From the NCBI GenBank assembly GCA_021850545.1, contig JAJZLU010000035.1:178557-242556 (forward strand): 64,000 nt of DNA. The letters are read 5' to 3'. The notes under the pieces were generated by a model, which searched no databases, was not told where the DNA came from, and worked only from the letters and a program-made list of their open reading frames with translations. The stretch's first letter is position 1. Each line of letters begins with the position of its first letter. This document shows, piece by piece, positions 1 to 64,000 of this stretch. The DNA is from Thermoplasmata archaeon. Lineage in GTDB: Archaea; Thermoplasmatota; Thermoplasmata; Thermoplasmatales; Thermoplasmataceae. The position numbers and the translations under genes are program-made.

Positions 1-458
1 CACTTCAGTGGCATGAATTTCGAAGACCTTGTAGCTCCAACTCCGGGGCCAGAGTGTTTTACATCTTTTCTTGTGGGTGCAAACTCGCCCAGGTAGTGAC
101 CTATCATTTCTGGCCTGATTTCAAACTTGACGTATGAGTTTCCGTTGTATACTTCAACAACCTTTCCAACGAACTTGGGCATGATTATTGCATCCCTCAC
201 GTGAGTCTTCAACTCGTGAACATTTTCGGATGAGAGCTTTGTATAGACCACATTCTGCTCGTGGTTGCTTTCTCTCTTGAGTGACCTTCTTGCCCTGGCC
301 GGAAGGACTTCCAGAAGCTTGTCCATGGGAAGTGCCTGAAGCTCTTCCAGTGAAAGCCCCTTGAAGTGGAATTCCTTAGAGCGCCCCATCACTACTTTCT
401 GTGATTTTCGCGCCCTTCTCTTGATTGATTTTACTGATGCCTGTTTATTCTGTGCCAT
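1..458 (-). CDS. rps19: Ribosomal protein uS19 (S19/S15e), partial, runs off the window start
   Basis: Minus-strand reading frame entering from the window edge, ATG at 458, immediately upstream neighbour of L2 in the canonical ribosomal operon; not in the ORF track because truncated. Confidence 0.8.
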   Translation of the reverse strand, partial: MAQNKQASVKSIKRRARKSQKVVMGRSKEFHFKGLSLEELQALPMDKLLEVLPARARRSLKRESNHEQNVVYTKLSSENVHELKTHVRDAIIMPKFVGKVVEVYNGNSYVKFEIRPEMIGHYLGEFAPTRKDVKHSGPGVGATRSSKFMPLK

Positions 459-460
459 AA

Positions 461-1153
461 TTACTTCTTCCTCCTCTTAGGTGAAAGTCTTCCAACCTTC
501 CTTCCCGGGGGGGTTCCTCTTCCCACTGTGCTCGGCCTTCCAACGTGCTGGTGGTTGCCTCCTCCATGCGGGTGGTTTACTGCATTCATTGCGACTCCCC
601 TGACAGAGAATGGCCTCTTGGCCCTGCTCTGGTGGTAGTGCACATTTCTTCCTGCTTTAAGAATTGGGATATCCTTGCTTCCGGACCCTGCGACAAAGCC
701 AAGGGTGGCCCTGCAAAGCGGGTGGAACTGCTTGATCTTTCCCGATGAAAGTTTTACTGCTACACTCTCTCCATGACTGATAACCTGCGCGCTGGTTCCG
801 GCTGTTCTGCAGAACTTTCCTCCGTCTCCTGGTATGCTCTCAATGTTGTGGACATATGAACCGTCTGGCACAGAACCGAGTGAAATCGTGTTTCCCAGGG
901 CTGCATGAACCTGAGGCCCAGACTGAAGGCTCTGCCCCACAAATGCGCCGTTGAAAGCAATCTGGAGATATTTCTCCCCATTTGAGTTTGAAAGCACTAG
1001 AACTGGTGCGTTCCTGCCTGGTGCGTGTATAAGGTCAGCTACCTTGTACTCTCCTTCAGGTATTAATTTCAACTCACCAACGTGCCTGTGGCTTGGGCTT
1101 GTGTAGACAAGCCCTCCTTTTCCTCTTCTCTGTGGTATGATTAGCTTACCCAT
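461..1153 (-). CDS. rpl2: Ribosomal protein uL2
   Basis: Conserved C-terminus '[38 protein letters not shown]'. Confidence 0.97.
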
Positions 1154-1161
1154 AATTCACC

Positions 1162-1413
1162 TCAGAATATTCCTATCCTCCCTGCAATGTCATCAGCAGA
1201 ATATTCGGAAGAGAGTTTAACAACAGCCTTCTTGCCAGCCTTTGTGATGAGCATATTCACTGAATCGACCTTCACTGAAAATCTCTCCTCAACTTCTTTC
1301 TTGATCTCTGCCTTTGTGCTCTTTTTGTGCACTATGAATGTCAGTTTGTTTTCTTTTTCCACCTGCAGCATTGTTTTTTCTGTGGCGACAGGCTTGATTA
1401 TGTAATCAACCAT
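1162..1413 (-). CDS. rpl23: Ribosomal protein uL23
   Basis: Small basic protein 'IIKPVATEKTM...NKLTFIVHKKSTKAEIKKEVEERFSVKV'; operon position. Confidence 0.95.
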   Translation of the reverse strand: MVDYIIKPVATEKTMLQVEKENKLTFIVHKKSTKAEIKKEVEERFSVKVDSVNMLITKAGKKAVVKLSSEYSADDIAGRIGIF

Positions 1414-2174
1414 TATTGCCCACTCCTCATGCTCTCGATCGCAGACTCTGTGAAAACTGTCAATCTTCCCCCGACTCCGCCTGGGGCAAGTTTCCTGATG
1501 CTAAGGCTATTTGGTGTCGCCACATCAACGCCAGGAAGTGATGAAAATGCTCTAAGGTTCTCTTTGGAAGTACCTACGATGAGAAGGCTCTTGGGCTGTT
1601 TGTATCTCCTTCCCCTCATCTTTCCTCTTCCAGCTCTGACCTTTGTGCCTTCTTTTGATCTCATGACATCGTCGAAGAGCCCTATGGTCTCAAGGAACTC
1701 TCTTGCTTCCTTTGTCTTCCTGATTTCCTCAAGCTTGTTTTCCACTATGATTGGGAGAGTTGCCCCTTCTGGAACCCTATGGCCCCTTGCCTGCACTGAT
1801 TCCAGTGAAGTGGTCATTGCGATTGCCCCGGATCTTGCGAGTTTTCTTTCCTTCTCATTAATACCCTTGTGCAATATCTTAGAGGTCCTTGGTGCGTGGG
1901 CACTCCTGCCGCCAACGAAGCTGGCCAGAAGGACCGCATTGTTTGAGCCGGAAGTTGCCCTCGGGATCCTTGCTGCACCACGGCCAGGTCCAGAGTTATG
2001 TCCAACTCTCCTTGTCCCTGCCAGTGGTGATGCCCCGTAAGGCTGCCTTAATGAAAGTGATATTGCCCTGAATGCCTTCCTTATGAGGTCTGCCCTCGGA
2101 ACTGTGGAGAAGACTTCAGGGAGTTCTATCTCTTTCTTCACTTTTCCTTCAAGATTGTAAACGTTAGATTTCAA
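1413..2174 (-). CDS. rpl4: Ribosomal protein uL4 (archaeal L4e type)
   Basis: 'RQPYGASPLAGTRRVGHNSGPGRGAARIPR' L4 signature; operon position. Confidence 0.95.
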   Translation of the reverse strand: MKSNVYNLEGKVKKEIELPEVFSTVPRADLIRKAFRAISLSLRQPYGASPLAGTRRVGHNSGPGRGAARIPRATSGSNNAVLLASFVGGRSAHAPRTSKILHKGINEKERKLARSGAIAMTTSLESVQARGHRVPEGATLPIIVENKLEEIRKTKEAREFLETIGLFDDVMRSKEGTKVRAGRGKMRGRRYKQPKSLLIVGTSKENLRAFSSLPGVDVATPNSLSIRKLAPGGVGGRLTVFTESAIESMRSGQ

Positions 2175-2176
2175 GA

Positions 2177-3166
2177 TTAATCACCCTGTTTTGATTCCCT
2201 GGAAACATACGAAACAGTGAGGTTCTCAACAGATGGAACCTGCTGCCTTGCTGGGTCCCTGAATTTTATGAGCCTTTTAGATGCTCCTGGAATTGAGCCG
2301 TGCAACAGTACATATTCTGTCCTGACAAGGCCGTAATTTGTGAAGCCTCCCTTGACATTGATTTCGTCCTCGCCCTCATTCTTTCCATGTTTTATGATAC
2401 GGATGTTATGTGCGGTCCTTTGGTGAGTACCTATCTGTCCTGCCTGTGGAACTGTGTTCCTCACCCAATCTGGGTGCCATGGACCAAGCGTACCAATCAT
2501 CCTTCTGTGTTTCCTGTTGTGCTTTGAAAGGAGCTTTACGCCAAATCTCTTAACGTGGCCCTGGAAACCTTTGCCTTTCGTGACCCCGATGATGTCAGCA
2601 AAATTTCCTGCCTTTGAGAAATCTGAAAAATGAAGCTGCTTGCCAAGGTGTTCTTCTGCATATTTCATCTTTTCCTTGACATCGTTTCCGCTCACTCTGA
2701 TTTCAAAAATTTCTGGTGTCTTTGAAGGAACTCCAGTAATAAGCTGTGGATTTGTGTGGACGATTAACCTTACGTCTGAAACTTCGGTAACCATTGGAGG
2801 ATCCTTTCTGTTCTTGGTTGCTGTAACTCTCCTTGCAACCTCCTTGTCAAGGTTCTCGGCCCATTTCTCATAAACAATTCTTAGGCCCTCAATGGTTTCA
2901 TCATAATACCTGATTCCCGCCACGCTGAGTGGAGGAACCTCTACCACTGTGACTGCAGACATGATGTTCTGTCCTGCTGTGACGCTTTTCTGCCTGTAGT
3001 CTACCATTTCAACATGTGTCATTCCGACCTTATAGCCTGCGAAAGCCTGGATCTTTGCTGCTCCATCTCCATTAGGCCAGCTGCGGATGTCACCTTGCAT
3101 TCTCTTCGAACGTACCCGTGGGTAGTAACCCATAGACCCCCGTCTGGGGTGATGTGGCGTTGCCAT
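2177..3166 (-). CDS. rpl3: Ribosomal protein uL3
   Basis: 'GVTKGKGFQGHVKRFGVKLLSKHNRKHRRMIGTLGPWHP' L3 signature. Confidence 0.97.
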   Translation of the reverse strand: MATPHHPRRGSMGYYPRVRSKRMQGDIRSWPNGDGAAKIQAFAGYKVGMTHVEMVDYRQKSVTAGQNIMSAVTVVEVPPLSVAGIRYYDETIEGLRIVYEKWAENLDKEVARRVTATKNRKDPPMVTEVSDVRLIVHTNPQLITGVPSKTPEIFEIRVSGNDVKEKMKYAEEHLGKQLHFSDFSKAGNFADIIGVTKGKGFQGHVKRFGVKLLSKHNRKHRRMIGTLGPWHPDWVRNTVPQAGQIGTHQRTAHNIRIIKHGKNEGEDEINVKGGFTNYGLVRTEYVLLHGSIPGASKRLIKFRDPARQQVPSVENLTVSYVSRESKQGD

Positions 3167-3403
3167 TATTTATCACCTGTGACCGTTACACATTTTCAGC
3201 CTGCCAGAAGTTTGACAGCTTTGCTGGGATGCCATATTGCATTGCCCATTGTGTATGGTTTTAAGTTATTCGATAACTTATAAGCATATTTAAACCTTTA
3301 TTGGCAGCCCAGATTTCTTGCCTGTATCTTGAGTTGATTACAGCAAAAATTAAGTTATTACTGCACAATTGTAAATGATTGTTGAATGTAGATTTTAAGG
3401 GTG

Positions 3404-4579
3404 CTATTTTTTTCTTGTTTCCTTGAAATAGAAAATGCCGGCTAAAATAAGGATGAATGACGCGGTCACCTGACTGTAGATCAATATGAATCCCACGTAT
3501 GGTAAGACGAAATAAACCTGGCCAACCAAGTCACTAGAAGGCACAGGCAATGGGTCCTTTGCAGGATTATTAATCCCTTTGGTTATGAAATACTCCTGAC
3601 CTTTGCTGTGTGTGATATTGATCACTTCATGTGCAAAGAGGGTGCCGTTCTCCCAAGGGGCCCTGAATACAATGACATCCCCTGTTTTAACCTGATTTAC
3701 TCCTATGTGTGACACGAAAAGTAGAGAACCGGGTATAATCTGCGGGGACATGCTGTCGGTTGGATCAGCAATGACATAGTGTGATTCATGTGTTATCAAT
3801 GGCATGACTACAAGGAGCAATAATATGACAATTATTCCAGAGAATATTACCGCTGAGGTTCGATCTTTTTTCTTAAATACAACTCTACCTGATTTGAATG
3901 CCCTTCTTACTAGGATGGATTCCTTCATTACTCTGTCTGTTAGGTAAAGTATGACTGAAAGTGCTATGATTTCCCAGACTAGATTGAAAAGATTAGAAAC
4001 CTGAACATTTACATTTAGAATAAGGAAGGCCGAATAGATCAGTAGGAAGATCAATGCGGTAGCAAGGTTGAACTTGCTTTTCAAGTACATAAACCCTATT
4101 AAAAAGGAAAAGACGATGAGAAAAGAAATATTGAAGAGAAGAAGTTGAGGGAGTCCATTTAATTGGAGAAATAATTGTATGGGGGTTACACTTAGAGCAT
4201 AAACTATTGAAGAAATTGTAAGCGCAATCATTGGCTTACGCCAGAGAGTTTTGATCACAACCCCCTGATTCATAGAAACTACAGATATGCTAAACAGTAA
4301 TATGTACAGCAGATTTGGGAAAAAAGCTTCTGAGGTACCATATAAATGTATTTTGCCATATGCAATGGCTGGTTCTATGAGCATGAATATGAAGACCAGG
4401 CTAAAGACTAGGGAATACAAAATTGACTTATTCAACTTATAATCAGATGGTCTAGTAAAGATGATTGGGAAAAGAAGAACAAGTACAATGATGAACCTGT
4501 CAATGTGAAAGACAAACCCAACTTGCCAAACTAAAACATACGGAATCACAGTAAGCAATTTCAGGGAGGATCTTTTCAT
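3404..4579 (-). CDS. SipW/S26B-like type I signal peptidase with multi-TM N-terminal extension
   Basis: C-terminal peptidase boxes 'TDSMSPQIIPGSLLFV', 'GDVIVFRAPWENGTLFAHEVI', 'GINNPAKDP'; about 200 aa hydrophobic multi-TM N-terminus. Confidence 0.8.
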   Translation of the reverse strand: MKRSSLKLLTVIPYVLVWQVGFVFHIDRFIIVLVLLFPIIFTRPSDYKLNKSILYSLVFSLVFIFMLIEPAIAYGKIHLYGTSEAFFPNLLYILLFSISVVSMNQGVVIKTLWRKPMIALTISSIVYALSVTPIQLFLQLNGLPQLLLFNISFLIVFSFLIGFMYLKSKFNLATALIFLLIYSAFLILNVNVQVSNLFNLVWEIIALSVILYLTDRVMKESILVRRAFKSGRVVFKKKDRTSAVIFSGIIVILLLLVVMPLITHESHYVIADPTDSMSPQIIPGSLLFVSHIGVNQVKTGDVIVFRAPWENGTLFAHEVINITHSKGQEYFITKGINNPAKDPLPVPSSDLVGQVYFVLPYVGFILIYSQVTASFILILAGIFYFKETRKK

Positions 4580-5520
4580 ATCAACTCATACTTGTACTGT
4601 TCTCCTTGATGGCTGACAAAAAATACCCTATCTGGAACATAGAGAAAAACTGGAACTTCAAATATTTCTGATATTTTCAGTATGTCCTCAAGCCTCATGA
4701 GATTCTTTGCAGACTCTTCCGGTGGCGTGTTAATCTCAATAATTTGTTCACCATGATCTTTCTTTATTTTTTCAAGCGGATCGCCATGCCGTGGTTTATA
4801 CAGGACCGCTAAAACAACGCCTACCAATCCTGCCCCAGCAAGAAAAATGTAACCAAAAACAATGTCTAATCCGATAAGTGTGTGGGGCGTAACCAGTTCC
4901 TGATTATAAGATGAAACAGAAATTGGAACTGGAATGTCGTATGTAACCACCTCATAAGTGCTGTGGAGAGCCATTGAAATGGATGCAGAGAATGAGTCTA
5001 AACCCTGGGAAACAACACTTAGGTTGATGTCCAGTACTGGGACAGAACTACCATCTTGTAATTGAATGTCTATGTTGTCAGCCAGGGCCAATTCCTTGGA
5101 CAGATTAATTCTAATGGGTATTTCAAAGGCCCCTTTTGTTGAGACCTTTTCATAAGTGATGTTTGTATTGATCAATTTTTCCCATGACGGGCTACTTGAT
5201 GCAAGAGAGACTTGTGAAATAAGGGAAAAATTCTTCACGGACATGTTGCTAAGCTCAATGAAGACCTGTGCGCTTAAGTTGATAGAGCTTGTTATTCCAT
5301 TATATATGACTTGAGGGTTTTCTATGCTGGATTGGTTATAAAGTGGATTGGCCAAGAGATTATCGGTTACTGTATAACCGCCGGATATGTCATAACTGGA
5401 AGTGGGGACCTTGATATAGTACTGATGGGCTTCCAGAGAGATTACCATTCCAATTGCGGCCATAATTAGAAGTAATGCAACCAAGATGGCTTTTACCCAT
5501 AATTTATCCTTTCTATCCAA
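4576..5520 (-). CDS. DUF5305-like membrane-anchored protein, translationally coupled to the signal peptidase (ATGA overlap)
   Basis: N-terminal TM, extracytoplasmic beta-rich segment 'YYIKVPTSSYDISGGYTV...', second TM near residue 225, short cytoplasmic tail; adjacency to signal peptidase typical of DUF5305 proteins. Confidence 0.55.
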   Translation of the reverse strand: MDRKDKLWVKAILVALLLIMAAIGMVISLEAHQYYIKVPTSSYDISGGYTVTDNLLANPLYNQSSIENPQVIYNGITSSINLSAQVFIELSNMSVKNFSLISQVSLASSSPSWEKLINTNITYEKVSTKGAFEIPIRINLSKELALADNIDIQLQDGSSVPVLDINLSVVSQGLDSFSASISMALHSTYEVVTYDIPVPISVSSYNQELVTPHTLIGLDIVFGYIFLAGAGLVGVVLAVLYKPRHGDPLEKIKKDHGEQIIEINTPPEESAKNLMRLEDILKISEIFEVPVFLYVPDRVFFVSHQGEQYKYELI

Positions 5521-5749
5521 ACAGTTTCACCGCGAAATTCCCCTATGTAGCAAAGTGGCAATCATCTCCTTTGACCTTTTATGCAACTGAGTTGATCGAG
5601 ATCCCATCAGTATTGTTTTGAGCCCACACTTCCGCTGATCCTGACTTGTGTCTGTATGAAATAACCCATTGTAATATAATAAATGTTTCTGAATTAAATC
5701 CAACCTCCCAAGATCTAATTTATTGTGAAAAGCAAATGCCACTTTGAAA

Positions 5750-6358
5750 TCAATCCGTTTCATTTCCAATCCTTGCCCCACTGTCCTGAAGCTTTGAGTA
5801 TCCGATTTCAATACGCCGCGAAATAAGAATGATGTAAACTGAAATGTAGATGAAAAAAGAGGAAAATAGTAATGTCCCAATAATCATGTCTATTATGGCG
5901 GGAGATAGAATTGAAATCCCTGCATGATAGAAAAACACTGCAATTACATACTGTGAGATTGACACAGAGAAACCATATAGCAAGAGAGCCGCTCTTAGAT
6001 ATGTTGCGGATATTTTCATCCTTGATAGCTCCACAGACGGTTTATAAGCCTTGTTAATCTCTTTGTATAATCTTTCAATCTCATGACCGGCCCCCCCAAA
6101 TGAAGTGGTAAGAGACCTAAACATATGATCATCATCCCCTATAGCGCCTTCCAGGATTTTGTCAACAAGTGTCTTAGATTCACTCTTGGAAAAAAGTGCA
6201 ACCAAATCTGAGGCTATCAATAGGATAGAGATTCTTTGGATTTTATTAGCCTTGTTTTCAATCTTATTTAAGTAGGAAGCAAGTCCCTTTGTAAGGACAA
6301 AATAAATCACAATGGTTGAAGAGATAATGATTGTTGGGATAATAAGTATGAGTAGCAT
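5750..6358 (-). CDS. Multi-pass membrane protein of unknown function
   Basis: Hydrophobic N-terminus and two further hydrophobic segments; same strand as the signal peptidase locus. Confidence 0.6.
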   Translation of the reverse strand: MLLILIIPTIIISSTIVIYFVLTKGLASYLNKIENKANKIQRISILLIASDLVALFSKSESKTLVDKILEGAIGDDDHMFRSLTTSFGGAGHEIERLYKEINKAYKPSVELSRMKISATYLRAALLLYGFSVSISQYVIAVFFYHAGISILSPAIIDMIIGTLLFSSFFIYISVYIILISRRIEIGYSKLQDSGARIGNETD

Positions 6359-6395
6359 TTTCCACCTTTTTCAGAAATTAAGAAGAGAATTTCCA

Positions 6396-7127
6396 TTATT
6401 GCTCATTATGGCCCACCCTATTTATGAACCTCAGCTTTTCTATGATCTGAGACCCGTTTCCTGTGGTTTTGTATAATGTCTTGTCACTTCCATCCTTAGT
6501 AATGCTAAGGAGCTCCCTCTTAATCAGATCGTCTACGATTCTCTTTGCAGAGTTGTAATTGAGATTGCATTTTATGACCAAGTTGTTCAGTGTCGTGCCC
6601 TCTTCGGTTGATGCAGAATTCAAAACCTCGTGGATTAACTTTGTTCTGTCCCTGTATTTCTTCCGTGATTTGTCGCCTTTACTATCCTTTTTCAAAGAAA
6701 AGATCGAACTCTGGTGGAGTTCATTATTACTTTCGATTCCATCTTCCTTCAACGACTTTGACAAGAAATTGACCACTTCATGAACATTTTTTAGAATATC
6801 TATTTTCAATGTATTGGCAAGGAGTTCGACTTCTTCTGGGATTTCCCTCTCACTGAATATGACTTTCCTATCAGCCCCAACATCGTTGCACTGCGCATTG
6901 AAGTAGGTCAACAATGAGAGCCCATTGCGGATATCCCGGCTATAGAGCTTTCCGAGAGCCAGATAGCCATCATCTTCCAGGTAAAATCCAAAATCAAAAT
7001 CGTGTTCCTTCCCAGACTTTCCAAACAACTTTGGAGCCATAAGAAAAGTCCAAATTTCCTTAATAGAAAGGATTTTTCCCCATAAGTTCGCTTGTGATAC
7101 CGACGGTTCTTGATTGGTATATTCCAT
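6396..7127 (-). CDS. Winged-helix transcriptional regulator candidate
   Basis: C-terminal wHTH 'IHEVLNSASTEEGTTLNNLVIKCNLNYNSAKRIVDDLIKRELLSITKDGSDKTLYKTTGNG'. Confidence 0.6.
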   Translation of the reverse strand: MEYTNQEPSVSQANLWGKILSIKEIWTFLMAPKLFGKSGKEHDFDFGFYLEDDGYLALGKLYSRDIRNGLSLLTYFNAQCNDVGADRKVIFSEREIPEEVELLANTLKIDILKNVHEVVNFLSKSLKEDGIESNNELHQSSIFSLKKDSKGDKSRKKYRDRTKLIHEVLNSASTEEGTTLNNLVIKCNLNYNSAKRIVDDLIKRELLSITKDGSDKTLYKTTGNGSQIIEKLRFINRVGHNEQ

Positions 7128-7348
7128 GGAGTCTCCCTTGCCCTTTTTAGAAGGTTAGAAATTATGTTGAAAACTATATTAATATTTTTTGTAAAATTTA
7201 ATTTTGCTGAATCGGCATACTTTTGTGATTGTTTCATTTTTCCAATATTATCTAATGAATTTTTATGATAAGATAAAATAACCTGAAGTGAAGACACTTC
7301 TGGATTGGCTTAGCCTCAAAATCTCCAAAATAACCGTTTTCCAATAAT

Positions 7349-7386
7349 TTAGGTTTTATATATCTAGACTAAATATATATACCTAA
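7349..7386. promoter_or_regulatory. AT-rich imperfect inverted repeat (TTAGGT...ACCTAA) in divergent intergenic region
   Basis: ttaggttttatatat / aaatatatatacctaa; between the divergent wHTH gene and the fibre-subunit candidate. Confidence 0.45.
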
Positions 7387-7408
7387 CCACAATATTTCAA
7401 TTTTGCAT

Positions 7409-7429
7409 GTGCAATCAAGTGGATTGCAC
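7409..7429. promoter_or_regulatory. Perfect inverted repeat GTGCAATC-AAGTG-GATTGCAC
   Basis: 8-bp perfect arms with 5-nt spacer, read directly. Confidence 0.5.
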
Positions 7430-7662
7430 GGTTTGAATCTAACACCAACACGCCCATTGAAGTGCCAATTAGGCTATTCAAATTATTAAATTCCTACAAT
7501 AAGTGCGTTAGACCTTCGTTCTTAGAGCTAAACTAAACTGTCAATAGCATTTGTTTAATTCTTTTCATTATAGTATAAAAATTTAACTAACAAATAATTC
7601 TAACAATCTTTCTACACCACTTAACAGGCACTTATCCATGAATTTTATAAGGTGACATAAAA

Positions 7663-8361
7663 ATGAACAAGAAATTGTTTGCCATGATGATGGTCCCCGT
7701 CGTAGTAGTTATGGGAGGGACTTTCGCTTTTTCCGCTTGGAGCGGACAAGCGAATGCCTACTTTCATGAGTCGGCAGCTACCGTCAGCTATACAGAGACC
7801 CTGAGTTTTGTTGCGACAAACGCCTCGTCATACAACCCTTTGGCGCTGGGATTTAACGGAGGGCAGACCCTCAATGATGTAACTGCTGCCACGCCTGGAA
7901 AGAATTTAGTTACAGTAAACGGAATTGCAGCCTCGACGTTAAATGTATACGGAAACGTTAGTGGTATGCTCCCAGGATATTGGCTTGAGTTCCAGATAAC
8001 AGTGACAAACACAGGAACAGCCACTTTGAACACAAGTATGCTCGATTCCACCTCACCAGTGGCCAATGGTGCAGGCCAGGTCTTTAACAGCCCGGTTCCG
8101 ATAAGTGAGCTGCAGCCCCCAGTAACAAAACAATACTTAAACAGCGTAGTGAACACAGGAAACCTTGGTGGAGGCATTTCAACCAGCGGACTTGATTTCC
8201 TTGCAAATGCGACCTCATCTTCCTCAACGCCTACCTCTCTTGCAGATGGCCAGAGCATAACCTACACACTATACGCCTTCCTGCCTTCAAACGCTTCAGC
8301 ATCCGCACAAGGATCAACATTCAGCTGGGGCCTTGGAATTCCACTATCTCCGCTTGAGTAA
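7663..8361 (+). CDS. TasA/camelysin/AbpA-like secreted fibre-subunit candidate with SipW-type signal peptide
   Basis: MNKKLFAMMMVPVVVVMGGTFAFSAWSGQANAYF signal; beta-rich cysteine-free body with 'PGYWLEFQITVTNTGTATL'; co-located with SipW-like peptidase and DUF5305-like gene. Confidence 0.65.
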   Translation: MNKKLFAMMMVPVVVVMGGTFAFSAWSGQANAYFHESAATVSYTETLSFVATNASSYNPLALGFNGGQTLNDVTAATPGKNLVTVNGIAASTLNVYGNVSGMLPGYWLEFQITVTNTGTATLNTSMLDSTSPVANGAGQVFNSPVPISELQPPVTKQYLNSVVNTGNLGGGISTSGLDFLANATSSSSTPTSLADGQSITYTLYAFLPSNASASAQGSTFSWGLGIPLSPLE

Positions 8362-8716
8362 ATTTCATTAAACCACAATTATTTTTTTTAGCCATTTATT
8401 ATTTAAGTGCAAGTTATTTTCCCAATTATAACAATGGCATCTGGAAAAACTTACTTCATTTGTTAGTTAGTAAATATTCAATTCGCCGGTTAAGATGAGA
8501 ATCCTCAACTCTCGTTGAATTCAATCTTATTCAGCACACGGCAGAAGCGGTTTTAATGTCCTAAGTTCTGGGTAAGGTATGGTAAATGAATGATTTTACA
8601 AATTCTCTCTCTGTCACCCCTAACACCCTGACAAATTTTACTTAGTTCGGTTTGATAGAATTCATGGACGTTTAGAAGTAGAAAGATTTTAAAGAACTAT
8701 TGGATAACGTAAGGCT

Positions 8717-8790
8717 GGGTCCGTAGCTTAGCTAGGTAGAGCGATGGACTCTTAATCCATAGGTCGGGGGTTCGAACCCCCTCGGACCCG
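8717..8790 (+). tRNA. tRNA-Lys (anticodon CTT)
   Basis: Acceptor GGGTCCG/CGGACCC, anticodon stem ATGGA/TCCAT with loop CTCTTAA, T-arm GGGGGTTCGAACCCCC. Confidence 0.93.
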
Positions 8791-8916
8791 CTTAATCTCT
8801 GTTTTATCCTGTGAGGATTTTCAATGTTAGAATTTTGTAGGTTGGCAGGAAGGTATCCATCTTTCAGTTTTGAATGTGGGAGAAGTTAGGATAAGACCAG
8901 TTTGAAAGAAATTCTT

Positions 8917-8941
8917 GTATTACAGGTATTACGGGTAATAC
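8917..8941. repeat. Direct plus inverted repeat cluster GTATTACAG-GTATTACGG-GTAATAC
   Basis: Read directly; two direct GTATTAC copies followed by its reverse complement. Confidence 0.6.
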
Positions 8942-9066
8942 AAATAAGAGAGCAAATTTTTATGAGAACTTCTAAATATTTTGTCTAACCCCAGAAAATA
9001 ATGGAATTAACAATACGGGTACTAAGTGAATCGTTGTAAAAATGAACTCGCTTTATGCTCTTTCTA

Positions 9067-9903
9067 TCACATCATTAGAAATTCTGTTATTTTTGATTCA
9101 ATCTCACTATTTTCCTTGCTAAACCATATCAGATGACTTTCGGCATTTGAGGCCATAAGTTCAGAATTATGAATATTGCTAATCGCGTATTCCGCGTGCA
9201 GTGGACTCTTTGACCCATCGAACTTACTGTCTATGACTAGTGTTGGAGCTGTTATCCTATCCAGGTCTCCGCATCTGTGTTTCAGGTCATTTAAAAAACC
9301 TGAGCCTGATCTGGAAATCAGAATGAAGTCAAGTATGGACCTTCTTTCTGTAGGAGTCAATTGCGAGAGAACAACATCTGGTTTGAGCGTGGACAATCCA
9401 GACATAAATTCTCTGAGCATAATATCTGGTGTAATCTTAGAAAAGGCTCGAATTAGTCCCCAAGTAAATTTTTCAACTAAGGGATTGAATATCAGATAAG
9501 ATGTGGCTTTGGTCACCTTATCAGGGAAATCGTCTAGCACGATAGCACTCTGCAAAATCAACTTATTCACACGCAGCGGGTACCTTCCTGCGAATTGAAG
9601 TGCGGTTCTGCCTGCGGCCGACACCCCTACCAAAACAACTGAATCTATTCCTAACTGATTGAGGAATGAATATATGGTGTCGGCGAATTCCTCAGCTGTT
9701 TTACCAGATCTGGATGGAGTTTTACCGTATCCCGGTCTAGATGGTATGATCAGCCTGTATCCAAGTTTCACAAATAGATTTTCATGGCCAAAGGGAGAAT
9801 CACAGTTTGTATGACCACCGTTCAAAATTAATGCAACTTTATCGGATTTGCCCACAGAACGATATTCTACATATTTTCCTCTGACATTTATTAAGGTTCC
9901 CAT
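9067..9903 (-). CDS. Alpha/beta hydrolase fold protein
   Basis: 'LILNGGHTNC...LIIPSRPGYGKTP', nucleophile elbow 'VLVGVSAAGRTALQFAGRYP', 'PTLVIDSKFDGSKSP'. Confidence 0.85.
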   Translation of the reverse strand: MGTLINVRGKYVEYRSVGKSDKVALILNGGHTNCDSPFGHENLFVKLGYRLIIPSRPGYGKTPSRSGKTAEEFADTIYSFLNQLGIDSVVLVGVSAAGRTALQFAGRYPLRVNKLILQSAIVLDDFPDKVTKATSYLIFNPLVEKFTWGLIRAFSKITPDIMLREFMSGLSTLKPDVVLSQLTPTERRSILDFILISRSGSGFLNDLKHRCGDLDRITAPTLVIDSKFDGSKSPLHAEYAISNIHNSELMASNAESHLIWFSKENSEIESKITEFLMM

Positions 9904-10059
9904 TTCATTTCCACATTTACCGATATAAATCTAAAATTCGTATAAATTAATATTGTGGGTTTTTGAACAAACCTTCTATACAAATTTCATTGCGACTTTG
10001 CAATATTTTATCCAACCCTATTAAATAACGGTTTAAATATCAATTGAGTATTATTTCAT

Positions 10060-10194
10060 ATGGCAAAAGAAAAGCCTAAAACTGAAACAGATGAGCAGAC
10101 AGCCATAAGGAAAGATATAAGGAAGGATTGGGGCCAAATGGAGCCAAAACTCATTGAGATGGCCCACAAACAAAGAAAAAGAGGGCACCTATAA
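10060..10194 (+). CDS. Small charged protein (44 aa), unknown
   Basis: ATG...TAA: MAKEKPKTETDEQTAIRKDIRKDWGQMEPKLIEMAHKQRKRGHL; below ORF-track length cutoff. Confidence 0.45.
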   Translation: MAKEKPKTETDEQTAIRKDIRKDWGQMEPKLIEMAHKQRKRGHL

Positions 10195-10267
10195 AGCAGG
10201 GATTACATCTCTTAATGGCTGAATATCCAGTTTTCAGCTAAAAGAGAATTCTTAATACGGATAGTTG

Positions 10268-10281
10268 TATATACGTATATA
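10268..10281. promoter_or_regulatory. 14-bp perfect palindrome TATATACGTATATA at the antitoxin start codon
   Basis: Read directly; last base is the A of the VapB ATG at 10281. Confidence 0.5.
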
Positions 10282-10565
10282 TGGTTAAGACTAAAGTAAC
10301 ATTGTCCATAGAAAAACCAGTGGTGGACAACGCTAAACTGGCTTTATTGAAAAAAGGAAGAACTATGAGCGACTACATCGAAAAATCACTACGATCCCTC
10401 TCTTCTTCAGATATCCTTGAAGATCTGTGCAAGGAAATGGAACTTGATTGTGAATACATTAGTGGAGAGGAAATAGAGAGGCAAAGGCCAGATTTCAAAG
10501 GAAAAGTATTGGCTGAGAAAGAAGTCAGGGAGATGAGAAATGGTAGAAGAACGCGTATATCTTGA
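10281..10565 (+). CDS. vapB: VapB-like antitoxin
   Basis: N-terminal ribbon-helix-helix-like 'TKVTLSIEKPVVDNAKLALLKKGRTMSDYIEKSLRSL', overlaps downstream PIN gene by 26 nt. Confidence 0.75.
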   Translation: MVKTKVTLSIEKPVVDNAKLALLKKGRTMSDYIEKSLRSLSSSDILEDLCKEMELDCEYISGEEIERQRPDFKGKVLAEKEVREMRNGRRTRIS

Positions 10566-10980
10566 TACAAGCATTCTGGTCAAGAGATATGTTATGGAAA
10601 ATGATAGTGAAACAGCCGATGAGGTATTCCATCTTGCCCAGCGGGGGAAGACCGTGATCTGCTTTTCTGAAATAAACCTTGGGGAAGCGGCTGTAGTTTT
10701 TGATAAATACTCAAGAAAAGTGGGAATAGATCCAACAGACAGGGTCCGTGCAATGCTCAGAGAGTTGACATCGCTTGAAAGGTCATCTTCTGTGGAAATA
10801 TATCCGGTGAGCAGTCAGATAGTCCGGAAATCAATAAAAACAGTGCTGAAAAATCACCTATACATAGTAGATGCAATTCAGCTTGAAACCTGTCTAGAGG
10901 CTAAGGGAACTGTTTTCTTATCTGCCGACAAAGAACTGGTATCATCTGCAGAAAAACTGGGATTAGAAACCAGATTGTAA
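10540..10980 (+). CDS. vapC: VapC-like PIN-domain toxin
   Basis: 'VYLDTSILVKRYV', 'INLGEAAVVFDKY', 'HLYIVDAIQLETCL', 'FLSADKELVSSAEKLGL'. Confidence 0.85.
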   Translation: MVEERVYLDTSILVKRYVMENDSETADEVFHLAQRGKTVICFSEINLGEAAVVFDKYSRKVGIDPTDRVRAMLRELTSLERSSSVEIYPVSSQIVRKSIKTVLKNHLYIVDAIQLETCLEAKGTVFLSADKELVSSAEKLGLETRL

Positions 10981-11126
10981 AATTTGAGCTAATTTCCTTC
11001 AAAATATTCAAAAGACTCAGGTAATTCAGCTTAAACTGAACTGTCTTTGAAATAAGCTCATAAGTAATTGTCAAGTCTTAAGTTAAGGATACATTCTTCA
11101 TTTCATAGCATTACTGAATTTATCAA

Positions 11127-11163
11127 AATCCATAGGTCGGGGGTTCGAACCCCCCGGACCCGC
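11127..11163 (+). pseudogene. 3' remnant of tRNA-Lys (candidate att duplication)
   Basis: aatccataggtcgggggttcgaacccccc-ggacccgc matches the 3' part of tRNA-Lys 8717-8790 with one missing base. Confidence 0.85.
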
Positions 11164-11305
11164 TAAATCCCGATTTGCTTTTGAGAGCACGTTGGATTTA
11201 TGACTTTTTGATGAAGGTAAGGAAGCAATCCTATTTTCAAATTGAATTGTAAGAGAAACTTGGGTTAGATGAGCATGAAAGAAATTGTTTTAAGAATAAT
11301 AGATA
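11163..11305. repeat. Degenerate copy of the tRNA-Lys downstream flank (copy B)
   Basis: ggaagcaatcctattttcaaattgaattgtaagagaaac...tgaaagaaattgttt aligns colinearly with 8850-8917. Confidence 0.5.
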
Positions 11306-11536
11306 AAAGTGTTCTCTTTGGTTAGTATGGTTAATATATTTGAAATTTTTCAATTATAACCCCGCAATACATATTGCAATCTCCAAACTAGGGACATTTA
11401 CTTGATGTTCCGTGGCAAGCCCATCTACCCCGTCTCTGTTGGACATATACTTACAAAGTGCACTTTCGCCATATAATATTGCCTGAATTAACTTAGTAGA
11501 GGAACCTGAGTGAATCATCAGGCGTCACTTGTACCT

Positions 11537-11908
11537 TCAGAAATACTTCCAGAAATTGTCCTGCCAAAGATCGTACTCCTCTTTCTTTTCTTGAATTTTC
11601 TGGACAATGAAGTTCTTACCCCGCCTATCTTCCCGGTATTTATTCAAAAGTTCCTCTTTCCGATAGTGTGCCAATTCATCGAATCTCCTTCTGACTTTGT
11701 CATCGTTAGACGGGTGCAATCTGGTCAACTTCTGACTGATGAAACAGACTTTGTAAAAACGTTCCTTATCCAGTGTCACATCGAAAATTTGCCATTTCAG
11801 ATCAAACTGGGTCATGAGTTCGTTCCCCACAATATTTGAAATAGCCTCAACAATTAAAGCGCCATCCCTGCCTGGTACTTTGAATGTTATCTCAAGTCCT
11901 TTCTCCAT
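11537..11908 (-). CDS. Hypothetical protein (123 aa)
   Basis: ORF with coherent charged composition; no family recognised. Confidence 0.5.
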   Translation of the reverse strand: MEKGLEITFKVPGRDGALIVEAISNIVGNELMTQFDLKWQIFDVTLDKERFYKVCFISQKLTRLHPSNDDKVRRRFDELAHYRKEELLNKYREDRRGKNFIVQKIQEKKEEYDLWQDNFWKYF

Positions 11909-11983
11909 CTTTATCAGTTAATTGCTGGTATAAGGATTTCACTACAATAATTTGCCGCAAAAGGCCCAATAAATTCCCTTAAG

Positions 11984-12130
11984 AAACCCCGGACTATCTC
12001 AAAATCTGGTTAGCTCTGGAAGGTTTTTTCTCTTTTGCTTTTTGAAGATTGCCAAGAAGGAATCTATTTATTAGTTTTGAACACGAGAGAAACATATATT
12101 ATGCGGAAATGAAAGGAGTTTAAGAGTTAG
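11984..12130. repeat. Third degenerate copy (copy C) of tRNA-Lys 3' end plus flank
   Basis: aaaccccggact, then about 62 nt, then aaggaatctatttattagttttgaacacgagagaaac; same spacing as at 8777-8930. Confidence 0.35.
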
Positions 12131-12196
12131 CCACTGTAGTTTTACTTGGGCCAATTCTTGAACTGCCAAAATCTCTTCAATACTAAAGTTTCCTTC

Positions 12197-12982
12197 TTAT
12201 GTTTCTCCTAAGTCCTTTCTCAGGTGGCTGATTATGTCAGTAAACCCTATGAAGAGCAGTATTGTTCCTATTATTCCTAAGAATAAGGTAAGGATTGCTC
12301 CAACCTTAACCAGTGAGTTGTTGAAATGGGTACCCACTCTGAACAGGCCAACAAGAACCATTATTATGCCAACAAGAAGAATAATTGCAGCAATCAGGAC
12401 CAGGAATGCAATTCCCAGAATAGCTCCAGCTTCAGATGGAGAAATACTTGCCGGAGTTGTCGTGTTTCCGAGGCTAATCGCAGGCAGCACTATTGCAAGA
12501 AGGCCTATTACGCCAAGGACGACGAGGATCATTCCGATAAACTCAAGTATAGCTCCAGTTCTTCCAACTGAGAACTCTGAACCTAGCGATTTCAGAACCA
12601 CAAATCCCCTGTAAAGCATGAAAACCCCAATAAGGGTCAATACCGCAGATACTATTAGCGCAATCTCGGAATAGGCGAGCAAAGTGCCAACATTTGATGT
12701 GTTAAAGGATGCCCCGCCGAATGCTGCCCCTAGTGGGCCAACAAGGTAACCATATGAAAAGCTTCTCAGAAAAACAAAATCCAGAGCGATACCAGCTATT
12801 AGAGACAGGAAACCGACTATTGTGTAGTATCTTAGATTTATTACTCCCTGCAGGTAAAGACGATTCTTTTCCGCCGTGTCCGGGGAACTGCCAGCAGAGA
12901 TCGTTAAAGGAGCACCGCAGGTAATGCATGTCTGTGCTGTGTCATCATTCTCAGACCCACATTTAGGACAGAATTTTGCCAT
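12197..12982 (-). CDS. Zinc-ribbon multi-pass membrane protein (DUF973-like)
   Basis: N-terminal 'FCPKCGSENDDTAQTCITCGAPL' followed by several TM segments. Confidence 0.65.
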   Translation of the reverse strand: MAKFCPKCGSENDDTAQTCITCGAPLTISAGSSPDTAEKNRLYLQGVINLRYYTIVGFLSLIAGIALDFVFLRSFSYGYLVGPLGAAFGGASFNTSNVGTLLAYSEIALIVSAVLTLIGVFMLYRGFVVLKSLGSEFSVGRTGAILEFIGMILVVLGVIGLLAIVLPAISLGNTTTPASISPSEAGAILGIAFLVLIAAIILLVGIIMVLVGLFRVGTHFNNSLVKVGAILTLFLGIIGTILLFIGFTDIISHLRKDLGET

Positions 12983-13240
12983 GAAAATCCAAGCCTTAAA
13001 AGTATTAAAATTTACCCATTATTTTATAAAAAAACGAAAAATTATGTTTTCCTGTTTTCCCGGTTTATTTAGCGGGAGGTAATAGTATTCACCCCTGGAG
13101 AACAGACTATCTGGCTTTGGCGCATATAACAGGAGGTGCCTATTCGAGATTAGTCATCCCGTCGCCCAAGAGAGATCAGACTTACCTTGTCCAGCTACCC
13201 ATAAACATTTCCCTAACAATAACCCAAAGCTTCAGGCATT

Positions 13241-14272
13241 TCATGCTTGAATTAAATGTAAGTTGCAGTTCCCTTCAGTTTCAGTTGGTGAAACTATAGA
13301 CTTATAGGCAATTTCCATAATTGCCCTGCATGTGTAATAATCCAGCCTTCGCCTTCTGATGCCGTTCTTCATATTACCCTTGAATGGCGAAAGCAGGATG
13401 TCATCTGTATCCTTGCGGTATTTTTCCAGAATCTGGTTGCAGGCCTCGATGAATGGCTGCAATATGCCATCAGGAATTTCTGCATCAATAACAGTAATGA
13501 TTCTGGAGCTGGCCTTTATTTTACTCATGTCATAGTCCAGTTCATCCCTTTTCGTGAATCGAATCTTCCTGCTGGGATCTGTAGTGTCCACGGCCCTCAA
13601 GCCAATATTGCCTATGGTGGAGTTGAACCTGATCCTCATTTCGTTCGAGGGATGTAATCTCTTGGCTTCGAGATCACCTAGGGTGGAACTGTAATGGCCA
13701 TTCTTGTATACCTTTACATTCTGCGGAGGCTTGGAAATTCCATCGAAACAGGCTACACAAACTGGACTTTCAGTCTCTGTGAAAGGGTTTTCCTCCAAAA
13801 TATTTATGGAATACAGCCTCTCTTTGGGAAATGGAGAGTTGACAAAGGTCTCAGGCACTATGGCAACAACGTATTCCTGTGCCTCAAGCATCTTTGACAG
13901 CGCAAGTAGGTAAAGGTCATCAAACCTGGTCTGCTCAAAATAGTGTTTCACTCTGCCATAGATGTGCCTTCTCTTTGCACTGTAGTTTGAAAGATACGGC
14001 GGATTTGTTACTATTATGGCATTTTGTACTGTGGGAATTCCAGATAGGCTGTCATTGAATTCCCACCCGAGGGATTCGTCGATGTCCATCCCCCTGAAAT
14101 TCCTGTACCCCAAATTCTGAACTGCTTTCAACAGGTCTCCAGATCCGGCGAAAGGATCGTACACCACCGAGCACTGCGACTCCAAGATGAAATTCCTGAT
14201 GTTATCCTTCATCCAGACACTGCCCTTGGTAAAATACTGGCCCAAACCTCTTTTCTTTGAATCCGGATTCAT
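13241..14272 (-). CDS. N6-adenine DNA methyltransferase, apparently orphan
   Basis: 'GLGQYFTKGSVW', 'VYDPFAGSGDLLKAV', 'AIIVTNPPYLSNYSAKRRH'. Confidence 0.85.
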   Translation of the reverse strand: MNPDSKKRGLGQYFTKGSVWMKDNIRNFILESQCSVVYDPFAGSGDLLKAVQNLGYRNFRGMDIDESLGWEFNDSLSGIPTVQNAIIVTNPPYLSNYSAKRRHIYGRVKHYFEQTRFDDLYLLALSKMLEAQEYVVAIVPETFVNSPFPKERLYSINILEENPFTETESPVCVACFDGISKPPQNVKVYKNGHYSSTLGDLEAKRLHPSNEMRIRFNSTIGNIGLRAVDTTDPSRKIRFTKRDELDYDMSKIKASSRIITVIDAEIPDGILQPFIEACNQILEKYRKDTDDILLSPFKGNMKNGIRRRRLDYYTCRAIMEIAYKSIVSPTETEGNCNLHLIQA

Positions 14273-14400
14273 TGACGTGAACTTAAACCTGAAATTGCCT
14301 ATAAAACTCTCCTAATTCCCTTCTTTAGCCTATGTGCCAGGAAATGTAGGCCATTATGGCATTGGCTTCTTTAGAAATTTTCAGAATTCAAATAGGGAAT

Positions 14401-14724
14401 TCATGAGGAGAGGAATACCTCATGGATTGCAATTACGTTCTCCCCTGCAAAGGCTTCCTTGGGAAGGTTATCTCCCGAATGTGCTTTCCGGAATGCATCA
14501 CTGTTCATCCAGTTCTGGAAATGCTCCATTGATTCCCAGTGCGTCATAACAACATATTCATCCCCCTTTATGGGCCGGAGGACCTCGTTCCTGACAAAAC
14601 CGGGTGTTTCATTAAGATGGCTTTCCCTTTCCTTGAAGAGCTTTTCAAACTTTTCCCTGTATTCCTTCTTCACAGGAATCCTGTTTTCAACAACTATCAT
14701 ACATTGACAGGCAAACCTTTCCAT
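14401..14724 (-). CDS. Antibiotic biosynthesis monooxygenase (ABM) domain protein, HmoA/IsdG-like
   Basis: 'NRIPVKKEYREKFEKLFKERESHLNETPGFVRNEVLRP...YVVMTHWESMEHFQNWMNSDAFRKAH'. Confidence 0.85.
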   Translation of the reverse strand: MERFACQCMIVVENRIPVKKEYREKFEKLFKERESHLNETPGFVRNEVLRPIKGDEYVVMTHWESMEHFQNWMNSDAFRKAHSGDNLPKEAFAGENVIAIHEVFLSS

Positions 14725-14868
14725 AAATAGTTATTCTAAATTATGCTTTAAAGTATGGCGTTACTTGCCAAGATGGTTCACTGTCTCTTTTCACCAATAT
14801 ATTATTTTCAGGCATTTCTGGTTGGCATAACTGACCTTACTCAAACGCCCAAATGCAATGGAAGAGAC

Positions 14869-15441
14869 CTATATGGTGCTCAGTTCCCCTGTGTCCAGGT
14901 GGTAAAGTGCGGCCCCTATGATTAATTCCCCTGATTCACTGCGTTTCCTGATAATCTCACTGTGTAGAAGTTTATCTGCCTGCCTCAGAATATTTTCCCT
15001 TATGCAGGTTTCTAAAGTTGGGTTTTCTTCAGGTATCTTTGAAATTGCGCCATATATATCTCTCACAAGTGATGCTAACCCTGGACCCTCCGGCAAAGGG
15101 TTTTTTCCTCTAAGAGAATTGTAGGCTGCAGTAACGGCCCCGCACCCAGTATGCCCGATTACTAGTATTCTTTTGGTGCCAAGGATGTCTACAGCAAACT
15201 CAACTGAACCAATGACCGTTTCATCCACCACTTCCCCTGCGATCCGTATTTCGAATAAATTGCCAAGTGGGGCATCAAGAATTAATGAAGGGGAAACCCT
15301 GGAATCAGAACATGAAATAACTATGAATTTCGGGTCCTGAGAACTCGCAAGTTCCCTGAAGTCCCTGTTTGTCAACCTGAACCGGGCGTTGCCTTCCAGT
15401 AGAGGTAGAAAATCCTGCCTGCTCGTTTTCCAATGAACCAT
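14869..15441 (-). CDS. Beta-class carbonic anhydrase
   Basis: 'FIVISCSDSRVSPS', 'ILVIGHTGCGAV' Zn ligands C/D-R/H/C. Confidence 0.93.
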   Translation of the reverse strand: MVHWKTSRQDFLPLLEGNARFRLTNRDFRELASSQDPKFIVISCSDSRVSPSLILDAPLGNLFEIRIAGEVVDETVIGSVEFAVDILGTKRILVIGHTGCGAVTAAYNSLRGKNPLPEGPGLASLVRDIYGAISKIPEENPTLETCIRENILRQADKLLHSEIIRKRSESGELIIGAALYHLDTGELSTI

Positions 15442-15715
15442 CTTTCCTGGTTATGGCAAAATATGAATAAAATTTCTCAGTTTTTTTCAAATTCGAAATG
15501 TAAGCCACGCCACCCTGGCGTCTTTAAATATAGACTAATATTTCAGGCTGTCTCGATGGGCCAGGATGAACATGTTTAAATTGCAGATTATCTAATTCAG
15601 TTGTGCCTTACACCCACTTGACCGGCGTGGAGCAAAAACTGATGATAATGTATAGGCCACCAGAAGGGTTCAGGTGCAAGAACTCACAATGGGATTTTAG
15701 GAGAAGTAATTCCCT

Positions 15716-16264
15716 CTACAAAGGAAGGTTCTTCCAATCCATCAAATCCTTGTTGTTGAGTGACCTAATCTCAAGCTTTTCTAGCAAATCCACGAAGAGG
15801 TCATCCCTTATGGAGTTTGCGTACACTTTATCCTCGGTGTGCCTGAATAATGCAGAGGTAAGGGCTCCGACAGCAATTATGGTGCCTAGCCTCGCAGCAT
15901 TGTTGGCATCGTCTTTGATTTCCGGCCGGAAATCCTTGGTAAGTTCATTTCTCTGGAGATCTTTAAGAAAATCGTCAACAGTTTCTTCCAGAAGTTTGCT
16001 GTGCTCTTCTGCGAGAACCACCCTAACCTTGTATGTTGGAACAAAATCAATGTGGTCACCTGTAACTTTGAACCAGTTCTTCGCGTCTGATTCGAAGAAC
16101 ACATCCGCAAGAGCCTGGGCGGTCTTCTTGGGATGCGAAAAGTCAATGCCATTGGTAAGATCGTAGGTTACAAGTGAGCCATCATCTGATACTTTCCTGC
16201 GGGAAACAATTGCCCGTGTTAGCTGATCATCTGAGTTCATCTTCTGCAAATACTGAAAAACCAT
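15716..16264 (-). CDS. Hypothetical protein (182 aa)
   Basis: Coherent acidic protein; no family recognised. Confidence 0.55.
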   Translation of the reverse strand: MVFQYLQKMNSDDQLTRAIVSRRKVSDDGSLVTYDLTNGIDFSHPKKTAQALADVFFESDAKNWFKVTGDHIDFVPTYKVRVVLAEEHSKLLEETVDDFLKDLQRNELTKDFRPEIKDDANNAARLGTIIAVGALTSALFRHTEDKVYANSIRDDLFVDLLEKLEIRSLNNKDLMDWKNLPL

Positions 16265-16365
16265 ATAAGTACATATCGTGACTTGAAAAACTGGCTACCA
16301 TTGCTTCCATTATTGCAGGATGCATTTTGCGCATTTTTCACGTGCAGCTGGCATATTAATAACCT

Positions 16366-16953
16366 ATGAGGAATAGGAAAGGCATGGGAGACCCCTTCAC
16401 CGTGTTTCCGGAACTTGAAACAGAAAGGATCAGGCTGCAGCAACTCACAATTGGGGACCTTGATGTTATGTACAGCATAAAATCCAATCCGATGGTCACA
16501 AACCAATATGGCAGGGATCCGCACACAGCAATTTTACAGACAGAAAAATGGATCGAGGTAATTGCAGAAAATTACAGGGATAGAAGCACACTCTACTGGA
16601 AGATTGTGAACAAGATAGACGGCCGGGTTGCTGGTGCCATAACCCTATGGAACATGGACCTTGAATCCCATATGGCAGAAGTTGGTTATGAATTGCATCC
16701 TGATTTCTGGAGGAAAGGAATAATGTTTGAAACAATGGGGTGCCTGCTCCAATGGGCATTTGAAGATTTTGGCCTGAACCGTGTTGAGGCTTGCCCTCTT
16801 GAAAACAATATTGCTTCAATAAGGCTATTGGAAAGAGCAGGTTTCAAGCTAGAAGGAACTCTCAGGGAAAGGGCCTATTTCGGCGGGAAATTTCTTGACC
16901 AGTACTATTACGCCCTGCTGAAAAATGATTGGGTTCAGGTGAGGCGCCAGTAA
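16366..16953 (+). CDS. GNAT-family N-acetyltransferase (RimJ/RimL type)
   Basis: 'LETERIRLQQLTIGDLDVMYSI', 'VGYELHPDFWRKGIMFETM', 'GLNRVEACPLENNIASIRLLERAGFKLEGTLRERAYFGGKFLDQYYYALL'. Confidence 0.92.
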   Translation: MRNRKGMGDPFTVFPELETERIRLQQLTIGDLDVMYSIKSNPMVTNQYGRDPHTAILQTEKWIEVIAENYRDRSTLYWKIVNKIDGRVAGAITLWNMDLESHMAEVGYELHPDFWRKGIMFETMGCLLQWAFEDFGLNRVEACPLENNIASIRLLERAGFKLEGTLRERAYFGGKFLDQYYYALLKNDWVQVRRQ

Positions 16954-16958
16954 ATATT

Positions 16959-17582
16959 TTAGTAGTGCAGAGTAAAGTTGAACTGCACATACTCGCCAAA
17001 TGAATTTGGATCGGGTCCAGGCGGATAAACCGGCGGCTGGTATATCATACCAATGTAATAGGATGGGGCGGAGTTATTGTAGAGATTGAAGGGGCCAGCC
17101 TCTGTGTTGTTGTACAGCCTCACTCCTGGTGAACTGCTGGTTTGCCACTCATGGCTCATGTACACCGATACATACTGGGTGTATTGTTCCCAGTAAATGG
17201 TACTTCCCATCTTGGCCCACTGAACTATTGTTGCATTAATGTATCCGGTCAGGTTCCCCACATTGACCAGCTCAAGGATATTCCAGTAATCGGTTTGATC
17301 CGTAACATCGAAATTCACGTGGACTCTAAGAACACCAGTGAGGGTTGTGTTATACATGCTGTAGTTCCACACAAAGGTGCTTCCCTTAGGCGTCGTAAAG
17401 TTGTCGGGCGGAATGACAATAATAGGTGGGCCAGTCACAGTCTGGGTGATCTTGATCACTCCCTGTGCCGAAATGTCACCAGTTGATTGTGGGCTGATTA
17501 TCATTATGGATATGAATAGGGAAAGTGCAATTACAGAGATCGACTTTATTGCAGAACTCTTTGGGGAATTCATCAGGCTCAC
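16959..17582 (-). CDS. Secreted cysteine-free protein of unknown function
   Basis: N-terminal signal, many NxS/T sequons, Thr/Tyr/Asn-rich beta-type composition. Confidence 0.6.
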   Translation of the reverse strand: MSLMNSPKSSAIKSISVIALSLFISIMIISPQSTGDISAQGVIKITQTVTGPPIIVIPPDNFTTPKGSTFVWNYSMYNTTLTGVLRVHVNFDVTDQTDYWNILELVNVGNLTGYINATIVQWAKMGSTIYWEQYTQYVSVYMSHEWQTSSSPGVRLYNNTEAGPFNLYNNSAPSYYIGMIYQPPVYPPGPDPNSFGEYVQFNFTLHY

Positions 17583-17709
17583 TCACCATTCTAAGGCGTT
17601 CAGTTCTTTCTTGGTGTTATAACTAAATATGCCCAGCTGGGTAATATAAAGCAAGGAATAAGTTGTCTATACAATTTCTTGTTCACGGAGAGCTTGCAAT
17701 TGGGCTTTT

Positions 17710-17757
17710 AATTGAAAAACCAAAAAAAATAAAAATTAAAAAAATTTAAAAAAAGTT
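17710..17757 (-). terminator. T-rich archaeal-type terminator of the minus-strand secreted-paralogue operon
   Basis: Non-coding-strand tracts ctttttttaaatttttttaatttttattttttttgg directly after the stop of 17758-18339. Confidence 0.65.
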
Positions 17758-18339
17758 TTAGCTGGCTATATATGTTCCAGTAAGCAAAATCTCACCAGTG
17801 ATTGTCGCCCCATCGTATGGTGGTGTGAAAAACCCGATGTAGATGATTGTTGAACCATCAACAGAGGTTGAGTATGACTGAGACCCAGAGAGAGGGAAGG
17901 CTGTCACTGCTGGATTTGTTATCACTGGCACTGCGCCTGGAAGCCCACTGTAGCTGAAGTCACCAAAACTCATCGGAGACAGGGACAGGTACATTGTTGA
18001 CCCTGAAACGAATGGGGAAGATACCGATGAGTTAAGGTAGAACATTCCAGATGGCAATGAGGAGATAAAGTGTATTTCCATCACATTTATGATGAAAGTA
18101 GTCTGGTTGGACACTTCTCCAAACTTCAGGTCACCCAAGTAGTTCCCGCTTGAGTATGTATTCCATGCTACGGAGCCGTCCGCTGCCTGGAAGTTTGATC
18201 CCTTGGTCAGATAAAACGTGGGAGCATTGTTGGTTCCATGGATGTTCACATCACCTGTTATCATAACGTCAGCTATTGCAACTGCCGGCATGATCGTAGC
18301 AACGAGCGCCACCACAAGGAAGGTTAATTTTCGGTTCAT
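17758..18339 (-). CDS. Secreted paralogue 3 of tandem array
   Basis: Start reassigned to MNRKLTFLVVALVATIMPAVAIADVMITGDVNIHGTNNAPTF at 18339, preceded by GGAGTGAG; C-term 'LLTGTYIAS'. Confidence 0.75.
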   Translation of the reverse strand: MNRKLTFLVVALVATIMPAVAIADVMITGDVNIHGTNNAPTFYLTKGSNFQAADGSVAWNTYSSGNYLGDLKFGEVSNQTTFIINVMEIHFISSLPSGMFYLNSSVSSPFVSGSTMYLSLSPMSFGDFSYSGLPGAVPVITNPAVTAFPLSGSQSYSTSVDGSTIIYIGFFTPPYDGATITGEILLTGTYIAS

Positions 18340-18358
18340 TTTTCTCACTCCTGTATCC

Positions 18359-18979
18359 TCACGCCAAGACCACAAACTGGCCAGTCAACATCGCACTGCT
18401 GCCGGCGTACAAGCCTGGACCAAGCAGGAAGCTTACGTACAGGGTCTGTGTGGGTACGAATCCGGTAATAAGCACGTGCGGGTTCTGTGACAGATCAATA
18501 GCGATTACTGATGAGGCAGATGCAGCGTTCAGTGCAATCGGGGCATCACCTGATGTGTATGTTGTTACTGCTGTGGACTCAAGCGTGGCGAAAGACATCT
18601 GAGATGTTGAGATCACCATAATGGTGCCACTTGGGAAATCAGACGAAGAAACGTTCAGGTAAAGGCCCATGAACGTATGGGGAGCTGCTGCATTGCTGAC
18701 AGTCAGATTGAGATCAATGACATTGATCATCTCAGTCTGCACGTAGAAGCTCCCTTCCAGATCTAATGTTCCCATTGTGCCATCATTCTGCACTATCCAT
18801 CCCAAGGAGTTGGTGGAGTTGGCCGCTGCATAGTTCGGCCCTGGCTGGAACTCGAATGCCGTGTGGTGCTGGTAACTCTCAAGTGTTAGTTGCCCCATAA
18901 CCAGGACATCCGCCACGGCCACAGCTGGGAGTATGACCGCTACGGCAGCTATCATGATCAGGGCAATTTTCTTGTTCAT
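18359..18979 (-). CDS. Secreted paralogue 2 of tandem array
   Basis: MNKKIALIMIAAVAVILPAVAVADVLVMGQL; shared 'FQPGPNYAAAN', 'SGTIMVISTSQMSF'. Confidence 0.75.
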   Translation of the reverse strand: MNKKIALIMIAAVAVILPAVAVADVLVMGQLTLESYQHHTAFEFQPGPNYAAANSTNSLGWIVQNDGTMGTLDLEGSFYVQTEMINVIDLNLTVSNAAAPHTFMGLYLNVSSSDFPSGTIMVISTSQMSFATLESTAVTTYTSGDAPIALNAASASSVIAIDLSQNPHVLITGFVPTQTLYVSFLLGPGLYAGSSAMLTGQFVVLA

Positions 18980-18988
18980 CCACTCACC

Positions 18989-19558
18989 TCATGATGCTAT
19001 GAAGGTTCCAGTTATTGTGCCAGTTGAGCCAGCATATGCTGTGCTTGGGGGCAGGTAAAAGCTGATGTAGTATGTGGTTGTTCCACCAGGGAATGGCCCA
19101 GAGAATGAGAACGATGCACTGTTTATTGACTGCCCGCCTACTAGGGACATTACATCCTGTACAGTCATCTGAGCAGATGAGATCCAGACGAGTGTTCCAG
19201 TTGGTAAGTCTCCAGTGAAGTTCACATAGAGTATTCCTGATACGCCTTCATTTATGGTAACATTCAGGTCAAGGACGTTTGCAAGGGCTGTTGACATGTT
19301 TGAAATGCCCTCAAGGTCAAATGTCGCCATGGGTGTGACCTGGCCATCAACTTGTTCAGCAACTACTAATGGGTTCCAAGCTATTGCTCCTACAGCGTTT
19401 GCAGCCGGGTAATTTGGCCCTGGCTGAATGACGAAGACGGGAGCATTCTGAGTTCCCACTATAGCAACGTTGCCTGTGATCATTACATCAGCCACGGCAA
19501 CTGCTGGGAGTATAGCCGTAACAGCTGCAATGAGCAGCAGGGTTACTTTTCGATTCAT
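18989..19558 (-). CDS. Secreted paralogue 1 of tandem array
   Basis: MNRKVTLLLIAAVTAILPAVAVADVMITGNVAIVGTQNAPVFVIQPGPNYPAAN; upstream AAGGAGGAAAAAAATATG; C-term 'TITGTFIAS'. Confidence 0.78.
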   Translation of the reverse strand: MNRKVTLLLIAAVTAILPAVAVADVMITGNVAIVGTQNAPVFVIQPGPNYPAANAVGAIAWNPLVVAEQVDGQVTPMATFDLEGISNMSTALANVLDLNVTINEGVSGILYVNFTGDLPTGTLVWISSAQMTVQDVMSLVGGQSINSASFSFSGPFPGGTTTYYISFYLPPSTAYAGSTGTITGTFIAS

Positions 19559-19743
19559 ATTTTTTTCCTCCTTTTGTTTTGGGTTTTACCCAGAAAAAAC
19601 AGTCCGAAAAATTATATTAGAAAGCAAGAAAGAAAATTCTCAACAATTCATACACTGTAAAAACCAATGTTTTTGGGCTTTTCCCGATAAGAAACTTCAA
19701 ATTTGCAAAAACCTGTAAAAGTTCTTCATATATGTTCAAATGG

Positions 19744-20436
19744 TTAGACCCGAAGAGACTGCACAAGATTTACGAACAAGATTGCGGACGTAAATACATA
19801 GGCTGAGAAGGTCCCGGCGATAGACAATTTCTCTATTTTCCTGTATGGCAAGGTGAAAAACCCATAAGAGACGGATAAAGCAGAAGCAATAATGGCATAC
19901 AGGATGATGCCCCGAATAATCAGGCTGTAAGTGGAAAGCCATTGCATGGAAGGTATGTAGAATATGAGAAATATACCCGTCGCTATTATTGCGAAAGTAG
20001 TTGCAATTTTTGGCCATGTATTTGATATTCTCAGTATTACAGTAGATAGAAGGGCAAACAAGAAGACTGCCCCAAGGGATGAGTAGACAAGAAACTGCTG
20101 GTCCCGGGATAGTGCAGGCAAAAGCCCAGCAATGTTATAGGATGGGAGCAGGATTATTGTAAGCAGGATCCATATGTTTACAGAAAGCATGGCCAGCTGG
20201 ATATTCTTGATGGATTTGTAGAATGGCCCCTCATCTCTTTTCTCCAATTCAGTATAGGCATTTGAAGGATCTCCTGTTTGAGCCTGCAGGCCATCTTCCC
20301 TCACGAGTATAAAAACAGGCCTGTCCTTTCTTCTTATGCCTATATTCCTTAGTTCAAGAAAGAATATCAGTGAGAGTATGCCTGCGATAAGGAAATCAGG
20401 AAGGATAGCAAGAAATGCGCTGAGATTGAAAGCCAT
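19744..20436 (-). CDS. Multi-pass membrane protein, unknown
   Basis: About six to seven hydrophobic segments in 230 aa. Confidence 0.65.
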   Translation of the reverse strand: MAFNLSAFLAILPDFLIAGILSLIFFLELRNIGIRRKDRPVFILVREDGLQAQTGDPSNAYTELEKRDEGPFYKSIKNIQLAMLSVNIWILLTIILLPSYNIAGLLPALSRDQQFLVYSSLGAVFLFALLSTVILRISNTWPKIATTFAIIATGIFLIFYIPSMQWLSTYSLIIRGIILYAIIASALSVSYGFFTLPYRKIEKLSIAGTFSAYVFTSAILFVNLVQSLRV

Positions 20437-20559
20437 GCCAATCCATAAATGATTTTTTGGCTTGGATATAAACCATTCCCGTAATCAAAAATTTGTTATT
20501 TATCTAGTCCAGTGCAGTTTATGAAAAAAAAGAAATTTGGATTGAATGCAGTTGCTCCT

Positions 20560-21192
20560 TTAATCCTTCCTGGCAGAATAAAAGCTGGCTTCCTTCACCA
20601 GTTTTTCTAGGAGCTGCCTCATGAAGCCTCTGGCACTCTCATCATTAAGTTTCATATCCTTGTCAAATTTAGTGTGTGCAGACGCTATAAACACCTCCGG
20701 CCTGTGGATCTGCCTCATATCAAGATAACCAAGTACCTGCCTCAGATGATACTGCACCCTTGCCCCACCCAGCATGCTTCCTGATGCACTCATTATTGCA
20801 ACTGGCTTTCCTGGGAAAGGGTTGTCGTTTGGAGGCCTGCTGGCAAAATCAAGGGCATTCTTCAGGTATCCCGGAATGGAAAAGTTGTATTCAGGGGATG
20901 AGATTAGTATTCCGTCAGAACTTCTTACCGCATCCTTGAACCTCCTAACCGGTTCCGGTATATTGCTGTCAAGGTCCTGGTTGTAAATGGGGATATCGCT
21001 GAGGTCGTGGAGAGTCAGAATAGAGCCTTCAGGCATCAAATCTTTTGCATTCTCCAGCAATGCCCAATTATATGAGCCCTTTCTCAAACTCCCACCAAAA
21101 CCCAGTATTTTGACTGTTTCCATGACTGGTGATTTTGTCATGGATGAAAAACTATGTGCGTTTTCATTGCTGGAAAACTGATTTAAATGCAA
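20560..21192 (-). CDS. NADPH-dependent FMN reductase
   Basis: 'ILGFGGSLRKGSYNWALLENA', 'DGILISSPEYNFSIPGYLKNALDFASRP', 'PVAIMSASGSMLGGARVQYHLRQ'. Confidence 0.93.
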   Translation of the reverse strand: MHLNQFSSNENAHSFSSMTKSPVMETVKILGFGGSLRKGSYNWALLENAKDLMPEGSILTLHDLSDIPIYNQDLDSNIPEPVRRFKDAVRSSDGILISSPEYNFSIPGYLKNALDFASRPPNDNPFPGKPVAIMSASGSMLGGARVQYHLRQVLGYLDMRQIHRPEVFIASAHTKFDKDMKLNDESARGFMRQLLEKLVKEASFYSARKD

Positions 21193-21216
21193 TCTGAATT
21201 AGTGTAACTGTTAACT

Positions 21217-21876
21217 GTGGAAAAAACTGTAATCATAAACCTCAAACATTACCAGGCATCTTCTGGAAGCAACTGTGAGAAATTTCTGAGCAAATTCATT
21301 GGAATGGAGGCACCAGCCGATACCAGGATTGTGTTTGCACTGAACCCCATTGATTTCCGCCTTGCGAGGAGTTTTCCCGAACTGGAATTCTATGCCCAGC
21401 ATGTATTCCCTGTGGACTATGGCCCAAGTACGGGGCATTACTCAATTGAATCACTCCTGGATCTCGGGATTTCAGGGTCATTGCTCAATCACTCTGAAAT
21501 GAGGGTGGATGGAATCTTCATAGCAAAAACTCTGGATAAGGCAAATGCCATGGATTTCCCCATTACCATATGCGCAGAAAGTGCCGCTGAAGCTGATAAA
21601 TATTCCTCCCTCAAGCCGGAATTCATTGCTTATGAACCTCCTGAGCTAATTGGGGGGAACATCTCTGTAACTTCTGCAAAACCTGAGATTATAAAAGATG
21701 TTATAGGCAAATGTTCTAAATTCTCCGTGCCAGTGCTCGTTGGCGCTGGTGTGAAGAACAATAGTGACATGAGGAAGTCCGTTGAGTATGGGGCCAAAGG
21801 GGTGCTGGTTGCATCTGGAATTGTGCTTGCCGATGACCCGTTGCTGTCGTTAACTTCATTAATTGAGATACTATGA
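21217..21876 (+). CDS. tpiA: Triosephosphate isomerase (archaeal type), GTG start
   Basis: 'IINLKHYQ', 'GHYSIESLLDLGISGSLLNHSE', 'FIAYEPPELIGG', 'VPVLVGAGVKNNSDMRKSVEYGAKGVLVASGIV'. Confidence 0.95.
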   Translation: MEKTVIINLKHYQASSGSNCEKFLSKFIGMEAPADTRIVFALNPIDFRLARSFPELEFYAQHVFPVDYGPSTGHYSIESLLDLGISGSLLNHSEMRVDGIFIAKTLDKANAMDFPITICAESAAEADKYSSLKPEFIAYEPPELIGGNISVTSAKPEIIKDVIGKCSKFSVPVLVGAGVKNNSDMRKSVEYGAKGVLVASGIVLADDPLLSLTSLIEIL

Positions 21877-21888
21877 GGCGGTGAAGTC

Positions 21889-22554
21889 ATGGCCAAACCT
21901 AAAGAGAGTACACCGCTGTTCCAGGAACCTGAATTTGACGAAAAGGAGTTCCTCCTCATTGAAAGAGACAGGGCAATTGGCATCATAGTAATTTTCGCAA
22001 TTGGAGCTATTAGTGGCGTCCTTGCCGGGTATCTTGAACTCTTAGGATATTGGCCCCTTTCTGTTCTTATAATGCTTGCCATCCTCGTGCTGCTTACGAG
22101 GATACTCAAAGGCCTCAGGATAAAAGTCTCAACAAGGGCATCACACAGGATAATAAACTACGGAATGTACATTTTCACATGGCTTCTGTTCTGGATTATT
22201 CTGTTGAATCCGCCTGTAAATGTGGTATCGTCACCCCAGATCCACACATTCCAGGTTGACCAGAACGGCACCTGGGCGAACCTTACAACCACCTCAACCG
22301 GTGACTACTCAGGACTGGTTGGTTCAAACCAGTACAGCATACATCTGACATACAGGTACGCTTTTACAACAGGCACTCTTTACTACAAGCAGGGTGGCAG
22401 TGATCATACTGTATCCTATTCCGGCGGAAGCCATGGATATCTGAATTTCACTTTGCAATCCAGCTACGGGGATGCATACAATTTCTATCTCAATTGGAAT
22501 TCAACAGCATCCAGCAACCCACATCCACTTGAGTTTACAATGGTTGTGGGGTAG
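21889..22554 (+). CDS. Membrane protein with extracytoplasmic C-terminal domain, unknown
   Basis: Three hydrophobic segments followed by Ser/Thr/Tyr-rich domain. Confidence 0.6.
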   Translation: MAKPKESTPLFQEPEFDEKEFLLIERDRAIGIIVIFAIGAISGVLAGYLELLGYWPLSVLIMLAILVLLTRILKGLRIKVSTRASHRIINYGMYIFTWLLFWIILLNPPVNVVSSPQIHTFQVDQNGTWANLTTTSTGDYSGLVGSNQYSIHLTYRYAFTTGTLYYKQGGSDHTVSYSGGSHGYLNFTLQSSYGDAYNFYLNWNSTASSNPHPLEFTMVVG

Positions 22555-22603
22555 GTTCCAGAGTGGAAAATAAATTAATACCCTTGGAATAAGGGGTAAG
22601 AAA

Positions 22604-22678
22604 GCAGGTGTAGTGTAGTCTGGTCTAGCACGAGAGCCTTCCAAGCTTTCAACCCGGGTCCAAATCCCGGCACCTGCA
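22604..22678 (+). tRNA. tRNA-Gly (anticodon TCC)
   Basis: GCAGGTG/CACCTGC acceptor, anticodon stem AGAGC/GCTTT with loop CTTCCAA, T-arm CCGGGTCCAAATCCCGG. Confidence 0.9.
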
Positions 22679-22779
22679 TTTTTTAAAACAGGAAATTGCA
22701 TATTTTTTCAAAATCATCGCGACCTTTCAAGAAATATGTGCACCTGATCTTGAACAACAGGGATTGGATAAATCGGGCC

Positions 22780-24843
22780 TCACCAGATCAGGATTCTGCC
22801 CACTCCAGTCTTTCCCTTTTTAGAAATAGCCCTGAAATGTTCCTCAAACCTGTGGTGAACCCTTGCTGGAAGGTCTCCCCTGAGGTTGTCCGGGGAATGC
22901 GGATCATTGGAAACCTGCCACTTCAAGGCCTCATCCCTTATGCTAGAGCGCCATGACTGGCTCCAGCCAAGGTAGAATCTCTGCTCGGGTGTGAATCCAT
23001 CTATGTTTTTCCTAAGTTCCGGATGCTTCTCGAGGTGCCTTTCAAGTGCCTCGTATGCAATGCTGACTCCGCCGAGATCTGCGATGTTTTCCCCAAGAGT
23101 AAGTTCACCATTGACCTGTACGCCTGGCAGTACTTCCTGTGATCCGTAGAGTGCTACAACTTCCTTGGCCCGTAACAGGAAGGCACTGGCATCTTCTTCT
23201 GTCCACCATTCCCTGAGGTTTCCTTTTGCATCATATTTTCTTCCTTCGTCGTCGAAACCGTGGGTAATCTCATGCGCGATGGTACCTCCAAGGGAACCAT
23301 AATTCACGGCATCATCAAGTTCGGGATCGAAAAAGGGAGGCTGGAGTATTCCGGCAGGAAATACAATCTCGTTTTCAGTTGGAGAGAAATATGCATTTAC
23401 CGTTGGCGGTGTCATGTACCAGAGTTCCCTGTCAACGGGAGAGCCAATTCTAGAGATCTCCCTATGGAACTCAAACGCATTTGCCCTCATTACATTCCCT
23501 ATGTAGTCATCTTCCCTGATTTCCACCGATGAATAGTCAATAAACCTGGAAGGGTAGCCGATTTTTGCCCTGAACTTAGAGAATTTTTCCAGTGCCTTTT
23601 GCTTTGTTTCCTCAGACATCCAGTCTAGTTTCTTCAATTTCTCCGCAAACACTTCCTTGAGGTCGTCAACCATTATGGCAATTCTCTTCCTGGATTCCTC
23701 GCCAAATTCCTGTTCAACATAGAGCTTTCCAAGAGCCTCCCCTATCTGCATGTCAACTATAGATACAGCTTGCTTCCAACGCTTTTCAGGTTCGGGCTGG
23801 CCAAAGAGTTTCCTGTTATAGAAGTCGAAGTTTTCGTTTTCCACCTCGCTGTGAAGATAAGGTGCGGCAAAGTGTATCACCTTCCATTTCAGATAGACCT
23901 TCCAGTCCTCGAGCGGGGTGCTCTCCAGCAGTTCTCCCAGCCCGGCAAAGAATTCAGGCTGGCCCACAATAACATATGGCACCTCCGGGAGGGAGATTCG
24001 CTGGAAATAGGACCTGAAGTCAATGTGGCTGGATATTTCAGATATTCTGTTGAAGTGGACAGGGTTATAATTCTTCTCAGGATCTCTGAGTTCAACCGGA
24101 GTCCTGCTTGACTTTGCCATTCTTTCCTCTATCCCATAGACTGCCTGAGAAAATGAGTCGGCTTCCTTTTCGGGGATGCCATAAAGCCTGAACATTTTGG
24201 AAATGTGTTCCCTGTACTGCTTCCGCACGTTGTCAAATGGCTCCTCCAGGTAATAGTCCCTATTGGGAAGTGAGATTCCGCCCTGTGACAGCCTGAATGC
24301 GTAATAATCACTGTTCTTGTCATCCGGGCTAGAATCAAATGAAAAGAACATAGATATGCCCTGCCTATGTAGCTCAGCAACAACATTTAAGATCTCTTCC
24401 TTGGTTCCTATTTGCTCTATTCGTTCAATAAATGGATCAATGGGCTTGAATCTAATCTTTTCAATCGTTTCTGTATCCATTGCTGAAAGGTAGAATTTTC
24501 CTACCTGCTTCCTCAGTGGGTCATGATCATCTCCCAGGGCACTCTCTTCAAGGATCATTCCAAGGATATACCGGTTCCACTCAACCAGCTCAACAGAGGA
24601 GCCCCAGAATGATTTCTCCGGAGGTATGGGGTGGCCATCTATCCATTTTCCATTTGAATAACGGTAGAAGTCCTCAAGCGGATCGATGCTGTGATCTATG
24701 AATTCAGTTGAAAACCTTGGAAACTCAGGCTTCTCATCTTTTCCTATCTTGTAAATACGCCCTTTGGCAGATTCTGCACTCATCGATGCAATAAGACTAT
24801 AATCTAAAAAAACTTGTTTGATCCTTTGCCCATTTTCCGCCAA
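22780..24843 (-). CDS. M13-family metalloendopeptidase (neprilysin/PepO-like)
   Basis: 'GTIAHEITHGFDDEGRKYDAKGNLREWW' HExxH; 'LGENIADLGGVSIAYEAL'; C-terminal 'VHHRF'. Confidence 0.95.
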   Translation of the reverse strand: MAENGQRIKQVFLDYSLIASMSAESAKGRIYKIGKDEKPEFPRFSTEFIDHSIDPLEDFYRYSNGKWIDGHPIPPEKSFWGSSVELVEWNRYILGMILEESALGDDHDPLRKQVGKFYLSAMDTETIEKIRFKPIDPFIERIEQIGTKEEILNVVAELHRQGISMFFSFDSSPDDKNSDYYAFRLSQGGISLPNRDYYLEEPFDNVRKQYREHISKMFRLYGIPEKEADSFSQAVYGIEERMAKSSRTPVELRDPEKNYNPVHFNRISEISSHIDFRSYFQRISLPEVPYVIVGQPEFFAGLGELLESTPLEDWKVYLKWKVIHFAAPYLHSEVENENFDFYNRKLFGQPEPEKRWKQAVSIVDMQIGEALGKLYVEQEFGEESRKRIAIMVDDLKEVFAEKLKKLDWMSEETKQKALEKFSKFRAKIGYPSRFIDYSSVEIREDDYIGNVMRANAFEFHREISRIGSPVDRELWYMTPPTVNAYFSPTENEIVFPAGILQPPFFDPELDDAVNYGSLGGTIAHEITHGFDDEGRKYDAKGNLREWWTEEDASAFLLRAKEVVALYGSQEVLPGVQVNGELTLGENIADLGGVSIAYEALERHLEKHPELRKNIDGFTPEQRFYLGWSQSWRSSIRDEALKWQVSNDPHSPDNLRGDLPARVHHRFEEHFRAISKKGKTGVGRILIW

Positions 24844-24929
24844 TATTGGTTGGAATTGAATGATGTGCTTAATTTGAAATTTATAGCCTGAGCAATGATT
24901 TTAACCTTTTTCTCGCTTCCTATAAGGTC

Positions 24930-26426
24930 ATGATAACTATTGATGGCAACAGCCTTACTGTGGAACAGGTTCTTGCAATAGCCAGAGATTACGAGAAGAT
25001 ATCTGTCTCAGAATCTGCCATGGGAAGGATAGAAAGTTCCCATGATTCGCTTTTGAAGATTGTTTCCTCTGGGAAGCGTGTTTATGGCGTAACAACAGGC
25101 TTCGGTAGCCTGCTTAACGTAGATGTGGAACCTGGTGACATAGTAAAACTGCAGTCCAACCTTATCAGGAGCCATTCTTCTGGCTATGGGGCTAGGTTGG
25201 ATGTAATCCATGTAAGGGCAATGATGGTTGTAAGGCTGAACAGCCTCTGCAAGGGCTATTCTGGGGTTAGCCCAGGGCTCATAAAGTTCCTCTCCGACAT
25301 GATCAACAAAAACATCCATCCTGTTGTCCCAAGGTTTGGATCAGTGGGAGCCAGCGGGGATCTTGCTCCCCTAGCACATATTGCACTTGCAATGATGGGC
25401 GAAGGGAAGGTAATAGATGGAAATGGCGAGATAGATTCAAGCGAGGCCCTCCAGAAAGCAGGAATGGAAACATATTCCTTTGGAGAAAAGGAAGGTGTTG
25501 CCTTCATAAACGGAACTTCAACGATTTCAGGAATATTGTCTGTGGAAACTGCACTTTCATACAACTTGTTCAGGAGCGCCTTGAACTCTGCTTCAATGGC
25601 TTTTGAAGCTTTGAGGGGAACAGACAAGGCATTCACCCCCTGGGCAATTGGAACCCGGGAGCACGCAGGACAGCAACTGGTTGCTTCTGCAATGAGGGAA
25701 ATCCTTAATGGTAGTGCAAATGTGAAGATTGCCGGCGAGAACAAGGTCCAGGACCCGTACACCCTTAGATGCATTCCTCAGGTTTACGGAGCCGTTCTAG
25801 ACACCTTAGATTATGTGAACAAGGTCATAACAACTGAGATAAATTCTGTCACCGACAACCCCCTGGTAAATGGCGATGAATATGTTTCCGTGGGGAATTT
25901 CCATGGCGAGCCTGTTGCATTTGCATGTGATTTCCTCGCCATAGCACTGACAGATATGGGTAACATGATAGAAAGGAGAATGGCGAGGATCACTGACACC
26001 AATCTCAGTGGCCTGCCCCCTTTCCTAGTTGAAAAAAGCGGATTCAATTCGGGCTACATGATCCCGCAATACACTGCGGCAGCACTCTGCAACAGGAACA
26101 AAACACTCTGCACCCCATCATCCGCCGATACAATACCAACATGCGCTAACCAGGAGGATCATGTGAGCATGGGGGCCAACGCTGCACTGAAACTCATTGA
26201 AATTGTGGAGAACCTGCAGACCATCATTGCCATAGAATTCCTTCTCTCAACACAGGGCCTTGAATTTATAGGTGAAAAAATTTCACCACATGTTGAAGGC
26301 CTGAAAAACGGCATCCGCAAGCATGTAAAGAAGCTCACTGAAGATAGGCCAGCCACACCTGACATTGACACCATTGTGGGGCTCACAGAGAATGGAGAAC
26401 TTGCCTGGAATGGTAGACTGAATTAA
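24930..26426 (+). CDS. hutH: Histidine ammonia-lyase
   Basis: MIO triad context 'GSVGASGDLAPLAHIALAMMGEG'; 'YGVTTGFGSL'; 'QEDHVSMGANAALKL'. Confidence 0.96.
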   Translation: MITIDGNSLTVEQVLAIARDYEKISVSESAMGRIESSHDSLLKIVSSGKRVYGVTTGFGSLLNVDVEPGDIVKLQSNLIRSHSSGYGARLDVIHVRAMMVVRLNSLCKGYSGVSPGLIKFLSDMINKNIHPVVPRFGSVGASGDLAPLAHIALAMMGEGKVIDGNGEIDSSEALQKAGMETYSFGEKEGVAFINGTSTISGILSVETALSYNLFRSALNSASMAFEALRGTDKAFTPWAIGTREHAGQQLVASAMREILNGSANVKIAGENKVQDPYTLRCIPQVYGAVLDTLDYVNKVITTEINSVTDNPLVNGDEYVSVGNFHGEPVAFACDFLAIALTDMGNMIERRMARITDTNLSGLPPFLVEKSGFNSGYMIPQYTAAALCNRNKTLCTPSSADTIPTCANQEDHVSMGANAALKLIEIVENLQTIIAIEFLLSTQGLEFIGEKISPHVEGLKNGIRKHVKKLTEDRPATPDIDTIVGLTENGELAWNGRLN

Positions 26427-26465
26427 ATATCTGTTCTCAACTCTTTTATATGTATTTATTTTAAG

Positions 26466-28490
26466 GTGTCGATGCCAAAGGCAGAAGAAAACAAACTAGT
26501 GGCAAAAGCCAACAGAACCTTCGAGGAGTCCTTGAAGGAAGCCGGCATAAAAGGAGCAGTGGCCGTCATAGCAGACGGCGTGGAAATGGACATAAGAGAC
26601 ACTCCCACTGCAGATGTTAAGATCCAGCCGGTTTTCACTGAGACTACAGAGGGATTGAAGGTCTTAAGGCACTCAGCCGCACATCTTCTTGCAGAGGCAG
26701 TACTGGAATTATACCCTGATGCCAGGCCTAATGCTGGCCCTCCAACAGAGGACGGCTTTTATTACGACATTGACATGAAGCCAGTGAACCAGGAGGAACT
26801 GGAACAGATTGAAGGCAGGATGAAAGCCCTTGCTGCAAAGAATCTCAGGATCGAAAAGCACAGGCTTTCAAAAAAGGATCTGCTTGAGAGGTTCTCCCAC
26901 AATCCCTACAAGATAGACAAGATCATGGATAACGTAGAGGATAATGGCTATTCCACAGTCTACTCGCAGGGAGAATTTGTGGATTTCTGCAAGGGGCCGC
27001 ATGTTCCATCCACGGGTTTCCTCAGGTCGATCAAGCTGCTGACAGTGGCAAGCACGCACTACAAGGCGGACGAGAACAGGCCAATGCTGGTGCGCATCTA
27101 TGGTACAGCTTTCCCTGACGACAAGTCCCTGAAGGAATTCCTTCATAACAGGGAAGAGGCCATGAAGAGGGATCACAGGAAGATAGGCCAGGAAATGGAC
27201 CTGCTTGTTTTCAACTCTGAATGGGCACCAGGATTTCCATTCTACACACCTAATGGATTCACATTGAAACAGGAGCTTACAAACTTCATGAGAAGCCTTA
27301 ACACCCTCCACGGTTGGCAGGAAGTTGCCACCCCCCACATATTCAAGGACCTCATCTGGAAACAGTCCGGCCATTACGCAAAATACAAGCCCAACATGTT
27401 CCTGTTTACCCTCCCAGATGGTGACAATTATGGGGTTAAGCCCATGAACTGCCCCGGCCATGTTGCCATATTTGCTAGGGAACCCAAGAGTTACAAGGAA
27501 CTCCCGGTGAAATACTCGGAGCCAGGCACAGTTTACAGATATGAAAAATCAGGTGAAATGGGGGGACTGACAAGACCAAGAATGTTCACTGTGGATGATG
27601 GCCATGCATTCCTGAGGCTTGACCAGATCATTTCTGAAATCAAGGATATTATATCAATGATCAAGGAAACCTATTCGACAATACTAGGAGAGCCATCCCT
27701 GACATTTGACCTCAGCGTAATAGACAAGGAAGCGCCGGAAAACTACCTCATCACATACAGGTGCAGGGATTGCGGCACAGAGGCGGAGGCCAGAAAAACT
27801 TCGATGGCAGAGGAACTTTCATGCCCGAACTGTTCCTCCAGAAACCTTGAGCCTGACTTCACAACATGGGACCAGGCCACAGATCAACTGAGACAGGCCC
27901 TGGACGAGGAGGAGATTTCCTATACAGAGAACCCTGGAGAAGCTGCATTCTACGGCCCAAAGATCGATGTACACGTTAGGGACGCCCTAGGAAGATCGTG
28001 GCAGCTTTCCACCATACAGGTAGACTTCTTCATGCCAACAAACTTCGGCCTTTACTACATAAACAGCGAAAGCAAGCATGACCGTGTCATAATGCTTCAC
28101 AGGGCAATATTTGGATCATACGAAAGGTTCATGGCGATCCTCATTGAGAACTATGCAGGCAAATTCCCCACATGGATGTCTCCAATTCAGGTGTACGTGG
28201 TTCCTGTGAGTGAAAAATTCCAGGACTATGCAAAGAATGTCCATGAAGAACTCCTCAGGAATGAAATCAGATCAACCTTTGACAACAGCCAGGAAACCAT
28301 GAACAAGAAAATCAAGACCATCAGGCCAAGGAGGCCATCTTACATCGTGGTTGTTGGAGAGAAGGAGGAAGAGTCTGGTACGGTCTCTGTCAGAAACAGG
28401 TCCAATAAGCAGAATGTGCTGAAACTTGATGAATTCATTGCCTCACTGAAAAGTGAGATAAAAGGCCGCGTTATAGACCAAACTATTTAA
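26466..28490 (+). CDS. thrS: Threonyl-tRNA synthetase, bacterial-type editing domain
   Basis: Editing motifs 'HSAAHLLAEAV' and 'DFCKGPHV'; class II motifs 'MNCPGHVAIFA', 'RPRMFTVDDGHAFL'; GTG 26466 or ATG 26472. Confidence 0.95.
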   Translation: MSMPKAEENKLVAKANRTFEESLKEAGIKGAVAVIADGVEMDIRDTPTADVKIQPVFTETTEGLKVLRHSAAHLLAEAVLELYPDARPNAGPPTEDGFYYDIDMKPVNQEELEQIEGRMKALAAKNLRIEKHRLSKKDLLERFSHNPYKIDKIMDNVEDNGYSTVYSQGEFVDFCKGPHVPSTGFLRSIKLLTVASTHYKADENRPMLVRIYGTAFPDDKSLKEFLHNREEAMKRDHRKIGQEMDLLVFNSEWAPGFPFYTPNGFTLKQELTNFMRSLNTLHGWQEVATPHIFKDLIWKQSGHYAKYKPNMFLFTLPDGDNYGVKPMNCPGHVAIFAREPKSYKELPVKYSEPGTVYRYEKSGEMGGLTRPRMFTVDDGHAFLRLDQIISEIKDIISMIKETYSTILGEPSLTFDLSVIDKEAPENYLITYRCRDCGTEAEARKTSMAEELSCPNCSSRNLEPDFTTWDQATDQLRQALDEEEISYTENPGEAAFYGPKIDVHVRDALGRSWQLSTIQVDFFMPTNFGLYYINSESKHDRVIMLHRAIFGSYERFMAILIENYAGKFPTWMSPIQVYVVPVSEKFQDYAKNVHEELLRNEIRSTFDNSQETMNKKIKTIRPRRPSYIVVVGEKEEESGTVSVRNRSNKQNVLKLDEFIASLKSEIKGRVIDQTI

Positions 28491-28544
28491 TTCCAACAAA
28501 TTTTTTCTATTTTTAATTTCAATATTGCTCCTGTTATTATCGTA

Positions 28545-28673
28545 TTGGAGCACACAGCCTCTCCCCTGACATTATCTGACGCTGTCCCAAGCATGGAAGG
28601 AAGTGGACCCAAACAACATAATGGGCCATGGCCACAGGAAGCCCATGAGGATTCCTGGCTAAAAAACCAATAG
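28545..28673 (+). CDS. Possible small ORF (42 aa), TTG start
   Basis: MEHTASPLTLSDAVPSMEGSGPKQHNGPWPQEAHEDSWLKNQ; AT-rich TATA-like tract just upstream. Confidence 0.2.
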   Translation: MEHTASPLTLSDAVPSMEGSGPKQHNGPWPQEAHEDSWLKNQ

Positions 28674-28689
28674 ACAGGGGAAATGCGTT

Positions 28690-28848
28690 TTATCTTTCCA
28701 GAATGCAGCAGATAGCAAATCTGTCGCCGTCAAAGAAAACCTGTTTACCCGGGTTATTTTCAGAGTATTTGGTCATGAAGTTGTCCATTTCCTCGAGTGT
28801 GAACCCAGATCCCCTTACATAACGGTGCAGAACCTTTACTTTTCTCAA
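28690..28848 (-). CDS. Possible small protein (52 aa), TTG start
   Basis: (M)RKVKVLHRYVRGSGFTLEEMDNFMTKYSENNPGKQVFFDGDRFAICCILER; coherent protein-like composition downstream of ETF operon. Confidence 0.4.
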   Translation of the reverse strand: MRKVKVLHRYVRGSGFTLEEMDNFMTKYSENNPGKQVFFDGDRFAICCILER

Positions 28849-28893
28849 CAAAAGAAAATGGCAGGCAAATATAATAAATTTGGGAACCTGCCT

Positions 28894-29940
28894 TCAGGCA
28901 GGGGAGGGTTGTGCACCAGTGACTCTCTCTATGCTCTCAATAAGCTTTGGAATGACTTCATAAAGATCGCCGATGATGACATAATCCGCATTCTTGTTCA
29001 TTTCCGCGTCAGGGTCCTTGTTAATTGATACAACCACCTTGCTGCCCATCATTCCCACAATGTGCTGTGGCTGGCCTGAGATTCCTGCTGCTATGTAGAG
29101 GTTTGGCCTTACAGTCTCTCCTGTCTGGCCAACCTGGTGTTCCCTGGATATCCATCCGAGGTCAGCAATGGGCCTTGTAACTCCAACCGAACCGCCAAGC
29201 ATATCTGCAAGTTTCTTTATGAGCTGAAGCCCTTCGGGTTTCCCCATTCCAAGGCCGCCGGAAACGATCACCTTTGAGCCTGTGATGTCTTCCTCATTTT
29301 TCAGGTTGAAAGAAATGATGTTTTCGTTCAGCTGGTTCTTCTCAAGCGTTACTTCCCTGACTTCAACCTGGAATTTTTTCTTTGGATCGGGATCAGGGGT
29401 TGCAAATGTCCCAGGCCTTGATGTTGCCATCTGTGGCCTGTGCTTTTCGCACCTTATCTCAGACATGGTGCTGTCACCATAGTCTGGCCTCCTTGCAAGA
29501 AGGATTTTAGTGTCCGGTTCAACATCAAGATCCATGCAGTCTGCGGTCAACCCGCTCCTAACCTTTACCGCAACTCTTGCGGCCAGGTCCCTTCCGTTCT
29601 TTGAGCCGGGAACAATAAGGATGTTTGGCTTCTTCTCGTGGACCAGGCCAGCAAGGATATCACTGAATGGCTTAGACCTATACATCGCAAGATCCTTTGA
29701 ATCAAATCCATAGACCTCATCACAGCCATGCATGCCAGCTTCCTGAGCCATGCCCTTAGTGTTCTCGCCGATGACAGCACAATAGAGCTTCTCATTGGTC
29801 TTGTCAGCCATTTTCCTGCCTGCCCCCACCATTTCAAGTGCTGCCCTTGTAAGTGAATTGTTGAATGAGTCAAGATAAACCATGACCCCTTTGTATTCGG
29901 AAACATCCTGCGGCGGCTCCGCCTTTTTCATTTCTGTCAT
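28894..29940 (-). CDS. fixB: Electron transfer flavoprotein alpha subunit (FixB-type)
   Basis: 'SGGLGMGKPEGLQLIKKLADMLGGSVGVTRPIADLGWI...GQTGETVRPNLYIAAGISGQPQHIVGM'. Confidence 0.95.
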   Translation of the reverse strand: MTEMKKAEPPQDVSEYKGVMVYLDSFNNSLTRAALEMVGAGRKMADKTNEKLYCAVIGENTKGMAQEAGMHGCDEVYGFDSKDLAMYRSKPFSDILAGLVHEKKPNILIVPGSKNGRDLAARVAVKVRSGLTADCMDLDVEPDTKILLARRPDYGDSTMSEIRCEKHRPQMATSRPGTFATPDPDPKKKFQVEVREVTLEKNQLNENIISFNLKNEEDITGSKVIVSGGLGMGKPEGLQLIKKLADMLGGSVGVTRPIADLGWISREHQVGQTGETVRPNLYIAAGISGQPQHIVGMMGSKVVVSINKDPDAEMNKNADYVIIGDLYEVIPKLIESIERVTGAQPSPA

Positions 29941-29941
29941 T

Positions 29942-30739
29942 TCAATTGCCCCCTTGCTTGATTATGCCAGTTTCAACAAGCTCTTTGACGAATTCATCAA
30001 TCTTGTCCACTTCGATCACCTTGCTCTTTCTTTCAATTGCGGGGAACGGAAGCATCTTTTTCACAACGGTTGGGGATGACCTCAGGCCAACCCAGTCGGC
30101 AGGGAGGCCGATCTCCTGGAGGGACCAGACGATTATGCCCTGTTTCTGGGCATCAAGCTTCCTCCTCAATGTTGCCCTTCGTGGAACGTTTGAATCAGTT
30201 ATGACTGTAACAACAGCTGGCGTGGGGATCTTTACAACCTCAACCCCCTCTTCTAATTCCCTTTCTGCAATTACGAAACCATCCTCGTACTTGCATGACC
30301 TTGAATAAGATGAGAGCTCAGCCTCCAGGAACTCTGCAACGCCCGGGCCAACATGGCCTGTGCTTGAGTCAGAAGTTTTCTCTCCTGCAAATACGATGTC
30401 TACTTTGCCCAGATGCTTTATTGCAGCTGCCACTGTCAGGCTTGTTGGATATGTATCAGAACCTGCAACAGCCCTGTCGCTGATGAGAACAGCCTGGTCA
30501 GCTCCCCTGGACATGCACTCGAGCAGGAAAGGCTCGGCAAATGGTGGCGCCATGGTCATGACGGTGATACGCGCATCATGTTCATCTTTTATCTTCAGTG
30601 CAGCTTCGAGGGCATTCTCATCCGCCGGGTTCAGAACGTTTGTAGCCATTGACCTGTTCAAGGTGAAATTCACCGGGTCAACAAAAACTTCTTTTCCATC
30701 CGGAACGACCTTAATCAGAACAACGAGTTCAAGTGCCAT
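29942..30739 (-). CDS. fixA: Electron transfer flavoprotein beta subunit (FixA-type)
   Basis: Start reassigned to MALELVVLIKVVPDG; 'MNPADENALEAALKIKD'-type motif and 'GEKTSDSSTGHVGPGVAEFL'. Confidence 0.94.
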   Translation of the reverse strand: MALELVVLIKVVPDGKEVFVDPVNFTLNRSMATNVLNPADENALEAALKIKDEHDARITVMTMAPPFAEPFLLECMSRGADQAVLISDRAVAGSDTYPTSLTVAAAIKHLGKVDIVFAGEKTSDSSTGHVGPGVAEFLEAELSSYSRSCKYEDGFVIAERELEEGVEVVKIPTPAVVTVITDSNVPRRATLRRKLDAQKQGIIVWSLQEIGLPADWVGLRSSPTVVKKMLPFPAIERKSKVIEVDKIDEFVKELVETGIIKQGGN

Positions 30740-30744
30740 TTTGA

Positions 30745-31026
30745 TCACCCATACTTGTACTTGACACCGTGCGCGCCTTTGGAATTTGTCCAGGAGACGC
30801 TTCCGTGTGAGCAGGCCACTATACAAGTCCCGCATTCCACGCAGTCCTCATACTTGAAATTCAGCTTTGCATCTATGAGCGTGTAGCATTTTGCCGGGCA
30901 GGCGAATGTGCAGAAATGGTCAGGGCAGATCTCGCAGATGTCCGGCTTGACTGTTATGTGAGCATAGCTCTTGTCAATTTTGTAGTTGAGTAAAGATAGC
31001 CTGTCTTCTATTTTCATGTTGCTCAT
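30745..31026 (-). CDS. fixX: FixX-like ferredoxin
   Basis: 'ICPDHFCTFACPAKCYTL...YEDCVECGTCIVAC'; start reassigned to MSNMKIED. Confidence 0.9.
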   Translation of the reverse strand: MSNMKIEDRLSLLNYKIDKSYAHITVKPDICEICPDHFCTFACPAKCYTLIDAKLNFKYEDCVECGTCIVACSHGSVSWTNSKGAHGVKYKYG

Positions 31027-31027
31027 C

Positions 31028-32320
31028 TTACATCCTCCTATACATCCTGTAGCCCTCAAGCAGGAGTTTTGAACTCTTCAGCCCAGAGGATTTCAGGGCT
31101 TCCTTTACTATCTGGTTCATGTGTTTCTTTGGCTCGCCGTCCTCCATCAAAAGGCCAAGCATTACTTTCTCTAGAACGTTTGGCATCTTCTGGTGGACAA
31201 GGCTTCCCCAGGTTATGTCCCCTATGCCTTTGAAAGTGTGCATATCCTTGAGGACGAAGCTGTTCATGAGTTTCTCCTCATACTTTGAAAGTGACTGTTC
31301 TGAAATCCCCGATCCTGCCTTCGCTTCCACTATTGTGTCTGCCGCAGCTATTCCGGATGCTATTGCATAGTTCATTCCCTGCAGGATAAGCCCATTGCTG
31401 AATGAGAAGCCTGCTGCATCCCCGGCAATCATATATCCATTTCCATACAGTTTGGGAATTGACGCAAGGCCGCCCTCCTGTACCATATGGGCGCTGTACT
31501 CATCCACCTTTCCATCTTCAAGGAGCGGTGCGATTGATGGGTGGTTCTTGAACTGCTCTATGATGTCAAATGAGTATGTTTTGTTATTTTCCCTTAGATG
31601 TTTCATTGAGATAACGGCACCAAGGGATATGCTGTCCTTGTTAGTGTAGAGGAAACCTCCGGCTTCAACTCCGCCCTCGAGGAACCCAAGCACATATTCT
31701 CCTGCAAATCCTTCCTTCTCCCTGAGATTGAACCTGTCGTTGATAGTTTTTTCTGGAAGCTTTATTACTTCCTTGACTCCAATTGCCACGTCCTGGTCCT
31801 TGAGCGGCGGCCTGATTCCCGAATCAATAGCCACTCTTGGGTTTGCCCCTTCTGCCAGGATTACAGAGTCCGAGGTTATTACGTCCCCATCCTGCTCCAC
31901 GCCAATGACCTTATTCCCTTCAAATGCGAGCTTGTCCACGGTGACTCCAGTAACAACTGTGGCTCCGGAATCCTTGGCTTTCTTGTTAAGGAACTGGTCA
32001 AACTTTGTTCTTAGAACTGTATAACCTGTTTTGGTTTCGCTGAATTTTGAACTTCTGAAATTGATATCAATACTGGAATCCTTCGTCAGGAAGCCTACTC
32101 CCTTTGACTTAACAAACCTTTCGAGGGGTGCAGTCTTTTCCCAGTCAGGCATAACGCCAGCCAGTGAATTGCCCCAGAGTACCCCTCCGGAAACATTTTT
32201 GCTTCCCGGGGGATCGGCTTTCTCCACTAGAAGAACATTAAGCTTGTTTGCAGCCAATCTCATTGCAGCAGAAGTGCCAGCGGGGCCTCCGCCCACTACA
32301 ATGGCGTCAAATTCACTCAT
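31028..32320 (-). CDS. fixC: FixC/ETF-quinone oxidoreductase-like flavoprotein
   Basis: 'DAIVVGGGPAGTSAAMRLA', 'LLVEKADPPGSKNVSGG', 'GYMIAGDAAGFSFSNGLILQGMNYAIASG'. Confidence 0.93.
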   Translation of the reverse strand: MSEFDAIVVGGGPAGTSAAMRLAANKLNVLLVEKADPPGSKNVSGGVLWGNSLAGVMPDWEKTAPLERFVKSKGVGFLTKDSSIDINFRSSKFSETKTGYTVLRTKFDQFLNKKAKDSGATVVTGVTVDKLAFEGNKVIGVEQDGDVITSDSVILAEGANPRVAIDSGIRPPLKDQDVAIGVKEVIKLPEKTINDRFNLREKEGFAGEYVLGFLEGGVEAGGFLYTNKDSISLGAVISMKHLRENNKTYSFDIIEQFKNHPSIAPLLEDGKVDEYSAHMVQEGGLASIPKLYGNGYMIAGDAAGFSFSNGLILQGMNYAIASGIAAADTIVEAKAGSGISEQSLSKYEEKLMNSFVLKDMHTFKGIGDITWGSLVHQKMPNVLEKVMLGLLMEDGEPKKHMNQIVKEALKSSGLKSSKLLLEGYRMYRRM

Positions 32321-32464
32321 ATGCGGGACATCGAAAGTGAATTAAAAACGTTTTTCCAAAAATGTTACATTGCGCATAGTCGCAATGAAACAATAGGTCT
32401 CCAATTTAAAGTCAATAAAAATTGTAGAGGTTACCATATATGGCAGTGATAGATTCCGCTTTGC

Positions 32465-33121
32465 TTGAATATAGATGCATCTTCACTTTATATGGAACTT
32501 CATTCACTTTATGGGAATATGCACTGGTGGCCGGGTGATTCAGAGGATGAAATAGTTGTGGGAGCAATACTCACCCAGAACACAGCTTGGTCTAATGTAG
32601 AAAAGTCCCTGTCCAGGATCAGAAAGCATGGGCTGATGTCGCTTGAAAAGCTTGCAGGCATGGACAAACCGGATCTGATAGGAATGATAAGAAGCTCAGG
32701 CTTCTACAATCAGAAGGCAAGAACCATCATTGAAGTCTCCTCAAGAATTTTGCAGGGCTTTGGTAGAATAGAAGCAATGAAGAGAGAGCCTCTTGGCAAA
32801 CTTGCGGATTTTCTGGAACCCATTAAAGGCATAGGGCAGGAGACCATGGACGCCATTCTTTGCTATGCGCTTGATAAACCGGTTTTTGTAGTAGACAAAT
32901 ATACAACAAGGCTTCTTGGAAGGCTGGGGGTAAAGGATGCCTCAACTGTTGCTGAAATCAAAAAATATGTAAACAATTCAGTTGGCGAAGATCTGGAGAA
33001 ACTGAAGAATTTTCATGGCCTTATCGTCAACTTTGCAAAGGAGTATTGCAGATCAAAGCCACTCTGCAAAAGTTGCCCATTATTGAAAAAATGTGATTTT
33101 GGTTTGACCAATTCAGATTAA
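32465..33121 (+). CDS. Endonuclease III-superfamily DNA glycosylase (HhH-GPD with FeS loop)
   Basis: 'IVVGAILTQNTAWSNVEKSL', 'LEPIKGIGQETMDAILCYALDKPVFVVDKYT', C-terminal 'CRSKPLCKSCPLLKKC'. Confidence 0.9.
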   Translation: MNIDASSLYMELHSLYGNMHWWPGDSEDEIVVGAILTQNTAWSNVEKSLSRIRKHGLMSLEKLAGMDKPDLIGMIRSSGFYNQKARTIIEVSSRILQGFGRIEAMKREPLGKLADFLEPIKGIGQETMDAILCYALDKPVFVVDKYTTRLLGRLGVKDASTVAEIKKYVNNSVGEDLEKLKNFHGLIVNFAKEYCRSKPLCKSCPLLKKCDFGLTNSD

Positions 33122-34344
33122 ACGGAAATTATGTTTCCGTATCCAATAAGTCTCCACCTGTTGGAGATTCTCCTGCCGACAGCTACTCTTTCACCTTCAA
33201 AGGCTGCCACGGGGTACTTCAGGTTTATTTCAACCTTGCCGTCCCTGACATTGCCCACCTGGCCAACAGTGTTCGATGTCCCTACTGTGAGCATCAGGTT
33301 TTCCTTGGACCTTATGGGATCAACCTTCTGCTCCTCCTGGAACCCTACAACTCTCTTGAGCAAATGGGAGTCAATGGTCAATGAAAAAATTGTTGGAGGG
33401 ACCTGCCCAACTTTTCCCACAATACGTCCTGTAAAGGAATCCCCCTTGGTGAGGAACGGATCCAGAGTGGTGCCAACTGCAGCAAGACCTCCCGGTCTTA
33501 TCCGGTCGTAAGAGCTCTTTCCTGCCATAAGGGATGTTATGGTTGTAATGACATTCTCCCAGACTTGCTTGCCTCCTTTTGCCATCTGGAGGCCCGGAAC
33601 GATTTCAATTTCATCTCCAACTGCAAGTTCCCCTTCAACTAGGGAGCCACCTAAGACCCCACCTTTCATTTCACTGGGCAGTACGCCAGGCCTGTTAACA
33701 TCGAATGACCTTGCAACATACATCCTTGGTGGTGCACCTGGGTCGAATTTGGGATCTGGAATAAGCTCTTCAATAGCCCTGAAAAGCGTGTCGATATTAG
33801 AATTGTGATAGGCGCTCACAGGTATTACCGGTGCATTCTCAGCAGAGCTTCCCTTAAGGAATGACTTGATTTCATTATAGCTTTCCAGTGCCCTTTCCCT
33901 AGTAACAAGGTCAATCTTGTTCTGCACAACTACAATGTTCTTTATCCCCATTATGTCCAGGGCAGTAAGGTGTTCCCTTGTTTGCGGCTGCGGGCATTTC
34001 TCGTTTGCAGCAATAACGAGAAGTGCACCATTCATAATGGACGACCCGGAAAGCATTGTGGCCATGAGCGTTTCGTGCCCTGGGGCATCTACAAATGAAA
34101 TGACCCTATCGAGTTCACAGTCACCGTTTGTCTTTTCGCGTGAGTAGAATTCTTCCCCTCCTGGGCCCCTGCACTTGTACACCGACGTTTCGGCATAACC
34201 AAGCTTTATGGATATGCCTCTCTTGATTTCCTCAGAGTGTATATCTGTCTTTGTGCCGGTCAGTGCCTTTGTGAGGGTACTCTTTCCATGGTCAACATGA
34301 CCAACCATTCCGATATTTACGGAAGGCTGAGGGAGCTTTGCCAT
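33118..34344 (-). CDS. eif2g: Translation initiation factor aIF2 gamma subunit
   Basis: 'NIGMVGHVDHGKSTLTKALTGTKTD', 'FVDAPGHETLMATMLSG', 'VVQNKIDLV'; start reassigned to MAKLPQPSV. Confidence 0.97.
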   Translation of the reverse strand: MAKLPQPSVNIGMVGHVDHGKSTLTKALTGTKTDIHSEEIKRGISIKLGYAETSVYKCRGPGGEEFYSREKTNGDCELDRVISFVDAPGHETLMATMLSGSSIMNGALLVIAANEKCPQPQTREHLTALDIMGIKNIVVVQNKIDLVTRERALESYNEIKSFLKGSSAENAPVIPVSAYHNSNIDTLFRAIEELIPDPKFDPGAPPRMYVARSFDVNRPGVLPSEMKGGVLGGSLVEGELAVGDEIEIVPGLQMAKGGKQVWENVITTITSLMAGKSSYDRIRPGGLAAVGTTLDPFLTKGDSFTGRIVGKVGQVPPTIFSLTIDSHLLKRVVGFQEEQKVDPIRSKENLMLTVGTSNTVGQVGNVRDGKVEINLKYPVAAFEGERVAVGRRISNRWRLIGYGNIISV

Positions 34345-34345
34345 T

Positions 34346-34735
34346 TTATTCCTTCTTCTCTTCCTCTTTTGGCGCTTCCAGAGGGTTTGGGCCATATTGT
34401 GTAACCTTAAGGTTCAACTGTGCCACATCTGCCCCAATAATAGAACCCCTGAATGTTACTCTCTTCCTGTATCCGTTTTTTGCCCTTTTCCCTTTGTTAA
34501 ATATCCTGAGGATCCTCTTCCTGCCGGATATCTGAAGGTCAGATTTCATCGGGAAACCATCGTTTGTGCTTCCCCCTGTAATCTTGAGCCTGTATCCCGG
34601 AAGCTCAAAGAATATGCCGTCCACTTCATCTCCAATCTTCCTCCCAACTAGGGAATTAAGATTTTCTGGAGTAACTTCCTTCTTGTATGTTTTTCCACTC
34701 TTGCCGTCAGCAATGATTGCAACTGAATTTGCCAT
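34346..34735 (-). CDS. rps6e: Ribosomal protein eS6
   Basis: 'GYRLKITGGSTNDGFPMKSDLQISGRKRILRIFNKGKRAKNGYRKRVTFRGSIIGADVAQLNL'. Confidence 0.95.
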   Translation of the reverse strand: MANSVAIIADGKSGKTYKKEVTPENLNSLVGRKIGDEVDGIFFELPGYRLKITGGSTNDGFPMKSDLQISGRKRILRIFNKGKRAKNGYRKRVTFRGSIIGADVAQLNLKVTQYGPNPLEAPKEEEKKE

Positions 34736-34946
34736 AATTTCCTCTCTTGGACCTATGATATTGTGTTGAACTAGGTTCTTGCTTATGCCTATCTCATTAA
34801 TAAAAATGTCTCACATTGCACCTTTTGTAGAAAATTGTTTGCACAGAACTATATGGAAATCGTTAGAGATTGATAGGTTCAGTCCTGATTCCCGCTGACT
34901 ATTTGTTCACACTTAAATATCAAATTAAGATTTCTCCGGGATAACG

Positions 34947-36548
34947 TTGATTGCTCTTGGGATAGAAGGGACTGCTCACACCATAAGTTGCGGGATTGTT
35001 GACCAGAAGAATATTCTCAGCAACGTTTCCAGGACCTACCATAACCCCAATGGCGGTATCCATCCGAGAGAAGCGGCACAGCACCACGCTGACAACGTAA
35101 AGGATGTTATTGATGGCGCAATGCAAAACGCTGGGCTTCGGCTCGATGACGTGGATCTTGTGGCATATTCCAGAGGCCCGGGGCTGGGACCTTGCCTAAG
35201 AATTGCTGCCACAGCTGCTCGAACGATTTCTGTGAAAGCAGGCAAGCCAATAGTGGGAGTTAACCACCCCCTTGGCCATGTTGAAATTGGAAGGAAGGTA
35301 ACGGGCGCATCAGACCCAATAATGCTTTACGTTTCAGGCGGGAACACCCAGGTGATATCTCACTCCAATGGGCGATACAGGGTAATGGGGGAAACTATGG
35401 ACATTGGGCTGGGAAATCTCCTTGACAAGCTTGGTAGAGATATAGGATTCCCGTTCCCAGGAGGGCCGCAAATAGAGAGACTTGCCCTGCAGGGAAAAAA
35501 ACTCATTGATTTGCCATACTCAGTTAAGGGTATGGACACTTCATTCTCAGGCATTTACACTGCAGCCAGAGAACACCTGAAAAAGGGAGAAAGTCCTGAG
35601 GACGTATGTTTCAGTGTTCAGGAATATTCATTTGCAATGCTCCTGGAAGTTCTTGAAAGGGGGCTTCACCAAACATCAAAAGATGAAATACTGCTTGCGG
35701 GAGGGGTTGCCAAGAACCTCCGTCTCAGGGAGATGATTTCAGAGCTCTCAGCGCATCTTGGAATAAAAGCCTACCTCACTGCTGATCAGTACTGCATGGA
35801 CAATGGCGCTATGATTGCACAAGCTGGGCTTCTTATGTACAAGAACGGCCACAGGATTGGACTGGATGAGGCTACGGTAGACCAGAGGTTCAGGATAGAC
35901 CAGGTTGAAGTGCCGTGGATACCAGATTCCGGAAGAAATATTCCGGAAAACCGTGGAGCTGAATCTGTAGTCAGCATCACCGAATACCGCGGCAGAGAAA
36001 CTGTCACGAAGATGCGGATCCCCAAGACATACAGGAACCTTGAGCTTGACAACAACATTAGGATTGCGAGGATGAGAAACGAGCTAAGCATCATACTTAA
36101 GGGAAGGGAAATAGGCATTCCGTTTCCCGGTGTATATGATGTTGACCCTGTTAAATTTTCAACTACTTATGAGAGAATAACAGGAGGCACCCTCAGGAAT
36201 TATATGAAGGAACGGGACAGCGTTGAAGGAACCATTCACCAACTGGGTTCCTATGTCGGCAAAATGCATTCAGCTGGCATAACCCATGGTGATCTGACTG
36301 TATCCAATGTGCTTGTTGCAGAAGACGGAAAGCCTTTCTTCATAGACACAAGCATGGGAAAGTCGGATTCTGAGATTGAAGACATGGCTGTGGATGTTTA
36401 CCTATTTGATGAATCCCTCAAAGCTGCCTCCATTAGGGCAGAAACTGAGATGTCCACATTCAGGAAGGGATATCGGGAAAGTTTTGCCAAGTGGAATGAA
36501 GTCTTTGCCACGGTTTCTGAGCTTGAAAGGAGGAGGCGGTACGTCTGA
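34947..36548 (+). CDS. Fused Kae1-Bud32 (tRNA t6A KEOPS component and kinase)
   Basis: 'ALGIEGTAHTISCGIVD...HHADNV', 'GVNHPLGHVEIGR', then 'HSAGITHGDLTVSNVLVAEDGKPFFIDTSMGK'. Confidence 0.96.
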   Translation: MIALGIEGTAHTISCGIVDQKNILSNVSRTYHNPNGGIHPREAAQHHADNVKDVIDGAMQNAGLRLDDVDLVAYSRGPGLGPCLRIAATAARTISVKAGKPIVGVNHPLGHVEIGRKVTGASDPIMLYVSGGNTQVISHSNGRYRVMGETMDIGLGNLLDKLGRDIGFPFPGGPQIERLALQGKKLIDLPYSVKGMDTSFSGIYTAAREHLKKGESPEDVCFSVQEYSFAMLLEVLERGLHQTSKDEILLAGGVAKNLRLREMISELSAHLGIKAYLTADQYCMDNGAMIAQAGLLMYKNGHRIGLDEATVDQRFRIDQVEVPWIPDSGRNIPENRGAESVVSITEYRGRETVTKMRIPKTYRNLELDNNIRIARMRNELSIILKGREIGIPFPGVYDVDPVKFSTTYERITGGTLRNYMKERDSVEGTIHQLGSYVGKMHSAGITHGDLTVSNVLVAEDGKPFFIDTSMGKSDSEIEDMAVDVYLFDESLKAASIRAETEMSTFRKGYRESFAKWNEVFATVSELERRRRYV

Positions 36549-36556
36549 TTAAGTTC

Positions 36557-37096
36557 GTGACAAGCAATGAGCATAAATTTCAGGAGATATGGGAAAAACT
36601 CAAAAAATCCAATATTCTAATTGAATGGGCAAGGATGTCCTACGAAGAAATACAGGCTGACGAGACCTCAGAGATATCAGCCGACAGCGCCAGGAAACTT
36701 GCCCCCTTCATAGAAAGCCCGTTTTTCCTTGAGGATACTGGACTTTACATAGACTCCCTGAATGGTTTCCCTGGCCCCTACTCTTCATTTGTTTCCAAAA
36801 AGATAGGCAACCGGGGCATCATAAGGCTTATGGAGGGTATGGGCAGAACTGCGAGATTCGTGACTGTAATCACATTATGTGCAAACGGTGCGTTCCATCA
36901 GTTTACAGGTACGCTTGAAGGCAAAATCTCACTTGAGATAAGGGGCGAAGGCGGATTTGGCTTTGACCCCATTTTTGTTCCATCCGGAGAGGGGAGGACC
37001 CTTGCAGAAATGACCATTGACGAAAAGAACAGTATTTCGCATAGGTCAATGGCATTGGAGCAGTTGGTTTCATTTCTTTCAAATGGGAACTTATGA
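36557..37096 (+). CDS. XTP/dITP diphosphatase (HAM1/RdgB family)
   Basis: 'TSNEHKFQEIWEKL', 'FFLEDTGLYIDSLNGFPGPYSSF', 'GEGGFGFDPIFVP', 'SHRSMALEQL'. Confidence 0.94.
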   Translation: MTSNEHKFQEIWEKLKKSNILIEWARMSYEEIQADETSEISADSARKLAPFIESPFFLEDTGLYIDSLNGFPGPYSSFVSKKIGNRGIIRLMEGMGRTARFVTVITLCANGAFHQFTGTLEGKISLEIRGEGGFGFDPIFVPSGEGRTLAEMTIDEKNSISHRSMALEQLVSFLSNGNL

Positions 37097-37119
37097 CATG
37101 TTGTTGAAACCTTTAATCG

Positions 37120-37533
37120 ATGGGATTAAATAATGCGGTTTTATGGTTCAACGAAACCATGAGCAGATCCTGGAGACAATACCAGTCATATATTTACCTC
37201 GCTTTTCTCGCACTCGGCGCAGTCATACTCATCATGACGATTAATGATCTTATAGTGAACAACCCTGCCTTAAAATCCTCAGGGTTCACCCTTGTCTCAA
37301 CTGGTGCCTGGGAGACATGGATCTTTGCAATCGCTCTTCTAGTTTCCATCATCTTTGCATACTATTTTGCAAAAGTCGTACAGGAGACCAAGAAATTCCA
37401 CTCCCTTGTGGACAGTTCTAGCAAACATAACTTCGTTAAGAACCTGAGAGACCTGCAAAAAATTGCCAGGCACCTTGGGCCCAGATATGAAGGGATCCTC
37501 AAAGAATCCATGGAAAAGTGGAAAGTGAAATAA
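37120..37533 (+). CDS. Small membrane protein (DUF3198-like)
   Basis: Two TM segments plus basic C-terminal helix; resembles Thermoplasma DUF3198-type proteins by recall. Confidence 0.45.
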   Translation: MGLNNAVLWFNETMSRSWRQYQSYIYLAFLALGAVILIMTINDLIVNNPALKSSGFTLVSTGAWETWIFAIALLVSIIFAYYFAKVVQETKKFHSLVDSSSKHNFVKNLRDLQKIARHLGPRYEGILKESMEKWKVK

Positions 37534-37576
37534 TCCATTTTTAAATTTTAAATATAAGGGAAGAGCAAGAAAAATA

Positions 37577-38410
37577 CTACTGGTTTATGAGGTCCTTCAC
37601 GAACTGCGGAAGGTTGAATGAGCCCCGCAGGACGCCCTCATTAAAATATCTGCCAGATTTGATTTCCCCATTTCTTTGCATTGGTTCGTAGTCAAGCCCC
37701 ATGGTAAAGGACCAGAATCCGCTTGGATATGTTGGTATGAAGGCTGTGTAACTTGCTACTTTGGAGAAAACCTTGCTCATTCCGCCGTGAGCCATCTGTA
37801 GGGCCTTGGGTTGGTAAAATGGGGAACCTGATTGTGTAACCACTATCCCATCCTCTGAAAGCACTCCCTTAATTGCCCTATAAAAATCCTCCATGAAAAG
37901 GCCTTCGGCGGGGCCAACGGGATCAGTTGAATCAATAATGACCAGATCAAATTTCTCGCTTGTGGTCTTGATGTATTTAACGCCATCTTCGATCCTGAGG
38001 TCAACCTTCTTGTCCTCAAATGACTTATAAAGATCATAAAAATGCTTCTTGCAGACTTCCACAACTTGTGTGTCGATCTCTACATTAACAACTTTCTTGA
38101 AGCCCATCTTAAGGAGCTGGCCGGCTGTTCCCCCGTCACCTCCGCCTATGACGAGAGCGCTTTCAGGTGCTCGCCTGGCAAGGTAGTATGGCACCATTGT
38201 TATCATTTCGTGGTAGACGAATTCATCCCTTTCTGTCAGCTGCACGGTGCCATCTATTGTCAGCAGCTTACCGAAGTCATAAGTATCGAAAACGTCAATC
38301 CGCTGGAAGTCGGTCTTGACTGAAAGCAATTGGTCCTTTACCCTGAAGGACAGTTGCAGATTGTCTGAATATCTCTCTGAAAACCAGTTTTCTATTAACT
38401 TCACAATCAC
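37577..38410 (-). CDS. speE: Spermidine synthase / polyamine aminopropyltransferase
   Basis: '[21 protein letters not shown]', '[18 protein letters not shown]', '[19 protein letters not shown]'. Confidence 0.95.
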
Positions 38411-38804
38411 TTCAATAGGAGGATTGTATTTAATCCTTTAACATAGCGTGCCTGATTATTCCTATAGACAATTTGTTCCTCTATTGAATCAGATCATGGT
38501 GGTTTGGAAAATGAAATCCGAGCATGCAACTGATGAATAAAGAAACAACGACTCACTGTATTCTCAATTATAATGCACCCCCACTGAAAATCTAGATTTC
38601 TTGTAACATTAGAAAAAAGGGACTTTACAAGCGCCAGGCTCCCCAGATCACAACAAATAAATATAAAAAATAAACAAATTAATATTCCATAATTTTTATC
38701 ATAAATTCAGAATATCAGAAAAGTCAACAATTTCTCATTTGCAGAAAAAATGCAATACAAATATTTTAATAGAACTAACAATATTATCATAGAGGAGGGA
38801 TGTC

Positions 38805-39074
38805 ATGGTAGGAATAAGTGAGCTCTCTAAGACAGTATCTAAAAAGACTGGCACAACCCAGAAGGTCGCGAGAAACGTGATCAAGACCTTCTTGGACACT
38901 GTAGTCTCCGAGGCGGACAGAAACAGCAAGATTAACCTCGCTGGATTTGGAATCTTCGAGAGAAAGACACAGCAGGCCAGAAAGGCAAGGAACCCACAGA
39001 CAAAGAAAATAATCGAGGTTCCTTCCAAGAAGAAATTTGTCTTTAGAGCATCAAGCAAGATAAAATACAAGTAA
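38805..39074 (+). CDS. HU/HTa-like DNA-binding protein
   Basis: 'ISELSKTVSKKTGTTQKVARNVIKTFLDTV...INLAGFGIFERKTQQARKARNPQTKKIIEVPSKKKFVFRASSKIK'; GAGGAGGGA upstream. Confidence 0.96.
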   Translation: MVGISELSKTVSKKTGTTQKVARNVIKTFLDTVVSEADRNSKINLAGFGIFERKTQQARKARNPQTKKIIEVPSKKKFVFRASSKIKYK

Positions 39075-39372
39075 TCTTTACTTGAAAAACCTTTAAAATT
39101 CTAAATTTTTTCAATTTTTCATATTATATGGAACGTAACGTTATCTGCATATTGCTTAAGGCTGACGGATCGTCGTTTCAAGTAATTTATAGTGATTCTC
39201 CCTAATGACAATCCCCAGTTCCAGGTAAGATGTCAACAAAAATTAGCCCCCACAGTTCCTTCACCCCCTTATTGATTTCTAAAGTTGGATTAAAAGCACC
39301 TGGCTCCAGCCACATAACATGTTCAAGCTCCGCAGGTTCGGGCAGGAGAATTGGATAGGGATCAAAAAGCCC

Positions 39373-39666
39373 TTAAAGCTGGGAAAATTTCTTTTTCCGT
39401 TCCTTTGAAGTATAACCTGTGAGTTTCTCTATAAGGTCATTAAAAAGCCTGATGGTCTTCAATGGGTCAGGATTTCCGGCATCGTTCTCAGTGTTCACTG
39501 CCAGATTCTTCCCCTCCCTATATATTTCTATGCTCTTGATTCCGGGAAGTGTGCAGTAAACGTGTCCTTCCCTCAATTCCCCATTGCCTGCTGATTCCTT
39601 TGTCCTAGCAAGGAGTTCAGGAGGTTCAATTGAAACTCCTTTCTTGACCGGATATGTTCTTGCCAC
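39373..39666 (-). CDS. Conserved-looking hypothetical protein (possibly DUF5611-like)
   Basis: 97 aa soluble protein directly downstream of TIM-barrel gene. Confidence 0.45.
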   Translation of the reverse strand: MARTYPVKKGVSIEPPELLARTKESAGNGELREGHVYCTLPGIKSIEIYREGKNLAVNTENDAGNPDPLKTIRLFNDLIEKLTGYTSKERKKKFSQL

Positions 39667-39677
39667 TTTTTCTCACC

Positions 39678-40700
39678 TTAAGTTACCGTTTTCTTGGCTG
39701 CTGCTTTCTTTTGGTATTTCTTTGATAGGGCCCTCAGATAAATGAGGTTCATGTACTGGGCATCATGCTCAAGCAAAGGAGAACTTGAGATTATGGTCAT
39801 GTCTGAATCATAATCTATCAGGGATTCAGCAAGAGTTTCAAATTTGAGGTCCCCGTGCTTGATTGCAGTGAGCTTTTCTTCATTGTGGTCCTGGTATTCA
39901 ACACCTGCGAATTCTGTGTAAAGGTCTCCCTTTGAATATTTTGAAAATTCACTTATAACCGCATCAAAGTCCTTGACTTCGATAAGTGATCCTGCGTTTA
40001 TTGAGTGAATATGTGGGAAATTAAGGATCGGCTCTATGTCTTTTACTTTCTTTGCAAGGGAAACAAGTTCTGTTGTCGTCCCGAAAATTTCCGTTTTTCC
40101 AGAGGATTCTACACCTATGAACGGATATCCATGCTCGGGGGAATATTTCTGTGAGAGATCGGAATAAATGTCAATTGCACGCTTCAGACTGTCCTTCTTG
40201 TTGCCGAAATAAAAACCGGTATGGGTTATGACCCTGTGGGCAGTCATTGCTTTCCCTATCATGAGGGTCCATTTCAGGTGATTATAGGATTTGTCTCCCA
40301 TTTCATCCTCCTGAAGGAGTTCCATGTAGTATGGCGCGTGCATGGAAAGTTCTACATCTAATTCCTTGGCCAGTTTTCCACCATCCATTAGGTCGTCATA
40401 ATTTCTGGCCATGTTCCAGAAGAGTTCCTGGACGATATCATCCTCTTCTATGACACTGTCTATGCCAATGCCAACATAATTGCCATCCTCATCCTGCCTG
40501 AGAACATCGACTATAATTGATGATTCAATATCTCTTGGATTCATTCCTGCATATTCTATCGCAGGACTTTCTTCAACATTTACACGGAGAAGTTGCACCT
40601 CAAGGGCGTTCAATCCTAGATTGTGGGCGTCTTCAACAGACTCAATAAAAGTTCTCCCTTTGCTGGTAAGAGGTATCCCAGCTATTCCAAACCTGATCAT
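39678..40700 (-). CDS. AP endonuclease IV / xylose isomerase-like TIM-barrel protein
   Basis: Start reassigned to MIRFGIAGIPLTSKGRTFIESVEDAHNLGLNALEVQLLRV; 'LSMHAPYYMELLQ'; 'VITHTGFYFG'. Confidence 0.8.
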   Translation of the reverse strand: MIRFGIAGIPLTSKGRTFIESVEDAHNLGLNALEVQLLRVNVEESPAIEYAGMNPRDIESSIIVDVLRQDEDGNYVGIGIDSVIEEDDIVQELFWNMARNYDDLMDGGKLAKELDVELSMHAPYYMELLQEDEMGDKSYNHLKWTLMIGKAMTAHRVITHTGFYFGNKKDSLKRAIDIYSDLSQKYSPEHGYPFIGVESSGKTEIFGTTTELVSLAKKVKDIEPILNFPHIHSINAGSLIEVKDFDAVISEFSKYSKGDLYTEFAGVEYQDHNEEKLTAIKHGDLKFETLAESLIDYDSDMTIISSSPLLEHDAQYMNLIYLRALSKKYQKKAAAKKTVT

Positions 40701-40901
40701 AAAGCATGAGCAAATACCTAAAATGTATATAAGTTTTCCAACAATCCCTTTGTCGTTAAACGCAAGAGTTTTGCGCCTTTTCAAGCCCGGTTCAGCATCG
40801 AATAAGTTATATAGCATCAAACCATTCAATTTCGATGGTGATTAATCGGAAAATAGACATTTCCCCTATTATCTCCATTGATATTTATTCAGGTGATTAC
40901 A

Positions 40902-42248
40902 GTGAATGTAGATCCAAATTTAACAAAATATCTAATCAAAGCAAAGATTTCTACGGACGGGGTGGTTGAAAAACCCGACGTTGTAGGAGCCATATTCGGA
41001 CAGACAGAAGGGCTCCTCGGTGACGAGCTTGACCTAAGAGATCTTCAGAAAAGCGGTAAGATCGGAAGAATCGAAGTCGAAATAGACAGCAAGAAAGGAA
41101 GGACAGACGGTTACGTTTTAATACCGTCAGGTCTGGACCAGGTTGAAAGCTCAATTCTGGCAGCATCCCTTGAGACTATAGACAGAATTGGCCCATGCAA
41201 GGCTAAGGTCGAAGTTGAAAACATAGAGGATGTAAGGATCCAGAAGAGACACAAGATCATCGAAAGAGCAGAGGCCCTCTACAAGAGAATGAGCGACAGC
41301 GGCAAGAGCGTTAGCGAAAGCATTGTTGCATCAGTTAGAGAAGAAGTGGAGAAGGGCGAGATTGTTACTTACGGTGAAGATAAGCTTCCAGCTGGGCCTG
41401 CAGTTAAAGACTCTGATTCAATTATTGTTGTGGAAGGCAGGAGCGATATTCTCAACCTTCTCAGGTATGGAATCAAGAATACGATTGCAGTGCAGGGAAC
41501 CAATATCCCCAAAACGGTCCAGAAACTTTCAAGAGAAAGGACAGTAACGGTGTTCCTTGACGGTGACAGGGGAGGAGACCTTATCCTTAAGGAAATGCTT
41601 CAGGTCGCAGAAATCGATTTTGTGGCAAGGGCTCCACCTGGAACCGAAGTCGAGGAACTTACCTACAAGCAGATTGTTAAGGCCCTGAGGTACAAAACCC
41701 CCATAGAACAGTATTTGTCAATGAGGGGAATGTCAGAGGAACTCAAGGAACTGACTGAGAAAGCAGCTGTAGAATCTGGCCAGAAACAGCCCAAACGCGG
41801 ATATGAAGAAGCGAAAAGCATTATAGAAATAAAGACGTCGAAACAGGAAATCGAGAAAAAGCCTGAGCCGCCACAGAGGGCCCCCGAAAGGGAAGAGCCT
41901 GTTCCTGCCCAGCAAATCCTGGAGGAACCTGAGGACGTACCTGGCAAGGTTGACCTGACAAATCCAAGATCCATAGAGAAGAAAGGGGCAAACCTCGCCA
42001 AAGACAAACTGACTGAGTTATACACGAAAGATGGCATCATGATAGGTTCTTACCAGGTTTCAGAGGCCGTTGACAAGATTCAGGAATCTGCTGACGGTGA
42101 CACAATAATCACCGGAGGCGTCATTTCCCAGAGACTTATTGATGTGGCATTCAAGCAGGGCATAAAGAACATATATGGAGCCAAGCTTGGGCACATCACA
42201 AAGAAGCCCACAGAAATCAGGGTTATTTCATGGGAGCGCCATATATAA
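40902..42248 (+). CDS. dnaG: Archaeal DnaG primase (Toprim)
   Basis: 'DPNLTKYLIKAKISTDGVVEKPDVVGAIFGQTEGLLGDELDLRDLQKSGKIGRIEV', Toprim 'IIVVEGRSDILNLLRYGIKN', 'VFLDGDRGGDL'; likely GTG start at 40902 with GGTGATT upstream. Confidence 0.93.
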   Translation: MNVDPNLTKYLIKAKISTDGVVEKPDVVGAIFGQTEGLLGDELDLRDLQKSGKIGRIEVEIDSKKGRTDGYVLIPSGLDQVESSILAASLETIDRIGPCKAKVEVENIEDVRIQKRHKIIERAEALYKRMSDSGKSVSESIVASVREEVEKGEIVTYGEDKLPAGPAVKDSDSIIVVEGRSDILNLLRYGIKNTIAVQGTNIPKTVQKLSRERTVTVFLDGDRGGDLILKEMLQVAEIDFVARAPPGTEVEELTYKQIVKALRYKTPIEQYLSMRGMSEELKELTEKAAVESGQKQPKRGYEEAKSIIEIKTSKQEIEKKPEPPQRAPEREEPVPAQQILEEPEDVPGKVDLTNPRSIEKKGANLAKDKLTELYTKDGIMIGSYQVSEAVDKIQESADGDTIITGGVISQRLIDVAFKQGIKNIYGAKLGHITKKPTEIRVISWERHI

Positions 42249-43732
42249 ACAACGATTACAGGGATGCGTCCGATACCTCGCAGATAGCCATTCCCGCCAA
42301 TCCCCTTGATAGGGTGATTGGCCAGGATGAAGCTGTAAGGATGGCACAAATTGCTGCGAAGCAAAGGAGGCACCTTCTTTTAGTAGGCCCGCCTGGGGTT
42401 GGCAAGTCAATGATCGCGCAGGCCATGTCATTTTACCTTCCAAGGCCTAAGCAGGAAATCAGAGTCGTGCATAACCCCCAGTACCCTGAAAGGCCATTTA
42501 TAGAAATCAAAAACAGCGACCAGATAAAGGTAGAGAAAGAGGAACAAAACCTGGTTGAGGGAGAGACCATAGACCCCAGGGATGCCCCACTCAATGTTGC
42601 AGAGAGGCTCAATTACAGATGCCCCCGGTGTGGTTACTATTCACTCCCAACTGAAATGGTTTGCCCTAACTGCAGCAGCCCGAAGACCCAGCCAACTACC
42701 CAACAGGGCCCATTTGGCGATGTGTTTAACGTCATTGGGGCAGCTTTTGGAGTGCAGAACAGCACTGACAAGGTGACGTCTACAAGGAGGGTCGGAGAAC
42801 GGGAGGAAGTAATAGTTTACGAAAAATATGGGGACAAAATCCGCGTCCTTGACGAAAAGACCCTCGAAAGGCGCAGGAAGATGGAAAAGAAGAGCCCCAG
42901 CAAGGTCATAATCCCCATTGACAGGAACCCTTTTGTGCTTGCCACGGGAGCCAGCGAAACAGAACTTCTGGGGGACGTCCGCCATGACCCCTATGGAGGG
43001 CACCCACAGCTCGGAACGCTTCCATACGAACGTGTCATTGCCGGTGCAGTGCATGAGGCACATGAGGGTGTGTTGTTCATAGATGAAATAACGCATCTGG
43101 GTAACCTTCAGCGATTCATCCTCACAGCCATGCAGGAGAGAAGCTTTCCCATCACTGGAAGAAATCCGCAGAGCGCAGGCGCCAGTGTTAGGGTTGACAA
43201 AGTCCCGGCTGAATTTATATTAGTGGCTGCATGCAACATTCAGGACCTCCAGTATATTCTAAGCCCATTAAGATCAAGAATAGTTGGAAGCGGTTACGAA
43301 ATGCTCATGGAAGTCGCAATGCCGGATACCCCGGAAAACCGGCTTAAGTATCTGCAATTCATCACTCAGGAAATCATTTCAGACAGAAAGATACCCCATA
43401 TGGAACTCGCGGGTGCTGAGTTGATCATCGAGGAAGGCCTCAGGCGCGCAAGGGAGATAGACCACAAGGAGAGAGCCCTCACCCTTAGGCTGAGGGAACT
43501 TGGAGGCCTTATAAGGGCTTCGGGTGACATTGCTGTGGCATCAGAAAGGCACCTTATAGAAAAGAATGATGTTGTTGAGGCATTGAAGATGTACCTCCCG
43601 GTTGAGGAAAAGATAAAGAAGTATTATGGAAACCTTGGAGCAGCCATGTCCTCTGAGAATACCCTGTCCCAGAGTGGCGAAAACTACTATATGAACTACC
43701 ACAACTACAGGGAAGACCGTTCATACGACTAA
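42230..43732 (+). CDS. LonB-like AAA+ ATPase with zinc-ribbon insertion and no protease domain
   Basis: Walker A 'GPPGVGKSM', Walker B 'GVLFIDEI', 'CPRC...CPNC' insertion; ORF ends at 500 aa without a Ser/Lys Lon protease domain. Confidence 0.85.
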   Translation: MGAPYINNDYRDASDTSQIAIPANPLDRVIGQDEAVRMAQIAAKQRRHLLLVGPPGVGKSMIAQAMSFYLPRPKQEIRVVHNPQYPERPFIEIKNSDQIKVEKEEQNLVEGETIDPRDAPLNVAERLNYRCPRCGYYSLPTEMVCPNCSSPKTQPTTQQGPFGDVFNVIGAAFGVQNSTDKVTSTRRVGEREEVIVYEKYGDKIRVLDEKTLERRRKMEKKSPSKVIIPIDRNPFVLATGASETELLGDVRHDPYGGHPQLGTLPYERVIAGAVHEAHEGVLFIDEITHLGNLQRFILTAMQERSFPITGRNPQSAGASVRVDKVPAEFILVAACNIQDLQYILSPLRSRIVGSGYEMLMEVAMPDTPENRLKYLQFITQEIISDRKIPHMELAGAELIIEEGLRRAREIDHKERALTLRLRELGGLIRASGDIAVASERHLIEKNDVVEALKMYLPVEEKIKKYYGNLGAAMSSENTLSQSGENYYMNYHNYREDRSYD

Positions 43733-43807
43733 CCTGGACCTGTTGGAAAGACAGTTTCAAGCAAAAATTTAATTATTCCTCATCCTAACACACCTTGGAT
43801 TAATAAA

Positions 43808-45583
43808 ATGAAACTTCAATACCAGCTTGAATTTGAGGACCCACAAACACATTTTGTCAAGGTAACACTGAACGTTGAAGACTTCACAGAAGATGCCCTT
43901 TATGCCACGATTCCGGTCTGGGCACCAGGCGCATATGAGATTTATGATTATTCAAGATTCGTAAGGCACCTTCATGCCTTCTCAGGAAAGACTGAACTTG
44001 AAGTGTCTAAGAAAGACAAGTCCACCTGGAAGATTGCTACAAAGGATGTGCACTCTGTATCAATCATTTATGAATTCTATGCCAATGAACTCTCCGTCCA
44101 CACATCGCATGTTGATTCTACGCACGCCTACTTTAACGGGGTAAACCTTTTCATGTACCTGGAGGGTTACAAGGACCAGTCTGTTGAACTTGTTATAAAG
44201 CCTTACAAGGACTGGAAGATTTCCACAGGCCTGGAAAGACTCAATGACAACAGGTTCAGGGCAATAAACTATGATATACTTGCTGACTGCCCCATTGAGA
44301 TTGGCACGCACAGAAGCCTTTTCTTCACGGTAGATGGCAAGGAACATGAGATTGTGCTCTATGGCCATGGAAATGAAGACGAGGAACGCCTGAAAAATGA
44401 CCTGAAGAAGATAGTGGAAGGTTTCCTGAAGATTTTCGGTAAGCTCCCGTACAAACGCTACGTTTTCATCTACCACCTCTTTTCTGGGGACGGGGATGTC
44501 ATGGGAGGCCTTGAGCACCTGAACTCCACTTCAATAGATGTGGACAACTTTGTTTTCAGCCCGGAAACAAAATACCAGAGATCATTCCTTTCTGTCACAG
44601 CGCATGAATATTTCCACCTGTGGAATGTCAAGAGGATCAGGCCAATTGAACTAGGCCCATTTAATTACAAGGAAGAGAACTACACCAACATGCTGTGGAT
44701 GGCAGAGGGTTTCACAAACTATTATGCTTCCCTGATTCTCATGAGAACGGGCCTTATAGACAGAAAAGAATACCTCAGGCATCTTGCTGAACAGATGCTG
44801 TTCCACGACCTTATGCCTGGTTCGAAAATCACTTCAGCATACGAATCTTCGTTTGATACCTGGATTAAACTCTACAAGCCCACACCCAACAATTTCAACA
44901 GCTATATTTCATACTACCTTAAGGGCGAACTTTTAGGCTTCCTGCTCAACACCAGAATCATTGAAGCAACAGGTGCACAAAAGTCCCTTGATGATGTCTA
45001 CAGAAGCCTGATGGAGAAATACAACAAGGATGGCAAAGGATACACTGAGAAAGATGTGCTCACTGCGATAAAGGATGTCACGGGCACAGATTTCACTGAA
45101 TTCTTCCAGGCTTACATCAAGACACCAGGGCATATTGACTTCGCGGAAGAGGTTAAGAGGCTTGGATTGAACCTGAAGGCCTCATACAGAAAAGTGGAGG
45201 ATAAAGAAGTCCTGGAGAAAGCCTACCTTGGGCTTCTTGTTAATGCGGAGGGGGGAAGATTTGTTGTGTCATCAGTTGTAGAAGGGTCTCCAGCCTTCTC
45301 TGGAGGAATAAACCCTAAGGATGAACTCGTTGCAGTTGATGGGTACAAATTCACAGACAGGTACCTGAAAGAAATCAGGGAAGAAATGAAAAAACTCAGA
45401 ATGGATTGTTTCTCTGACCGCAAACCGGGTGAAAAGGTCAGGATTGATTTCTTCAGAAGGGGACGCCTCATGAGCCTGGATCTGACATTTGCAAAGGCTC
45501 CGCCGGAAGTGTATGAGATTACTGAAGAGGAAGGGCTGGCCGGAGAAGCCAAGAATTCAAGTGTTAAATATTTCAGTGCATAG
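43808..45583 (+). CDS. M61-family glycyl aminopeptidase with PDZ domain
   Basis: 'GGLEHLNSTSI', 'TAHEYFHLWNVKRIRP', 'LWMAEGFTNYY', PDZ-like 'SVVEGSPAFSGGINPKDELVAVDGYKF'. Confidence 0.93.
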   Translation: MKLQYQLEFEDPQTHFVKVTLNVEDFTEDALYATIPVWAPGAYEIYDYSRFVRHLHAFSGKTELEVSKKDKSTWKIATKDVHSVSIIYEFYANELSVHTSHVDSTHAYFNGVNLFMYLEGYKDQSVELVIKPYKDWKISTGLERLNDNRFRAINYDILADCPIEIGTHRSLFFTVDGKEHEIVLYGHGNEDEERLKNDLKKIVEGFLKIFGKLPYKRYVFIYHLFSGDGDVMGGLEHLNSTSIDVDNFVFSPETKYQRSFLSVTAHEYFHLWNVKRIRPIELGPFNYKEENYTNMLWMAEGFTNYYASLILMRTGLIDRKEYLRHLAEQMLFHDLMPGSKITSAYESSFDTWIKLYKPTPNNFNSYISYYLKGELLGFLLNTRIIEATGAQKSLDDVYRSLMEKYNKDGKGYTEKDVLTAIKDVTGTDFTEFFQAYIKTPGHIDFAEEVKRLGLNLKASYRKVEDKEVLEKAYLGLLVNAEGGRFVVSSVVEGSPAFSGGINPKDELVAVDGYKFTDRYLKEIREEMKKLRMDCFSDRKPGEKVRIDFFRRGRLMSLDLTFAKAPPEVYEITEEEGLAGEAKNSSVKYFSA

Positions 45584-45627
45584 TATTGAACTGGTGAGTA
45601 TTTATATCTTGAACAAATTAATGCCTG

Positions 45628-46230
45628 ATGCTTCTAATCCTGGAAGAATACTTCAAAGACCACCCAATTAAGAAAAAAATTGTAGAGGGACTCTACAACA
45701 GGGGGATCTCGGTCAGCAACGGAAGATTCTATACAAGCAACATCGAGATTTCCATAAGTGAAGTCGCAAAGGCTTTTGGAGTGAACAGGAGAACCGTCTA
45801 CGATACAATAAAGATCATTGAGGGAACCCCTGGAGTCAGGGAAATTATGGCCAGGATCAAGCCATTTCCGGATATCACAGACATATCCCCCTTAATGGGA
45901 GACCAGGTTGTCACCCTCCACATATGCCCAGGATATTTTTCGAGGGCAATGTCTTCCCTTGTTGATACGGTGAGACGGTACGGCTCATATATAAAGGAAA
46001 TTTACGGGAGGAACCTGAGCATGGATGAGACAGTCCTGCGTGCCATATTTTTCAGGACTGTTCCGAGGAAAATATTCGATGACCTGGCAAAGATAGAGGG
46101 CATTGAAAAAATAGTTTTTGACTCGCCGGGAAACGGGGAAGGGGAGATTATCTGCACGACATGCGATGTCAGGATCTGCCCAAACAAGCTTTCCACCGGT
46201 GTTTACGAAGAAACACTTCGTGAAATGTAA
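45628..46230 (+). CDS. HTH plus ACT-type regulator of amino-acid metabolism (COG2150-like)
   Basis: N-terminal HTH 'SISEVAKAFGVNRRTVYDTIKIIEGTPGV' and conserved C-terminal ligand-binding-type domain. Confidence 0.65.
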   Translation: MLLILEEYFKDHPIKKKIVEGLYNRGISVSNGRFYTSNIEISISEVAKAFGVNRRTVYDTIKIIEGTPGVREIMARIKPFPDITDISPLMGDQVVTLHICPGYFSRAMSSLVDTVRRYGSYIKEIYGRNLSMDETVLRAIFFRTVPRKIFDDLAKIEGIEKIVFDSPGNGEGEIICTTCDVRICPNKLSTGVYEETLREM

Positions 46231-46268
46231 TCGGGAAAACAAAAAGAGTTAAATACTGCAAATCATAC

Positions 46269-47228
46269 TTGTCTTTCGTGGAGGATCGGCGCAGCCTCAT
46301 AGTAAGACACATTTTCGATCTTCTCACAAGAGAAGGTTTCAGAGTTTCAGACCCCATGCCAGGCGGAGCTGCAGGGTTTGACATGATAGCAAAACGTGAA
46401 AGGTTGAGGCTGATCATCAAGGTTCTCCAGAACATAGACACTCTGAGGAATTCCAGCGCAATGGAACTCATCAGGATATCGAAGCTTACTTACGCGGCCC
46501 CGCTTCTGGTAGGAGAAAAAGCCGGAGGCGGACCCCTGGAACATGGAGTCGTCTATTTCAGGCATAGGGTGCCAATACTTTCCCCAGATACATTTCAGGA
46601 CTACATTGAAGGGGAGATGCCCTTCATTTCATCGGGCCCTGGAGGCTTTTATGCCTCAATAGATGGAAGAAGGCTCCACCAGAGAAGGGAGGAGCTTGGT
46701 TACTCCATAGGATATCTTTCAAACAAGATAGGCACATCAAGAAGGTCAATTTCACTTTACGAATCAGGAAGCGCAGTTACAATAGATGTTTACCTGAAAC
46801 TCGAAGAGGTCCTTGGTGAAGACCTTTGCAAATCCATTGACCTTGGAGACATTTCCAGGAACTTGGAAATGCCGCCTGAGGAATCTCTTATGGAAAATGG
46901 TTTCCTGCTGGAAGTCCTGAACCTCATGATGAGGCATGGAATGGATTTCCATCCTGTCAGGAAGTTTCCCTTCGACGCAGTGATGAAGGAAACGATTGAG
47001 GAATTCTTCCTCATAGGCCTGCTTGAGTCACTTGACCAGAATCTTGTTAAAATCAATGCGATGAGGAATATCAGCCAGATCTTTGAAAATGACTCCTTTG
47101 TAATAAGCAAATTGCGCACTTCGAGGGAACACCTTGGAGGGTGCCCGGTGATCAACCTCTCGGAACTCAGGGAAATTCAGGAAAAGGAGAAGTTGCAGAC
47201 ACTTATTGAAAAGAGAACGCTGGCATAA
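46269..47228 (+). CDS. Archaeal HTH-type transcriptional regulator (COG1395-like)
   Basis: 'DGRRLHQRREELGYSIGYLSNKIGTSRRSISLYESGSAVTIDVYLKLEEVLGEDL' XRE HTH. Confidence 0.8.
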   Translation: MSFVEDRRSLIVRHIFDLLTREGFRVSDPMPGGAAGFDMIAKRERLRLIIKVLQNIDTLRNSSAMELIRISKLTYAAPLLVGEKAGGGPLEHGVVYFRHRVPILSPDTFQDYIEGEMPFISSGPGGFYASIDGRRLHQRREELGYSIGYLSNKIGTSRRSISLYESGSAVTIDVYLKLEEVLGEDLCKSIDLGDISRNLEMPPEESLMENGFLLEVLNLMMRHGMDFHPVRKFPFDAVMKETIEEFFLIGLLESLDQNLVKINAMRNISQIFENDSFVISKLRTSREHLGGCPVINLSELREIQEKEKLQTLIEKRTLA

Positions 47229-47881
47229 TGTTCAATAAGCTATACAAAGAGAGGAGCGACCAGGAACTCAATGTTTATTCCGGGGTCAAAGGACTTGTTT
47301 CCCATGGGGCTGAACTAAGGGAGCTTATTGGAATACTGTCACCTGAAGTCCTGCTTATTACAATTTCCCAGGGTGAAATTGATGGCCTTGAATCATTCAT
47401 CCGCGAACCATTCGAGATGAACCTGTCTGATTATGAGATTATATATGGGGTGAGACTCACAAAGTATGGGGGAGTAATGACACCACCTCCCATCTATGTT
47501 GAGGCCGTAAAATATCTCATGGATACTGGTAAAACTGGCATAGGGCTGGATATGCCGCAGGATCAATTCGATGTCCTATACTCAGAAACCATGAAGCCGG
47601 GCCATCTCATCAGGCATTCCATAAGGAAAAAGAGGATACTTAACTATGATTTCAAGGATACTAATGAGTATGAATTCTCTGAGTCCTGGATAAAGAGGCT
47701 GAACGCCGTCAAGGGGCTCGCCAAAGTCGATGATGCAAGGCTCGATTACATGGCGGAAGAAATATCAAAATTCGCATCAATGAGATACGATCCAAAGAAC
47801 CTTCTGGTGATCGATTATGAATTTCATAGACCTCTTCTGGAAAGGCTCAAAGCAAAAGGGTGGGCCCCTAAAAACCTCTGA
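47228..47881 (+). CDS. Hypothetical protein, translationally coupled (TAATG) to regulator
   Basis: Soluble 217 aa protein with 'SPEVLLITISQGEIDGLE', 'YGGVMTPPPIYVEAVKYL'. Confidence 0.6.
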   Translation: MFNKLYKERSDQELNVYSGVKGLVSHGAELRELIGILSPEVLLITISQGEIDGLESFIREPFEMNLSDYEIIYGVRLTKYGGVMTPPPIYVEAVKYLMDTGKTGIGLDMPQDQFDVLYSETMKPGHLIRHSIRKKRILNYDFKDTNEYEFSESWIKRLNAVKGLAKVDDARLDYMAEEISKFASMRYDPKNLLVIDYEFHRPLLERLKAKGWAPKNL

Positions 47882-48461
47882 GGTACTGGAAAACTATGTA
47901 GACTTCCTTGCTCGTCTCCCTGGATGCAGCAACCTTGGTGATTTTGGAGAACCCGAAATGCTTCTTCCAATGGTTGACAAATTGAACAGTCAGATCCCCC
48001 TGAAACTGCTTCAGAACCACAAATCCGTCATGCTTTAGAAAAACCTCAGCGAGGGCCATGACATCCTGGCAGATGAGATACGACGAAGAATGGTCTATAT
48101 CCTGGTTCCCGCTGGTTTTAGACATTGCATCAGATATGATTCCATCAAACCCGTCTATCCCCATGCGATCCATTTCATCCTTAATACGCATCTTGAGTGC
48201 CTTGTCCCCAACTCGGCCTCTGATGAATACCGTGTTTTCGAGGGGTTCCATCTTGCTTATGTCCACTGAAAAGACTGTTTTTCCGGTTACGCTTGTTACA
48301 ATCTGGGTCCACCCGCCGGGAGATGACCCGATTTCAAGAATATTCTGCCCTTCCTTCAGGAAGCCAAATTTTGTCTGGAGCTCGAGCAGCTTGAATGCTG
48401 CCCTGCTCCTGTAGCGTTCTTTCTTTGCAAGGTAGTAAAATTTGTCTCTCCTGTCAGGCAT
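47868..48461 (-). CDS. rlmE: FtsJ/RlmE-family 2'-O-ribose methyltransferase
   Basis: 'DKFYYLAKKERYRSRAAFKLLELQTKFGFLKEGQNILEIGSSPGGWTQI', 'GIISDAMSKTSGNQDIDH'. Confidence 0.95.
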   Translation of the reverse strand: MPDRRDKFYYLAKKERYRSRAAFKLLELQTKFGFLKEGQNILEIGSSPGGWTQIVTSVTGKTVFSVDISKMEPLENTVFIRGRVGDKALKMRIKDEMDRMGIDGFDGIISDAMSKTSGNQDIDHSSSYLICQDVMALAEVFLKHDGFVVLKQFQGDLTVQFVNHWKKHFGFSKITKVAASRETSKEVYIVFQYLRGF

Positions 48462-48469
48462 TTTCCAGG

Positions 48470-48844
48470 TTATTCCCCTATGAATTTCTTGTAATCCTGC
48501 GGTGAAAGGGATTCCGTCTCCTTCCCTGTTTTCTTAATTTTTACCATCCAGTATTTGTAAGAGTCTGAGTTTACCAGTTCGGGCTTGTCCGCAAGAGCTT
48601 TGTTCACTTCGACAACTTCCCCTTCCACCGGTGAAAATACATCTTCAGCTGATTTGACTGATTCAATTGTGAGAAGGACTTCTCCTGCCTTCTTCTTGGA
48701 ACCTACGGACGGGAGTTCAATATAAACAATATCTGTCAGTTGGCCCTGGGCATAGTCGGATATTCCCATTGTAACAACGCCACCCTCGTCCTTGAACCAC
48801 TCATGCGATTTTGTAAACTTCAGATCCTCTGGTACCTTTGACAT
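48470..48844 (-). CDS. gcvH: Glycine cleavage system H protein
   Basis: 'KFTKSHEWFKDEGGVVTMGISDYAQGQLTDIVYIELPSVG...IESVKSAEDVFSPVEGEVVEVN'. Confidence 0.96.
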   Translation of the reverse strand: MSKVPEDLKFTKSHEWFKDEGGVVTMGISDYAQGQLTDIVYIELPSVGSKKKAGEVLLTIESVKSAEDVFSPVEGEVVEVNKALADKPELVNSDSYKYWMVKIKKTGKETESLSPQDYKKFIGE

Positions 48845-48942
48845 GGCTTCAATATAATTTGTGGATATATAACAGTTCTACGTAAACGATTTTAGTTTAT
48901 GTGGCCGTGAAAAGGCTATTTAGCATGAAACGCTAGCGCTTT

Positions 48943-49461
48943 GTGAGAGTATTCCTTGCGATTTCCATACCAAGGTTTGAAAAAGCAGAGGCGCTTCTGG
49001 AAGAAGTTGAAAAGATTCCCTACAGCAAGCCAGTGAAAACTCCGGAGTTCCATCTGACCTTCAGGTTTTTTGGAGAAGTCACCACAAAGTATGTGGAAAT
49101 GTTGAAGGAAGACCTTTCTGGCGTGCAGTTCAGGAAATTTGCCCTGAGGGTAAACGGAATTGGCGCTTTTCCTTCATTGAAGAAGGCTAATGTACTCTTT
49201 CTCGAAGTTGAGAGTCTGCATGCCATTTCTGAAAATGCGGCACTGGCAGCACAGGTCAAGCCTGTTGCAAAGGACAGCAAACCCTTTGTGCCCCATATCA
49301 CAGTGGGAAGATTTAACCGGCCAGCTGACTGCACTGGGCTCGCAAAAAAATATGGTTCTATTGCATATGAGCAGGAAATCCAGAAAATAACACTATATGA
49401 GAGCACCCTTATGGGCACTGGGCCAGTGTACGCCCAGTTAAAGTCTTATCAGCTGAAGTAG
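48943..49461 (+). CDS. thpR: RNA 2',3'-cyclic phosphodiesterase (ThpR, 2H family)
   Basis: H-x-T motifs 'FHLTFRFFGEV' and 'PHITVGRF'; GTG start. Confidence 0.92.
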   Translation: MRVFLAISIPRFEKAEALLEEVEKIPYSKPVKTPEFHLTFRFFGEVTTKYVEMLKEDLSGVQFRKFALRVNGIGAFPSLKKANVLFLEVESLHAISENAALAAQVKPVAKDSKPFVPHITVGRFNRPADCTGLAKKYGSIAYEQEIQKITLYESTLMGTGPVYAQLKSYQLK

Positions 49462-49742
49462 GTGGTCTTGTCCGACTCTTCTACTTTCTTCTTAGTTGCC
49501 AGAAGCTCTTCGTCTGTGAATTCTATGGCAATAAGGCTTGAAACTGGTATTAGCCTCAATAAGCCTTTCTTGTCCCCGTTGTTTACGCGGAAGCAAACAG
49601 CCCCCTCTTCACCGAGGACAGTATATCCCACGAACTCCCCTTCTGTTTCCATTGGCTCATCTCTGCCACTATTGGAAATAATCTTGTATTTTCCGCCTTT
49701 CTTTATCTCGATCATGTCCATATTCATCAACAACTCTGACAA
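49449..49742 (-). CDS. Hypothetical protein
   Basis: 97 aa, SH3/KOW-like composition 'KKGGKYKIISNSGRDEPMETEGEFVGYT'. Confidence 0.5.
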   Translation of the reverse strand: MSELLMNMDMIEIKKGGKYKIISNSGRDEPMETEGEFVGYTVLGEEGAVCFRVNNGDKKGLLRLIPVSSLIAIEFTDEELLATKKKVEESDKTTYFS

Positions 49743-49808
49743 CAGGGATAGGTTAATCTTCGTCTAATACCCCTCCACCGCCCATATAGTTACTCATAAA
49801 AAACTTTG

Positions 49809-50279
49809 TCATTTCTGGGTCCGGGATTTTTCCCTGGACAGTTCCCAGATATGTTCAACAGTCTTTCGGTAATTGTCCAGGGCCATCTTCACGTTTACCT
49901 CAACCCAGTTCCATGCCCTGAGAATATCTCCGGACCTCATCCTGTACTTCTTGTTTTTTCCGTCCTGGATTTCCTCAAGTATGTCCATGGACTTCAGCTT
50001 GTTAAGGTGCCTGTAAAGGGTAGTCCTGCTTGTCTTAAGGTATGTCAGGAGTTCCTCTCCACTCCAGTATCTCTCAGAATTCATGAGGAAGCATTCCTTG
50101 AAAAGCCTGAAATATGCTGATTTCGAGATCACTTGAAAATCTGTGCTAGGCTTGAGCCTTGGAATGTACCCTATATCAGACAGAAAGTAGGCTATGTTTC
50201 TGTCAATATCATCATCAAGAATTCTGGTTGGGGTGGAAACAACTGTCATCTTGAACATTGTAACAGGTCGTCCTAACAT
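49809..50279 (-). CDS. ArsR-type winged-helix transcriptional regulator candidate
   Basis: 'RYWSGEELLTYLKTSRTTLYRHLNKLKSMDILEEIQDGKNKKYRMRSGD'. Confidence 0.75.
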   Translation of the reverse strand: MLGRPVTMFKMTVVSTPTRILDDDIDRNIAYFLSDIGYIPRLKPSTDFQVISKSAYFRLFKECFLMNSERYWSGEELLTYLKTSRTTLYRHLNKLKSMDILEEIQDGKNKKYRMRSGDILRAWNWVEVNVKMALDNYRKTVEHIWELSREKSRTQK

Positions 50280-50386
50280 TCCAGAACTAATAAATTCTTC
50301 CCATACCGCTTGTTAACATTGAATACTTATCTAAGGCTACATTCGATATAACAGTGGTTTGGGCAAAACATACTCCCGCAGGTCCC

Positions 50387-51022
50387 TCAGAATGTGGAGA
50401 CTATTGTCAACAGCCCTGTTGTAATGAATTCAATTGCTATTGATGCCAGAAGAAGGCCCATAATCCTGGAAATAAGAAGTGAGCCTGTCTTGCCAAGCCT
50501 GGAAAACAGTGGAACTGAGAACTTCAGTATCCCGTAAGATATTAGCAGGATAAGGAGAATCGCAATGAACACCATGAGTTTATCGAATGGGCCGGAACTC
50601 ACGTTGTTGAAATAGATAATAGCTGTTGTTATTGAGCCAGGCCCAGCAAGAAGGGGAGTCCCAATGGGCACAATCCCAACAGCCTCCCTTTCAAGGGTCT
50701 CCTCTTTTTCCTGTTCTGTAAGTTTCGTATTTGAGGTCTTTCCCTGGAGCATGTCGAATGCAACCTTGAAGAGAAGGATCCCTCCTGCTACCTTGAAATC
50801 TGATATATCTATGCCCAGCACTGAGAAGATATAGACACCGATGAGCATGAATCCAATTATCATTCCTCCAGCAACAAGGACACTCTTGATGACGACCCTG
50901 TTCCTCTCCTTCAGGGTATAATTCTCTGTCAGGATCATGAGGGTGGGTACTGCCCCGATTGGGTTCAGAACTGCAAAAATTGCAACCGTCACTGTAAGGA
51001 AGAACAGTAGTGCCGCTATCAA
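50387..51022 (-). CDS. MarC-family integral membrane protein
   Basis: 'FAVLNPIGAVPTLMILTENY', 'VPIGTPLLAGPGSITTAIIY'. Confidence 0.93.
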   Translation of the reverse strand: MIAALLFFLTVTVAIFAVLNPIGAVPTLMILTENYTLKERNRVVIKSVLVAGGMIIGFMLIGVYIFSVLGIDISDFKVAGGILLFKVAFDMLQGKTSNTKLTEQEKEETLEREAVGIVPIGTPLLAGPGSITTAIIYFNNVSSGPFDKLMVFIAILLILLISYGILKFSVPLFSRLGKTGSLLISRIMGLLLASIAIEFITTGLLTIVSTF

Positions 51023-51119
51023 CCCATAGTGATGATAGCTACCCTAAATTATTTTTTCCGCAGCCGAACCCGATCCAGGAGCCTGAAATGCCAAAACTGT
51101 TTTTATACGTGGATAAAAT

Positions 51120-51812
51120 GTGGTAAGAATGGTCAATTCCAAGTTCCTGAAGAAGATCATGGTCGTTGGTGAAAAGAGCGTTCTTCAGCAGATGACAAAG
51201 TACGTGGATATGGCCTCCACATCTGCCACGCTCCTCAAAGAAATGTTCAGCACTGAGGATGGGAAAAAAGAGCAGATCAATGAGAGGATAAAACAAATCG
51301 AGAAAGACGCCGATGAGCTTTCCATGAGCATGAGGCAGCAGATCACCGGTGGCGCCATAAGCTCAAACCTAATGGATGACCTGATAACACTTGTCGAGAC
51401 ATGCGATGACCTACTTGATAAATCGTATTACATAAGCCGGGAGATTAAGAGGGTACACGAAAATGCCCACAAGTTCGATGAATCTTCAAGGGAAGTGATG
51501 AGGAAAGGCTATGTCGTTTTTGGGAGGATGGCAGATTACACCCTTGAGGCCCTCAAGGATGTTGAAACAGTGCTGGCCTCCCGAGATACAAAGCTATTGG
51601 CTGATGCCAGGGCCAGAATTGAGGTAATAGAAGAGAAAGTGGATGACCTCAAGGACAACCTCATAGATGAACTGTATAACTCTGCAGATACCCTGCCTTA
51701 CATAATTTTCATCCACCTTACGGAATTGGTGCACAAACTGGACGACCTGCTGGACGACTGTGAGGACATTTCTGACCTGGTCCACACAATAGACCTGTCA
51801 ATAACCCGCTGA
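51120..51812 (+). CDS. PhoU-like/DUF47 phosphate transport accessory protein
   Basis: Helical 'EKDADELSMSMRQQITGGAISSNLMDDLITLVETCDDLLDKSYYISREIKR' coupled to PiT. Confidence 0.88.
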   Translation: MVRMVNSKFLKKIMVVGEKSVLQQMTKYVDMASTSATLLKEMFSTEDGKKEQINERIKQIEKDADELSMSMRQQITGGAISSNLMDDLITLVETCDDLLDKSYYISREIKRVHENAHKFDESSREVMRKGYVVFGRMADYTLEALKDVETVLASRDTKLLADARARIEVIEEKVDDLKDNLIDELYNSADTLPYIIFIHLTELVHKLDDLLDDCEDISDLVHTIDLSITR

Positions 51813-51814
51813 AA

Positions 51815-52714
51815 ATGTACTACAATATCCTTGTCATCCTGCTTTCCGTGCTGCTTACAGCCCTTGTTGCAGGCAACAACCTTTCTGCCGCAGTTGGCAC
51901 CCTGATAGGCTCCAGGATCCTTTCCAGAACTGGTGGAGTCATCATTGGAATTGCAGGTTTTGCATTGGGGCTCCTGCTCCAGGGTGGAAGCCTTCATGGA
52001 ACTGCAGAATCACTCCTGCCAAGGTCTGATCCACTCATAGCATATGCCCTTACAGTTGCATTAATCATTTTTGGCCTTGCCACTTATTTCAGGGTCCCAC
52101 TATCTCTCATCATGGCACTGGTGGGCACATCTGTCGGGATATCTCTCAGGCTTGGCTATTCAATCAATGTTCCCCTGGTACTCCTGATTGTCGGAACCTG
52201 GGTGCTTGCACCCCTCCTTTCAATATCCCTGGCATTTGCTATGAATCGGCAGTTCATTGGTTCTCAGCCAAAAGATGTATGGAGATTTGCACTTTCCATG
52301 AAGCTGGCACTCATAGCAGTCTCATTTGTTACGGCCTTTACCCTAGGGGCAAATACCCTGGGTTTCATAGAGCAGGTTTCAGGCTTGAAGGGCTTTTCGG
52401 TGCTTTACCTCATGGTAGGGATAGCCCTGGGGTCAATCTTCCTCAGCAGGGGAGTCATAAAGAGGGTTGGCCAGGAAATGTATCTCATGAGGTATACCAA
52501 TGCATTTACGTCCCTCCTAGTGTCATCGGCGCTGGTTGAGGGGGCCACAATATTCGGCATACCTTTGAGCAACACGCAGACCCTTACTTCAAGCGTTTTC
52601 GGGACAGGGCTTTCCTACAGGAACAAACTGATGGAAACAAAGCCCTTCCTTATAACAGTGGCAACCTGGATCATTTCCCCTCTGGCCGGTCTGCTACTAG
52701 GGTTACTTGTGTAA
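51815..52714 (+). CDS. PiT-family inorganic phosphate transporter
   Basis: 'ALVAGNNLSAAVGTLIGSRILS', 'LVSSALVEGATIFGIPLSNTQTLTSSVFGTGLSYR'. Confidence 0.9.
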   Translation: MYYNILVILLSVLLTALVAGNNLSAAVGTLIGSRILSRTGGVIIGIAGFALGLLLQGGSLHGTAESLLPRSDPLIAYALTVALIIFGLATYFRVPLSLIMALVGTSVGISLRLGYSINVPLVLLIVGTWVLAPLLSISLAFAMNRQFIGSQPKDVWRFALSMKLALIAVSFVTAFTLGANTLGFIEQVSGLKGFSVLYLMVGIALGSIFLSRGVIKRVGQEMYLMRYTNAFTSLLVSSALVEGATIFGIPLSNTQTLTSSVFGTGLSYRNKLMETKPFLITVATWIISPLAGLLLGLLV

Positions 52715-53509
52715 GCTGCGTTCGTAGTCAAAAATCGTCTTCCTGGAGATTTTCTCAGCATAAGGAAGGTATCGCCTCTGGTATCTTCTCCTGTATTCTG
52801 TCAGATCTGTAAGGTAATTAATATAGCCGCCTTTCACGTGGAACACGCCAGACCCAATTAGTTCCGTGAGCATTTCACTGAAATCCTTCCTGATTGTGTC
52901 TTTCTTGATGCCAACCGAATGTTCGTAGGCTTCCTCAACGAGATTTTCCATGATGAACTTTCTTTTAAGGGGAGGTTTAAGTGAAAGCCCTCTCGTAAGG
53001 AAAAGAGACTTCACGAAGTAATCGAGTTGAGGATGGTATGGGTGCGGGAAATACATTGAGACCAACCTGCCATTCTCAATGAAGCTGTCAAGGGCGGGGC
53101 CAATATTAAACCCCGCCCCTTTCATCAATTCTCCTGACCTGGGATCAACCATTATTATTGGAAAACCGCCCTCTGTGTTTTCCCCTGATTCTTCAACTGA
53201 GATTACCCTTACTGGCCTTGCATCGGACTCATATTTCCTGTTGGTTTCATTTGTGAGTTCCATGACGGGGGCCCTTTCGGATAGTTTCTTTGAGGTTGTC
53301 CCTGCAAAAAAGACGTAATCAGCAATCCTTGCAGAAGTTGTTCTTCTTCCGGAGACCACATACCAGAGCCCACCGGAAAACCCAACTTCAAGCGGGGCAA
53401 AGTTCTGGTCGCCAGAAATCTGTGAAGCCTGGAAAACTGAACTAATAAGGCGGTGCGTCTCATACTTCGCCATTATTTCCTTAGTGGATTGGCTGATTTC
53501 GCTCATCAA
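52703..53509 (-). CDS. Uncharacterised protein, third gene of unknown block
   Basis: 268 aa coherent ORF, start overlaps stop of next upstream gene (4 nt). Confidence 0.6.
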   Translation of the reverse strand: MMSEISQSTKEIMAKYETHRLISSVFQASQISGDQNFAPLEVGFSGGLWYVVSGRRTTSARIADYVFFAGTTSKKLSERAPVMELTNETNRKYESDARPVRVISVEESGENTEGGFPIIMVDPRSGELMKGAGFNIGPALDSFIENGRLVSMYFPHPYHPQLDYFVKSLFLTRGLSLKPPLKRKFIMENLVEEAYEHSVGIKKDTIRKDFSEMLTELIGSGVFHVKGGYINYLTDLTEYRRRYQRRYLPYAEKISRKTIFDYERSLHK

Positions 53510-54360
53510 TTCTGCACCAGCTCCTTCAGGGCATCAATGAGCTCAATGCCCAGGTCGAAGTCTGCCTCAGCCATGAAATATACCTTCATTGAATCCTCAA
53601 GGCAAGCAATTTCTCCCCACAGGCCCTTATCGTGGCTGAAGTAAATGGAACTGCCCTTTGAGAGCCTTATGCCAAAGCCTGCGGGAAGGCTAGTGCCCAG
53701 CTTATCTAGAATTGTTTCCTTCCCTCCCGTTTTCCCCTTGATATTTACCGGATTTATCCGAGCAGTCCACTGGTCATCATATTTAGGGCTGAATGACTGG
53801 TAGAGTTCCACATATATTGATGATTCTGAAAGAATACCCTGTATTGAATCAAATATGAAACCGCCTGCGTCCCTGATGTATCCCTGGCATGTTACCCTCA
53901 TGTCCACCGAAAAACTGACCGAGCAGCCTTCTTTCCTGAAACCAAGGAACTCAGGCGTAGAGGTTGAATCACCAGAATATCTCTCATAAACTTCAGAAGC
54001 GATGTTTGAATCGGCTGACACTGACACAACGTTTTCACCAGCTCGTGTCAAAGTTATGTCGTAAAGCCTGAAACCGCTTTTCCCAGCAACATCCCTGATA
54101 TTTCTGAAAGCCCTGCGTGTTGCTCTGACAGGCTTTGGCAAACCTTGCTTTGCCTTGCTTGAGTTAAGTGAACTGTTTCTAGACATCAGGACCCTGAAGC
54201 CTTCACCAACAGGTATGGCAAGTATGCGGGACCCGAAGGCTGAGTGCACAAGTGAAGATGCCTCATTTCCTGTATAGGTGAGTTCAGCGAAAAATCTCCT
54301 TTCCCCACCCGACACACGGACATTCTGTGAAAAGATGTCAACAAACTCTTCCCGATTCAA
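53506..54360 (-). CDS. Uncharacterised protein, second gene of unknown block
   Basis: 284 aa coherent ORF overlapping 52703-53509 by 4 nt. Confidence 0.6.
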   Translation of the reverse strand: MNREEFVDIFSQNVRVSGGERRFFAELTYTGNEASSLVHSAFGSRILAIPVGEGFRVLMSRNSSLNSSKAKQGLPKPVRATRRAFRNIRDVAGKSGFRLYDITLTRAGENVVSVSADSNIASEVYERYSGDSTSTPEFLGFRKEGCSVSFSVDMRVTCQGYIRDAGGFIFDSIQGILSESSIYVELYQSFSPKYDDQWTARINPVNIKGKTGGKETILDKLGTSLPAGFGIRLSKGSSIYFSHDKGLWGEIACLEDSMKVYFMAEADFDLGIELIDALKELVQN

Positions 54361-54404
54361 GCTAATTAAGTATAGGTTCCGGAGTAAAATAATTTTTTTA
54401 AGGA

Positions 54405-54830
54405 TTACAGGTCCCCGTTTGAGAGAAATTCCCTTATATCTTCCTCACTGTAAGGGCCCTCTACTGCCACAGGAAGGAGAACTGACTCGTCGCCAAGCTC
54501 CTCGTCAAAGTCCTCATTGAGGTCCTCAATCCTTACCTCAAAGGTATCTGGAGAAAAATGCGGTTCCTCATTATCATCTGAGCTCTCCCTGGCATATACC
54601 TCATCAAACCATACAATGTAGTTGTATCCACCGAAGCGGTATACCTTCCTGTCGGAAGAGTCCATTGTGACCTGGCTCATTGGATTCTCAGTAAGCAATC
54701 CGTAGATGTAGCCAACCAGGATAGCTTCCTGGAAAGTGCCCTGCCCGCCATACTCCTCATCTCCCAGTGTATGAAACTCTGACATTATCTCATAGAGAAG
54801 CCGCGGATCCAGTTTTAATGTCAATTCCAC
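54405..54830 (-). CDS. Uncharacterised acidic protein, first gene of unknown block
   Basis: 141 aa, highly acidic C-terminal half. Confidence 0.6.
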   Translation of the reverse strand: MELTLKLDPRLLYEIMSEFHTLGDEEYGGQGTFQEAILVGYIYGLLTENPMSQVTMDSSDRKVYRFGGYNYIVWFDEVYARESSDDNEEPHFSPDTFEVRIEDLNEDFDEELGDESVLLPVAVEGPYSEEDIREFLSNGDL

Positions 54831-54963
54831 TCCACTCCTCTTTTCCAGTCGATATTCAGCATGGCTCCCTTCGTAATGCTGTTATTGTTGTAATAGTTAT
54901 TTGCTAGTGACAGGTGTCCGTTTCTTTCACTTCCCTTAAATACGGGAAAAGCTTCAAAGAATT

Positions 54964-56214
54964 ATGCAGATGAAGGCCAAGATGAAAATCCCTGCCTCCC
55001 TATGCCTTAAGTGCAGGGGAACCAAAATGTTATGCGGCCTTTCATACTGCCCTATTTCTGTCAAGCAAATGGTCCAGCCCAGCCTGACAAAGATAACTGG
55101 AAACAACCTGGAGGGATCGTCTCCCCCCAGCGTTTTTGTTGGAAGGTATGGATACCCAAAAGTGAAGATGTACCCCACTACCCCTCCTGTACATGGCGAC
55201 ACCTCCCAGTATGAGGATTCGCGGGGTTGGCTTGGAGTACCCATAGAGAATTTCCTTTCAATGAGGCTATCAATGATCAGGGGAGGCATCGACGTCACCG
55301 TAGCAAAGGCAGCAGATCCTGACAGGCTTTTTCAGGAGATTCAGCTGATGGCCCTTTCTGAGAAGTCAGTTGAAGTCGAGATGATACTTGACGGCAGCCT
55401 CTCGGGAAAGGATGTGATCCTAGACGAGCACACACCTCCAATGGGCCCAACTGCACCTCTGAAACGCTTCACTGTGGACTATTCAAGCCCAGGCATTCAT
55501 GTTGAAAAGGTATTTTCCGACACTGACCTCAAGGCTACAGCTGCAATGGATTACCTTTACTCCAATGGGCAGGATGTCTCAAGAATCTCAAAGATACTAA
55601 GCGTTGGCGCCCTTGGGGAGAAAAAAGCAAGAAAAGCCGTCCCCACAAGATGGTCAATTACTGCTGTGGACAAGAACCTCTCAGATGAACTAGTTGAAAA
55701 GATCAAGGATTACAGGCAGATTGACCGATTCCTGGCATTCGTAAGGGTGACCTCCGGCAATCTCTTTATGGCTATACTGACCCCAACGAACTGGATATAT
55801 GAGTGGGGTGAATCCTGGTTTCCAGGGAGTACCTGGAACCAGTGGGGAGAGAATGCACACGTGATGATAGATTCTGAAGGGTACTATGGAAGAAAGGAGT
55901 ACCCGGACATAGGTGGCTGTTATTATTCCACCAGGCTTGCTGTTGCAGAAAAGTTGGCTGGCATGGGAAGAACAGGAGGCGCAATCACATGGAGGGAGAT
56001 CTACCCAGGTTGGAACCTGCCTGTAGGCGTCTGGTATGTCAGGGAGAATATGAGGGCTTTGTTTGAGCAGAAGCCTCAGGAATTCGATACTCTTGATGAA
56101 GCACTCAGTTTCCTTTCAGGATACATGAAAGTCCCCCTTTCCAAGTGGGTCGAGAAGTCCTATGTTGTTCCCACACAGAAGTACAACAACCTGGACAGGT
56201 TCTTCAATCTTTGA
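54964..56214 (+). CDS. NreA-family archaeal DNA-repair protein
   Basis: 'LCLKCRGTKMLCGLSYCPI', 'PSVFVGRYGYPKVKMYP', C-terminal PIP-like 'YNNLDRFFNL'. Confidence 0.92.
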   Translation: MQMKAKMKIPASLCLKCRGTKMLCGLSYCPISVKQMVQPSLTKITGNNLEGSSPPSVFVGRYGYPKVKMYPTTPPVHGDTSQYEDSRGWLGVPIENFLSMRLSMIRGGIDVTVAKAADPDRLFQEIQLMALSEKSVEVEMILDGSLSGKDVILDEHTPPMGPTAPLKRFTVDYSSPGIHVEKVFSDTDLKATAAMDYLYSNGQDVSRISKILSVGALGEKKARKAVPTRWSITAVDKNLSDELVEKIKDYRQIDRFLAFVRVTSGNLFMAILTPTNWIYEWGESWFPGSTWNQWGENAHVMIDSEGYYGRKEYPDIGGCYYSTRLAVAEKLAGMGRTGGAITWREIYPGWNLPVGVWYVRENMRALFEQKPQEFDTLDEALSFLSGYMKVPLSKWVEKSYVVPTQKYNNLDRFFNL

Positions 56215-56216
56215 CC

Positions 56217-57056
56217 ATGAAGTACATAGAGTATGATGTAAAGACAGCAATTTCGAAGTCGAATCTCCCTGAACTGGATTATGCAGTCAATCCATACACA
56301 GGCTGCCAGCATCGCTGCATTTACTGTTTTGCTATTGATTTCACAAGAATAGCGGAGGCAAGGGAAGAATGGGGTGAAATTATCTATGTGAAGAAGAACC
56401 TCATAGATGTATTAAGAGGGCAGATTAAGGGACTGAAGCGAGGGATAACAGGATTGTCCAGCATAACCGATCCCTATCAACCCGCAGAGGCAATATATGG
56501 CCTTACACGGGAGTCTATCAAGATACTGCTCTCCAATGGTTTCCGTGTTACTGTCCAGACAAAATCACCCCTTGCATCAAGAGACATTGATCTTTTTTCG
56601 TCCCACAGAAACCTTATTGATGTTGGTGTCACGATCACGACAATTGACCAGCGCAAGGCACTTGAAATAGAAACTCAGACGCCAGCTCCGTCTCAGAGGA
56701 TAAGGCTTCTGGAGAAGTTGCACAACAGCGGCATAAAATCCTGGATATTTATAGGGCCCATAATAAGGGGATTTAATGACTCCCGTGAAGAAGTGGAAAA
56801 GATATTTCAGGTCGCAAATGCCAATGGCTCCAGGATAATCTATGACTCATATTCCCCATACAAGAACTCGTCTATTTTCATGAAGAATGAGTTCAGGCAC
56901 CCCATCCCTGATCCCAGGATGAACTGTGAATGGAGAACAGCACTTGACAGGATGATGCTTTCACTTGGCGAATCCCATGGAGTCAAGGTAAACAGCCAGG
57001 ATGAGGAGTGGAAGGTTGCCCGGGGAGAAGGCCTCGGAAAATTGGCCATAAATTGA
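56217..57056 (+). CDS. SPL-family radical SAM protein
   Basis: 'VNPYTGCQHRCIYCFAIDF' CxxxCxxC cluster motif; ATG at 56217 immediately after NreA stop. Confidence 0.9.
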   Translation: MKYIEYDVKTAISKSNLPELDYAVNPYTGCQHRCIYCFAIDFTRIAEAREEWGEIIYVKKNLIDVLRGQIKGLKRGITGLSSITDPYQPAEAIYGLTRESIKILLSNGFRVTVQTKSPLASRDIDLFSSHRNLIDVGVTITTIDQRKALEIETQTPAPSQRIRLLEKLHNSGIKSWIFIGPIIRGFNDSREEVEKIFQVANANGSRIIYDSYSPYKNSSIFMKNEFRHPIPDPRMNCEWRTALDRMMLSLGESHGVKVNSQDEEWKVARGEGLGKLAIN

Positions 57057-57132
57057 TCTGCCCCTACAATGGGCCCAATGTAACAAAATAATTGTTATCC
57101 TTCCTTTTGTAATATGTTGCCTTAGTGGTCTT

Positions 57133-57477
57133 GTGAGGATGTGGATAGTTGAACCGGAAAGGATGTGCAACAGGCACCTGCTCGGGGAACATAACGAAGT
57201 TCACATGCTTATCGGTTCACTTTTCAAGAAAAGGAACATTTCAGGCTTCCTTAAGAAAAGAATAGTTGAGCCACAGTCCATAAGGGCCAGGCATGACGCT
57301 ATTGCAACCGAGATGGAAAGGAGAGGATATAACCACAGGTCCCCTTTTCCAGGGATGCCCGACATGGCTTATCTGGGGAAGGAGGCGGACACAGTTGTTG
57401 ATTGGGTTTCCAGCTATAGGGATCTCATGAACAGGTGCGAAAGGTGCAGGGAAATGGCACCAAATAAATTAGAATAG
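57133..57477 (+). CDS. T4 endonuclease V (DenV)/pyrimidine-dimer DNA glycosylase-like protein
   Basis: 'NRHLLGEHNEVHMLIGSLFKK' aligns with T4 DenV '[21 protein letters not shown]' (H16, E20, E23 retained); 'ATEMERRGYNHRSPF' versus 'AECLKRGFNIKDT'. Confidence 0.75.
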   Translation: MRMWIVEPERMCNRHLLGEHNEVHMLIGSLFKKRNISGFLKKRIVEPQSIRARHDAIATEMERRGYNHRSPFPGMPDMAYLGKEADTVVDWVSSYRDLMNRCERCREMAPNKLE

Positions 57478-58278
57478 GGTCTTCTGGTTGCCAGGAACCT
57501 TTTGGTATGACTCTGGCCACTTCACTGGATCAAGCCCCAAAGCCTTCCTGAATAGATTCACTGTGCCGGGCCCAAATCCCTGAAAGTGGTTGTTAGAGTA
57601 CACATAGACCTTTTTAATGTCATCTCCAAGTGATTTCACCTTTCCAGCCCACAATTCCATAACTGGATTCATATCTCTTATGATAGACCCAAAGGAACTT
57701 TCGTCTATGGCCCTGTCTCCTACAAGCCTGAGATAGACTCTGTCAGATGTTGTCCTGGCTGGGTTTTTTGCCATGGGGATTTCAGACCAGGCCATGGTAA
57801 CATTGTTATCCTCCATGATTTTGTACACATCCTCCCTGAACCAAGAATTGTGCCTGAATTCAACCGCGAATTGCCAGTCGTTCGGGAGATCCTCGATGAA
57901 ATTCCTGAAATCTATGGAACTTTCATCGTAATTCATTGAAGGCGGGAGCTGGATAAGCACAACTCCAGCTTTTCTCCTGAGGGGTGCAATGCTCATCATG
58001 AACTGTTCCATAACCAGGGCAGCATTCCTCAGCCTTCTTTCATGGGTTATCTCCCTGGGTAGTTTGGGAGAAAACTGAAACCCTTCCTGAGCTGACTTGT
58101 CCCATTTTTTCACGGAATTTTGTGGAGGAATGCTGTAAAATGTGGAATCTATCTCAACAGTGCCAAAAACCGTCGAGTAAAACTCCAAGTAATCTCCAGG
58201 CTGCATTCCTTTTGGATAGAAGGGCCCATCCCATGCCCTATAGCTCCAGCCGGAACAGCCTATCCTTATTTCCGCCAT
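57469..58278 (-). CDS. DUF72/YecE-family protein
   Basis: 'IRIGCSGWSYRAWDGPFYPKGMQPGDYLEFYSTVFGTVEIDSTFYSIP', 'FAVEFRHNSWF', 'YVYSNNHFQGFGPGTV'. Confidence 0.94.
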   Translation of the reverse strand: MAEIRIGCSGWSYRAWDGPFYPKGMQPGDYLEFYSTVFGTVEIDSTFYSIPPQNSVKKWDKSAQEGFQFSPKLPREITHERRLRNAALVMEQFMMSIAPLRRKAGVVLIQLPPSMNYDESSIDFRNFIEDLPNDWQFAVEFRHNSWFREDVYKIMEDNNVTMAWSEIPMAKNPARTTSDRVYLRLVGDRAIDESSFGSIIRDMNPVMELWAGKVKSLGDDIKKVYVYSNNHFQGFGPGTVNLFRKALGLDPVKWPESYQKVPGNQKTLF

Positions 58279-58324
58279 GCTGCAACATCACCTGCAATAC
58301 GCCAACATTCTTTCCACTCCACCT

Positions 58325-58999
58325 TCAGCTCTTGGGCACATGTTCAGCAATATACATTATGAATGCATCCAGGTTCCTTGTCTGGACCCAGAGGCTGCCT
58401 GGCCCCTCAACATCAACCATGTACAGCCCCTCTCCCCCAATCAGTGACCTTTTTATTCCGAGGAACCTGATCTGGAACTTCGTCCCGCCTGTTATTGCTA
58501 CAAAGTGCCCATGTTCAACAGACATCCTCTCCCCCGCCTTGAGGTCGATCTTCATAATATCCCCGAAAAAAGAGAGCCAGGCCTTCTTGCTGGAATCTCC
58601 CCTGAGTGAAATCCAGAAGAGGTTTCCTGATGCTAATAGTGACCTTACACCAAGGGACCGCGAACCCACTTCCACACCGCTGTTTGTGGCGAGGAAGCTG
58701 TGGCTGTGGGCCATTATCTCCTGTCCCAGCGCTATTTCCCCAATTTGCCCGGGGAATCTTGGGGCAACAATTGCCTCTCCGGGTGCTGATTCGTAATAGA
58801 CCCTGTCCATGAATACGCCGGTGCCCGTTGTGATTGAACGCTTGAGGCCTCCGAGGAGCCCTCCCTGCTTCTGGGCGGCGAAATTTGCCCCCTTGAGGCT
58901 TGTGACCGTTCCCGGCATGGAAATGAATTCATCGCCTTCATTCATAGTAGCCTTTAAAACTGCATATCCGCCCTGTGGATTGATAATCTCGAAATTCAT
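58325..58999 (-). CDS. AIM24/TIGR00266-family protein
   Basis: 'NEGDEFISMPGTVTSLKGANFAAQKQGGLLGGLKRSITTGTGVFMDRVY'. Confidence 0.85.
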   Translation of the reverse strand: MNFEIINPQGGYAVLKATMNEGDEFISMPGTVTSLKGANFAAQKQGGLLGGLKRSITTGTGVFMDRVYYESAPGEAIVAPRFPGQIGEIALGQEIMAHSHSFLATNSGVEVGSRSLGVRSLLASGNLFWISLRGDSSKKAWLSFFGDIMKIDLKAGERMSVEHGHFVAITGGTKFQIRFLGIKRSLIGGEGLYMVDVEGPGSLWVQTRNLDAFIMYIAEHVPKS

Positions 59000-59071
59000 G
59001 CGACTCTTCTACCCAAATTTCAATATTTAAATTTAGCCTGCTTTGAACTTTCTTCTGTCAGAAATTTAAAC

Positions 59072-59896
59072 TCAATAGTTTGTGACAATTATTTCCCTGA
59101 CGCTCCCACGACCAAGCCCATTGGAATTGATGCTCCTTCTTGCCTCCACCTTGATTATCCTGAAGCCCGAATAGAGTTCTTCAAGGAGGCTGTTTCCAGA
59201 GTTGCTCAGCATGAATAGCGCCCCCTTCCTATCTAATTCCTTCATTACCTTAGAAAGGCGTTCCTGTTGTCCCCGGCCAAACCCTTCCTTGCTATAGGCA
59301 GTAAAACTTGAGGATTTGCTGATTGGTTCATATGGGGGATCAAAGTATACAAAATCCCCTTTGCCTGCACCGGAAATGACTTCGAGGAAATCTCCATTCA
59401 AGATTTTTGCCTTTTTCAGGCTTTCCGATGCAGCAAGAATATGTTCATGAGATGGAATTTTCGGGGAGATATAGCTTCCAAAGGGGACGTTGAATTCGCC
59501 CTTGGAATTTACCCTGTAGAGCCCGTTGAAACAGTGCCTGTTGAGATACAGCAGGAGCCCGGATTTTTCTACAGGTTCCTTTTTTCCGTCAAGGATGTTG
59601 AATCTCATTCTGGCTTCATAGTAGTCAGGAGAGCTGTTCCCGTACTTTAGAGATGAAACATACCCCAGCAGATCGTCTGTCCTGTCCCTTACTGTCTGAT
59701 AAAACAGGCAAAGCGTGGGGTTGATATCGGAAAGGACATACCCATGCCCATCATCACTTTCTGAAATATTGAAGAAAAGGGCGGCTCCCCCCAGGAACGG
59801 TTCCCAGTATGTATTGAAACCATCAGGCATCCTGGATATAAGCTCATGCAAAAGCTGCCTCTTTCCGCCTGCCCATTTCAGTAAAGGCCTTACCAT
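59072..59896 (-). CDS. Dam/D12-class DNA adenine methyltransferase
   Basis: 'PLLKWAGGKRQLLHELISRMP', 'YWEPFLGGAALFFN', 'DFVYFDPPYEPIS'. Confidence 0.95.
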   Translation of the reverse strand: MVRPLLKWAGGKRQLLHELISRMPDGFNTYWEPFLGGAALFFNISESDDGHGYVLSDINPTLCLFYQTVRDRTDDLLGYVSSLKYGNSSPDYYEARMRFNILDGKKEPVEKSGLLLYLNRHCFNGLYRVNSKGEFNVPFGSYISPKIPSHEHILAASESLKKAKILNGDFLEVISGAGKGDFVYFDPPYEPISKSSSFTAYSKEGFGRGQQERLSKVMKELDRKGALFMLSNSGNSLLEELYSGFRIIKVEARRSINSNGLGRGSVREIIVTNY

Positions 59897-59958
59897 TCAA
59901 ACTACTTGAAAGATTAGTGGAATAAAAGCAGTTGCCTATTTCAACCGATGAAGCAGCC

Positions 59959-60441
59959 TTAATTGTTGTATTTTGGTTTCCCTGATTTTCTTGGGTCCTT
60001 CCTGTAAAGACTTCTGGCAGCCAGCACCAGCACTATGAAAATCAAGGTTATGCCTAGAGGAATCTGAGCAGGCGAAAGGAAAGGCAGGAGAGAGATCAGA
60101 CCTGACGGTGTTGAGAGACCGACTGTTGGAAGGTAAAACCAAAGCACTGTATCAACAATAAGCGCAAAGAGCAGGACAACCGTGGTTTGTCCGTGAATCT
60201 GGCCCCTTTCCCTGAACATGATCCCCATTGCAGACATGAATAATCCCAGTAGCATGATGGCAGAGAATGCCATATTGAAGGCCCCACCATCATACCTGCT
60301 GAAGCTACCGTAAAATTCGCGGGTTTCCTGAATGAGAATGGGCATCAGCAGGCCAATAAAAAACAGGATGGCCCCAGGGATAACCATTTGTTCCCCTTTA
60401 TCAATCACCAGCAGAGATCTGGCATCAAGGCCTTCCACCAT
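59959..60441 (-). CDS. Membrane protein, unknown
   Basis: About four TM segments. Confidence 0.55.
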   Translation of the reverse strand: MVEGLDARSLLVIDKGEQMVIPGAILFFIGLLMPILIQETREFYGSFSRYDGGAFNMAFSAIMLLGLFMSAMGIMFRERGQIHGQTTVVLLFALIVDTVLWFYLPTVGLSTPSGLISLLPFLSPAQIPLGITLIFIVLVLAARSLYRKDPRKSGKPKYNN

Positions 60442-60860
60442 TTCATTTCCACCTTTTATGTATGAACCCGTTTTTAGACGGTTTGCTTTCTTCTACAAGA
60501 AAGCCAGACCTTAGGTGAAGAAAAATCTTTTCAATGAGAGAAGGCAAAGATTTCATGGTTGATTAAGTTAAAATCGGCATTTCAGTATTAGGCATTGCAT
60601 TGGAGGGCAAACAAAGAATATTACGATAGTTTCCGCGGATGTACTTATATCATTCTTAAAATACAGGGTTTTATTTAGGCGGCATATTTTCTGAACAATG
60701 CGAGTGCAAGTTATTGGAGACAACCTTACACAACATTTTGAGAACGGGAACTGTGGAACAATATGATACTGCGGGATAATACAGTCAGGCATACCAGAAT
60801 GCATTCAGTAACCAGGGAAGAATGGCCCGGTGTAAAGAAGAAGACTGAGGAGAGGTTGGC

Positions 60861-61109
60861 GTGAGCCCCCTCTCGAAGAAGCTCCTGTCCATATATGGTT
60901 GGTATGGTACTGCTGCCATCCTTGTGGCGTATTTCCTTGTTAGTTTTGGGTTCGCGGGAGACCTTGTAATTTACCAGGTACTAAACCTCACCGGTTCGGC
61001 AGCGCTAGCAATTATCGGATTCCTGAAAAAAGCCTGGCAACCTGCAGTGCTTGAGGTGGCATGGGCTGCCATTGCCATGGCCAGCCTTATATGGCTTCTT
61101 ATCCGGTAA
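60861..61109 (+). CDS. CBU_0592-like small membrane protein
   Basis: 'YGWYGTAAILVAYFLVSFGF...YQVLNLTGSAALAIIGFLKKAWQPAVLEVAWAAIA'. Confidence 0.75.
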   Translation: MSPLSKKLLSIYGWYGTAAILVAYFLVSFGFAGDLVIYQVLNLTGSAALAIIGFLKKAWQPAVLEVAWAAIAMASLIWLLIR

Positions 61110-61124
61110 AAGTAGACACGGATG

Positions 61125-61883
61125 TCATTTCAGGGCAACGATGACCCTGTTGTCCAGGTCCTGCCATCCAACAGAGACTGCACGGAATCCTGCCTCTTTG
61201 AGGAACTGCATGTGCTTTTCCAGGCTGACCGGATGATCATGATGGTCCGCTTCAGGATATCTCCGTTTCCTTTCCTCCAAGAGCCTTTTGAATTCCTCTT
61301 CCTTTCCAAGTGCCTCCCACCACTGTGGCCAGGTCATCCCTTTACCCAGTGACTTCTGGAAGCTCTGGTATTCGTGCCTTATCTCAGTGAAAATGGTTCT
61401 GACATCAGCGTGTTCACCGGTCGGATAAAGATGGTCCCCATTGAGGAAAATTCCTTTTTCGCCCAGCATGTTATAAATCTCACCATATACCCTTCTCAGG
61501 GTAGCCTCATTGAGCCAGTGCAGAGCAGTTGTGCTCATAACTGCATCAAAGCTATGAGCAAAGGGCATTTCGAGCCACCCTGCACTGCCAAGGTCTGCCT
61601 CGACAAATTCCATTCTGGTGTGATCATAACCGCCATAATTTCTGGCAAGATGCAGCAGGACAGGGTCATAGTCTATCCCCACTGAAGTGGCCGCTTTGTA
61701 CCTCCTCGTAAACCTGCCACCCAATGAGCCGGGCCCACATGCGAGATCAAGTACGTGTGCTTTTACGCCTGCACAGTGGCCCACAACGTCAAACATGAAA
61801 CTGAGTCTCTCTTCTCTTTTCCTTATTTCCAGATTCTGCTGCAATTCCCAGCTTTCAACCCATTTATCCTCTGAAATGCCCAT
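61125..61883 (-). CDS. Class I SAM-dependent methyltransferase
   Basis: 'AHVLDLACGPGSLGGRFTRRY', 'FDAVMSTTALHWL'. Confidence 0.92.
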   Translation of the reverse strand: MGISEDKWVESWELQQNLEIRKREERLSFMFDVVGHCAGVKAHVLDLACGPGSLGGRFTRRYKAATSVGIDYDPVLLHLARNYGGYDHTRMEFVEADLGSAGWLEMPFAHSFDAVMSTTALHWLNEATLRRVYGEIYNMLGEKGIFLNGDHLYPTGEHADVRTIFTEIRHEYQSFQKSLGKGMTWPQWWEALGKEEEFKRLLEERKRRYPEADHHDHPVSLEKHMQFLKEAGFRAVSVGWQDLDNRVIVALK

Positions 61884-62337
61884 TTTCTTTTCTGCCCCTT
61901 ATGCAAATGTTTCCTCGCACTATAATCTTCACCAGTTAACTCCTATATGATTAGGGAATGAATGTGAGGAGAAATTCAGCCTCTTAGTTGCGATTACCCA
62001 AACAACACGTCTCTCACTGTAAGCTTTCAAACAGCTATGATTAGGATTACAAATGAAGCACTAAATAAATTAAGGCAAGGCGAAGATATCATCGTTCTAA
62101 AGTTGTCCGCGAGCCTCCAATATGAAAGCTATGGAACACATGTTTTGAAGTAGGAGTTATGTGAATATATTAGTGTCTCATACTACGCAATCCTATTAGA
62201 AAATATTTTTCAGGTCGCGAATTCTTATTCAAAATAGTAGATCTGTGCATAAAACTAAACCATACCAAATATCTAGATTCGAAATCAGGAATAAATGGTT
62301 AAATATCGAACTGGAGTATTGATTATTTGATCATAAA

Positions 62338-64000
62338 ATGAGTAAAAAACTATTGTCTTTATTAGTGATAATGGTTGCTCTGGCAATGGTTCTCTCCACA
62401 GCCGCATTTATTTTTCCAGGAGAAAACCATGCTTCAAGCAGCAACACAGCGTCTCCATTTGGAGAAACTTCACTGGGCAACCTGGCATCTGTCGCACCAC
62501 AGCAGACTCTGAGCCAAAAGAGCCTCAATGTACTCAGCACGCTTCATTCTAAGGGCATAGCTAACAAATACATCTATCTGCCCAACTTCAACGCGAAGAA
62601 TGTTATTCAGGGAAACCAGGTAAACAGTACCGGATACATACAGGCACCAGCCCCAATGGGAATCGGGACTTATGGATTTTCCAACACAACTGGAGTAATC
62701 CAGCGTAACACCATCAACACTTCAAGCATAGCAGCCTCTGTGACCATGAACAACCTCAGCACGTTCTATGCATTGGATGATGGCCCCAACAGCGTTACTA
62801 TGCAACTCAATGCCATAATGAACAATGTAACACTTTTTGGAAATTCCTCGTACACTTTCTGGACCCAGAATGTGATATTCTACTCTGCCAGGACACACAC
62901 GCTACAGTTCCTTGACAATATATGGAATTTCTCAAGCCCCGCAACGAACATGACAACCAATGCGCTGAGTTCATATTGCGGCACAATTGTACCGTACACT
63001 TTCTATTACACAGTCGGGCCAGCATTCCAAGTTACGTATCCTTTCACAGTGAATGTTTACCTTAACACATCTGTGGTAAACGGAAACGATGCAGTCTTCT
63101 TCAACTTCTCACTGTCAGATGCGCAAGGGTCAGTTTCCGGAAGCTATGACCAGGTACAGTTCAACTCAACTTACGGAACCCCAACAGGATATTCTGCACC
63201 CCAGTCCAACATGTTAATAACGTCCAACTACACAACGCCCATAGGCTTACCATATGATGCCGAAATCATGATTGGCGGCCCAGGTGGAGGAAGCACAGCA
63301 ATGATCTACCAGATCAACGCCTCAATGACACTCAAGTATCTGGGCAGCAATGGTGCATATTCCAACGTTCCAAACGCATTTGACGTTGGATCTGAAACAG
63401 GCGAAACCTCCACTGGTGTAGCTGTTACTTGGACCCAGAATGCAGTCGCCCAGTTGACAGCCGGTCCATCGTTTGTTTACGGAATGTGGAATGAGTCGAC
63501 ACCGCAGACATTCGTGCATTTCCAGGGAAAGATCAACCCGCCAAACTCCTTCGCATTTGTGTATAGCGATTTGACACCCTACTCTGGATTCCCGGTGATA
63601 ACACCACTAAGTCCTACAGGATCGTATTCCTTTAGCCTGCCTACAGCAGATTATGGGTTGATTATCCTGATGAGTAATTATAACCCAGTATATATCCCTC
63701 TAACACCAGGTTCCCCGCAGGAATTCAGTTTGCAATTTAATGCGTCTCAGGGGGTTTACACACCGTTGTATGCATTTGGCAACCAGCAGTTGAAGTACAT
63801 ATCATATGCAGGTGATGGTTCAGCAAGACACCCATACATGCTGTTCAACAACCCTGCACCAGGCGGGCAACTGAACATACTCTTCTCCACGGTGAACGAT
63901 TACTTGTTCCCGCAGTTCAGTGGCGTTCTATTGCACAGCACCACAGCACATGTAGTGGCAAACAATATGCCTTCATTCAATGTATCAATGGCACTATATG
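62338..64000 (+). CDS. Thermopsin-like (peptidase A5) secreted protein, partial, runs off the window end
   Basis: Open frame from ATG 62338: MSKKLLSLLVIMVALAMVLSTAAFIFPGENHASSS... 'SVAPQQTLSQKSLNVLSTLHSKGIANKYIYLPNFNAKNVIQGNQVNSTGYIQAPAPMGIGTYGFSNTTG'; absent from the ORF track because no stop in window. Confidence 0.8.
   Translation, partial: MSKKLLSLLVIMVALAMVLSTAAFIFPGENHASSSNTASPFGETSLGNLASVAPQQTLSQKSLNVLSTLHSKGIANKYIYLPNFNAKNVIQGNQVNSTGYIQAPAPMGIGTYGFSNTTGVIQRNTINTSSIAASVTMNNLSTFYALDDGPNSVTMQLNAIMNNVTLFGNSSYTFWTQNVIFYSARTHTLQFLDNIWNFSSPATNMTTNALSSYCGTIVPYTFYYTVGPAFQVTYPFTVNVYLNTSVVNGNDAVFFNFSLSDAQGSVSGSYDQVQFNSTYGTPTGYSAPQSNMLITSNYTTPIGLPYDAEIMIGGPGGGSTAMIYQINASMTLKYLGSNGAYSNVPNAFDVGSETGETSTGVAVTWTQNAVAQLTAGPSFVYGMWNESTPQTFVHFQGKINPPNSFAFVYSDLTPYSGFPVITPLSPTGSYSFSLPTADYGLIILMSNYNPVYIPLTPGSPQEFSLQFNASQGVYTPLYAFGNQQLKYISYAGDGSARHPYMLFNNPAPGGQLNILFSTVNDYLFPQFSGVLLHSTTAHVVANNMPSFNVSMALY

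Follow-up and report, generated by a model that had tools for sequence, protein, structure and literature searches.

The window that we analyzed, a 64,000-nucleotide stretch of one contig from a Thermoplasmata archaeon, contains a cluster of five genes whose open reading frames match those of the initial annotation exactly. Four of them lie on the minus strand between 3404 and 7127: an archaeal-type signal peptidase (3404-4579, 391 aa), a DUF5305-like protein (4576-5520, 314 aa), the membrane protein TM202 (5750-6358, 202 aa) and a wHTH regulator (6396-7127, 243 aa). Divergent from this set, on the plus strand, is the gene of a secreted TasA/AbpX-like protein, the candidate fibre subunit (7663-8361, 232 aa). 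The DUF5305-like and peptidase genes overlap by 4 nt (ATGA). Open reading frames and profile scores bore out the peptidase, the overlapping DUF5305-like gene and the wHTH gene as first annotated on the minus strand. The multi-TM protein of that annotation is present as the membrane protein at 5750-6358, but by hydropathy the label also fits the peptidase.

Alignment of three intergenic regions revealed a conserved TATA-like block upstream of the secreted-protein gene (7574-7590, +), which is its putative promoter, and a TCTAGACT block inside the divergent intergenic region (7363-7370), identical in the three related loci and possibly a site for a regulator. A GGTGA motif read from the sequence (7651-7655, +) is a putative ribosome-binding-like site.

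Proteins of the Minus-Strand Genes

The peptidase scored 96.2 bits against TIGR02228 (archaeal signal peptidase I), over the curated cut-off of 51.85, and 57 bits against the Bacillus SipW equivalog NF046067, under the cut-off of 190; judged by these profiles it is SipW-like, not SipW. Hydropathy placed a segment of approximately 240 residues, with many predicted membrane helices, ahead of the ER/archaeal-type Ser-His catalytic domain, which is followed by a C-terminal TM. S276, H317 and D342/D350 were invariant in the peptidase-family alignment (A3), whose profile aligned to human SEC11A only by the catalytic part (E=1.3e-10). A second signal peptidase open reading frame of 111 aa was identified elsewhere in the source genome (C30:73696-73917). 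The best reading of these sequences is that the peptidase is dedicated to the locus and unusually polytopic.

The DUF5305-like protein of the window scored 26.1 bits against Pfam PF17231, below the cut-off of 29, and 10 of 16 aligned relatives matched this model (best E=2.1e-11). By hydropathy and AlphaFold it comprises a TM (4-30), a beta-rich outer domain (approximately 34-210), a second TM (220-240) and a small inner alpha/beta domain (248-312). Foldseek returned zero significant matches for its AlphaFold model (pLDDT 84.2, pTM 0.51), and a search of the available literature found no paper on DUF5305.

The wHTH regulator matched Pfam HTH_45 with 39.2 bits (cut-off 25.5) and carries an Sso10a-like C-terminal domain that reached 34.1 bits against the NCBIfam Sso10a model, below the cut-off of 60; it was found at nearly all loci of the same type in groups f1, f5 and f14. 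TM202 showed an N-terminal TM, a central soluble stretch and C-terminal TMs by hydropathy, and adjoins the wHTH gene both here and at a paralogous locus of the source genome. Its family (A5) had no consistent match in Pfam or PDB.

Signal Peptide and Predicted Structure of the Secreted Protein

Residues 1-24 (7663-7734, +) form a SipW-type signal peptide ending in GGTFAFS, as indicated by conserved residues and a helix in the model, and cleavage probably occurs after S24. Conservation at this end is high among 38 family members: A22 was present in all, S24 and A25 in 36 each, and residue 26, two positions past the predicted cleavage site, was aromatic (F or W) in 38/38. The mature TasA chain begins with AFND, so that its second residue is likewise aromatic; an aromatic residue at that position makes TasA a poor substrate of LepB, and it is SipW that cleaves TasA (PMC10269814). 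Two marks of SipW dependence were found here, namely the aromatic residue two positions past the probable cleavage site and a Ser-His signal peptidase encoded next door. TIGR04088, the model of cognate-SipW signals, left the window protein unmatched and was matched by 2 of the 25 members of the A4 alignment of this family (best E=0.0046).

The initial annotation had described a divergently encoded, secreted, cysteine-free and beta-rich protein, and this was confirmed: the mature part is free of Cys, and AlphaFold predicted an N-terminal helix (3-26) followed mostly by beta strands (mean pLDDT 79.8). Residues 27-36 are the sole segment with pLDDT <50, and together with the hhalign alignment of A4 to the TasA N-terminus they suggest residues 25-42 (7735-7788, +) as a candidate N-terminal donor strand, a role that is assigned by analogy with TasA. 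Charged residues (D+E+K+R) account for 5% of the mature protein, which agrees with acid adaptation and is not proof of it.

Distant Homology to AbpX and TasA

No Pfam or NCBIfam family, including the TasA, camelysin, CalY and BsaA models, reached its cut-off on the window protein. In PDB, the A4 profile of the secreted family had AbpX as its top match (9sj2, E=7.6e-8; 9rhp, 3.1e-7), a strong score that depends on the divergent f14/f15 members in A4; with the A1 profile of the family alone, AbpX (0.01) again led, followed by TasA (0.14). Against TasA, hhalign of A4 gave 91% and a score of 47.6 (maximum of 27.5 in 100 shuffles keeping the signal peptide), and the mature part alone scored 32.3 (shuffle maximum 19.8). 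The alignment of A4 with five TasA/CalY proteins (A7) gave 96.6% and E=5e-10. Pfam Peptidase_M73 (camelysin/TasA) was matched by 22/38 relatives at E<=1 (best 2.8e-5); over its curated cut-off it was found in 0/117 genomes, and the window protein was unmatched. AbpA was not among the PDB profile matches, and the one PDB match of a single-sequence phmmer search with one relative was judged to be chance. Homology is confined mainly to a single core motif and the region of the signal (approximately 25-80 residues). On these profile comparisons, the secreted protein is distantly homologous to AbpX and TasA.

The structural comparison proposed at the outset did not come out as anticipated: Foldseek of the model of 7663-8361 against PDB returned nothing at E<=0.001 and no TasA or AbpA among the 50 best, and TM-scores by query length were <0.25 among the matches listed. 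The fibre proposal was to be given up if the fold was not TasA-like and relatives never co-occurred with the peptidase/DUF5305 pair. Since relatives of the secreted protein do co-occur with the pair, this ground for giving it up does not apply.

Conservation of the Cluster

Among 117 genomes of the order, the peptidase-positive and DUF5305-positive genomes were the identical 17, and 16 of these 17 also had the secreted protein (Fisher p ~8e-21 for peptidase/DUF5305 and ~8e-16 for secreted-protein co-occurrence, with shared ancestry ignored). The secreted protein was found without a detected pair in three genomes (G046, G064, G074). Relatives in groups f1, f5, f14 and f15 displayed about seven gene orders, with the genes staying within ~3-8 kb, and complete genomes are among those carrying the locus. 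The anticipated synteny was thus observed: the cluster recurs, reshuffled, and its core of peptidase, DUF5305 and secreted protein extends across the class Thermoplasmata. Since the genes remain together through many changes of order, chance co-location was rejected.

Subunit genes occur in tandem in relatives, which often carry two or three per locus plus further copies elsewhere, and the source genome shows one; calling its module complete was therefore an overstatement. A DUF5305 scan of genome contigs matched only two close relatives, and tblastn of one DUF5305 relative against plasmids gave zero matches. In plasmid records with a peptidase relative, a TasA, CalY or SipW-dependent gene was nearby in 6 of the 10 annotated surroundings inspected.

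Discussion

Our analyses suggested that this is probably a chromosomal locus for an extracellular filament of the TasA/archaeal-bundling-pilus kind. Profiles, signal anatomy and synteny support the central part of the initial annotation, a conserved secretion, processing and regulation module around a distant TasA/AbpX-family protein, but the expected Foldseek match is missing. A cryoEM study of two Thermoplasmatales, moreover, found type-IV-like pili and archaella, and the word TasA is absent from its text. In the proposed mechanism, the pre-subunit would be exported through Sec and cut by the adjacently encoded Ser-His signal peptidase, probably between S24 and A25. Its new N-terminus (A-W/F plus a flexible stretch) would then serve the next subunit as a donor strand that completes its beta-sandwich, and the DUF5305-like protein, with its beta-rich domain outside the membrane, would be the anchor or starting point of the filament, in the position of TapA in Bacillus. 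Expression from the divergent intergenic region would be under the control of the wHTH regulator and TM202, its partner in the membrane.

The secreted protein might instead be a non-polymerising envelope protein, part of a disordered coat, that uses a dedicated SipW-like peptidase. Thermoplasmatales have no S-layer and carry an unordered glycoprotein layer. N-glycosylation sequons in the secreted family exceed expectation (225 observed, 176 expected), a few members weakly match a haloarchaeal S-layer model and DUF11, and Foldseek does not group the protein with fibre subunits. Against a coat protein stand the filament subunits AbpX and TasA as best solved profile relatives, the conserved and flexible N-terminus after the signal and the tandem subunit genes of relatives, and we regard it as unlikely. 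Smaller still is the chance that the likeness to TasA/AbpX reflects no more than a short beta motif (PGD...N.G), shared by extracellular domains of the DUF11/CARDB type, and that the locus makes another surface product. The A1-TasA alignment does cover only 32 residues, both A1 and A4 weakly match CEP192 and methane monooxygenase B through this motif, and family members have DUF11-like matches; but the alignments of A4 with TasA and with A7 take in the N-terminal strand as well as the signal, the E-value of AbpX leads those of motif-only matches by over five orders of magnitude, and linkage to the SipW-like peptidase is a separate line of evidence. A camelysin-like secreted metalloprotease system, suggested by the sub-threshold Peptidase_M73 matches, was rejected as very improbable, since A22 and P104 are the sole invariant residues in A1 and no catalytic or metal-binding residue is therefore conserved; the Peptidase_M73 family also contains fibre proteins.

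The filament reading was compared with four known systems. First, Bacillus subtilis tapA-sipW-tasA likewise encodes a dedicated Ser-His signal peptidase and a beta-rich protein for secretion, whose signal is of the GGT type and whose mature chain has an AF/AW start, and its tapA-sipW overlap (PMC10151520) is resembled by that of the DUF5305-like and peptidase genes. In contrast, the window locus is distant in sequence, has a DUF5305-like protein where Bacillus has TapA, a peptidase longer by about 240 polytopic residues, clustered genes for a wHTH and TM202, and a mature subunit that is low in charge and without a Foldseek match to TasA. Second, AbpX of the archaeal bundling pili AbpA/AbpX (Pyrobaculum, Pyrodictium) is the top profile match among all solved structures, whereas the hosts belong to a different phylum and AbpA itself was absent from the profile matches. 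Third, at Bacillus cereus sipW-calY loci a single SipW-like peptidase is accompanied by two or more paralogous subunits (PMC10151520), as in five relatives (G080, G102, G104, G105, G106b), unlike the window locus, which has one subunit gene and on which no CalY or BsaA model reached its cut-off. Fourth, the Sulfolobus thread (Saci_0406), from an acidophilic archaeon, combines a class I signal peptide with a donor-strand filament (PMC9715654), as proposed here, but its N-terminal Asp and YYY motif are missing from the window protein, and the thread entry was not among the PDB profile matches of A1 or A4. The cluster is best read as a fibre locus distantly related to the TasA/ABP type, one that has a dedicated, polytopic peptidase and in which the two-TM DUF5305 protein may be an assembly anchor. 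A more speculative extension, which we hold to be possible and somewhat doubtful, is that DUF5305 proteins are membrane-anchored nucleators or platforms for donor-strand fibres, and that the extra membrane domain of the polytopic peptidase hands cut subunits to the filament, replacing TapA.

If the filament reading is right, TasA-type donor-strand fibres would reach Thermoplasmata, a class whose cultured order has no S-layer and lives in acid; names could then be put to the likely processing and assembly genes of such fibres, and DUF5305 would gain a role.

Results and Discussion

All five open reading frames proposed by the initial annotation as a TasA/AbpA-like fibre locus were recovered at 3404-8361, which confirms this five-gene observation. 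With the model for archaeal signal peptidase I, the signal peptidase (3404-4579, minus strand) scored 96.2 bits, above the cut-off of 51.85, and the winged-helix (wHTH) protein (6396-7127, minus) passed the HTH_45 model. The DUF5305-like protein (4576-5520, minus) scored just under the Pfam cut-off (26.1 bits against 29), but 10 of 16 relatives matched the model (best E = 2.1e-11). For the secreted protein (7663-8361, plus), family-model searches with its own sequence returned no match. A tRNA-Lys (CTT) gene lies directly downstream (8717-8791, plus), followed by a VapBC-type toxin-antitoxin pair, in which a DUF6364-like protein precedes an overlapping PIN-domain protein (10281-10980, plus), and by a DNA-methylase-like protein (13241-14272, minus) with weak Eco57I and N6_N4_Mtase matches.

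Among the 117 genomes of the order searched, the peptidase and the DUF5305 protein occurred in an identical set of 17; the secreted protein was present in 19, sharing 16 with that set. Fisher tests of co-occurrence, which ignore kinship among genomes, gave p of about 8e-21 and 8e-16. In gene maps, the locus genes take about seven arrangements and keep to a stretch of about 3-8 kb. The order wHTH-TM202-DUF5305-peptidase with a divergent subunit gene, where TM202 is a 202-aa membrane protein (5750-6358, minus), was seen in the window, G049, G079 and a truncated G032. Three subunit genes characterized the loci of G080, G102, G104, G105 and G106b, and two wHTH genes those of G041, G062, G067 and G069, with G066 as a variant; G094 and G095 shared one arrangement, and G111 and family f14 each had their own. 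Loci of family f15 lacked wHTH and TM202 and consisted of one to three subunit genes together with those for the peptidase and DUF5305, and two f15 stretches showed DUF5305 alone of the locus genes. The G079 locus lies beside rpl3-rpl4-rpl23-rpl2 as in the window and is therefore inherited vertically at least between these two genomes; outside this pair the distribution is patchy. An insertion with a 501-aa transposase-like ORF interrupts the DUF5305 gene of G104 (L102, 7282-9868), and the adjoining peptidase and three subunit genes are still open. Tandem subunit gene pairs also occur distant from any detected peptidase/DUF5305 pair (L103, 7513-9086, and L104, 1500-3073; genomes G104 and G079).

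First, in the AlphaFold model of the secreted protein (pLDDT 79.8, pTM 0.70), residues 3-26 form a single N-terminal helix, confidence is low over residues 27-36, and the body is beta-rich. Foldseek against the PDB gave nothing at E ≤ 0.001, and both TasA and AbpA were missing among the best 50 matches; the claimed TasA-like fold was therefore unconfirmed by the test originally proposed for it. Sequence profiles did better. With 38 relatives, the archaeal bundling pilin AbpX ranked top among all PDB chains (E = 0.01) and TasA second (0.14), and a profile of 25 sequences including f14 and f15 members matched AbpX at 7.6e-8 and 3.1e-7, the next match being at 0.028. An hhalign comparison with B. 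subtilis TasA gave 91%, with the signal, the N-terminal strand and the core motif all aligned; in the TasA sequence used, residues 28-261 agree letter by letter with PDB 8aur, and residues 1-27, the signal peptide, lie outside that chain. The score of 47.6 exceeded all 100 shuffles with the signal kept (maximum 27.5), and the mature part alone, which is independent of residues 1-27, reached 32.3 against a shuffle maximum of 19.8. The probability rose to 96.6% against a set of five, made up of B. subtilis TasA and four proteins that plasmid records annotate as TasA or CalY. The camelysin Pfam model was matched by 22 of 38 relatives at E ≤ 1, and in a genome search with it, which had B. subtilis and Methanosarcina acetivorans as positive controls, no relative exceeded the cut-off. 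In the family alignment, residue 22 was Ala in 38/38, 24 Ser and 25 Ala in 36/38 each, and 26 Phe or Trp in 38/38. Putative cleavage after S24 would leave a mature A-[FW] start, resembling the AF of the TasA chain; TasA, whose second mature residue is Phe, is a substrate of SipW but a poor one for LepB (PMC10269814).

Second, S276, H317 and D342/D350 were invariant across 13 peptidase relatives. Solved structures aligned with the catalytic part only (best human SEC11A, E = 1.3e-10, with H317 opposite a His), upstream of which lies a stretch of ~240 residues dense in predicted membrane helices. A separate 111-aa signal peptidase ORF exists elsewhere in the genome, with similar ORFs in genus relatives, so the locus enzyme looks dedicated. 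A relative of its catalytic domain was found in 12 plasmid records (H1-H12). The surroundings of 11 of these, all but H11, were examined, and H9 lacks annotation there. Of the 10 annotated surroundings, 6 have TasA, CalY or SipW-dependent genes annotated nearby (H1, H2, H5, H6, H10 and H12); these records come from haloarchaea, Actinomycetota and Lacticaseibacillus. No such gene was annotated near the peptidase in H3, H4, H7 and H8, though H8 is laid out like H6. Two Natronorubrum plasmids carry the same trio with overlapping starts and stops: DUF7344 (identified in L217), signal peptidase and a hypothetical protein (L217, 5354-7346; L223, 3309-5316).

Third, the structure model of the DUF5305 protein comprises two membrane helices, a beta-rich domain predicted to lie outside and a small domain predicted to lie inside; Foldseek with this model gave no significant match. 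The annotated 4-nt overlap with the peptidase gene recurs in most f1 loci and some f15 loci, and recalls Bacillus tapA-sipW (PMC10151520). By this analogy, the protein might anchor or start a filament as TapA does, a role as assembly anchor that we regard as rather doubtful.

The TM202 and wHTH genes adjoin at most f1 loci, and a second such pair occurs in the same genome (contig C12, L108, 8178-9636, minus) near DUF211 and VIT1-like genes, with neither subunit nor peptidase. Adjacency and paralogy suggest that wHTH is a regulator and TM202 its membrane partner. Three related intergenic regions have two blocks in common, TCTAGACT and a TATA-like one.

The original interpretation, a complete secretion, processing and regulation module, was right in kind, but its central claim is unproven. 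In two Thermoplasmatales studied by cryoEM, type-IV-like pili and archaella were reported; the term TasA is absent from the text of that study. D+E+K+R residues make up 5.3% of the mature window protein and on average 6.9% in the subunit family (figures from this family alone), a low charge that fits an acid exterior. We consider this quite probably a TasA/ABP-type fibre locus, encoding a candidate filament.
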